Assembly: GCA_020349885.1 (NCBI GenBank)
Contig: CP070701.1
Span: 378,986 to 413,296, forward strand
Origin: Acidobacteriota bacterium
Lineage (GTDB): Bacteria > Acidobacteriota > G020349885
DNA: 34,311 nt
Direction: 5' to 3'
A program made the position numbers and the translations under genes. Below the pieces are notes generated by a model, which was not told the origin of the DNA, ran no database searches, and saw nothing but the letters and a program-made list of their open reading frames with translations. This document shows positions 1 to 34,311 of the stretch, piece after piece. Numbering within the stretch: position 1 is the stretch's first letter; the number at the start of each line of letters is the position of its first letter.

Positions 1-1394
1 ATGTCGTAGTCCGTGCCGCTTCGGTCATCCTCCCACGCGACGAAATAGTCCGTCCCGTTTGAAGCTGCGGCGGGGCGGTACTGAGCGCTTGCCGCTGTCG
101 AGACGGCAATGCCGCCGGGGTCGAGCACCGTCCCGTCCGAGGCCACGCGCGCCCCGTAGATGTCGTAATTGCCGCTTCGGAAGTCATGCCATGCGACGAA
201 ATAGTCCGTCCCGTTTGAAGCCACGGAGGAAGCCACTTGGTCGTTTGCCGCCGTGGAGACGGCGATGCCCGCAGAGTCGAGCACGGCTCCAGCCGACGTG
301 ACGCGTGCTCCGTAGATGTCGTAGCTCGCGCCACGGTGGTCCTGCCACGCGACGAAATAATCCGTCCCGTTTGAAGCTACCGAGGGGGACCACAGGTTAT
401 CCGCCGCCGTGGAGACGGCGATGCCCGTAGGGTCGAGCACCGTTCCATCCGAGGCCACTCGCGCCCCGTAGATGCCGTAGTCCGCGCCGCCGCTTCGGTT
501 ATCTTCCCACGCCACGAAATAGTCCGTTCCGTTTGAGGCTACCGAGGGAGACCGCTGGTATTCCGCCATTGGCCCAATCACCGGATTCGGCTCCACCGGA
601 AACTCCGGCCCCACCGTCGGGTCAATCAGGATGGGATATCGGGAATTCTCAAGAAACTCGCGCGATACCTCGAACAGGATTTCCTGACTGGTTGCAAGCG
701 AAGGCCGAATTCTTTCCAGACGCCCCGCGCTGTCCACCACGGTTACGTTGGAGAACGCCACTTGTCCGCTTCCATCCCAGGTTGGAAAAATGAGCCCCTC
801 CGGATGCTCCCGAGGCTCGCCCGCGGCGCGGATCGCAAGACGCACGCGCAGCGCCGAAGCCTCGGGGCCGAGCGGCTCGCCGATCGTCCAGTAGATTTCC
901 ATCCCTTCCTCGCCCCGGTTTCGCACGTAGGACGTAATGCCGTCGCGCGCTTCTCCCTGAAGCAGGCCGGGCGCGTGCTCCTCTAGATGATTTCTTCCAA
1001 ACACCGTCTGCGTATTGCCTCCCTGCTCGAAGCTTACGGAAAGTATTTCGAAATCGGGTTTTCCCCTGCTTCCCTGCGCGAAATACCTCAGCCCGTCCTC
1101 GCCAACCTCCGCCTGGAATCGCGGCGTCTCATGCGAGAAGGCATTCCCTTTGGAAACAAACGGACGTTCGCCCCTCGCTTCGGCATGGAAGCCCCGCTTG
1201 GGAGGTTCTTCGGGGAGGCCGCGGTTTTTTCTTACCGTGCGGATGACTTCGTTTATGTCGAAGGGGACGTTTGCTATCTCGACTTCTCCTCCGACGTTCA
1301 GCGGGCCTTTCCCTGGGGACGCGGGCACTTCACCCCCCCATACGGCCGAGGCGGCAGCCAGCGTGAAGCTAATCCAAGTCGCCGCTCCTTTCAT
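1..1394 (-). CDS. Secreted repeat protein with YFVAWED/YGARV repeats, C-terminus outside window
   Basis: The frame is open from an ATG at 1394 to the left edge with no stop, giving 464 residues; the C-terminus is missing. An AAGGAAA ribosome site lies 6-12 bases upstream of the ATG. The first 25 residues (MKGAATWISFTLAAASAVWGG) look like a signal peptide. Residues about 25-280 are an unrecognised extracellular domain. From about residue 283 there are near-identical tandem units of 52-54 residues, each with SNGTDYFVAW, RSG, YDIYGARV, GTVLDP and GIAVSTAA. Three complete units and part of a fourth are visible, with spacings of 162, 156 and 156 bases. Such repeats occur in large bacterial exported proteins and probably fold as beta-propeller blades; that fold is inference. 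No enzymatic motif is visible. A role at the cell surface or in the medium is likely, but the function is unknown. Confidence 0.85.
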   Translation of the reverse strand, partial: MKGAATWISFTLAAASAVWGGEVPASPGKGPLNVGGEVEIANVPFDINEVIRTVRKNRGLPEEPPKRGFHAEARGERPFVSKGNAFSHETPRFQAEVGEDGLRYFAQGSRGKPDFEILSVSFEQGGNTQTVFGRNHLEEHAPGLLQGEARDGITSYVRNRGEEGMEIYWTIGEPLGPEASALRVRLAIRAAGEPREHPEGLIFPTWDGSGQVAFSNVTVVDSAGRLERIRPSLATSQEILFEVSREFLENSRYPILIDPTVGPEFPVEPNPVIGPMAEYQRSPSVASNGTDYFVAWEDNRSGGADYGIYGARVASDGTVLDPTGIAVSTAADNLWSPSVASNGTDYFVAWQDHRGASYDIYGARVTSAGAVLDSAGIAVSTAANDQVASSVASNGTDYFVAWHDFRSGNYDIYGARVASDGTVLDPGGIAVSTAASAQYRPAAASNGTDYFVAWEDDRSGTDYD

Positions 1395-1418
1395 TCTTGG
1401 TTTCCTTTTTTACACACT

Positions 1419-1447
1419 ATTATAGATTCGCCGTCTCGGCAAATCAA
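1419..1447 (-). promoter_or_regulatory. Sigma70-type promoter for the 1394 gene
   Basis: On the minus strand, TTGATT (1447-1442), a 17-base spacer and a perfect TATAAT (1424-1419) precede the ATG at 1394. This leaves a leader of roughly 18 bases that contains the AAGGAAA ribosome site. It is read by eye only; no start site is mapped. Confidence 0.6.
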
Positions 1448-1471
1448 CCGCGGCGGGCAGCGGCTCCCGGT

Positions 1472-1494
1472 CCCCCCGACTATTGGTCGGGGGG
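1472..1494. other. Strong 9-bp hairpin, no U-tract
   Basis: CCCCCCGAC pairs perfectly with GTCGGGGGG around a TATTG loop. There is no T-run on either side, so it is not a classical intrinsic terminator. A second perfect hairpin (CCCGACGT/ACGTCGGG, 1511-1529) follows closely. They may be dispersed palindromes or RNA stabilisers; the role is unknown. Confidence 0.5.
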
Positions 1495-1540
1495 GCCGAG
1501 GATTCTCGACCCCGACGTTTCACGTCGGGATCGGAACAAG

Positions 1541-1624
1541 CGCGGCGTTTGATTCCCCCGCCGAATGGCATATAATTAGAGGGTAAAGCCGGAAGCATTC
1601 GTTCCGTTGCTGCCGGTCTTGCCG
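1541..1624 (+). repeat. 84-bp promoter-bearing direct repeat, copy 1
   Basis: This copy is about 90% identical to 6347-6430. It contains TTGATT (1549-1554), a 16-base spacer and TATAAT (1571-1576), followed by a conserved block starting AGAGGGTAAAGCCGGAAG. Five of the eight differences between copies lie in the spacer between -35 and -10. The element points toward the gene at 1961, about 380 bases away, so it may be that gene's promoter with a long leader. Confidence 0.6.
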
Positions 1625-1795
1625 GATCTGCCGGAGTTTACCCTGATGCTTGCGTCAGGGTTGCCGCTCTTTCAGAGTTTAGAAGTTGCGAGTTACGAGT
1701 TGAGAAGTTAACTCCCGAACCCCCAAACTCCTAAACCCTGAACTTGCTTATCCCCGGCGGCTATGCCGCCCTACGAGAAAGATTGAACGGCTTGT

Positions 1796-1843
1796 CCCGA
1801 CGGGGGCACGGATACGGTCAAAGTCCTCGTGATGCTGCGCTGA
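1796..1843 (+). pseudogene. Remnant of the 3' end of a paralogue of the downstream tail-fibre-like gene
   Basis: One frame reads PDGGTDTVKVLVMLR and then stops (TGA 1841-1843). The intact gene downstream ends DAGTGMVKVLVMLR. The last eight residues are identical and the DNA is about 85% identical over about 46 bases. A TGA lies in the same frame at 1784-1786 and no ribosome site or start is nearby, so this is only a tail. It fits a partly deleted tandem paralogue or a recombination scar. Confidence 0.6.
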
Positions 1844-1960
1844 GGAGGCGCCCGCCCGGGGGAGAGAGAGCGCTTTCCTTAGCCCACCGTTTGGTGGTAG
1901 ACTCATGCCTTACAACCAGGGGTTATGAAACAATCAATCTAAAACAAAAGAGGAAAACCC

Positions 1961-4900
1961 ATGAAAAAAATTGCCGTTTGCATTGCAATGCTTGCGGCCG
2001 CCACGCTTGCCTTCGCGCAGGCGGCGCCGCCCGATCTCGTTAACTTCCAAGGAGTCCTCAGAGACAGCGCCGATGCACCCCTTGATGGAGCGTACGACAT
2101 GGTGTTCCGCTTCTTCGACGACCCGGCGGCTGGGGAGGAGATTCTGGTCGATTCCCACGAGGCGGCCGGAAGCGGCGCCGTCACGGTGACGGGCGGCCTC
2201 TTCAACGTCTCGCTCGGAAGCGGCACGGTGACGGACGGCTCGGGGCCGTCGGGGACGTACACGACGCTTACGGACATGTTCCGTGACTACTCGGCGGTTT
2301 ACGTCGAGGTGCAGGTGGGTGCCGACCCGGCGATGACGCCTCGCATCCAGGTGGTCTCGGCGGCGTATGCGCTGAATGCGGGAAACGTTGGAGGAGTACC
2401 GCCAGGAAATTTCCTCCGGAGCGACGTGGACGACACGGCTGAGGGTAGGATTACGTTTAATCAGGATATTGATGTCTTGGGCGGCACCGTGAATTTCGAT
2501 ATGAGTGGGACCGAACTCACAGGCTATTCTGACCGATTTGAGTTAAGCAGAAAACTCGACGTCTTTGGTGAGGTGTCCGGATGGAGATTCTGCGATTGGC
2601 TTTGCTCGTATTACCTGGACCCCGGCGACCCAACTTCCGGCAGCCTCTTCGGCAACTTGCAACTGGGCGACGGCTCCGCCGCGGATGACGACTACCTCTA
2701 TTTCGATGCGACTGCTGAATATCTCAGGTGGAGCGATGTGAATAACCGATTTGAGTTTAGCAATGACGTCTACACGTCGCAGTCATTATTCTCCTCGTCG
2801 GTATATTCCAACATTTTTTATGATGCAAACAACGCGAGCTATTACGTAGACCCAGCTTCCACTTCTACTTCCGGCATGTTCGCCGGGGATATTCAGATCG
2901 GCTACGGAGTGGCTACGGATGACGACTCTATCTACTTCGATACGAGCGCTACTCCGGAATACCTCCGGTGGGTCGATGCTCAGAACCGCTTCCAGCTCAG
3001 CAACGACCTGAGTGTACTTGGATCTCTCGACCTGGGCGCCGGCGCGGACGACGACCTGACGGCAACGGACGTGGAAGGCCTCACGGGCGGTCTTGACACC
3101 ACGCTGCACAGTCATGATATCACCGGTGATATCACCGGAACGGGCGACGGGCGCTACCTGCGCAAGGACATCGCCGACACGGCGGCGGGCGTGATTACGT
3201 TCTCGGCCGCGACGACGGACGTGCAGGGGAGCCTGGTGGACACGGTGGGCACCGTGGTGGACGTAGGGGATGACCTGTACGTTCAAGGCGGAAACGTTGG
3301 AGCCGGGGCGGCGCCGAACAACAACTACGCCGTCTACGGCACGGGCTCGTTGTACGGGGGCTACTTCGAGGGCACGCGGTGGGGGATTCGCAGCAAGGTG
3401 ACGGAGAGCTCCACGACCACTCTCAACGGCGTGGAGATCAACGTGGAGAACACGGGTATCCCGGAAACCGCCATGGTCTATGGAATATTTAATACCACCA
3501 TGGCTTCGGGGGCCAAGAACGGTCATTATGTCTACGGGATGTGGACAGCCGCCGGGGGCGATTCCGAAAGCACGGGCCCGCATTACGGCGTATGGGCTAG
3601 TGCGGGCGGCGGCACGGGAAAACATTACGGCGTTTTTGGTAGGGCTGGAGGCGGTGACGGACTCCAATACGGCGTGTACGGAGAGGTATATAGCGGGGAT
3701 GGAACGGGCGACCGCCACGGTGTTTATGGATCCGTCTTTGACATGACAAGCTCTAACGATCACTATGGCGTTAAAGGCGAGGCGGTGGGCAGCGGTAAGA
3801 ACATCGGAGGACATTTCTTGGCGTCCAACGGCACGGAGAATTGGAGCATCTATGCCGTTACCGATGTATTTGTGGGAGGCAAGCTCGATTTTGGAGCCGA
3901 CGCCGATGATGATTTCAAGGCCTCGGATGCGACGACCCTTACGGGAGGCGGAAACGCCGATACGCTCCATGGGCATGATTTCACCGGAGCGGGCGACGTG
4001 CGCTACCTGCGCAAGGACATCGCCGACACGGCGGCGGGCGTGATTAAGTTCACGGCCACAACGACGGACGTTCAAAGCAGCCTGGTGGATACGGTGGATT
4101 CGGAAGTGGATGTCGGGGACGACCTCCACATCGACGGCGGGACCCTCGGCATCGGCATCTCCCCCAACGCCGGCCGCAGCATCTACACGAGCGGCCTGTT
4201 GTATGGTGCGTACTTCCGCGGGCTGCAATACGGCGCGTATCTTGACGTAGACGTCACGTCGTCGGGGTCAATCTACGGCCTTCAAACACTCGTCCGGCAG
4301 AACGATGTCGTGAATACCAGTCCTGTATACGGAACGCACAGCAAGGCTCAATACCTGGGCGCGAACAATCCGGACGTCTACGGGGTTTGGGGCGAAGCCG
4401 CGGGCAGCGGCTCGGCCACGTCGTACGGCGTCTACGGCACGGCGGCCGGCGCTGGAAACTGGGGTCTTTACACGCCCGACGCGGCGCATGTGGGCGGCAA
4501 TTTCGATGTCGACGGCAACACTATATTGGGAAGCGATGCAGCGGACACGGTGACGTTCAATGCCGTCGTGAGCGGGGGAATCGACTTCGGCGCCGGCGCG
4601 GACGACGACCTCACGGCGTCCGACGTGACGGAGCTGACGGACGGTTTTGACACCACGCTGCACAGCCATGACATCACCGGAGCGGGCGACGCGCGCTACC
4701 TGCGCAAGGACGTGGACGACACGGCGGCGGGGAACATTGCGTTCAACCAGTCCGTCGGTGTGGGAGTATCTCCCGTGGCCGATTGGCGGGTCGATTCGAC
4801 CTATGGATCCGGTGCGACGGGTTACGGAGCCGTGCGGGGGCAGGGGGCGAATGCTCCCACGAAAGGCTACTTGGGCGTGCAGGGAGCGACCGATTTCGAC

Positions 4901-6337
4901 GGCGTGCCCACGGCGGACTGGTCCGGGCAGGAAATCGGCGTGGCCGGAATCTCGACGGGGAGCACCAACACCGACAACTCCGGCGTGCTGGGCCATTCGA
5001 ATTACACGGGCGTGAGGGGCGAGGCGATTAGGACGGACGGTCTTGATACGCTTCACGGCGTCTACGGCACGGCCTCGGGCGGCTCGACGAACTACGGCGG
5101 GTATTTCACGGGAACGACGTGGGGGCTTTACACGCCGGACAACGTCGGCGTAGGAGATAATCTTTCTATTGGCCGGTCGAGCAGCACGGACAACGACTAT
5201 CTGTACTTTGACGCGGATGCGGAGTTTCTGGTATGGATTGACGGCTTGGGAGGGGTTTTCGATTTCTCGGATGACGTTATCCCCAACAACGCCGACACTT
5301 TCGACTTGGGATCAACAGCCTACTATTGGAACCTCGTCTATGCAGACGGTTTTCGTTATAAAACTGCCGGGGATGCAGACTGGCTCTCTTTTGACACATA
5401 CCCTGATCTCGATCTGATCGACGGTATGAATGGTATCCCCGTGACCAACCGGGAAACCGGTGAGGTGCAACTCGTCGTGGATCCCGCCACCATCCCCGCC
5501 ATCATCCGTGGAACGCCGACGCCGGATGACCCGACGGCGGACCAATTCGTGGACGTCAAGAAGGCCGACAGTCTGCTGTTCGGCGCGGTGCGCGAGCTCC
5601 GGCGAGAGGGCAAGGGACGCGAGGCGGCGCTGCGCGACGAACTCAATTTGCGCACCCCCGACAAGGAGACCGGCAGGCAGGAGATGGACGGAAATTTGCA
5701 GATCGCCCTCGACAAGGACGCGAACGACGCGGCGCGCTTCTCGGTCTTTCGCGACGGCGAGGACGGCCTGCAGGAGGAGGTTTTCCGTTTGGACGAGGAG
5801 GGCAATCTCTACTTAAAAGGCTCGGTGCGGCCCGCGTCGCTCGACCTGGCGGAGTATCATCCAATAAGCGAGACAGTGGAGGCGGGCGACGTGCTCGTGA
5901 TGGATCCCCAGAACCCCAGCGTGCTCCAGCGTTGCGCATTCGAGTCCGATCCGAGGGTCGTGGGAATCGTTTCCGCCGCACCCGGCGTCGAGCTTGGGAG
6001 GAGCATCAGACAGATTGCGGCCATGGAGCCGGAGCTTGCGGCGCGGATAGACGACGCGCGCGCTATCGGTGACAAGGAAGCCGAAGACTCCGCATGGGCG
6101 CAGCTCGAGGAAATCTTCAAGGCGACGCACGCGGCGGTGGCGCTCTCCGGGACGGTGGCGTGCAAGGTGGACGCTGGATACGGCGCCGTCGAAGCGGGCG
6201 ACCTGCTTGTCGCGTCACCCACGCCGGGCCACGCGATGAGGGCCGACACCCCCGTCCCCGGGACCATCCTCGGCAAGGCGATGGGAGCGCTCGACGCGGG
6301 CACGGGCATGGTGAAGGTGCTCGTGATGCTGCGCTAG
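1961..6337 (+). CDS. Large secreted tail-fibre-like protein
   Basis: The protein has 1458 residues. AGAGGAAAA just before the ATG is a good ribosome site. Residues 1-19 (MKKIAVCIAMLAAATLAFA) are a clear signal peptide. The N-terminal domain starts VNFQGVLRDS and includes MVFRFFDD, a pattern common at the start of exported bacterial proteins of this type. The middle has three modules with GADADDDLTASD, LHSHD, GDxRYLRKD and DTAAG (at about 3030-3325, 3887-4177 and 4584-4786). These resemble the HxH and DxRYL segments of phage tail fibres. Between them are Gly-rich GVYGxxxG repeats likely to form a beta-helix. The last 250 residues include LDLAEYHPISETVEAGDVLV and GDLLVASPTPGHAMRA and end VKVLVMLR, a conserved C-terminal module of such proteins. 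It is probably trimeric and extracellular; the ligand is unknown. Confidence 0.85.
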   Translation: MKKIAVCIAMLAAATLAFAQAAPPDLVNFQGVLRDSADAPLDGAYDMVFRFFDDPAAGEEILVDSHEAAGSGAVTVTGGLFNVSLGSGTVTDGSGPSGTYTTLTDMFRDYSAVYVEVQVGADPAMTPRIQVVSAAYALNAGNVGGVPPGNFLRSDVDDTAEGRITFNQDIDVLGGTVNFDMSGTELTGYSDRFELSRKLDVFGEVSGWRFCDWLCSYYLDPGDPTSGSLFGNLQLGDGSAADDDYLYFDATAEYLRWSDVNNRFEFSNDVYTSQSLFSSSVYSNIFYDANNASYYVDPASTSTSGMFAGDIQIGYGVATDDDSIYFDTSATPEYLRWVDAQNRFQLSNDLSVLGSLDLGAGADDDLTATDVEGLTGGLDTTLHSHDITGDITGTGDGRYLRKDIADTAAGVITFSAATTDVQGSLVDTVGTVVDVGDDLYVQGGNVGAGAAPNNNYAVYGTGSLYGGYFEGTRWGIRSKVTESSTTTLNGVEINVENTGIPETAMVYGIFNTTMASGAKNGHYVYGMWTAAGGDSESTGPHYGVWASAGGGTGKHYGVFGRAGGGDGLQYGVYGEVYSGDGTGDRHGVYGSVFDMTSSNDHYGVKGEAVGSGKNIGGHFLASNGTENWSIYAVTDVFVGGKLDFGADADDDFKASDATTLTGGGNADTLHGHDFTGAGDVRYLRKDIADTAAGVIKFTATTTDVQSSLVDTVDSEVDVGDDLHIDGGTLGIGISPNAGRSIYTSGLLYGAYFRGLQYGAYLDVDVTSSGSIYGLQTLVRQNDVVNTSPVYGTHSKAQYLGANNPDVYGVWGEAAGSGSATSYGVYGTAAGAGNWGLYTPDAAHVGGNFDVDGNTILGSDAADTVTFNAVVSGGIDFGAGADDDLTASDVTELTDGFDTTLHSHDITGAGDARYLRKDVDDTAAGNIAFNQSVGVGVSPVADWRVDSTYGSGATGYGAVRGQGANAPTKGYLGVQGATDFDGVPTADWSGQEIGVAGISTGSTNTDNSGVLGHSNYTGVRGEAIRTDGLDTLHGVYGTASGGSTNYGGYFTGTTWGLYTPDNVGVGDNLSIGRSSSTDNDYLYFDADAEFLVWIDGLGGVFDFSDDVIPNNADTFDLGSTAYYWNLVYADGFRYKTAGDADWLSFDTYPDLDLIDGMNGIPVTNRETGEVQLVVDPATIPAIIRGTPTPDDPTADQFVDVKKADSLLFGAVRELRREGKGREAALRDELNLRTPDKETGRQEMDGNLQIALDKDANDAARFSVFRDGEDGLQEEVFRLDEEGNLYLKGSVRPASLDLAEYHPISETVEAGDVLVMDPQNPSVLQRCAFESDPRVVGIVSAAPGVELGRSIRQIAAMEPELAARIDDARAIGDKEAEDSAWAQLEEIFKATHAAVALSGTVACKVDAGYGAVEAGDLLVASPTPGHAMRADTPVPGTILGKAMGALDAGTGMVKVLVMLR

Positions 6338-6346
6338 GCAGCCAAT

Positions 6347-6430
6347 CGCGGCGTTTGATTCCCCTGCGACATAGCATATAATAAGAGGGTAAAGCCGGAA
6401 GTATTCGTTCCGTTGCTGCCGGTCTTGCTG
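6347..6430 (+). repeat. 84-bp promoter-bearing direct repeat, copy 2
   Basis: This is the second copy of the 1541-1624 element. TTGATT (6355-6360), 16 bases and TATAAT (6377-6382) are all preserved, as is the downstream block. It starts 9 bases after the tail-fibre-like gene ends and points to the gene at 6541. It is the best visible promoter for the AmmeMemoRadiSam operon, with a leader of about 150 bases. The promoter role is inferred from the conserved boxes. Confidence 0.6.
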
Positions 6431-6540
6431 GCTATAAAAAACAAGGGTAGATGAGAGAAACCCCGTATGCGGCCGCTTCCGTGATGACTCTTCTCGATTT
6501 TCCCAATGTGCAAGGCACTTAAGAAAGGCTTTTTCGGGAG

Positions 6541-9522
6541 ATGATCACCCGCGAGCGCTCCATCCTCCTGGGCGTCACGTGCCTGGGAATCTCGTCCATC
6601 GTCACGCAGATCGTCACGCTGCGCGAATTCCTGAACGTCTTCTCGGGCAACGAGCTCGTCCTGGGGCTCATCCTCGCCAACTGGCTCCTCCTGACGGGAC
6701 TCGGCAGCTACCTCGGCCGCTTCGCCCGCCACTTGCGCAGGCCGCTCCGCTGGCTCGTCGCGGCGCAACTGGCCGTCGCCTTGCTGCCCCTCGTCCAGGT
6801 CGGCGCCGTCCGGGCGTTGAAGACGCTCTACACGCCGGGGCTGATGCTCGGCGTCCGCGAGGCCGCCGGCTACTCCCTGCTCCTCCTTGCGCCCTACTGC
6901 CTCGTCTCCGGGTTCCTCCTGACGCTGTTCTGCTCCATGGGGGGCGAGCGTAAGGACGCCCGGCAGATCGGCGAGGTCTACGTGCTCGACACGTGGGGCG
7001 ACATTCTCGGCGGCCTGCTCTTCAGCTTCTTCCTGGTCTACTTCTTCCCGCCCTTCCAGGCCCTCACGTTTCTCCTGATACTGAACCTGCTCGCCGCGCT
7101 CGTTGTGAGCGGGGCGGCGCGCGATAAGACTCTCGCCCTCTCCGCCCTCGCGGTGCTCGTGCTCTCGGTGATAATCCTCTGGAGGCTCGACGTGGAGCGG
7201 TTTACCCAGGAGGCCATGTTCCCGGGCCAGGAACTCGTGTACCAGGAGAGCACGCCTTACGGAAACCTGGCCGTGACGCGCATGGAAGCGCAGCTGACCG
7301 TGTACGAAAACGGCGTTCCGTCCGGCTCCACGCAGGACCTGATCGCGGCCGAGGAGACGGTTCACTACGCGCTCGCCCACCACCCGGACCCGCGAAAAAT
7401 TCTGATGGTCTCCGGCGGGCTGAGCGGCGCCATATCGGAAGCGGAAAAATATCCCCTGAGCCGGATCGACTACGTCGAGCTGGACCCCGCCGTTATCGGG
7501 CTCGTCGAGAAGATAGCGCGCCCCGGCGAGGACGAGCGTATTTTCCTCATCGCCGAGGACGCGCGGCGCTTCGTGCGCTCCAGGCACCGCGAATACGACG
7601 CCGTCCTGATGGACCTCTCGGACCCCGCAACGGCCCAGCTCAACCGCTTCTACACGCTGGAGTTTTTCCAGGAGGTGCGGCGGGCGCTCAGGCCGGGCGG
7701 CGTGTTCAGCTTCAGCCTGAGCGGGGCCGAAAACTACGCCAACCCCGAGATCCGCTACCTGTCGTCGTCCGTCCACCGGTCCCTGGCCGACGTTTTTTCG
7801 GAAATCATCCTCATACCGGGGCGCAGGCAGTTTTTCGTCGCCTCGGACCGGCCCCTCGACTACGGGATTGCCGGGCGCCTGCGGGAGAAGGGAATCGAGA
7901 CGGCCTACGTGAACGAGGATTTCCTCTCGGCGCGGCTCACGGACGACCGCATCGCGGGGGCGAAGGAGATGGTTTCCTTGCAGTCCTCCCCGAACCGCGA
8001 CTTCATGCCCGGCAGCTATTACGCGCACCTGCGCTACTGGCTCACGCGCTTTGAGAGCAGCCTGCTCGTGCCGGTCGGCATCGTCATCGCCGTCGGCCTG
8101 GCCCTCGCCTGGCTGGTCGCGGGCTCGCGCCACCGCGCGGCGGCGTCGGCGCTCTGCACCACCGGATTTGCGGGCATGGGACTCGAGGTGGTACTTCTTA
8201 TCGCCTTCCAGGTTTTTTACGGCTACGTCTATCACCAGATCGGGCTCATCATCACGGCCTTCCTGGTCGGCACGGCGCTGGGCGGCGCCTGGTCGGCGCG
8301 GCGCGGAAACAACTTCCTAATGCTCAGGCTCGACGTGCTGCTCTCCGCCGTCTCGTTTCTGCTGGCCCCCGTCCTCGTCCTGCTGCGGGAGACGGGAAAC
8401 GCCCTTCTTCCGGAGTGGGTGGTCGCGTGGCTGGCCTTCCCGCTCCTTACGGCCGCCGTCGGGTTCCTGGTCGGCGCGCAGTTTCCGGCGGCGGCGAGGC
8501 TGGCCTTCCGCCGCGTCGAGGAAACGGCTGGCGCGCTCTACGCCCTCGACCTTCTGGGCGCGTGCCTCGGCGCGCTCCTCGTCAGCGTGTTCTGCGTCCC
8601 GCTCCTGGGAATTACCTCGACCTGCTACCTCATCGGCGGCATAAAGGCCGCGAGTGCCGCCGCGCTCTGGCTGCGACGCGGGGCGGCGGAGCGCCCCTCC
8701 GCGCACCCGGCGCCCCGGCTGCGCTTCGAGCGGCAGGGCGTGTTCGCCGTCGCCGTGCTGGTCTTCGTCGCCGTCGGCGCGGGGATCGTCATGGACCCCT
8801 CCAGCACGGCGGTCTACTCGCTGTCGTTCGCCCCCGCCTATCACTGGGCCCTGCTCGCGCTCCTCGCGGTGGGCGTCGTCCGGGCGATGCGGCTCGACCA
8901 CGACCGGCCTCGCTCCCGGACCTGGGAGACGGTGAGGGCCATGGGAGAAAGAGTCCGAAGCGGGCTGGCGATGCCGCCACTGCGGTGGCTCAGCTTCGTC
9001 GGCTTCGCCCTGGTCGCGTTCTACCCTCTCTTCCGGTGCTATTTCAAAATTCCCTACCTGTTCTGCCACGTGTGCCCGCGCCAGTGCGTCTTCGGCTACC
9101 TGCGCCCCTACATGATCCCCGCCGCCCTCATCATGAACCTCAACAACCGGCACTGGTGCTTCAATCACTGCCCCATCGGCACCCTCTTCGACTGCCAGGG
9201 CCGGCTGGTCGAAAAACCCGGAGTTCTGCCCCGCTGGCTGAAGGCGCTCCCGTTCCTGGTTATCGGTTTCGTCGCCGTGGCTTACTTCAAGCTGAAGGCG
9301 GACCTGGACAATCCCCTCACGGTTTTCGGCGACTGGTACACCGCGTTCTTCAGAAACATCTACGACCCGAGCCCCACGGTGATTCTCGTGGCGGTCGGGC
9401 TTATAGTGCTGGGGTTCTGGCTCTACCGCTCCTTCTGCAACACGCTGTGTCCGGTCGGGAACCTTTCGAAGCTGCTGCTCCGGCTGGAGCAGCTCTGGAA
9501 CAGGAAAAGCCATGCAGAGTGA
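6541..9522 (+). CDS. Fused membrane spermidine-synthase-like / 4Fe-4S membrane protein
   Basis: The protein has 993 residues. Residues 1-230 hold about six membrane segments. Residues about 240-450 are a spermidine-synthase-like Rossmann domain: YENGVPSG, VELDP near 313 and MDLSDP near 357. The usual GGGDG glycine loop reads SGGLSG, so polyamine synthesis is doubtful. Residues about 500-770 add more membrane segments. The C-terminal 200 residues resemble the NapH/NosR membrane ferredoxin family: CHVCPRQC near 842, CFNHCPIG near 874 and CNTLCPVG near 966, between membrane helices. It overlaps the next gene by 11 bases, so the two are probably co-translated. The likely role is membrane electron transfer to the neighbouring radical SAM enzyme (inference). 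GGAG abuts the ATG directly, which is unusually close, and the start could differ slightly. Confidence 0.85.
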   Translation: MITRERSILLGVTCLGISSIVTQIVTLREFLNVFSGNELVLGLILANWLLLTGLGSYLGRFARHLRRPLRWLVAAQLAVALLPLVQVGAVRALKTLYTPGLMLGVREAAGYSLLLLAPYCLVSGFLLTLFCSMGGERKDARQIGEVYVLDTWGDILGGLLFSFFLVYFFPPFQALTFLLILNLLAALVVSGAARDKTLALSALAVLVLSVIILWRLDVERFTQEAMFPGQELVYQESTPYGNLAVTRMEAQLTVYENGVPSGSTQDLIAAEETVHYALAHHPDPRKILMVSGGLSGAISEAEKYPLSRIDYVELDPAVIGLVEKIARPGEDERIFLIAEDARRFVRSRHREYDAVLMDLSDPATAQLNRFYTLEFFQEVRRALRPGGVFSFSLSGAENYANPEIRYLSSSVHRSLADVFSEIILIPGRRQFFVASDRPLDYGIAGRLREKGIETAYVNEDFLSARLTDDRIAGAKEMVSLQSSPNRDFMPGSYYAHLRYWLTRFESSLLVPVGIVIAVGLALAWLVAGSRHRAAASALCTTGFAGMGLEVVLLIAFQVFYGYVYHQIGLIITAFLVGTALGGAWSARRGNNFLMLRLDVLLSAVSFLLAPVLVLLRETGNALLPEWVVAWLAFPLLTAAVGFLVGAQFPAAARLAFRRVEETAGALYALDLLGACLGALLVSVFCVPLLGITSTCYLIGGIKAASAAALWLRRGAAERPSAHPAPRLRFERQGVFAVAVLVFVAVGAGIVMDPSSTAVYSLSFAPAYHWALLALLAVGVVRAMRLDHDRPRSRTWETVRAMGERVRSGLAMPPLRWLSFVGFALVAFYPLFRCYFKIPYLFCHVCPRQCVFGYLRPYMIPAALIMNLNNRHWCFNHCPIGTLFDCQGRLVEKPGVLPRWLKALPFLVIGFVAVAYFKLKADLDNPLTVFGDWYTAFFRNIYDPSPTVILVAVGLIVLGFWLYRSFCNTLCPVGNLSKLLLRLEQLWNRKSHAE

Positions 9523-10672
9523 CCGTAGAAAGTTTCTTAAACAGTGCCTGATGGGCGGCTGCGGCCTGGCCGTGGGCGGCTACGCGCTGCGCGATTTTCT
9601 CGGCGGCGAGAAGGACGGCGGGCTGCGCGTCGGTTTCCGGAACGACGCGCCCGCCGAGCTCTGGAAGTGGGCGCGGGAGGCGGAATGGTACGAGCGGAGC
9701 GGCGCGCTGGTGCGCTGCCGCCTCTGCCCGCACGAGTGCATCCTGGGGGAAAACGACCGCGGCTTCTGCCGCACGCGCGTGGTCAAGGGCGGAAAGCTCC
9801 ACACCATCGCCTACGGCAACCCGTGCGCCGTGCACCTCGACCCCATGGAGAAAAAACCGCTCTACCATTTCCTGCCGGGCACGCCGATTCTCTCGATCGC
9901 CACGGCCGGCTGCAACCTGCGCTGCATCAACTGCCAGAACTGGGAAATTTCCCAGTCCCGGCCCGAGGACGTGACGAACGAGGACCTGATGCCCGAAGCG
10001 CTCGTCGAGCACGTGGCCGCCAGGGCGGTCTCCGCCATCGCCTACACCTACTCCGAGCCGATGATCTTCTACGAGTACGTCAAGGACGCGGCCCGGCTTG
10101 CGCGGGAGCGGGAGATACGGAACGTGCTGGTCACGGCGGGCTATATTTCGGAAAAACCGCTGCGGGAGCTCTGCCGGGTGGTGGACGCGGCGAACGTGGA
10201 CCTGAAGGGGTTCAACGACCGCTTTTACAAGAAGGTCACGGGCTCGAAGCTCGCGCCCGTCCTCCGCTGCCTCGAGGTGATGCGCGAGGAGGGTGTCTGG
10301 CTCGAGGTGACGCGCCTCGTGGTCCCGGGCCATTCCGACGACCTGGACGATTTCCGCGCCATGTGCGACTGGCTGGTGCGGACCCTCGGCCCGGACACCC
10401 CGCTGCACATTTCACGGTTCCATCCGCAATACAAGCTGAAGCACCTGCCGCCGACACCGATTGAGACCATGGACCGAGCGCACGACGCGGCGCGCGAGGC
10501 GGGACTGCAATACGTCTACGTCGGAAACGTGCCGGAGCGCTCGAGCCAGGATACGACGTGTCCCCGCTGCGGCCGCAGGGTGCTCCGGCGGCGGGGCTAC
10601 ACGATCACGGGGAACCTCATCGACCGCGGGCGCTGCCCGTGCGGGGAAGAGATACCGGGGGTCTGGACATGA
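9512..10672 (+). CDS. amrS: AmmeMemoRadiSam system radical SAM enzyme with Tat signal
   Basis: The protein has 386 residues. The radical SAM Cx3Cx2C motif is C134, C138, C141 (AGCNLRCINCQNW), in the family related to pyruvate formate-lyase activases. An extra Cys group precedes it (C69, C72, C76, C86: RCRLCPHEC...GFC), and a CPRCG...CPCG pair near the end may bind zinc or iron. YTYSEPMIFYEY and DLKGFNDRFY are typical of this family. The N-terminus is DRRKFLKQ followed by a short hydrophobic stretch, a twin-arginine export signal, which is odd for a SAM-dependent enzyme. The start lies inside the end of the upstream gene (11-base overlap), and the stop overlaps the next start (ATGA). The substrate of the system is unknown; partner proteins are Memo and AMMECR1, fused in the next gene. 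Confidence 0.92.
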   Translation: MQSDRRKFLKQCLMGGCGLAVGGYALRDFLGGEKDGGLRVGFRNDAPAELWKWAREAEWYERSGALVRCRLCPHECILGENDRGFCRTRVVKGGKLHTIAYGNPCAVHLDPMEKKPLYHFLPGTPILSIATAGCNLRCINCQNWEISQSRPEDVTNEDLMPEALVEHVAARAVSAIAYTYSEPMIFYEYVKDAARLAREREIRNVLVTAGYISEKPLRELCRVVDAANVDLKGFNDRFYKKVTGSKLAPVLRCLEVMREEGVWLEVTRLVVPGHSDDLDDFRAMCDWLVRTLGPDTPLHISRFHPQYKLKHLPPTPIETMDRAHDAAREAGLQYVYVGNVPERSSQDTTCPRCGRRVLRRRGYTITGNLIDRGRCPCGEEIPGVWT

Positions 10673-12267
10673 GCGAAACCAACCGAGGCGGACGCCCCCC
10701 CATCGCACGCCTGGCCCTCCCACTGGCGCTGCTGGTCATACTTTCCCTGGCGCTCGCGGTGCTGATCGGCCGGGGCAAGGGGCTGTGGGAGGACGTTCTC
10801 CTCGAGAACCTGCCCCCCGCCGACGAACGCCGGGCCCCTGAGCCGGTCTCACCGCGTCTTCCGGCTCCTTCCATACGGGTGCGTAACGTCCGGCCCGCCT
10901 ACGCGGCCGGAAAGTTTTATCCCGAGGACACTGAGGAACTGTTCGACATGGCCGGGCAAATGTTCTCCAATGCCCAGTTCGTGGGGCTCAAGGGGTGCCG
11001 GGCCATTCTGGTTCCGCACGCGGGATACGTCTACAGCGGCGAGGTGGCGGCCGTCAGTTTCCGGCAGCTGGACAAAAACTTTCGCCGCGCGTTCATCCTC
11101 GCCGCCAACCACAGCGGCGAGGCCGATTTTAAAGGAGTTTCCATTCCCCTCGTGACGCACTACGCCGTGCCGGGCGCCGAGGTTCCGCTCTCGGACATCG
11201 CCGAGGAGCTTCGCGCGGACCCGCTGTTCACGCACGAGCCCCTCGCGCACAGGGACCACATGATCGAGCTGGAGTTGCCGTTCCTGCACCTTCTGCGCGG
11301 CCAGCCCGACGAGCCGGATTTTTCCATCGTTCCCATGATCCTCGGACGCATGGACACGGAAGACTCCGAGCGGCTTGCGGAAATCCTCCACCGCTACAGC
11401 GACGACGAGACCATCTTCGTGTTCAGCGTGGACCTGTCGCATTTTTTCGACGACCAGCGGGCGCGGAATCTGGACGCGTACACCATCCGCTCCATCATGA
11501 GCCAAGACCGCGACGCGCTCAGCCGGGCGACGACGGACGGCAACCATGTGCTCCTCACCATGCTTGGACTCGCGGAGCGCGGGGGCTGGGAAGCCACTAA
11601 CCTGGGGTACCGCAACTCGGGAGACGTGAGCGGCGACAAGAGCCGAGTGGTGGGATATACCGCGATCACGTTCCACGAGCCCTTCTCCCTCTCGGCCGAA
11701 GAGCAGAAGCTTCTGCTCGCCCTGGCGCGCGAGGGGATCGGGGAATATCTCGAAAGCGGCCGCCTGAAGGGGCCGGAGCGCACCCGGCTCGCCCAGCATC
11801 CCATCCTTCGCATTCCGCGGGGGGTTTTCGTCACGCTCGAGAAGAACGGGCGGCTCCGGGGCTGCATCGGCGATCTTTTCCCGCGAGGCCCCCTTTTCGA
11901 GAGCGTGCTGAGCTGCGGCGTCAAATCCGCCGTCCAGGACCGCCGCTTCAGCCCCGTCACGCGCGAGGAGCTCGACCAGTTGACGATCTCGGTTTCGGTC
12001 CTGGAGTTTCCCCGGCCCGTCGAGGTCGCCTCCCCTCTCGACTACCTCAAGGTTCTCCGGCCTGGAAAGGACGGAGTTATCCTCCTTTACAGGGGCGGGC
12101 AGTCCACGTTCCTGCCGTATGTCTGGAAAGATATTTCCGATCCGGTGGAGTTTCTCGCAAGGCTCTGTCAGAAGCAGGGCGCTCCGCCCAACTGCTGGCG
12201 CGACAGGCAGGCCGCGCTTTTGCGCTACGGTGCCTACGAGTTCAGCGAAAAGGCACGCCGCGATTGA
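10669..12267 (+). CDS. Memo-AMMECR1 fusion (AmmeMemoRadiSam proteins B and A), membrane-anchored
   Basis: The protein has 532 residues. The start is set by the ATGA overlap with the radical SAM gene; a longer frame from 10558 lies wholly within that gene and gives an implausible N-terminus. Residues about 10-33 are a single membrane anchor (LALPLALLVILSLALAVLIG). Residues about 65-345 are a Memo domain: VPHAGYVYSGE, AANHSGEADF, HMIELELPFLHLL, FSVDLSHFF and the closing SGDVSGDKSRVVGYTAI, with the His/Asp residues of the family's metal site. Residues about 350-530 are an AMMECR1 domain with the signature LRGCIGDL and STFLPYVW. Both are usually separate proteins of the AmmeMemoRadiSam set; here they are one chain, probably outside the inner membrane. 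The reaction is unknown. Confidence 0.92.
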   Translation: MSETNRGGRPPIARLALPLALLVILSLALAVLIGRGKGLWEDVLLENLPPADERRAPEPVSPRLPAPSIRVRNVRPAYAAGKFYPEDTEELFDMAGQMFSNAQFVGLKGCRAILVPHAGYVYSGEVAAVSFRQLDKNFRRAFILAANHSGEADFKGVSIPLVTHYAVPGAEVPLSDIAEELRADPLFTHEPLAHRDHMIELELPFLHLLRGQPDEPDFSIVPMILGRMDTEDSERLAEILHRYSDDETIFVFSVDLSHFFDDQRARNLDAYTIRSIMSQDRDALSRATTDGNHVLLTMLGLAERGGWEATNLGYRNSGDVSGDKSRVVGYTAITFHEPFSLSAEEQKLLLALAREGIGEYLESGRLKGPERTRLAQHPILRIPRGVFVTLEKNGRLRGCIGDLFPRGPLFESVLSCGVKSAVQDRRFSPVTREELDQLTISVSVLEFPRPVEVASPLDYLKVLRPGKDGVILLYRGGQSTFLPYVWKDISDPVEFLARLCQKQGAPPNCWRDRQAALLRYGAYEFSEKARRD

Positions 12268-12570
12268 TTAGGAGCTATCCCAAAACCCCCTTCGCGCGCC
12301 CCCTTCGGCTTTGCTCAGGACAGGCTTCGTGACGCACCCCGGCCTTGTCGGGGCAAACCCAGGACAAGCTACTTACGCAAAAATCAACTGCGCAAACCGG
12401 GCGGTGGCGAAAAATCGGCGAAAGGAGTATAATGGGCGGAGACTGCTGAAAAAGAACCTCTCTTACGTGCTTATGAGATTTATCCGCCCGAGGCGAACGA
12501 GTTGCGGGGGGCTCGATTCACTAAAAATTTCTGCGGATACTTCTATCCATAGGGCAAGCACCCTTTCTTG
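12268..12570. other. Intergenic region before pgk
   Basis: These 303 bases hold no gene. They contain a CCCCG/CGGGG stem (12337-12341 with 12349-12353), two copies of a CAGGACA(A/G)GCT word (near 12317 and 12360) that look like remains of a dispersed repeat, and the probable pgk promoter and leader from about 12428. Confidence 0.5.
12428..12433 (+). promoter_or_regulatory. Probable -10 box for pgk with structured leader
   Basis: A perfect TATAAT is present; the -35 region (TGGCGA, 12405-12410, 17-base spacing) is weak. The leader of about 130 bases can form a 7-bp stem (GGGCGGA 12434-12440 with TCCGCCC 12483-12489) and a small AGGG/CCCT stem just before the start codon. Whether this regulates pgk is unknown. 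Confidence 0.4.
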
Positions 12571-13749
12571 ATGAAGCGAAGCATCCGAGACCTGGATCTT
12601 GGCGGCAAGCGCGTCTTCCTGCGCGTGGATTTCAACCTTCCCCTGACCGCGAAAGGAGAGCTGTCCGACGACACCCGGATCTGGAGAACCATGCCCACGA
12701 TCGAGTTCGCGCTCTCGCGCGGCGCCTCGGTGATCCTGGCCTCGCACTTCGGACGCCCCAAGAGAGAGCCCGGCAGGCGCCTCAGCCTCCGCCCCGTGGC
12801 CGAGCGCCTGGAAGAACTCCTGGGAAAGCGGGTGGCCTTCGCGCCGGACTGCGTCGGGGAGGACACGCAGCGGATGGCGCGCGCGCTGCGGCCGGGCGAG
12901 GTGCTGATGCTGGAAAATTTACGCTTCCATGCGGGGGAGAGGAAAAACGACGAAAATTTCGCACGCTCCCTCGCGGCGCTCGCCGACGTCTACGTGAACG
13001 ACGCTTTCGGCACCGCGCACCGCGCGCACGCCTCGATCGAGGCCATCGCGCGCCTCATGCCCGCCGCCATGGGGCTCCTGATGGAAAAGGAAATCCTCTA
13101 CCTGGAAAAAATTCTCGAGCGGCCGGAGCACCCCTTCGTGGCCGTCATCGGGGGCGCCAAGCTCGAAACGAAGGTGGACGTCTTGAAGAACCTGACCGAG
13201 CGCGCCGACGCGGTCCTCATCGGAGGCGCGATGAGCTACACGTTCTTCAAGTCGCAGGGCATCGCCGTCGGCACCACCCCGGTCGAAGACGCTCTTCTCG
13301 GGACGGCGGCCGAAATCTATGCGGGTGCGAAGGAAGGAGAGAAACTCCTTCTTCCAGTGGACCACGTAACGGCCCCGGAGCCCAGGCCGGGCGTACCCGT
13401 CCGCCACCTGAGCGTGGACACGATCGACCCCTCCTGGTGCGGCGTGGACGTCGGGCCGAAGACGATCGAGCTATATCGAAGCCGCCTGCTCAAGGCGAAG
13501 ACGGTCTTCTGGAACGGCCCTCTCGGCATCATCGAGATGCCGCCTTTTGACGAGGGCACGAACGCCGTGGCGCGGGCCATCGCCGAGGCTGAAGCCGTCA
13601 AAATTGCGGGCGGCGGGGAGACGCTCGCGACCATCTCCGCGCTGGGGCTCCAGGAGAAATTCTCTCATCTTTCGACGGGCGGAGGCGCCAGCCTCGCCTT
13701 CATGGCCGGCGAGAAATTCCCTACCTTAGCGGCCCTGCCGGATACGTAG
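12571..13749 (+). CDS. pgk: Phosphoglycerate kinase
   Basis: The protein has 392 residues, the usual length. It transfers phosphate between 1,3-bisphosphoglycerate and ADP in cytoplasmic glycolysis or gluconeogenesis. Family motifs are all present: RVDFN (18-22), SHFGRPK (58-64), the substrate-side GGAKLETKVDVL, LIGGAMSYTF, the ATP-side FWNGPLGIIE, GGGETLATI and the closing STGGGASL. The ATG at 12571 is chosen; a TTG directly before it (12568) is in frame and possible. No strong ribosome site precedes it. It stands alone: the usual gap or tpi neighbours are absent from the window. Confidence 0.95.
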   Translation: MKRSIRDLDLGGKRVFLRVDFNLPLTAKGELSDDTRIWRTMPTIEFALSRGASVILASHFGRPKREPGRRLSLRPVAERLEELLGKRVAFAPDCVGEDTQRMARALRPGEVLMLENLRFHAGERKNDENFARSLAALADVYVNDAFGTAHRAHASIEAIARLMPAAMGLLMEKEILYLEKILERPEHPFVAVIGGAKLETKVDVLKNLTERADAVLIGGAMSYTFFKSQGIAVGTTPVEDALLGTAAEIYAGAKEGEKLLLPVDHVTAPEPRPGVPVRHLSVDTIDPSWCGVDVGPKTIELYRSRLLKAKTVFWNGPLGIIEMPPFDEGTNAVARAIAEAEAVKIAGGGETLATISALGLQEKFSHLSTGGGASLAFMAGEKFPTLAALPDT

Positions 13750-13785
13750 GGAGGCTCGACATCGCCTATGCCCATGCTTTTCCGA

Positions 13786-13814
13786 TTGAAAATTTCCCCG
13801 CGGAAGCGTATCTT
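13786..13814 (+). promoter_or_regulatory. Promoter for frr
   Basis: TTGAAA (13786-13791), 17 bases and TATCTT (13809-13814) lie about 50 bases before the frr ATG. The boxes match consensus at 5 and 4 of 6 positions. A CCGGAG ribosome site follows close to the start codon. Confidence 0.45.
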
Positions 13815-13862
13815 AAGGCATTCAAGAGGCATTACTATCTAGAGACATTCCGGAGTTCGTGT

Positions 13863-14426
13863 ATGGATCCCCTGGATAAACTCTTGGACGAGGCGCCGAA
13901 GCGAATGGACAAGTCTGTCAAGGTCGCGGCCGACGAGATGAAAGTGATTCGCACGGGGCAGGCCTCGGTGAGCATACTGGACGGCATCACGGTCGAGGCC
14001 TACGGCGCGAAAGTGCCGCTCAACCAGCTCGCGGGACTCGCGGCGCCCGATCCCTCGCTCCTTACCGTAAAGCCCTACGACCGCTCCATCATCGGTGACA
14101 TCCAGCGCGCCCTTCAGAAGTCGGAGCTGGAACTAAATCCCTCGAACGACGGCGAGATAATACGCCTCCCCATCCCCCCACTGAGCGAGGAGCGAAGGAA
14201 AGCGCTCGTCAAGCGGGTGGGAGAAATCATGGAACAGGGGAAAACGGCGCTACGCAACATCCGCCGCGAGGCAAACGACGCGGTGAAGGCGCTCCAAAAG
14301 GAGAAGAAAATCTCCGAGGACCAGATGCATACGAGCCTGAATGAAATCCAGGAAATGCTCGATGAGCGCGTCAAAAAGCTTGAGGAGATTCACGAGGCCA
14401 AGGAAAAGGAAATCCTTGAAAAGTAA
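13863..14426 (+). CDS. frr: Ribosome recycling factor
   Basis: The protein has 187 residues, the normal size. With EF-G it splits the post-termination ribosome. Family features are clear: the N-terminal helix with MDKSVKVAADEMKVIRTG, the YGAKVPLNQLA segment, PYDRSIIGDIQRALQKSELELNP, IIRLPIPPLSEERRKALVK and the long charged C-terminal helix with EKKISEDQ. In many bacteria frr follows pyrH; here it leads an operon with ispD and ispF, and pyrH is not in the window. Its stop lies 11 bases inside the likely ispD start. Confidence 0.96.
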   Translation: MDPLDKLLDEAPKRMDKSVKVAADEMKVIRTGQASVSILDGITVEAYGAKVPLNQLAGLAAPDPSLLTVKPYDRSIIGDIQRALQKSELELNPSNDGEIIRLPIPPLSEERRKALVKRVGEIMEQGKTALRNIRREANDAVKALQKEKKISEDQMHTSLNEIQEMLDERVKKLEEIHEAKEKEILEK

Positions 14427-15138
14427 GAATGCCCCGCCGGCGGCTGCCGTGCTCGTGGCGGCGGGGCGAGGCAGACGTTTCGGCGGGCCGAAGGCCTTTG
14501 CGCGCCTCGGGGCGAAGCCCCTCGCCCTCCGGCCGCTGGAACTCCTGGCCGGTCATCCGGACATCGCTCGCGTCGTGCTCGTTGCGCCCGGCAACGGTGT
14601 GCAGCAGGGAAAACGCCTCCTTCTCCGGGCCGGCGTTTCCGGCGAAAGGGGCAAGGCTGTGAAAGGCGGCATGACGCGGCACGCGTCGGTGCGGCGGGGC
14701 GTCGAGGCGCTCGGCGACTGGCATGGGCTCGTTCTGGTGCACGACGCCGCGCGCCCCCTTGTAAAAAAGGAGCACGTGACCGCTGTACTTCGCGCGGCGG
14801 CCTCCTACGGGGCGGCGGCGCTCGCCCGCCCCATCGTGGACACCATCGCGCGCTCGAAGCGCAGCGGCACCGCCGAAGGCCCGCCCACCGTGGCGGGATA
14901 CGCCAGGCGCGAAAAGCTGTGCGCCGTGGAAACGCCGCAGGCCTTCCGCCGCTCGTGGTGGGAACTCGCGCTCGGGAAATTCCCCCGCCGCAGCGGCTGG
15001 ACGGACGAAACGACGCTCCTGCGCGCCGCCGGCCTGCCGGTGCGCCTCGTCTGCCACGACGGTTTCAACCCCAAGATCACGACGCGCGAGGACTTGGAAA
15101 TTGCCGAGCGCCTCGTCCGAACGCGAGGTGGGCGATGA
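14416..15138 (+). CDS. ispD: 2-C-methyl-D-erythritol 4-phosphate cytidylyltransferase
   Basis: The protein has 240 residues. IspD joins CTP and MEP in the third step of the MEP isoprenoid pathway. The CTP-binding loop is AAGRGRRFGGPK (15-26), where R20 and K26 fit the family. VHDAARP (109-114), ETPQAF (172-177), TDE (197-199) and NPKITTREDL (218-227) are all diagnostic. The start chosen is TTG 14416, with AAGGAAA upstream and an 11-base overlap with frr; an ATG at 14341 would add 25 unrelated basic residues inside frr. The stop overlaps the ispF start (ATGA). The family's usual GxMG loop is slightly altered, but no key residue is missing. Confidence 0.92.
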   Translation: MKSKNAPPAAAVLVAAGRGRRFGGPKAFARLGAKPLALRPLELLAGHPDIARVVLVAPGNGVQQGKRLLLRAGVSGERGKAVKGGMTRHASVRRGVEALGDWHGLVLVHDAARPLVKKEHVTAVLRAAASYGAAALARPIVDTIARSKRSGTAEGPPTVAGYARREKLCAVETPQAFRRSWWELALGKFPRRSGWTDETTLLRAAGLPVRLVCHDGFNPKITTREDLEIAERLVRTRGGR

Positions 15139-15620
15139 GCACCTACCGCGTCGGCCACGGCTACGACATCCACCCCCTCCGAAAGGGGCGGCCGCTCGTG
15201 CTGGGCGGCATCCCTATCAAGCACACCCACGGCCTCTCGGGGCACTCCGACGCCGACTGCCTTCTCCACGCGCTCGCGGACGCCGTGCTGGGCGCCGCGG
15301 GATTGGGGGACCTGGGAAAATATTTTCCTCCGAGCGACGCGAGATACAAGGGCAAGGCGAGCGACTATTTCCTCAGGCGCGCGGTCGCGATGGCGAAGAA
15401 GAAAGGCTGGCGCGTAGCGAACGCCGACGCGACCGTCTACGCCGAGGCCCCGCGCCTTGCCCGCCACAAAACGACGATGCAGAAGCACATCGCCGCCTGC
15501 TCCGGGATACCCGCCGCCCGGGTGAACATAAAAGCCAAAACGATGGAGCGCATGGGCCCGGTCGGTCGGAAGAAAGCCATCGCGGCCGAAGCCGTCGTTC
15601 TCCTGGAAAAACGCCGCTAA
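15135..15620 (+). CDS. ispF: 2-C-methyl-D-erythritol 2,4-cyclodiphosphate synthase
   Basis: The protein has 161 residues, full length. IspF forms the cyclic diphosphate with release of CMP in the MEP pathway and works as a trimer with zinc between subunits. The zinc ligands are D11 and H13 (GYDIHP) and H45 (DCLLHAL). Other motifs are LSGHSDAD (34-41), LGDLGKYFPP, NADATVYAEAPRL and the C-terminal VNIKAKTMERMGPVGRKK. The start is the ATGA overlap with ispD, giving translational coupling; longer upstream frames fall inside ispD. It is next to ispD in many genomes and fused to it in some; here the two are separate. Confidence 0.96.
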   Translation: MSTYRVGHGYDIHPLRKGRPLVLGGIPIKHTHGLSGHSDADCLLHALADAVLGAAGLGDLGKYFPPSDARYKGKASDYFLRRAVAMAKKKGWRVANADATVYAEAPRLARHKTTMQKHIAACSGIPAARVNIKAKTMERMGPVGRKKAIAAEAVVLLEKRR

Positions 15621-15750
15621 AGCATTTCGCCGTACACCTTGACCGCCGTGCCGCTCCGTGCTACGTTTCAAAGCACAGCGCAGCGTCGCGTCGCCGCAGC
15701 GCGCCCGAATGCTGCCGGGAAATCGGGCAGCCATCGGGCATCCGGGCATC

Positions 15751-15780
15751 TTGACACCCTCTTGAGCCAGCCCTTACCAT
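15751..15780 (+). promoter_or_regulatory. Promoter 10 nt before the start of the TPR gene
   Basis: A perfect TTGACA (15751-15756), 18 bases and TACCAT (15775-15780, 4 of 6) end only 10 bases before the ATG at 15791. Transcription would start about 4 bases before the start codon. AAGGG at 15781-15785 would then lie upstream of the RNA, so the message may be leaderless. Confidence 0.45.
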
Positions 15781-15790
15781 AAGGGCACCC

Positions 15791-17341
15791 ATGTCCGCTG
15801 ATCTTCGCGCCAAAGCCCTCAAACTCGAAGTCGCCAAACGCTACGGTGAGGCCGCCGCGATTTACCGCCAGATGGGCCTCCTGGACAAGGCGGCCTACAT
15901 GTACCAAAAGGCCGGCCAGATGGACAGTGCCGTGGATCTGTACGGGAAAGCGGGGCGTTTTCAGAAAGCGGCCGAGATGTGCGAGCGCCTCGAGCGATGG
16001 GGCGACGCCGCGAAGTGGCGCGAGAAGGCAAAAGAATTTATCGAAGCGGGACGACTCTACCAGCTTGCCGGCATTCCGACGCGCGCCGCCGAGGCCTACG
16101 AGCGCGCCGGCGACTGGAGGCGCGCGGGCGAAGCGCACCTTCAAGCGGGAAGCCATGCCCGCGCGGGCGCGGCTTTCTCGAAGGCCGGTGACACCCAGCG
16201 CGCCGCGAGCGCCTACGCGACGCTTTCGGAAAAAGCCTCCGCGAGCGGGTCCAAGCGCTCGGTCGAGGACCTGCGCCGGGCCGCACGCACCCTCGAAGCG
16301 GGCGGGGAATTTTCCCGAGCCGCCTCGCTCTACCTCGAAGCGACGGACGCCGTGGGCGCCCTCCACGCCGCGGCCCGCGGAAACGACCCCGCGAGCGCCG
16401 CGCAAATCTACCTGAAGCGTCTCCAGGGGCGCGGCTACGAGGTTGTGCGCGACATCCCCGCGCAGGGCAAAGCCTACAAAAACTATGCCGCGATGTTCAT
16501 CCTGACGGGCGAGTTCCAGTTGGCGGCACACGTGTGGGAAAACTTCGGCGAATTCATCAAGGCGGCCGAGTTGTACGAGCGCATCGGCGACGAAGCCATG
16601 TCCGCCGAGACCTTTCTTCGAGGCCATGACCTCGAGCGCGCCGCGATGATGTTTACGCGCTGCGGCGAGCATCTGCGCGCGGCGGAGCTTTTCCTCCAAG
16701 CCGAAAACCACGACTGGGCGGCCGAGTGCTTCGAGAAGGCCGACATGCCGTACGAGGCCGGACGGGAGTATTTCCTCTCGGAGCAGTTCGAAAAGGCCAT
16801 CGAGATGCTCCAGAAGGTCGAGGAAGGCAGCATGGAGCACTTCGACGCCTCGGTCATGCTGTGCCGCGCCTACCGGGCCAAGGGATTCTCCGATCTGGCG
16901 CTCGAGCGCTACAAGAAGATTCTCGACACCACGCCCCTCAGCCGCGACACCATGGACTTCTACTACGAGCTCGCGCTCCTCTACCGCACGAAGCGCGCCT
17001 ACGAGCGCGCCGAGGATATTTTGAAGCAGATCGTGCACCTCCAGTTCGGCTACAAGGACGCGGTCAAGCTTTTGCAGGAGGTGCAGAGCATGCGCGCCAT
17101 CGCAACGGCCTCCGCGCCGCCGCTCGCTGCCGCTTCCGCAGATTCCCGGCCCGCCGCCTCCGCGCCACGCGCTTCCGAGCGCGGCCAAAGCGCGCCGCCG
17201 CCGGACGGCGGACAGGAAAAACCTACCGACGCCGAGCCGGCGCTCGGCACCGCAAAGCCCTCGATGCCCGCGGGGGACGAATCAAAGTCGGCCTTTTCCT
17301 CCTGGCTCCAGAGCGTCAAGAAAGACAAGACGAAAGGGTGA
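15791..17341 (+). CDS. TPR-rich protein of unknown function
   Basis: The protein has 516 residues with no signal peptide. Residues 1-410 are almost entirely short helical repeats with the pattern A-x-Y-x-x-A-G, for example AAYMYQKAGQMDSAVDLYGKAG and AAELYERIGD. The early repeats are only about 20 residues apart, shorter than classic 34-residue TPRs; later ones (SDLALERYKKILD, YERAEDILKQI) are standard TPRs. Residues 420-495 are a low-complexity Ala/Pro/Ser linker, and the end is SAFSSWLQSVKKDKTKG. It is probably a cytoplasmic scaffold. It sits alone between ispF and the haem genes, which gives no clear hint to its job. Its own promoter lies immediately upstream. Confidence 0.85.
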   Translation: MSADLRAKALKLEVAKRYGEAAAIYRQMGLLDKAAYMYQKAGQMDSAVDLYGKAGRFQKAAEMCERLERWGDAAKWREKAKEFIEAGRLYQLAGIPTRAAEAYERAGDWRRAGEAHLQAGSHARAGAAFSKAGDTQRAASAYATLSEKASASGSKRSVEDLRRAARTLEAGGEFSRAASLYLEATDAVGALHAAARGNDPASAAQIYLKRLQGRGYEVVRDIPAQGKAYKNYAAMFILTGEFQLAAHVWENFGEFIKAAELYERIGDEAMSAETFLRGHDLERAAMMFTRCGEHLRAAELFLQAENHDWAAECFEKADMPYEAGREYFLSEQFEKAIEMLQKVEEGSMEHFDASVMLCRAYRAKGFSDLALERYKKILDTTPLSRDTMDFYYELALLYRTKRAYERAEDILKQIVHLQFGYKDAVKLLQEVQSMRAIATASAPPLAAASADSRPAASAPRASERGQSAPPPDGGQEKPTDAEPALGTAKPSMPAGDESKSAFSSWLQSVKKDKTKG

Positions 17342-17377
17342 GGACGGCGGCGCACCGGAGCGCCCCCTTCCGCGCCG

Positions 17378-17406
17378 TTGAGTTCCCTCGCGCGTTGTGC
17401 TAACTT
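17378..17406 (+). promoter_or_regulatory. Possible promoter for the CcsA-like/hemA pair
   Basis: TTGAGT (17378-17383), 17 bases and TAACTT (17401-17406, weak) precede the GTG at 17424; AGGAG at 17413-17417 is a good ribosome site. If it is used, the leader is about 10-12 bases. Confidence 0.35.
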
Positions 17407-17423
17407 AAGAGCAGGAGAACACC

Positions 17424-18212
17424 GTGTACGGAGCCTTACTCTATGCTGCATGCGCCCTTTACGTGCTCTCCATTCTGGCTTCATTCGGACGCTTCGCCTT
17501 TCCCCGCCGGGAAGCGGTGCATGCGCTGAGCCTGGCGCTTGCGTGGCTTGGGGCGATAACGCACCTTGCCGCCATCGTGGGCCTCGGCTTGGCCGAGCAG
17601 CGCTTTCCCGTAAGAAACCTCGGCGAGGTCTTTTCGCTCCTCTCCTTCCTGGCGGTGGCCGTCTACCTCGTGCTCTACCTTCTCTATCGCATCCCGTGGA
17701 TGAGCATGTTCGTCCTGCCCGTTGCGGTGGTGCTCCTTCTTCTCTCCCCCCACATGCCCTCGCCGCGCGCGGAGCAGGCGCCGCTTCAAGGCCCGCTTCT
17801 TTACGCCCACACGACGCTCGTCATCCTGGCTTCTGCTCTTCTGCTCGGCCACGTCATCATGAGCCTCCTCTACATCGCCCAGGAAGCGCGCCTCAAGGCG
17901 AAGCACCTCTCCCTCAGCTCCGTCATCCCTTCTTTATCCTTCTGCGACCGCCTGGGCGTGCGGATGCTCGGCGCGGGGTTTCTGAGCCTGACCCTCGGCA
18001 TCCTCACGGGAGCGCTATGGGCCGCCGAAGCCCGCGGCCATTTCTTCGCGTGGAAATTTCCGGAAGTGTTCGCGCTCCTGACATGGTTCATCTTCGGCAT
18101 GCTTTATGAGACGCGACTCACCCGCGGCTGGCGCGGCCGCAAGCCGGCGCTCTGGTCGCTCGTGGGCTTTTCGCTCCTTCTGGCCGTATTCGTGGGGGTC
18201 GCGCTCACATGA
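17424..18212 (+). CDS. CcsA/HemX-like cytochrome c assembly family membrane protein
   Basis: The protein has 262 residues with about eight membrane helices. It starts at GTG with AGGAG seven bases upstream. It fits the CcsA/CcmC/HemX family: conserved polar loops RNLGEVFSLLSF and LLYAHTTLVILASALLLGH, and the late GALWAAEARGHFFAWKFPEVFALLTWFIF block, which corresponds to the Trp-rich haem-handling loop. That loop is less Trp-rich than in true CcsA (FFAWKFPE where WGxYWSWDPKE is usual). Its stop overlaps the hemA start (ATGA). A HemX-type protein before hemA is known in Gram-positive haem operons and is thought to affect HemA level. A role in haem or cytochrome c biogenesis is likely; the exact function is uncertain. 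Confidence 0.82.
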   Translation: MYGALLYAACALYVLSILASFGRFAFPRREAVHALSLALAWLGAITHLAAIVGLGLAEQRFPVRNLGEVFSLLSFLAVAVYLVLYLLYRIPWMSMFVLPVAVVLLLLSPHMPSPRAEQAPLQGPLLYAHTTLVILASALLLGHVIMSLLYIAQEARLKAKHLSLSSVIPSLSFCDRLGVRMLGAGFLSLTLGILTGALWAAEARGHFFAWKFPEVFALLTWFIFGMLYETRLTRGWRGRKPALWSLVGFSLLLAVFVGVALT

Positions 18213-19501
18213 CCGAGCGCATCGTTTTGGTGGGTCTCAACCACAGGACGGCGCCCGTCGAGGTGCGCGAGAGCGTGCACGTCACGCAAGAGATGCTCCC
18301 GAAGGTTCTGAGCGAAATCCGGACGCTCGACGGCCTACGGGGAGCGACGATACTCTCCACATGCAACCGCACTGAGGTCACCGCGACCTTCGCCTCGTCC
18401 GAAACGCACCCCGACACGTCGAAGGCGGGCCAGGCGCTCGAAGCCTTCATGGCGCGCTCCCGGGGGGTTCCCGAAGAAACGCTGCGCGCCCACCTCTACC
18501 ACCACTTCGATCTCGAGGCCGTACGGCACGTATTTCGCGTGGCGTCGAGCCTCGACGCGATGATTCTGGGAGAACCTCAAATCCTCGGCCAGGTCAAGGA
18601 GGCGTTCGAGGCCGCGCGACAGGCGGGCGCGACGCCCGGACTCCTCGGGCGCACCTTCGAGCGCGCGTTCCGCGTCGCAAAGCGCGTGCGCACGGAAACC
18701 GCCGTCGGGGACGGCGCCGTGTCGGTCGGGTACGCGGCGGTGGAGCTTGCGCGAAAAATCTTCGACGACCTCTCGCGCCAGCGCGTGCTCATCATCGGCT
18801 CGGGCGAGATGGCCGAAACCATCGTCGAGAACCTTAAATCTCACGGCTCCCTGAGCATCGTCGTCTCCAACCGCCACTACGACCGCGCCGTGGCGCTCGC
18901 AGCACGGCACGGGGGAACCACCGTCCGTTACGACGCGCTCGCGGAGGCCGTGGACGACGCCGACATCATCCTCTCCGCCACGGCCTGCCCCGCGCATGTG
19001 CTGAGCCGCGAGCACGTCGAGGAGCTCCGGCACCGGCGCCGCTCGAAGCCCCTCTTCCTCATCGACATCGCCGTGCCGCGCGACATCGACCCTTCGCTGA
19101 ACGAACTCGAAGGGATCTTCCTCTATAACATCGACGACCTTGCCGGGGTCGTGGAGGAAAACCGCGCCTGGCGCGAAGCCGAGGCGTGCAAGGCGGAGCG
19201 CATCGTGGACGAGGAAGTTCTGAAATTCGCGCGCACTCTCGAAACGCTCGAGGTCGACCCCCTGGTGCGAGCGCTCACCGAGAAGGCCGAAAAGATTCGC
19301 CTCGAGGAATGGGAAAAAACGTTCCGCCGCCTGCGGGGACTCGGCGACGAGGAGCGGGAGGCCGTCCAGCGGATGACGCAGGCGCTCCTCAAGAAGCTCC
19401 TGAGCGGCCCCATCGTAACGCTCAAGCAGGCGGCCCAGAACGGCGAGGGCCACGAGCTCGCCGACGCCCTGCAGAAAATGTTCCGCCTGCCGGAAGACTA
19501 G
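18209..19501 (+). CDS. hemA: Glutamyl-tRNA reductase
   Basis: The protein has 430 residues. HemA reduces glutamyl-tRNA(Glu) with NADPH to glutamate-1-semialdehyde, the first step of C5-pathway tetrapyrrole synthesis. Motifs are GLNHRTAPVEVRE (9-21), the catalytic STCNRTE with C52, HVFRVASSLDAMILGEPQILGQVK, GDGAVSVGYAAVELA, the NADPH loop LIIGSGEMAE, and DIAVPRDIDP. The C-terminal helical dimerisation domain is present. The start is set by the ATGA overlap with the CcsA-like gene. The hemC, hemD and hemB genes that often follow are absent here. Confidence 0.95.
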   Translation: MTERIVLVGLNHRTAPVEVRESVHVTQEMLPKVLSEIRTLDGLRGATILSTCNRTEVTATFASSETHPDTSKAGQALEAFMARSRGVPEETLRAHLYHHFDLEAVRHVFRVASSLDAMILGEPQILGQVKEAFEAARQAGATPGLLGRTFERAFRVAKRVRTETAVGDGAVSVGYAAVELARKIFDDLSRQRVLIIGSGEMAETIVENLKSHGSLSIVVSNRHYDRAVALAARHGGTTVRYDALAEAVDDADIILSATACPAHVLSREHVEELRHRRRSKPLFLIDIAVPRDIDPSLNELEGIFLYNIDDLAGVVEENRAWREAEACKAERIVDEEVLKFARTLETLEVDPLVRALTEKAEKIRLEEWEKTFRRLRGLGDEEREAVQRMTQALLKKLLSGPIVTLKQAAQNGEGHELADALQKMFRLPED

Positions 19502-19549
19502 GCGCGGGCCGAGGCGCACCTCCTCATGGATTGAACCGCCAACCGCGGT

Positions 19550-19578
19550 TTGCCAGGCGCGCGCGATTTCCGTATACT
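19550..19578 (+). promoter_or_regulatory. Promoter for the NifU-domain gene
   Basis: TTGCCA (19550-19555), 17 bases and TATACT (19573-19578) lie 34 bases before the ATG at 19613. AAGGAG (19598-19603) sits 9 bases before that ATG, an ordinary leadered arrangement. Confidence 0.6.
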
Positions 19579-19612
19579 GATTCAAGAGCCCGGAAAAAAG
19601 GAGCACGTGCGC

Positions 19613-19897
19613 ATGCTGGATTACGAAAAAATTCAGAAAGTTCAAGAGCTGTTCGACACGACCATCAATCCGAGCCTGGCCATGCACGGGGGATTCGCCG
19701 AGCTCATCGACGTCCGTGACAACAAGGTGTACGTCCGGATGGGCGGCGGCTGCCACGGCTGCGGCATGGTCCAGGCCACGCTGAAGCAGGGCATCGAGAG
19801 GCTCATCAAGGAAGAGATTCCCGAGATCGAGGAATTGGTCGACACCACCCGGCACGCCGACGGAAAAAATCCCTACTACCAGCCCCCCACTAAATAG
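19613..19897 (+). CDS. NifU C-terminal-domain (Nfu-type) Fe-S carrier protein
   Basis: The protein has 94 residues. It is the stand-alone Nfu domain that holds a 4Fe-4S cluster between two subunits and passes it to target enzymes. The cluster ligands are C47 and C50 (GGGCHGCGMVQATLK). Typical flanks are INPSLAMHGGFAELIDV and the following helix GIERLIKEEIPEIEEL. The ATG at 19613 is chosen for AAGGAG nine bases upstream; an in-frame TTG at 19550 would place the promoter -35 box inside the gene. With radical SAM and membrane Fe-S proteins elsewhere in the window, a general Fe-S maturation role is likely. Confidence 0.93.
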   Translation: MLDYEKIQKVQELFDTTINPSLAMHGGFAELIDVRDNKVYVRMGGGCHGCGMVQATLKQGIERLIKEEIPEIEELVDTTRHADGKNPYYQPPTK

Positions 19898-19977
19898 CCG
19901 GACCGGCGGAGAGAAAGACTCCCGCCCCGGACGACGGGTTCCCCGGACACTTCAACCTCCCGGCTGCGGACGTGATG

Positions 19978-19986
19978 TGCTATAGT
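19978..19986 (+). promoter_or_regulatory. Extended -10 promoter 9 nt before the sulfatase-fold gene
   Basis: TGC-TATAGT is an extended -10 box with no clear -35. It ends 9 bases before the ATG at 19996, and no Shine-Dalgarno lies between them. This suggests a message with about 3 bases of leader or none. Confidence 0.4.
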
Positions 19987-19995
19987 GAAGACCGT

Positions 19996-21909
19996 ATGCG
20001 GCACTGGAAGGGATGGCTCTGCACGGCGGCGGCGCTCCTCGGGATAGCCTGCAGCACCGAGGGGCCGAAGCTGCGCAACGCCGTTTTGGTCACGGCCTCG
20101 GGCGTGCGGGCGGACCACCTGAATTGCTACGGCTACACGCTCGCCGAGACCCCGAGCCTCAACGAGCTGGCCGAGCGCGGTGCCCTCTTCCAGAACTGCC
20201 TGACGCCCGTCCCCTCGACGCTCCCCTCCGCGGCGACCATCCTGACGGGCACCTATCCCCCCAAGCACGGCATCCTCGCGCCGGGCCTCTTCACGCTGTC
20301 GGCGGGCGCCCGGACGCTCGCCTCCCTTTTCAAGGAGCACGGTTACGAGACGGCCGCGTTCGTCTCGACGGAGGAACTGCAGTCCCGCTTCGGGCTGGCG
20401 CGCGGGTTCGACCTGTACGACGAGCCCTTCACACGGGAGCCGCGCGGGCTCCTTCCGCCCTACGCGCAGCGCATCGGGGCCGAGACACTCGACTCGGTGG
20501 AAGACTGGCTTTGGGAGCGGCGCGGCCGCGCCCCGTTCTTCATGTGGGTGCACCTTGCGGACGCAACGCTCCCCTATGCGCCGCCGCCGCCCTTCGACGA
20601 AACGTACAGCTTCAACCTCTACGACGGCGAGGTGGCCTACGTGGACTCCCAGGTGGGGCGTCTGGTCCAGGCGCTCCGCTCCCTGAATTTTCTCTCGAAC
20701 ACGGTGCTCGTGTTCACCTCGGAGCACGGGGAGGGCCTGCTCGATCACTACGAGGAAGGGCACGGGCTTTTCGTCTACCAGAACACGCTGCAAGTCCCCC
20801 TCATCGTGTCTTCACCCGAGTACCCGGAAAAAGGCAAAATCTTCGCACAGGTGCAGACGCTCAACGTGGCCGCGAGCATGCTGGAGCTCGCGGGCGTGCC
20901 ATCAGGCCCCAAGGAGGACGCGACGGCCTATGCGTCCCTCTTTCATGGCACAAGCTTCGTGCCGAAGCTGCGCGAGCCGGAGAAGGCGGCGCAGGGCGAC
21001 GCCGCGCTAATCCAAAACTTCGTTCCCGCGTTCCGCTTCGGATGGCGACCCATGCATGGCCTTGTAAGCGCCGACCGCCGCTGGAAGTACATGGCTTCGC
21101 CGCGCGAAGCACTCTACAAACTGGAGAGGTCGGAGGACAAGGAGCACAACGTGCTTTACGAGCAGAAGGCCATCACGGAGTCGATGCGGAGCATCTGGCG
21201 CCGGCTTGACGCCAGCTACGGGCTCATGGCGTCGCCGCCCCTGCTTCCTCCCGAGGTGCAGGAAGCGCTCCGCCGCTTCGGCGACGGCGAGCTCGCAAGA
21301 AAGTCGGAGGAAGGCATCCTCCGGCGCACGCCGTCCGACCCGACGACCGCCCTGGAAGAGATAAAAGAGCTTCAACACATGCTCGCCCGGCGCCATCCCG
21401 AAGCCACTGTGAGGGCACTCGATTCTTTGGAAAAGAATCCCTACAACCCGGAAATACTTCGGTCGGCGGCCGAGCTGCACCTGCGGCGGGGGGCGTACGC
21501 CGACGCGGAAGCGCTCTACGTGCGGCTCGTCTCGCTGGTGCCGCAGCACGCCGACGGCTGGGCGCAGCTCGGGAACATCTTTTTCCTGCTCGAGCGCCTC
21601 GACGACGCTCTCGTGTGCCTCGAGGCCGCCCGCCGTCTCGACCCGCGCAATCCAGTGTTCGCGTACAACGCCGGAAACGTGCACCTGGAGGCGGGGCGCG
21701 TCGAAGAAGGGGCCGCCCTGTTCGAGGAATCCCTCGCCCTCGGGGGCGAGCGCAGCCACTACTATTACAACCTGGCCGCGGCGTACGAGCGGCTCGGGCG
21801 GAGCGAAGAGGCGCTTGCGCTCTACCGGAAGGCGCTCGCGCGCTGGAGCGGCGGCGTCCAGTTCCGAAACTTCATCGCCGCCACCATCCGTCGCCTGAGC
21901 AGCCCCTAG
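19996..21909 (+). CDS. Sulfatase-fold (alkaline phosphatase superfamily) lipoprotein with C-terminal TPRs
   Basis: The protein has 637 residues from the ATG at 19996, which starts a lipoprotein-like signal (hydrophobic run then LLGIACS). Residues about 25-420 follow the sulfatase fold: VRADHLNCYGY, LNELAERGALFQNCLTPVPS, ILTGTYPPKHG, FFMWVHLADATLPY and FTSEHGEGLLDHYEEGHG. Key residues differ from active sulfatases: the formylglycine Cys position of CxPSR reads Thr (TLPSA), the first metal-binding Asp of the IDxLR motif reads Ser (ASGVR), and SDHG reads SEHG. A phosphatase or transferase-like activity with a Thr nucleophile, or loss of activity, is possible. Residues about 470-620 hold four or so TPRs (WAQLGNIFFLLERLDDALVC and following). 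It stands alone after the Nfu gene. Confidence 0.88.
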   Translation: MRHWKGWLCTAAALLGIACSTEGPKLRNAVLVTASGVRADHLNCYGYTLAETPSLNELAERGALFQNCLTPVPSTLPSAATILTGTYPPKHGILAPGLFTLSAGARTLASLFKEHGYETAAFVSTEELQSRFGLARGFDLYDEPFTREPRGLLPPYAQRIGAETLDSVEDWLWERRGRAPFFMWVHLADATLPYAPPPPFDETYSFNLYDGEVAYVDSQVGRLVQALRSLNFLSNTVLVFTSEHGEGLLDHYEEGHGLFVYQNTLQVPLIVSSPEYPEKGKIFAQVQTLNVAASMLELAGVPSGPKEDATAYASLFHGTSFVPKLREPEKAAQGDAALIQNFVPAFRFGWRPMHGLVSADRRWKYMASPREALYKLERSEDKEHNVLYEQKAITESMRSIWRRLDASYGLMASPPLLPPEVQEALRRFGDGELARKSEEGILRRTPSDPTTALEEIKELQHMLARRHPEATVRALDSLEKNPYNPEILRSAAELHLRRGAYADAEALYVRLVSLVPQHADGWAQLGNIFFLLERLDDALVCLEAARRLDPRNPVFAYNAGNVHLEAGRVEEGAALFEESLALGGERSHYYYNLAAAYERLGRSEEALALYRKALARWSGGVQFRNFIAATIRRLSSP

Positions 21910-21963
21910 TTCGCCGGGGGCATGAAAAGGGAAAGGCTTTGTTATGCAAGGCTTTCCACATTA

Positions 21964-22052
21964 CCCCCTTTGGTAAAGGGGGTTAGGGGGATTACTATAA
22001 AAGAAGGAGTGTCTTTATTCGTAATCCCCCCTTCCCCCTTTAGAAAAGGGGG
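21964..22052. repeat. Palindromic REP/MITE-like element
   Basis: This 89-base element is an inverted repeat. Each arm has its own hairpin (CCCCCTTT/AAAGGGGG: 21964-21971 with 21975-21982, and 22034-22041 with 22045-22052). The inner 10 bases GGGGGATTAC (21986-21995) pair perfectly with GTAATCCCCC (22021-22030). The centre is a 25-base AT-rich spacer. It encodes nothing visible and lies between two convergent genes. The pattern resembles CCCCTT/AAGGGG dispersed repeats known in many bacteria. Confidence 0.65.
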
Positions 22053-22075
22053 AGAAGCGGCCTTTGCAACAGAGT

Positions 22076-22103
22076 GAAGAGGCCTCCGGGCGGAGGCCTC
22101 TTC
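22076..22103. terminator. Strong bidirectional-type terminator hairpin
   Basis: GAAGAGGCCTCC (22076-22087) pairs perfectly over 12 bp with GGAGGCCTCTTC (22092-22103) around a GGGC loop, followed by CTTTC on the plus strand. It sits between the convergent genes ending at 21909 and 22135. The T-tract is short, so efficiency is uncertain. Confidence 0.65.
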
Positions 22104-22134
22104 CTTTCGAGTAATGCAAGAAAACGTTCGACGC

Positions 22135-22677
22135 CTAGTCGGTGCTGGTACTGCTAGTAGTACTAGTCGGCGCAGCGCTGCCGCTCGAGTTTTTGCAGCG
22201 CTTCTGGCACTCGGGCGCGGCGCCGAAAAGGGCCTCGTAGGGGCAGTCGTATTTCCTGTTGCCGGCGACGTAGGTGACCTCGTCGCCGTCTTTCTTGGCT
22301 TCCACGACCACCGCATTGCAGCAGGGGCAGATGATGCTTCCGTTCTCGTCGAAGCAAATTTTGTCGAACGGGTTGTCGCCAGGATAGTTCTTTTCCCAGA
22401 CCACGGCAGCCGCATCGTACTTGTTGGAATAGGTTTTTTCGCCGTCGCCCGCCGTGTAGACGACCTTGTCGCCGTCCTTCTTGGGCCGTGCGTAGACCTC
22501 GCCGGTCACCGCGCAGGCGAGGCTTCCATCGTCGTTATTCTTGAAGCTTTTCTTGATGTATAGGGCGTTCTTCGCAAGGCATGGGGCGTCCGGGGAGCAT
22601 GGGTCTTCTTTCGCCGCGGGTGCAAACACCAGCGCGGCTATTGCGAGAAAGCCGCAGAGAACCAGCAGTTTTTTCAT
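22135..22677 (-). CDS. Secreted Cys-rich protein with an internal duplication
   Basis: The protein has 180 residues and was not recognised. GGAGG eight bases upstream fixes the ATG at 22677; an in-frame TTG at 22683 is too close to it. Residues 1-22 are a signal peptide. Two copies of a unit occur at residues 51-83 and 113-144: GSLAC...KKDGDKVVYTAG and GSIIC...KKDGDEVTYVAG. The second copy carries CPCC (117-120), which suggests metal or redox chemistry or disulfides. Eleven Cys in all. The end is a low-complexity Ser/Thr tail (SAAPTSTTSSTSTD). It is probably extracytoplasmic; function unknown. Confidence 0.8.
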   Translation of the reverse strand: MKKLLVLCGFLAIAALVFAPAAKEDPCSPDAPCLAKNALYIKKSFKNNDDGSLACAVTGEVYARPKKDGDKVVYTAGDGEKTYSNKYDAAAVVWEKNYPGDNPFDKICFDENGSIICPCCNAVVVEAKKDGDEVTYVAGNRKYDCPYEALFGAAPECQKRCKNSSGSAAPTSTTSSTSTD

Positions 22678-22736
22678 CTTCAAAACCTCCGTTTAGAGTT
22701 CGGGATGTTTTTTTCCGTCCTCACGCGGAACAACGC

Positions 22737-22766
22737 AAGATACCACGGGGGCAAAACGCCAGTCAA
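22737..22766 (-). promoter_or_regulatory. Promoter for the Cys-rich secreted protein
   Basis: On the minus strand TTGACT (22766-22761), 18 bases and TATCTT (22742-22737) give a leader of about 55 bases that carries GGAGG at 22690-22686. Confidence 0.5.
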
Positions 22767-22803
22767 GCGGAACGCCCCTCCCGCAGTCTCATAGAATAGA
22801 GCC

Positions 22804-24042
22804 TTATTCCCTCGCTTCGGCCCGTTCGAGAATTTCCACAACCTCCGCGTGGCCATATTTTGCCGCATACATCGAGGCGGTCGCGCCTTCCGAGGTCTTC
22901 GCGTTCACGTCCGCTCCCGCATCCATCAGAGCTTTTACCGTCTCGATATGGCCTCCTGCTGCCGCGAACATCAAGGCGGTCGTGCCTTTTTCGGTCTCCG
23001 CGTTCACGTCCGCTCCCGCGTCAAGCAGGGCTTTTGCCGTCTCGGTGCGGCCATAGCGCGCCGCTTTCATCAAGGCGGTCCAGCCGTATTCGTTCTTCGC
23101 GTTCACGTCCGCGCCTTTATTAAGCAGTTGCTTCACTTTGGCGGTTCCACCCGCCTTCGCCGCTTCGAGCAGGTCTGAATTGATGCCGACCTTCGCTTCA
23201 GCCTTCTTTGGCTGGACTGAATCGTCGTAGGCCTTCGCTTCAGCCTTTTTGAGGAGCTTTACAATCTTCTTGTTGCTCCCCCGTCGGCCACCCTGCGACG
23301 CAAGCATCAAGGCGCTCATGCCGTATTTGTTCTCTTTCGCGCCCATGTCCGCGCCCGCGTCAAGCAGGACCTTCACCGTCCCGGTGTGCCCCGTCACAGC
23401 CGCGGCCATCAGAGCGGTCCAGCCGGTAATGTCCCTCGCGTTCACGTCCGCACCCGCGTCAATCAAGACCTTCACCATCTCGGGTCTCTCCTTTGCCCGG
23501 AAAGCCACCCACTTGGTCCCTACAATTCTGCCCGCGTTGATAACAAAGGCCTTCATTGCCTCACCAGGATCACACATCCATGCCCCGACCATCAGGACGG
23601 TCACGCCGTCTCCTCTCTTCACGTTCACGTCCGCTCCCGCGTCAAGCAGGACCTTTACCGTCTCCGTGTAGCCCCAAGATACCGCAGTCATCAGGGCCGT
23701 TACGCCGTTATCGGTCTCCGCGTTCACGTCCGCACCCGAAGCAACGAGGGCCTTCACCGTCTCCGTATGGCCTTTGGATGCCGCAAACATCAAGGCGGTC
23801 GTGCCGTCTTCTTCCCCCGCGTTCACGTCCGCGCCTTGTTCAAGCAATTCTTCCACTTCGGCGGCGTCACCCGCCTTCGCCGCTTCGAGCAGGTCAGAAT
23901 TAATATCTCCGAAAGCCGCCTGCGCGAAAAGCAGCGGGAGCAAGAGCACGGAAGAAGAACGTAGGACGTAGGACGACAGGACGTAGGCTTCCTTCACTCC
24001 ACGTCCTGCATCATGCTTAAGGGAGGATTCAGTATTTATCAT
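22804..24042 (-). CDS. Exported ankyrin-repeat protein
   Basis: The protein has 412 residues. The ATG at 24042 is chosen because GGAAGGG lies about 7 bases upstream; a longer start at 24096 adds 18 basic residues with no such site. Residues 1-45 form a long signal: a 29-residue n-region, then SVLLLPLLFAQAAFG. After that come 33-residue ankyrin units (for example GTTALMFAASKGHTETVKAL VASGADVN). The central units are degenerate (FVINAGRIVGTKWVAFRAKE). The block starting INSDLLEAAKAG occurs twice, once at the start of the mature protein and once after a KKAEAK linker, so the protein is an internal duplication. A periplasmic or extracellular binding role is likely; the partner is unknown. Confidence 0.88.
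   Translation of the reverse strand: MINTESSLKHDAGRGVKEAYVLSSYVLRSSSVLLLPLLFAQAAFGDINSDLLEAAKAGDAAEVEELLEQGADVNAGEEDGTTALMFAASKGHTETVKALVASGADVNAETDNGVTALMTAVSWGYTETVKVLLDAGADVNVKRGDGVTVLMVGAWMCDPGEAMKAFVINAGRIVGTKWVAFRAKERPEMVKVLIDAGADVNARDITGWTALMAAAVTGHTGTVKVLLDAGADMGAKENKYGMSALMLASQGGRRGSNKKIVKLLKKAEAKAYDDSVQPKKAEAKVGINSDLLEAAKAGGTAKVKQLLNKGADVNAKNEYGWTALMKAARYGRTETAKALLDAGADVNAETEKGTTALMFAAAGGHIETVKALMDAGADVNAKTSEGATASMYAAKYGHAEVVEILERAEARE
23959..23987. repeat. ACGTAGG microsatellite inside the ankyrin gene
   Basis: Three ACGTAGG words (23959-23965, 23966-23972, 23981-23987) and a related ACGACAGG between them encode YVLSSYVLRS in the n-region of the signal peptide. This region is unusual for a signal and may be an expanded repeat that moved into the reading frame. 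Confidence 0.6.
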
Positions 24043-24165
24043 CTCTTGACCCTTCCTTTGCCGGGTCGTTGAAGCCGTCCTGGCGATCTTCACCAAGGGA
24101 ACGTTTTCCGGGCCGCACCCGGCTTTCGCGCGCGTCCCTGGCCGCCCCGCGAGCCTCAGTCCCGC

Positions 24166-24606
24166 CTAAGACGGGCGAGCCTTGGGCTCTTCTCCGGTCT
24201 CGCCGCCCTTCTGGGGCAGGGAGTCCGTAATCTGGTGCCACTTCGCCTTGTGGTCGACGTACATGTGATGCTCGGGCACGCGGTCGGCCTCCCCGTGAAC
24301 GTTGCCGAGCGCCACGTTGTTCTCCCCCTCCCATCGCGGTGACTTGTAGAAGAGCGTGGTGCCGCATTTTCTGCAGAAGCTCCGCGTGGCGCCGGTGTCA
24401 GTGTGGTAGTTCACCAGGTCGTCGGGGTTCGAGGTAAGTCGAAAATCCTCGTCGTCGAAGCCCAGCCACGTCACGAAGGCCGCCCCGTGCGCCCGCCGGC
24501 AGTTGGAGCAGTGGCAGTGGCAGCAGTAACTGGTTGGAGTCTCGATCTCGAATGTCACGGCACCGCACAGGCAAGAGCCGGTTAATATGTCGTCTGCTTT
24601 TCCCAT
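24166..24606 (-). CDS. GFA-family (glutathione-dependent formaldehyde-activating/CENP-V-like) zinc protein
   Basis: The protein has 146 residues with the complete GFA fold pattern: GSCLCGAVTFE (C12, C14), YCCHCHCSNCRRAHGAAF (C28, C29, C31, C33, C36) and SFCRKCGTTLF (C78, C81). The Cys residues bind structural and catalytic zinc. AGAGG precedes the ATG at a normal distance. The family name comes from a formaldehyde-glutathione enzyme, but most members have no proven substrate, so only family membership is claimed. No formaldehyde-oxidation gene is nearby. The last 15 residues are a charged tail. Confidence 0.9.
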   Translation of the reverse strand: MGKADDILTGSCLCGAVTFEIETPTSYCCHCHCSNCRRAHGAAFVTWLGFDDEDFRLTSNPDDLVNYHTDTGATRSFCRKCGTTLFYKSPRWEGENNVALGNVHGEADRVPEHHMYVDHKAKWHQITDSLPQKGGETGEEPKARPS

Positions 24607-24646
24607 AATGTAACCTCTCTTTTATTTGTGGCTGTTTCTCCCACCT

Positions 24647-24675
24647 ATGTTATCGACTCAAAGGCGCCGAATCAA
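24647..24675 (-). promoter_or_regulatory. Possible promoter for the GFA gene
   Basis: TTGATT (24675-24670), 17 bases and TAACAT (24652-24647, 4 of 6) lie about 40 bases before the ATG at 24606. The -35 box is the same TTGATT seen in the promoters at 1442-1447 and in the 84-bp repeats. Confidence 0.4.
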
Positions 24676-24681
24676 ACCGCT

Positions 24682-24720
24682 CCCCCCTGTCATCGTGCCG
24701 GCTCCAAAGCCGGGCTATCC
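24682..24720 (+). repeat. 39-bp direct repeat, copy 1 (3' of the MOSC gene)
   Basis: It begins CCCCCC and includes GTCATCGTGCCGGCTCC. It matches 25345-25383 at about 79%. A small stem (CCGGCT 24698-24703 with AGCCGG 24708-24713) lies inside. With its partner it brackets the MOSC gene and its promoter. Confidence 0.5.
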
Positions 24721-24749
24721 GTCACTCCGGGCCGGTTTCGGGGGACGGG

Positions 24750-25295
24750 TCAAGTTTCATACACCTCCACAATCACCTTGTCTCCCTGCTTGATAACGCC
24801 GGGCACGTCGACGACGCCCACAACTCCCCGCAATCCTGCCGCGTGCTCAAAAAACAAGGCCCCCGTGATCGGCTTGCCGGAGTTAGTTGTGTGCTTGGCC
24901 GCGATTTGGTCTCCCATGTAGTCACACGGCGGATTCTCCTCTTCCACGACCAGCACGGCCCCCGAGGGGAAGATAAGCTTGGTGCCCTTCGGAAGCTTGG
25001 AGAAATCGGAAATACCCTTCAGGCAGATATTGGCCCTGAGCGTGCCGGCCATGAGCGGCTCCTTCAGGTCCATTTCCCGTTGAATGACGGCCAGCTCTTC
25101 CGCGGACACACCGGACCACTGGCGCTCGTTGCGCCTCACGGTTCCTTCGGGGCTCACGTCATCCTCGTACGCTACGCGGGTGAAGCCTCTGTACTTTTCG
25201 CCGACAAAACCGTCCAGCTCAACTTTCACCGACCGTTGTGCGCCTTTACTGCTCGTATGTACAGAGACGAGCGTACCCACGAGTTTTTTCTTCAT
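24750..25295 (-). CDS. MOSC-domain protein
   Basis: The protein has 181 residues. The arrangement fits the MOSC domain (molybdenum cofactor sulfurase C-terminal): an N-terminal strand set (LVGTLVSVHTSSKG), RRNERQWS, then the signature GTLRANICLKGISDFSKLPKGTKLIF and VVEEENPPC, where the Cys near residue 122 matches the family's conserved Cys. Free-standing MOSC proteins are thought to carry sulfur or act on Moco-linked substrates. No molybdenum gene is nearby. No Shine-Dalgarno is seen; a strong promoter ends 6 bases before the ATG. The gene and promoter lie between 39-bp direct repeats, which suggests a cassette. Confidence 0.82.
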   Translation of the reverse strand: MKKKLVGTLVSVHTSSKGAQRSVKVELDGFVGEKYRGFTRVAYEDDVSPEGTVRRNERQWSGVSAEELAVIQREMDLKEPLMAGTLRANICLKGISDFSKLPKGTKLIFPSGAVLVVEEENPPCDYMGDQIAAKHTTNSGKPITGALFFEHAAGLRGVVGVVDVPGVIKQGDKVIVEVYET

Positions 25296-25301
25296 ACTAT
25301 T

Positions 25302-25329
25302 ACTATAGATTTTATCGGCGCATTGTCAA
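25302..25329 (-). promoter_or_regulatory. Strong promoter ending 6 nt before the MOSC start codon
   Basis: On the minus strand a perfect TTGACA (25329-25324), 16 bases and TATAGT (25307-25302, 5 of 6) are followed by AATAGT and then the ATG at 25295. Transcription should begin at or next to the ATG, so the message is probably leaderless. Confidence 0.6.
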
Positions 25330-25344
25330 ACCTTGTGCGGCCCG

Positions 25345-25383
25345 CCCCCCGGTCATAGTGCCGACTCCAGAGGCAGCCTAGCC
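25345..25383 (+). repeat. 39-bp direct repeat, copy 2 (5' of the MOSC gene)
   Basis: This copy includes GTCATAGTGCCGACTCC and aligns without gaps to 24682-24720 with 8 mismatches. It lies upstream of the MOSC promoter. It looks like a dispersed intergenic repeat of this genome. Confidence 0.5.
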
Positions 25384-25428
25384 TTGCACGTCGCCAGCGC
25401 GGGCTCCCGGCAGGCGCACCGATCGGAC

Positions 25429-26364
25429 TTAGCCCTTCACAATGGGCGCGATGGCCCTGATGTGCTCGGGCGTGGTCCCGCAGCACCCGCCGATGACCTG
25501 CGCGCCCATCTTCTTCCATTCGCGGGCGTATCCGGCGTACTCCTCCGGGTCGAGCCCCTCCGGCCCGAACACGAAAAACGGCTCGTCTGGCGAGGTGCCG
25601 AACTTGGGATTGTCTATATACTCGTTCTCAGCGTAGGCGCCGACGGCGCAGTCGAAAGCCTTGCGGAGCTTGGGCAGGCAGGCCGAAGCCGCGGGAGCGG
25701 AGCAGCACATCAGCAGAACGCAATCCAGCCTGAGCCCCTTGAGCGCCGCCGCGAGATCGTCGAAGGACTCGCCGTGCATCATGGTCCCCTTCTCAGTGAC
25801 CAGGCACACGCCCAGGAACACCGGAAGATCGAACTTCGAGCATGCCTCCACGGCCGTGACGCAGTCCTCTATCGGACTATCGCTATAGGTATCCCCCGCG
25901 AAGTATTCGGGAAGCAGAAAGTCCACGCCGCTCTTGGTGAGGACGCGGGCAGTGGCTTCGAACTCCTCGGCGTAGTCGCCTTCGGGGTCGAACGGGGCGA
26001 AGCCGCCCGCCACGTACGCCTCGGAGTTGACGGCGTCGCGTGCCTGCTTGGCCAGCTCCACCGCCCTGCGCGTGTACTCCTCCCATTGGTCCTCCTTGCC
26101 TATCATCGCCATCATGGGCCGGGTCGTATAGAAGTTGTTGCTGATGATGATATCGGCCCCGAGCTTGAGGTAATCCTCGTGTATCGCCCGGACGAGGCCC
26201 GGGGCGTCGATGTTGGCGGCCGCGGACCATACACCGAGGCCTCCTTCGACGGTCGCGCCTTTGTTTATGTTGACTCCGCGCCTTTGAAGCTCGGTTCCCG
26301 TGGCCCCGTCCATAAGTAAAACTTCGCCCGCCTTAAGTCGGTCGACAATGCTGCGTTTCGGCAT
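25429..26364 (-). CDS. Homocysteine S-methyltransferase family protein
   Basis: The protein has 311 residues. The ATG at 26364 is set by AAAGGA about 8 bases upstream; a start at 26433 would add 23 unrelated residues. It fits the zinc-dependent Hcy-methyltransferase barrel: DGATGTELQRRG (19-30), LGADIISNNF-like segment (LGADIIISNNFYTTRP), and the zinc Cys ligands in LLMCCSAP (C220/C221) and GGCCGTTPEHI (C294, C295). The family moves a methyl group from betaine, S-methylmethionine or similar donors to homocysteine. It lacks the cobalamin domains of MetH. The donor cannot be told from sequence. A TATAAT promoter and a leader of about 96 bases precede it. Confidence 0.9.
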   Translation of the reverse strand: MPKRSIVDRLKAGEVLLMDGATGTELQRRGVNINKGATVEGGLGVWSAAANIDAPGLVRAIHEDYLKLGADIIISNNFYTTRPMMAMIGKEDQWEEYTRRAVELAKQARDAVNSEAYVAGGFAPFDPEGDYAEEFEATARVLTKSGVDFLLPEYFAGDTYSDSPIEDCVTAVEACSKFDLPVFLGVCLVTEKGTMMHGESFDDLAAALKGLRLDCVLLMCCSAPAASACLPKLRKAFDCAVGAYAENEYIDNPKFGTSPDEPFFVFGPEGLDPEEYAGYAREWKKMGAQVIGGCCGTTPEHIRAIAPIVKG

Positions 26365-26460
26365 GTTTTTATCCTTTCTATGTTTTTCAGAGTTTTCCGC
26401 GACAACCGCCCTCCCCCACGGCTCCGGGAGCACCCACTATCGAGCCCGCGAAGCGACGCC

Positions 26461-26489
26461 ATTATAGCCGCATAAACCGTTCACGTAAA
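26461..26489 (-). promoter_or_regulatory. Promoter and structured leader of the homocysteine methyltransferase
   Basis: TTTACG (26489-26484), 17 bases and a perfect TATAAT (26466-26461) on the minus strand. The leader (26460-26365) can form nested stems (GGCTC/GAGCC outside GCTCC/GGAGC). It does not match SAM or SAH riboswitch consensus that could be recalled, so no class is claimed. Confidence 0.5.
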
Positions 26490-26542
26490 GGCCGCAAGCC
26501 CCGATGCACAACCGGGCACTCTAACACTCTGTGGCCGTGTTC

Positions 26543-26551
26543 TGGTAGAAT
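26543..26551 (+). promoter_or_regulatory. Extended -10 promoter 7 nt before a small ORF
   Basis: TGG-TAGAAT is an extended -10 without a clear -35. It ends 7 bases before an ATG at 26559, the same close spacing as at 25302 and 19978. Confidence 0.35.
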
Positions 26552-26558
26552 GGCGCAT

Positions 26559-26681
26559 ATGGCGGAAACGTTCCAGCATCTCGCGGCGCGCCGCGCCGGG
26601 GAATTTTTCAAACTCTTCCACGAAATAAGCACAGACCACGCCGCCCCGCTCGGAGCGGGAGCAGATTCATGCGGCCCATGA
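26559..26681 (+). CDS. Possible 40-residue small protein
   Basis: ATG to TGA encodes 40 residues starting MAETFQHLAARRAGEFFKLF and ending in a Gly/Ala-rich stretch. The first half could form an amphipathic helix. There is no ribosome site, but an extended -10 box ends 7 bases before the ATG, so it may be read from a leaderless message that continues into the transporter gene 27 bases later. It could equally be a leader peptide or a chance frame. No homologue is recognised. Confidence 0.3.
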   Translation: MAETFQHLAARRAGEFFKLFHEISTDHAAPLGAGADSCGP

Positions 26682-26708
26682 CCGGGAGGCCGTAGGAACT
26701 TAACAGGA

Positions 26709-27656
26709 ATGTACTCCCTGCTGAGCGGGCATTGGCTCGTGCTTACGCTGATAACGGTTTTCCTCTACGGGATAGGGGACGGACTGTACAAGCAATTCGT
26801 GGAGCACATATCGCCTCCCCGTTTCTGCTTGTATTCCGTGCCGGTGGCCGCCGTGGTGTACATAACCTTTTTTCTGACCCACGACCACCCTCCGCCGCTC
26901 GCCCCCGAGGGGCGCCTGTTTCTCTACTGCGCTACGCTGGCCAACCTGGTGGAGGGCATAGCCGTAATCCTTTATTACGAGTCCCTCAAGGGCGGCCTCG
27001 TGAGCATCGTCGGCCCGATTACGGCGGCCTCACCGGCCGTGACCGTCGTGCTGGCCTACTTTTTTTTGGAAGAGCTCCTTACGCCGGCTCAATACGGCGG
27101 GGTCGTGCTGGTGATAGGCGGGTGCCTGGGCATCGCGTACGAGCCCCACGACCCGCCGGCGGGCGCGCCGGGGTCAACACGCGCCGGACCGGAGGGGGAG
27201 CCGCCGGGCGGGCCCGGTCGCGGCAAAAAGGCCGTGAAGCAGCTATGGTTTTTGCAGGCCGTCCTTTCCGTGTTCGGATGGGGGATCGGGGCGACGCTGA
27301 TGAAATACTCTTATCAATTGCCCAATGCGAACGAGGCCAATATTATGCTGTTTCGGGTATTCACCGTAGCGCTCACCCTGGGCGTGTACGGCCTGCTCCG
27401 GGAGCGGGAGTGGCGTTTCACGGCAAGGGAGGCGGCGCGCGCCGTCGTGCCCCTGGCGATGTTTTCCATCGGCAACTCGATGCTCATCACCGCCTACAAG
27501 TGGGGGCCGGCCTCGCTCGTGATGCCCTTGCTGTCAGCCTCCATACCGGTCACGCTGGTGTACGCGTTCTTCATCCTCCGGGAGAGGCTCACGCGCTTAC
27601 AGTGGGTGTGCATAACGCTTGCCTTCACCGGCATGCTTTTGTGCTCCACACCCTGA
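26709..27656 (+). CDS. EamA/DMT-family membrane transporter
   Basis: The protein has 315 residues with about ten membrane helices in two EamA halves. The first half has LYYESLKGGLVSIVGPITAASPAVTVVLAYFFLEELLT, the second SLVMPLLSASIPVTLVYAFFILRERLT; both are the family's end-of-half helices with the E(E/R)LT motif. The halves are joined by a Pro/Gly-rich charged loop (residues about 150-178). Members export amino acids, nucleosides or other small metabolites; the substrate is unknown. AGGA is 11 bases upstream of the ATG. It is convergent with the CorC-like gene. Confidence 0.88.
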   Translation: MYSLLSGHWLVLTLITVFLYGIGDGLYKQFVEHISPPRFCLYSVPVAAVVYITFFLTHDHPPPLAPEGRLFLYCATLANLVEGIAVILYYESLKGGLVSIVGPITAASPAVTVVLAYFFLEELLTPAQYGGVVLVIGGCLGIAYEPHDPPAGAPGSTRAGPEGEPPGGPGRGKKAVKQLWFLQAVLSVFGWGIGATLMKYSYQLPNANEANIMLFRVFTVALTLGVYGLLREREWRFTAREAARAVVPLAMFSIGNSMLITAYKWGPASLVMPLLSASIPVTLVYAFFILRERLTRLQWVCITLAFTGMLLCSTP

Positions 27657-27758
27657 GAAGCACACAAGCGAGAACCGGGGACGCATCGGAAAGCCCCGAG
27701 AAAACCTCCCTCCGGATTCTCCCCTCCCCTCTTTTTTTCGGGTAAAACGGAAACCGGC

Positions 27759-29051
27759 TCAGGCGCCCGTGGCGGGCGGGCGTTTTTCGATGCGGACGCG
27801 TAGCACCCGCTTGAGCGTCGCCTCCTCGACCGAGAGGAGCGCGCCGTCGACGGAGAGCGTCTCCCCCTTGCGGGGCACGTGTCCCAGGACCGCCGAGATG
27901 AAGCCACCCAGGCTGTCGTATTCCTCCTCCTCTTCCTCCCCGCGCGAAAAGGCGAGGCCCAGCTCTTCTTCAAGCTTGTCGAGGTCCATCCGCGCCTGCA
28001 CCATGTAAGTCGCGGGGCCGATGGCCACGATTTCTTTCCCTTCGTGGCTGGCATCGTACTCGTCCTCGATTTCGCCTACAATTTCTTCAAGCACGTCCTC
28101 GAGTGTCACGAGCCCGGCCGTGCCGCCGTACTCGTCCACGACAATGGCCGCGTGGCGGCTGTCGCGCTGGAATTCCTCTAGGAGGTCGGCGACGGGCTTG
28201 GTCTCGGGCACGTAGTGAGGCTTTCTCAGGTAGGTTTCGAGGTGAAACTCAGGGCTACCAAGCGCGACGTGCTTCAGCAGGTCCTTCACGTAGACAAAAC
28301 CCTTGATGTTGTCGAGGTTGTCCTGATAAACGGGAATGCGCGAGTGGCCCGAGGAGACGGCCTTTCGAAGCACGTCGTCGAAGACGCTTTCCGCGGGGAC
28401 GGCCACCATGTCGGTGCGCGGCACCATGACCTCGCGCGCGACGGTGTCGCCCATCTCGATGACGCGCCCCAGCATGTCGCGTTTCTCCTTCTCAAGCCCT
28501 CCCCCCTCCTCCTCGCTCATCTCGATGAGATCCCGGATGTCCTTCTCCGTCACGAACGGCTCGCGCCGAGTGAGCTCCCCGCCGCTCAGCCGCACCAGAC
28601 CGCGAACGAGCTTCACCAGGCACCACGTCACGGGATAGAAAAGCCAGTACGGCAGAATCAGGATGCGCGCGAGCCACGGCGAGACCCGCTTGGCGTGCTG
28701 CTTCGCCAGCGTCTTGGGAAGAATTTCCCCCGCGACGAGCGTCAGGAACGTCATGGCGCCCGTGGCGACGGCGACGCCGCTGTGAGCGAAAATTTTTAAA
28801 GCGATGTCGGTGGCGAGGGCCGCGGCGAGGATGTTGACGAGGTTGTTGCCGACGAGGATGCTCGTAAGCACCCGATTGGGGTGGGCGCTCCAGAGCGCGA
28901 GGATGCGCGTCGGGTCGAAGCCGTCGCGGACGAGCTTCTTAATGTGGTAGCGGGGCGTCGCGGTAAGCGCGGTCTCCGTCGCCGAAAAGAAACCAGACAG
29001 CACCAGACAAACCGCGATGCTGGCCCATTCCCATAGTGGAACGTCGTCCAA
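27759..29051 (-). CDS. CNNM/CorC (HlyC/CorC) family membrane protein with CBS pair
   Basis: The protein has 430 residues. Residues 1-190 are the CNNM (DUF21) membrane domain, with [29 protein letters not shown] and [14 protein letters not shown]. Residues about 205-330 are a CBS pair ([40 protein letters not shown]) that binds adenine nucleotides. Residues about 345-425 are the CorC_HlyC domain with LGFIS-like [16 protein letters not shown]. Members are linked to magnesium/cobalt transport; the older haemolysin label is not supported. The start is TTG at 29051; GGAG is 15 bases upstream, rather far. It follows the giant secreted gene after 37 bases on the same strand and could be co-transcribed. 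Confidence 0.92.
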
Positions 29052-29088
29052 TGCCTGTGCTTCTTACTCCTTTTTTCCCGAACCCCTT

Positions 29089-32000
29089 CTACGGCCCGCC
29101 GCAGCCGCTTCCGAAGTTCGTGATCAGCCTGTCCAAGTCGTCGCCGTTGACTACGTCGTTGTTGTCAAGGTCGACATCGTTCAGGAAATCGCTTTCTCCG
29201 CATTCGGAGCCGAACGAGCGCGCAAGGCGCATCAAATCGAGGCCGTCCGTGCAGCCGTTGCCGTCCGAATCTCCCCAGGCGGATAACGGCGCGGTGCTGC
29301 AGCTCGGCCCGACGCCGCCGGGCAAGGAAGTAGGCAACTGTGTATCCGTGTCGCTGTTGGGATAATAGATGGCGACCTCGCGGGTGGCGAGGTTATTTCC
29401 CGATATTCCTCCCCACACGAGCATGGCCGGTTGGCCTCCTATATCGTCGACCGCGAGGGCCGTGTGGAAAGCGGTCGGCATAGGCGCGTTGGCAGTGGAG
29501 ATTTCGTACCAGGCTGCTCCATTGTAGCGCCCGCCATCGTTGAGGTAATCGGTGAGCGAGCAGGGAGTAAGAGCAAATGGGTTCGAGCATCCAAAGCCGC
29601 CCCAGACAATCATCACCGCCGGAGGTGTATTGGTGACGTTCGGAACCCACACCGCCGTGTGGCCGAAGCGCCCGCCCAAGGTCCAACTTAAGGAAGTCCA
29701 AGAGTCGCCCACGGGATCGTAGAGCCCGCCATCGCCATGGTAAAAGCCGCTTCCGTAACGGCCACCGAAGATAATCATATCGCTTCCAGTCCACACGGCC
29801 GTGTGGTCGCTCCGCGGGGAAGGAGCGTCCACTGATGAGACAGAGGCCCACGAATCCTCGTCTATTTGTCCGTCCCCGTCGTTGTCTACACCATCGGTAC
29901 AGTCGGTTTCGTCGCAGAGGTCGTAGCGTCCGCCGTCACCTTTGAACCACCAGAACGGCCAGTCCTCGTAGCCGCCCCAGACAATCATATAGGGCGTGAG
30001 AAGCCCCTCCGTCCAGACGGCCGTATGACCAAAGCGCGGGGAGGGTAAATCCGGGTCGACCACGTTGACGGGAGCCCACGTCGTAGGAGCAGAGTATACC
30101 GCGCCGCTTTGGAGTGCCGTGTCCGCCCAGGCATCATAGCCGCCCCAGGCAATCATTTCCGCGCCCGTCCAGACGGCCGTGTGGCGGAGACGCGGGGACC
30201 ATCCCACAAACAGGTGAGCGCTCGAGAGCTTCGCATAATTATTTGCGTCATCCGTGGCAAAACAACCAGCTTTTTCGGAAAGGCGAACTTGGTAGGTGCC
30301 CGGCTCCTGGTAGGACGCCGTAACGTCGTAAGGATTGAGGTCCGGAACGCCAAAAGGCTTCAGGACAGTCACCGTGCCACCGGGGGCAACCAATGCGACT
30401 TCCGTGCACTGCGTCAAAAGCGTGTTCCCCCCAAGCGTATAACAGAGCGTGGCCACGGTGGTGCGGCGGGTCGTAAGCGTAGCGTCCACAAGCTCCGCCT
30501 GCGCGCCGAAAGTCTCGCTCAGCTTAACCTGATAGACGCCCTTACCTCCGGTGATGTACTCCGCCGTCACGTCGTAGGGGCTTGCATCCGCGTCTCCGTA
30601 ATCTTTTATCGTGGTCTCAGCACCCGAGGGGTTAATAAGTATCACCTCGGTGTTGGCCGCCACGTCGGCCGCGCTCCTCACGTCAAAGACTGCGCCTGCC
30701 TCAATGGTGGCAACGTCGGCCGCGGCGCAATTCTCGCGGAGCCGCAACGAATAGTCGCCGGGGCCCGCTAGGTACAGCCCCGTCATGCTGTACTCGCTCT
30801 CGTCTGTGAAGCCGTCCCCGTCGTCGTCCACATCGTTGGTGCAATCGGTTTCGTCTATTTGGCCGTCCCCGTCGTTGTCGACACCGTCGGTGCAATCGAA
30901 CTCGTCTATGAGGCCGTCCCCGTCGTTGTCAAGGCTCTCGTCTGTGAGGCCGTCCCCGTCGTCGTCCACACCGTTGGTGCAATCGAACTCGTCTATGAAG
31001 CCGTCCAAGTCGTTGTCCAAACCGTCGACGCAATTGGCCTCGTCCGTGGAGCCGTCCCCGTCGTCGTCCACACCGTTGGTGCAATCGAATTCGTCTATGA
31101 AGGTGTCCCCGTCGTCGTCCACGCCGTTGATACAATCACCAATGTCATCGGCCGTTCCCAAAATGCCGTCTGGGCCTGGATCGATGTCGGCACACTCGTC
31201 ACAGTCGGCACAGTCGTCGCACATAAAGGTGCAATCGACTTCGTCTGTGAAGCCGTCAAAGTCGTCGTCCGCGCCGTTGGTGCAATCGAACTCGTCTACG
31301 AGGGTGTCCCCGTCGTTGTCCACACCGTCGTCACAAATGGCAACGTCATCGCCCGTTCCTAGAATGCCGTCTGGGCCTGGATCGATGTCAGCACAGTCGT
31401 CGCAGTCGTCGCAGTCGGCACAGTCGCTGCAGCCGTCATCGCCGAAGTCCTTGAGAAGATTCGCCACGCCGTTCGGATCAACGACCCTCACCTCCGTGCA
31501 TCCCTTTACGTCCGTATCGTGGCGAAGCGTGTACGTCACGACGACCGAGGAGGCCGGCGAGCCGATTCTGAACGGGCCCAGCGGATCAACCACAAAGGGC
31601 ATGTCGTCACAGGGCTCGTCTATGAGGCCGTCCCCGTCGTCGTCAACCCCGTTGGTGCAAGCGTCGGGGGAGAACCCATCCGCACAATTACCCACGGTCA
31701 TCGACACACTGTCTCGCGTCGTTCCGGTCTCGTGATGGACGAGCTCCTGCCAATTGAGCGTGGCGGTGCCGACGTTCGACGGGTCCATGTTAAAGGCCGG
31801 GACGAAGTCGGCCTTCTCCGAGTCGATCTCGTCTATCAGGCCGTCCCTGTCGTCGTCAATGCCCTCGTCTATGAGGCCGTTCCCGTTGTCGTCAAGCCCG
31901 TTGAGGCAATCGACCTCGTCTATATCTCCGTCCCCGTCGTCGTCAATCCCGTTGGTGCAATCGCCGATGTCGTCGGCCGTTCCCAGAATGCCGTCTGGGC

Positions 32001-34311
32001 CTGGATCGATGTCGGCACAGTCGCCGCAGTCAATGCCCTCGTCTATTTCTCCGTCCCCGTCGTCGTCAATCCCGTTGGTGCAATCGACCTCGTCCACGAA
32101 GGTGTCCCCGTCGTCGTCCAGGTTGTTGGTGCAATCGCCGATGTCGTCGGCCGTTCCCAGAATGCCGTCTGGGCCTGGATCGATGTCGGCACAGTCGCCG
32201 CATAAGTAGCCGCAGCCCTCGTCTATGTAGCCGTTCCCGTTGTTGTCGATCCCGTCGATGCAATTGGTTTCGTCTACGAGGGTGTCCCCGTCGTCGTCAA
32301 TCCCGTTGGTGCAATCGGTCTCGTCTATGAGGCCGTCCCAGTCATCGTCACAACCGTTGGTGCAATCGAACTCGTCTGTGAAGGCGTCCTTGTCGTTGTT
32401 CACACCGTCGGTGCAATCGGCTTCGTCTATTGTGCCGTCGCTGTCGTCGTCCACACCGTTGCAGCAATCGAACTCGTCCCTGACGCCGTCCCCGTCGTCG
32501 TCGAGGTTGTTGGCGCAATCGACCTCGTCTATGAGGCCGTTCCCGTTGTTGTCCAAACCGTCGTCGCAATAGGCTTCGTCTGTGAGGCCGTCGCTGTCGT
32601 CGTCAATCCCGTTGGTGCAAACGAACTCGTCTATGAAGCCGTCGTTGTCATTGTCCAAACCGTCGGTGCAATTGACCTCGTTTATGAAGCCGTCCTTGTC
32701 GTTGTCAACGCCCTCATCTATGAGGCCGTTCCCGTTGTCGTCAAGCCCGTTGGTGCAATTGACCTCGTCTGTGGAACCGTCACCGTCGTTGTCCACACCG
32801 TCGGTGCAATTGGCTTCGTCTGTGAAGCCGTCCCCGTCGTCGTCCACACCGTTGGTGCAATCGAACTCGTCTATGAGGCCGTTCCCGTTGTTGTCAAGGC
32901 TCTCGTCCGTGAGGCCGTCCCCGTCGTCGTCCAAACCGTTGGTGCAATCGAACTCGTCTATGGAGCCGTTCCCGTTGTTGTCTAAACCGTCGGTGCAATC
33001 GACCTCGTCTATGAAGGTGTCCCCGTCGTCGTCCACACCGTTGGTACAATCGGCTTCGTCTATGAAGGTATCCCCGTCGTCGTCCACGCCGTTGATACAA
33101 TCACCAATGTCATCGGGCGTTCCTAGAATGCCGTCTGGACCTGGATCAATGTCGGCACAGTCATCACAGTCGGCGCAGTCGTCGCACACAAAGGTGCAAT
33201 CGGCAAAGTCATCGCCCGTTCCCAAAATGCCGTCTGGGCCTGGGTCGATGTCGGCACAGTCGTCACAGTCGGCACAGTCGCCGCAGTCGATGCAAATGGC
33301 TTCGTCTATGAGACCGTTCCCGTTGTTGTCAATCCCGTCGTCGCAATCGACCTCGTCTATGAAGGTGTCCCCGTCGTTGTCCACGCCGTCGGTGCAATTG
33401 GCTTCGTCTGTGAAGCCGTCCCCGTCGTCGTCACAATCGTTGATGCAATCGAACTCGTCTATGAAGGTGTCCCCGTCATTGTCCACACCGTCGGTGCAAT
33501 TGGCTTCGTCTGTGGAGCCGTCCCCGTCATCGTCACAACCGTTGCAGCAATCGAACTCGTCTATGAAGGTGTCCCCGTCGTTGTCCACACCGTCGGTGCA
33601 ATCGGCTTCGTCTATGGAGCCGTCGCTGTCGTCGTCAACACCGTTGCAGCAATCGAACTCGTCTATGAAGCCGTCATTGTCGTTGTCCACACCGTCGGTG
33701 CAATCGACCTCGTCTATGAGGGTGTCTTTGTCGTTGTCCACACCGTCGACGCAATTGGCTTCGTCTATGAAGATGCCCCCGATGCCGTCCCCGTCGTCGT
33801 CCACACCGTTGGTGCAATCGACCTCGTCTATGAGGGTGTCCCCGTCGTTGTCCACACCGTCGTCGCAATCGACCTCGTCTATGAAGTCGTCCCCGTCGTT
33901 GTCAATCCCGTCGGTGCAATCGGCTTCGTCTATGAAGCCGTCATTGTCGTTGTCCACACCGTCGGTGCAATCGGCTTCGTCTATATCGCCGTCGCTGTCG
34001 TCGTCCAGGTCGTTGACGCAATCGAACTCGTCTATCACGCCGTTATTGTTGTTGTCCAAACCGTCGCCGCAATCGACCTCGTCTATGAGGCCGTCGCTGT
34101 CGTCGTCCAAACCGTTGGTGCAATCGACCTCGTCTGTCATGGTGTCGTTGTCGTTGTCCAAACCGTCGTCGCAATTAACTTCGTCTATGGAGCCGTCCCC
34201 GTCGTCGTCCACACCGTTGGTGCAATCGAACTCGTCTATGAGGCCGTTCCCGTTGTTGTCAAGGCTCTCGTCCGTGAGGCCGTCCCCGTCGTCGTCCAAA
34301 CCGTTGGTGCA
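29089..34311 (-). CDS. Giant secreted protein: TSP3-like Asp/Asn repeats, Kelch-like propeller, dockerin-like end (N-terminus outside window)
   Basis: 1740 residues are in the window and the frame is still open at 34311; the codon at 34299 is TTG within a repeat (CTNGLDDDGDG), not a start. From the N-side: an array of 17-residue units, C-x-[ND]-G-[VLI]-D-[DN]-x-G-x-x-x-[IT]-D-E-x-[DN] (34311 to about 31822), broken by CxxC-rich modules ending DIDPGPDGILGT. Then three related beta-sandwich domains with TEVxLVxPxG...LKxFG...YQVRLSE (about 31821 to 30215), five Kelch-like blades with HTAVW and MIVWGG (about 30213 to 29366), and a dockerin-like pair of calcium loops (GDSDGNGCTDGLDL; DLDNNDVVNGDDLDRL) to the stop. 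The 17-residue units resemble thrombospondin type 3 calcium repeats but have one Cys each. Calcium binding outside the cell is likely; the role may be adhesion or matrix. Confidence 0.9.
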   Translation of the reverse strand, partial: CTNGLDDDGDGLTDESLDNNGNGLIDEFDCTNGVDDDGDGSIDEVNCDDGLDNDNDTMTDEVDCTNGLDDDSDGLIDEVDCGDGLDNNNNGVIDEFDCVNDLDDDSDGDIDEADCTDGVDNDNDGFIDEADCTDGIDNDGDDFIDEVDCDDGVDNDGDTLIDEVDCTNGVDDDGDGIGGIFIDEANCVDGVDNDKDTLIDEVDCTDGVDNDNDGFIDEFDCCNGVDDDSDGSIDEADCTDGVDNDGDTFIDEFDCCNGCDDDGDGSTDEANCTDGVDNDGDTFIDEFDCINDCDDDGDGFTDEANCTDGVDNDGDTFIDEVDCDDGIDNNGNGLIDEAICIDCGDCADCDDCADIDPGPDGILGTGDDFADCTFVCDDCADCDDCADIDPGPDGILGTPDDIGDCINGVDDDGDTFIDEADCTNGVDDDGDTFIDEVDCTDGLDNNGNGSIDEFDCTNGLDDDGDGLTDESLDNNGNGLIDEFDCTNGVDDDGDGFTDEANCTDGVDNDGDGSTDEVNCTNGLDDNGNGLIDEGVDNDKDGFINEVNCTDGLDNDNDGFIDEFVCTNGIDDDSDGLTDEAYCDDGLDNNGNGLIDEVDCANNLDDDGDGVRDEFDCCNGVDDDSDGTIDEADCTDGVNNDKDAFTDEFDCTNGCDDDWDGLIDETDCTNGIDDDGDTLVDETNCIDGIDNNGNGYIDEGCGYLCGDCADIDPGPDGILGTADDIGDCTNNLDDDGDTFVDEVDCTNGIDDDGDGEIDEGIDCGDCADIDPGPDGILGTADDIGDCTNGIDDDGDGDIDEVDCLNGLDDNGNGLIDEGIDDDRDGLIDEIDSEKADFVPAFNMDPSNVGTATLNWQELVHHETGTTRDSVSMTVGNCADGFSPDACTNGVDDDGDGLIDEPCDDMPFVVDPLGPFRIGSPASSVVVTYTLRHDTDVKGCTEVRVVDPNGVANLLKDFGDDGCSDCADCDDCDDCADIDPGPDGILGTGDDVAICDDGVDNDGDTLVDEFDCTNGADDDFDGFTDEVDCTFMCDDCADCDECADIDPGPDGILGTADDIGDCINGVDDDGDTFIDEFDCTNGVDDDGDGSTDEANCVDGLDNDLDGFIDEFDCTNGVDDDGDGLTDESLDNDGDGLIDEFDCTDGVDNDGDGQIDETDCTNDVDDDGDGFTDESEYSMTGLYLAGPGDYSLRLRENCAAADVATIEAGAVFDVRSAADVAANTEVILINPSGAETTIKDYGDADASPYDVTAEYITGGKGVYQVKLSETFGAQAELVDATLTTRRTTVATLCYTLGGNTLLTQCTEVALVAPGGTVTVLKPFGVPDLNPYDVTASYQEPGTYQVRLSEKAGCFATDDANNYAKLSSAHLFVGWSPRLRHTAVWTGAEMIAWGGYDAWADTALQSGAVYSAPTTWAPVNVVDPDLPSPRFGHTAVWTEGLLTPYMIVWGGYEDWPFWWFKGDGGRYDLCDETDCTDGVDNDGDGQIDEDSWASVSSVDAPSPRSDHTAVWTGSDMIIFGGRYGSGFYHGDGGLYDPVGDSWTSLSWTLGGRFGHTAVWVPNVTNTPPAVMIVWGGFGCSNPFALTPCSLTDYLNDGGRYNGAAWYEISTANAPMPTAFHTALAVDDIGGQPAMLVWGGISGNNLATREVAIYYPNSDTDTQLPTSLPGGVGPSCSTAPLSAWGDSDGNGCTDGLDLMRLARSFGSECGESDFLNDVDLDNNDVVNGDDLDRLITNFGSGCGGP
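29857..29916 (-). repeat. Single TSP3-like unit within a Kelch-like blade
   Basis: About 20 codons (CDETDCTDGVDNDGDGQIDE) interrupt the blade between GGRYDL and DSWASVSS. The next blade reads GGLYDPVGDSWTSLS without interruption, which shows where the extra piece starts and ends. Confidence 0.75.
30793..31431 (-). repeat. Block of eight 17-residue units and two CxxC modules inside a beta-sandwich domain
   Basis: The block runs from CSDCADC to TDESE. On either side, KDFGDDG and YSMTGLYLAGPGDYSLRLREN together align to the unbroken neighbours KDYGDADASPYDVTAEY...VYQVKLSE and KPFGVPDLNPYDVTASY...TYQVRLSE. The block therefore sits in a loop of the first such domain. Confidence 0.7.
31612..31659 (-). 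repeat. Single TSP3-like unit within a beta-sandwich region
   Basis: CTNGVDDDGDGLIDEP (16 codons) lies between NCADGFSPDA and CDDMPFVVDPLGPF, neither of which belongs to the repeat family. Confidence 0.65.
31822..34311 (-). repeat. Array of 51-bp coding units (17 residues), TSP3-like
   Basis: Thirty-nine complete units lie here, with four shortened ones lacking the Cys-x-x-G start (for example LDNNGNGLIDEFD). Ten more occur further along the gene (49 complete in all). One unit (near 33770-33826) carries four extra residues (IGGI). The array continues past the window edge. Third codon bases are nearly uniform, which suggests recent expansion. Confidence 0.9.

What the first reader, a model, noticed from the sequence alone, without database searches (positions are those of the whole stretch)
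29857..34311. Two strict Asp/Asn pairing rules in 49 tandem 17-residue units
Number each unit C1-x2-x3-G4-x5-D6-x7-x8-x9-x10-G11. I read every complete unit by eye. Rule 1: positions 3 and 7 are always opposite, either N3/D7 (CTNGVDDDGDG, 28 units) or D3/N7 (CTDGVDNDGDG, 21 units), with no exception in 49. Rule 2: positions 8 and 10 are always the same, D/D in 42 and N/N in 7 (for example DNNGNG), and also in the five shortened units. Each unit so carries two binary states. Known: Asp/Asn in TSP3 and EF-type loops bind calcium. The pairing may keep the loop charge constant between contacting residues. A simpler view is that two or three unit lineages were copied without mixing.
Basis: seen in the sequence. 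Interest (0 to 1): 0.82.

Follow-up and report, generated by a model that had tools for sequence, protein, structure and literature searches.

The report
One-acid rule at a calcium site
In a calcium-binding protein repeat shared by bacteria, archaea and the animal adhesion protein teneurin, two residues that very probably grip the same calcium ion almost always come as one aspartate plus one asparagine, in either order, and switch together in evolution; the window's 49-unit array is a clean example.

Summary
The counts are exactly right: 49 units, N3/D7 28 and D3/N7 21; D8/D10 42 and N8/N10 7. The two rules have different fates.

Rule 1 is real and family-wide. In 1,938 motifs from 40 genomes, N/D = 871, D/N = 914, D/D = 147, N/N = 6 (about 416 N/N expected). 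It is the strongest coupling of any position pair and extends beyond Asp/Asn (N3 with Glu7; D3 with Gln, Ser, Gly, Thr). In 23 homologous pairs where x3 switched, x7 switched the opposite way in 20, the wrong way in none. So the "lineages copied without mixing" view fails.

Rule 2 is local: D8/N10 and N8/D10 units are common elsewhere and occur in three paralogues of this genome.

The repeat is known (NCBIfam NF033662). Its solved relative is the human teneurin-4 C-rich domain (7PLP), where x3 (D840) and x7 (N844) are both calcium ligands, spaced as in the LDL-receptor class A site. Best explanation: x3 and x7 share one calcium ion, and one Asp plus one Asn is favoured. I found no prior description of the pairing in the papers searched. 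D/D is tolerated in some Myxococcota: strong, not absolute.

The parts
29089..34311 (-). ORF, 1740 codons, 5' end cut off by an assembly gap: repeat array, interspersed cassettes, kelch-like domain, dockerin-like C-terminus
33292..34311 (-). first block of the array (residues 1-340), mostly regular 17-residue units, one with a 4-residue insertion, one shortened unit
32209..33099 (-). second block of the array (residues 405-701), 17-residue units and two shortened units
31822..32133 (-). four further units (residues 727-830) with one cassette between them and one shortened unit
31609..31659 (-). single unit CTNGVDDDGDGLIDEPC (residue 885)
30790..31335 (-). last block of units (residues 993-1174) with one cassette and one shortened unit
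29851..29901 (-). isolated unit CTDGVDNDGDGQIDEDS inside the kelch-like region (residue 1471)
31144..33240 (-). six cassettes CADIDPGPDGILGTxDD, exact matches to the PERCAL calcium-binding consensus (33208-33240, 33109-33141, 32143-32175, 31969-32001, 31345-31377, 31144-31176)
   Evidence: consensus from PMC3396595
29392..30183 (-). kelch-like beta-propeller region
   Evidence: Pfam PF24681 1.8e-18
29092..29289 (-). dockerin-like C-terminal segment
   Evidence: PDB 2y3n_B, 2.8e-4

Best explanation
The array is a compact tandem form of the NF033662 acidic double-disulfide repeat, a secreted calcium-binding module. In each unit positions 6, 8, 10, 14 and 17 form a thrombospondin-type-3-like DxDxDGxxDxxD loop. 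Positions 3 and 7, an acid just upstream of Cys1, and the backbone carbonyls just before Cys1 and at position 5 form a second calcium site like that of LDL-receptor class A modules. Residues 3 and 7 are both side-chain ligands of that one ion. One carboxylate plus one neutral amide is favoured in either order: two amides bind too weakly, and two carboxylates over-charge the site or repel. Single changes at 3 or 7 are mostly removed by selection or compensated at the other position. Shown: family match, ligand roles of the homologous residues in teneurin-4, coevolution. Inferred: that both bind the same ion, that the window units fold the same way, and that charge balance is the cause.
For: NF033662 hit 1e-64. 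PDB 7PLP (teneurin-4 C-rich domain) found by sequence at 7e-7 and by a bacterial profile at 4e-9, with only teneurins hit; teneurin fragment hits NF033662 at 5e-10. Published ligands include both D840 (= x3) and N844 (= x7), and one of three ions is LDL-receptor-A-like (PMC9058538); the ligand spacing A837 backbone, D840, K842 backbone, N844 equals the class A pattern i, i+3, i+5, i+7 (class A pattern from own knowledge). AlphaFold2 model of a bacterial N3/D7 repeat, pLDDT 82, best PDB match 7PLP, TM 0.73. Coupling: N/N 6, N/D 871, D/N 914, D/D 147 in 40 genomes, odds ratio 0.001; strongest of all position pairs; compensating switch in 20 of 23 homologous pairs, 0 in the wrong direction. Charge equivalents: N3 with E7 (11 units), D3 with Q, S, G, T, A (16 units) but N3 with such residues once. 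47 of 49 window units have an acid at one of the three residues before Cys1.
Against: D/D is 8% overall and up to 27% in one Myxococcota genome, so charge is not fixed absolutely. Loss of upstream Glu in D/D units is seen in the MopE-like type (133/154 against 20/60 for Glu two before Cys) but an Asp one residue earlier usually replaces it, the D/D loci were chosen and cluster in few genomes, and the Cys1 type shows no overall difference. The few N/N units have no extra acid. The text of the structure paper does not say which ion D840 and N844 bind. The 17-residue window units lack Cys15 and Cys20, and AlphaFold2 gave no confident model of the array itself.
Confidence: 0.78

Rival explanations
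1. Two or three unit lineages were copied in this array without mixing; rule 1 is only shared descent.
For: The units are tandem copies, and classes often recur in similar contexts; 102-base double units are visible.
Against: The same exclusion holds in 40 other genomes with both classes in 30 of 34 informative ones, in homologous positions that switched class, and in the MopE-like type. In the window, units 306 and 422 are of opposite class but otherwise differ by two synonymous bases. It remains the best reading of rule 2.
Confidence: 0.03
2. Residues 3 and 7 touch by an Asn-Asp side-chain hydrogen bond that holds the turn, and metal charge is secondary.
For: Either order works and D/D is disfavoured, as expected for a donor-acceptor pair. 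Compatible with both residues sitting at one ion.
Against: An Asn-Asn pair could also hydrogen bond, yet N/N is by far the rarest (6 against about 416 expected). D3 pairs with Gly or Ala at 7 occur, which cannot bond. The homologous residues are metal ligands.
Confidence: 0.12
3. The rule comes from a DNA-level process such as gene conversion tracts or mutation bias between AAY and GAY codons.
For: Asn and Asp codons differ by one transition, and D/D is commoner in GC-rich Myxococcota genomes.
Against: It holds with both codon spellings, in Bacteroidota and Myxococcota alike, and extends to Glu, Gln, Ser and Thr, which need other codons.
Confidence: 0.02
4. Positions 3 and 7 bind different calcium ions, and the coupling acts through the net charge of the whole cluster rather than through one shared ion.
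For: Teneurin-4 packs three ions into under 40 residues with bridging carboxylates; D/D units often sit in an altered upstream acid context.
Confidence: 0.1

Closest known systems
NCBIfam NF033662 acid_disulf_rpt (acidic double-disulfide repeat)
   Same: Significant hit (1e-64, 24 stretches); same CxxGxDxDxDGxxD core; the family as a whole obeys rule 1
   Different: The window's units are 17 residues long with one Cys each, without Cys15, Cys20 and Cys26 of the typical member; most single units score below the curated cut-off on their own
Teneurin C-rich calcium domain (PDB 7PLP, human teneurin-4)
   Same: Same motif and calcium ligand positions, D3/N7 class; bacterial Cys 1, 15, 20, 26 match two of its three disulfides; AlphaFold2 model of a bacterial repeat superposes (TM 0.73)
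   Different: Single domain in an animal adhesion protein, three disulfides; the window has a tandem array with one Cys per unit
Pfam PF11617 Cu-binding_MopE (MopE-like motif CxGxDxDCDG)
   Same: Same x3-G-x5-D6-x7-[DN]8-x9-[DN]10-G core and the same x3/x7 exclusion
   Different: Cys at positions 2 and 9 instead of 1; the window ORF does not hit PF11617
Thrombospondin type 3 repeat
   Same: DxDxDGxxDxxD loop at positions 6-17; two of the three teneurin-4 ions are TSP3-like (PMC9058538)
   Different: No TSP3 Pfam hit; the x3/x7 site lies outside the TSP3 motif
LDL-receptor class A calcium site
   Same: Spacing of backbone and side-chain ligands around x3 and x7; the third teneurin-4 ion is class-A-like (PMC9058538)
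   Different: No class A sequence match; there the two positions are usually both Asp (own knowledge, not tested)

Membership tests
NF033662 acid_disulf_rpt | Profile match of the protein above the curated cut-off (41 bits) | tested here: met
   213.8 bits, 1.1e-64
NF033662 acid_disulf_rpt | Two disulfides per repeat (Cys 1-20 and 15-26) | tested here: not met
   The 17-residue window units have Cys1 only; typical members have Cys15 54%, Cys20 78%, Cys26 39%. The protein passes the family cut-off, so it is filed as a compact, divergent member with this feature missing
NF033662 acid_disulf_rpt | Calcium binding | not testable with these tools
   Inferred from ligand positions conserved with 7PLP
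Teneurin C-rich calcium domain fold | All calcium side-chain ligand positions present (x3, D6, x7, D8, D10, D14, D17, upstream acid) | tested here: met
   Units; an acid within three residues before Cys1 in 47 of 49 units
Teneurin C-rich calcium domain fold | Same three-dimensional fold | tested here: inconclusive
   Met for a bacterial NF033662 repeat; no confident model for the window array
PF11617 Cu-binding_MopE | Pfam profile match | tested here: not met
   No hit for the window ORF
Thrombospondin type 3 repeat | DxDxDGxxDxxD motif | tested here: met
   Most units, positions 6-17
Thrombospondin type 3 repeat | Pfam TSP3 profile match | tested here: not met
   No hit
PERCAL calcium motif (cassettes between units) | Consensus G-x-D-G-x-x-[GN]-[TN]-x-D-D | tested here: met
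   Six exact matches, consensus from PMC3396595

The most novel reading that the evidence does not exclude
The two interchangeable states (N3/D7 and D3/N7) differ in calcium affinity or geometry, and their order along the array (25 of 35 directly adjacent pairs are of opposite class) tunes the calcium response or stiffness of the chain, so the array carries a functional two-state pattern.
Probability: 0.07. Interest if true: 0.8.

Novelty: new member of a known kind. Interest (0 to 1): 0.58.

Why it matters
A two-residue rule this strict (odds ratio about 0.001 over nearly two thousand motifs), at residues with a 1.5 A structural counterpart, gives a clean natural test of how tightly a calcium site must balance its charge, and of compensated double mutations. 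It also ties a little-studied bacterial repeat family to the teneurin C-rich domain, which its authors described as resembling no known domain fold as a whole, and so gives that family a structure.

Tried and rejected
AlphaFold2 on an eight-unit stretch of the array gave no confident model (pLDDT 37). A tree of 51-base units has too little signal: at least 23 class changes on the best tree, but only one supported independent pair. The prediction that D/D units lack the upstream acid was only partly borne out and is confounded by a few genomes. Rule 2 as a family rule was rejected. Rule 1 as clonal descent was rejected. Pfam alone gave only kelch-like domains for this ORF. The shortened units, in which Glu15 of the preceding unit takes the place of x3, have Asn7 in 4 of 5 cases: suggestive, too few to use. 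Paper searches for a prior description of the pairing or of NF033662 found none, but the library holds open-licence papers only.

Full report
OBSERVATION. The repeat lies on the minus strand in an ORF of 1740 codons (29089-34311) that is open at the window end because a run of N follows in the assembly; the array is truncated there. The genome is held as one 2.4 Mb sequence and carries paralogous units at several other loci.

SAME GENOME. Across the array and its paralogues rule 1 holds in 109 of 110 units (70 N/D, 39 D/N); the exception is D/S, which still has one acid. Rule 2 fails in three paralogous units (CTNGVDDNGDG, CTDGVDNDWNG, CNDGIDNNGDG).

OTHER GENOMES. The codon RAY encodes exactly Asn or Asp, so a DNA pattern with RAY at positions 3, 7, 8 and 10 samples all combinations without bias. 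With positions 3 and 7 left free, 110 motifs listed from the window's own phylum gave D/N 76, N/D 14, D/D 3, N/N 0, with single cases of D/T, D/G, D/Q, D/S and N/E; the rest look like unrelated calcium loops. Complete counts over 40 genomes, without requiring Cys, gave N/N 6, N/D 871, D/N 914, D/D 147; 416 N/N are expected from the margins, and the Mantel-Haenszel odds ratio stratified by genome is about 0.001, with both classes present in 30 of 34 informative genomes. The MopE-like type with Cys at 2 and 9 obeys it as well.

NOT DESCENT. Among homologous proteins from different loci, each locus used once and loci chosen for D/D or N/N left out, 23 pairs differ at x3 between Asn and Asp. In 20 of them x7 differs in the compensating direction (19 N/D against D/N, one N/E against D/N), in 3 it does not change, in none does it go the wrong way. 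One pair (L115, L180) aligns over 707 flanking residues at 53% identity. Some pairs lie within repeat arrays, so strict orthology is not certain for all. In the window, opposite-class units 306 and 422 differ outside codons 3 and 7 by two synonymous bases. Of all position pairs, 3-7 carries the most mutual information above shuffles (0.83 bits in the Cys1 type, 0.75 in the Cys2 type), 8-10 only 0.04 and 0.18.

WHAT IT IS. NCBIfam NF033662, acidic double-disulfide repeat, hits the ORF at 1e-64. Searching the PDB with a consensus-like bacterial repeat pair or with a 34-sequence profile finds teneurins, best the 1.5 A C-rich domain of human teneurin-4, 7PLP (7e-7 and 4e-9). The teneurin fragment in turn matches NF033662 (5e-10, 38.8 bits for a 27-residue fragment, cut-off 41), and the bacterial Cys positions 1, 15, 20 and 26 fall on teneurin disulfides C838-C857 and C852-C863. 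AlphaFold2 without templates models an N3/D7 bacterial repeat at pLDDT 82, and its best PDB match is 7PLP (TM 0.73, rmsd 1.8; the Foldseek E-value is only 0.13 because the domain is tiny). So both classes appear to share one fold. The window units are a compact form with one Cys per unit; how their Cys pair is not known.

MECHANISM. Meijer et al. (PMC9058538) list as side-chain ligands E835, D840, D843, D845, D847, D851, D854, D856 and N844, and as backbone ligands A837, K842 and L849; two ions are TSP3-like and one LDL-receptor-A-like. In unit numbering x3 = D840, D6 = D843, x7 = N844, D8 = D845, D10 = D847, D14 = D851, D17 = D854, and E835 is the residue three before Cys1, the place of Glu15 of the preceding unit here. 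The class A site uses backbone i, Asp i+3, backbone i+5, Asp i+7 (own knowledge), which falls exactly on A837, D840, K842 and N844; hence x3 and x7 very probably bind the same ion. This is an inference, as the text does not name the ion for each residue. A pair with exactly one acid then fits a site that needs a set charge; the equivalents N3/E7 and D3/Q, S, G, T agree. D/D is tolerated at 8% overall and up to 27% in one genome, N/N at 0.3%, so too little charge is worse than too much. The predicted loss of the upstream Glu in D/D units is seen in the MopE-like type (133 of 154 against 20 of 60), but those loci were chosen and cluster in few genomes, an Asp one residue earlier often takes its place, and the Cys1 type shows no overall difference. 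Charge balance is likely but unproven.

RULE 2. Positions 8 and 10 are ligands of the DxDxDG loop. In the window they always match, but the family does not need it; copying of a few N8/N10 subtypes (for example near-identical units 519 and 802) explains the local pattern.

CONTEXT. The ORF also holds six exact matches to the PERCAL calcium consensus, a kelch-like propeller and a dockerin-like end. A secreted, calcium-rich surface or matrix protein is the likely role (inference).

VERDICT. The count is right. Rule 1 is a genuine family-wide compensated pair with a structural basis, rule 2 is local. The family and its calcium fold are known; the pairing rule was not found described in the papers I could search, which is a limited library.

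Noticed in passing
window end 34311 (genome position 413297 onward): The array is cut by a run of about 100 N in the assembly, and the sequence beyond is a transporter gene in another frame and on the other strand; the true array length and the start of the gene are unknown.
   Followed up: partly
31144-33240, minus strand: Six cassettes CADIDPGPDGILGTxDD, exact PERCAL calcium motifs, often preceded by runs of Cys-x-Asp triplets such as CDDCADCDDC, sit between the 17-residue units.
   Followed up: partly
33343-33549 region (residues 255-323) and residue 616-650: Several units carry an extra Cys at position 2 or 5 (CCNG, CNGC, CINDC); all are of the N3/D7 class and most alternate with D3/N7 units.
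   Followed up: no
PDB 7PLP and bacterial loci such as L083, L178: The teneurin C-rich calcium domain matches the bacterial NF033662 repeat in sequence, Cys positions and predicted fold, which suggests a common origin or exchange between bacteria and animals.
   Followed up: partly
MopE-like motifs in Myxococcota genomes (L220, L230, L236, L251, L260): D3/D7 units of the Cys2 type often have Asp three residues before Cys (DxxC) instead of Glu two before it (ExC): a possible three-way coupling.
   Followed up: partly
L221, L222, L273, L274: A small family of N3/N7 units (CxNGKDNDCDGxID, always Lys at position 5 and no acid before Cys) accounts for most of the rare N/N cases.
   Followed up: no
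14-559: A 156-base tandem repeat with 3.5 copies at the other end of the window.
   Followed up: no
22804-24096, minus strand: Ankyrin-repeat protein of 430 residues with 99-base tandem DNA repeats.
   Followed up: no
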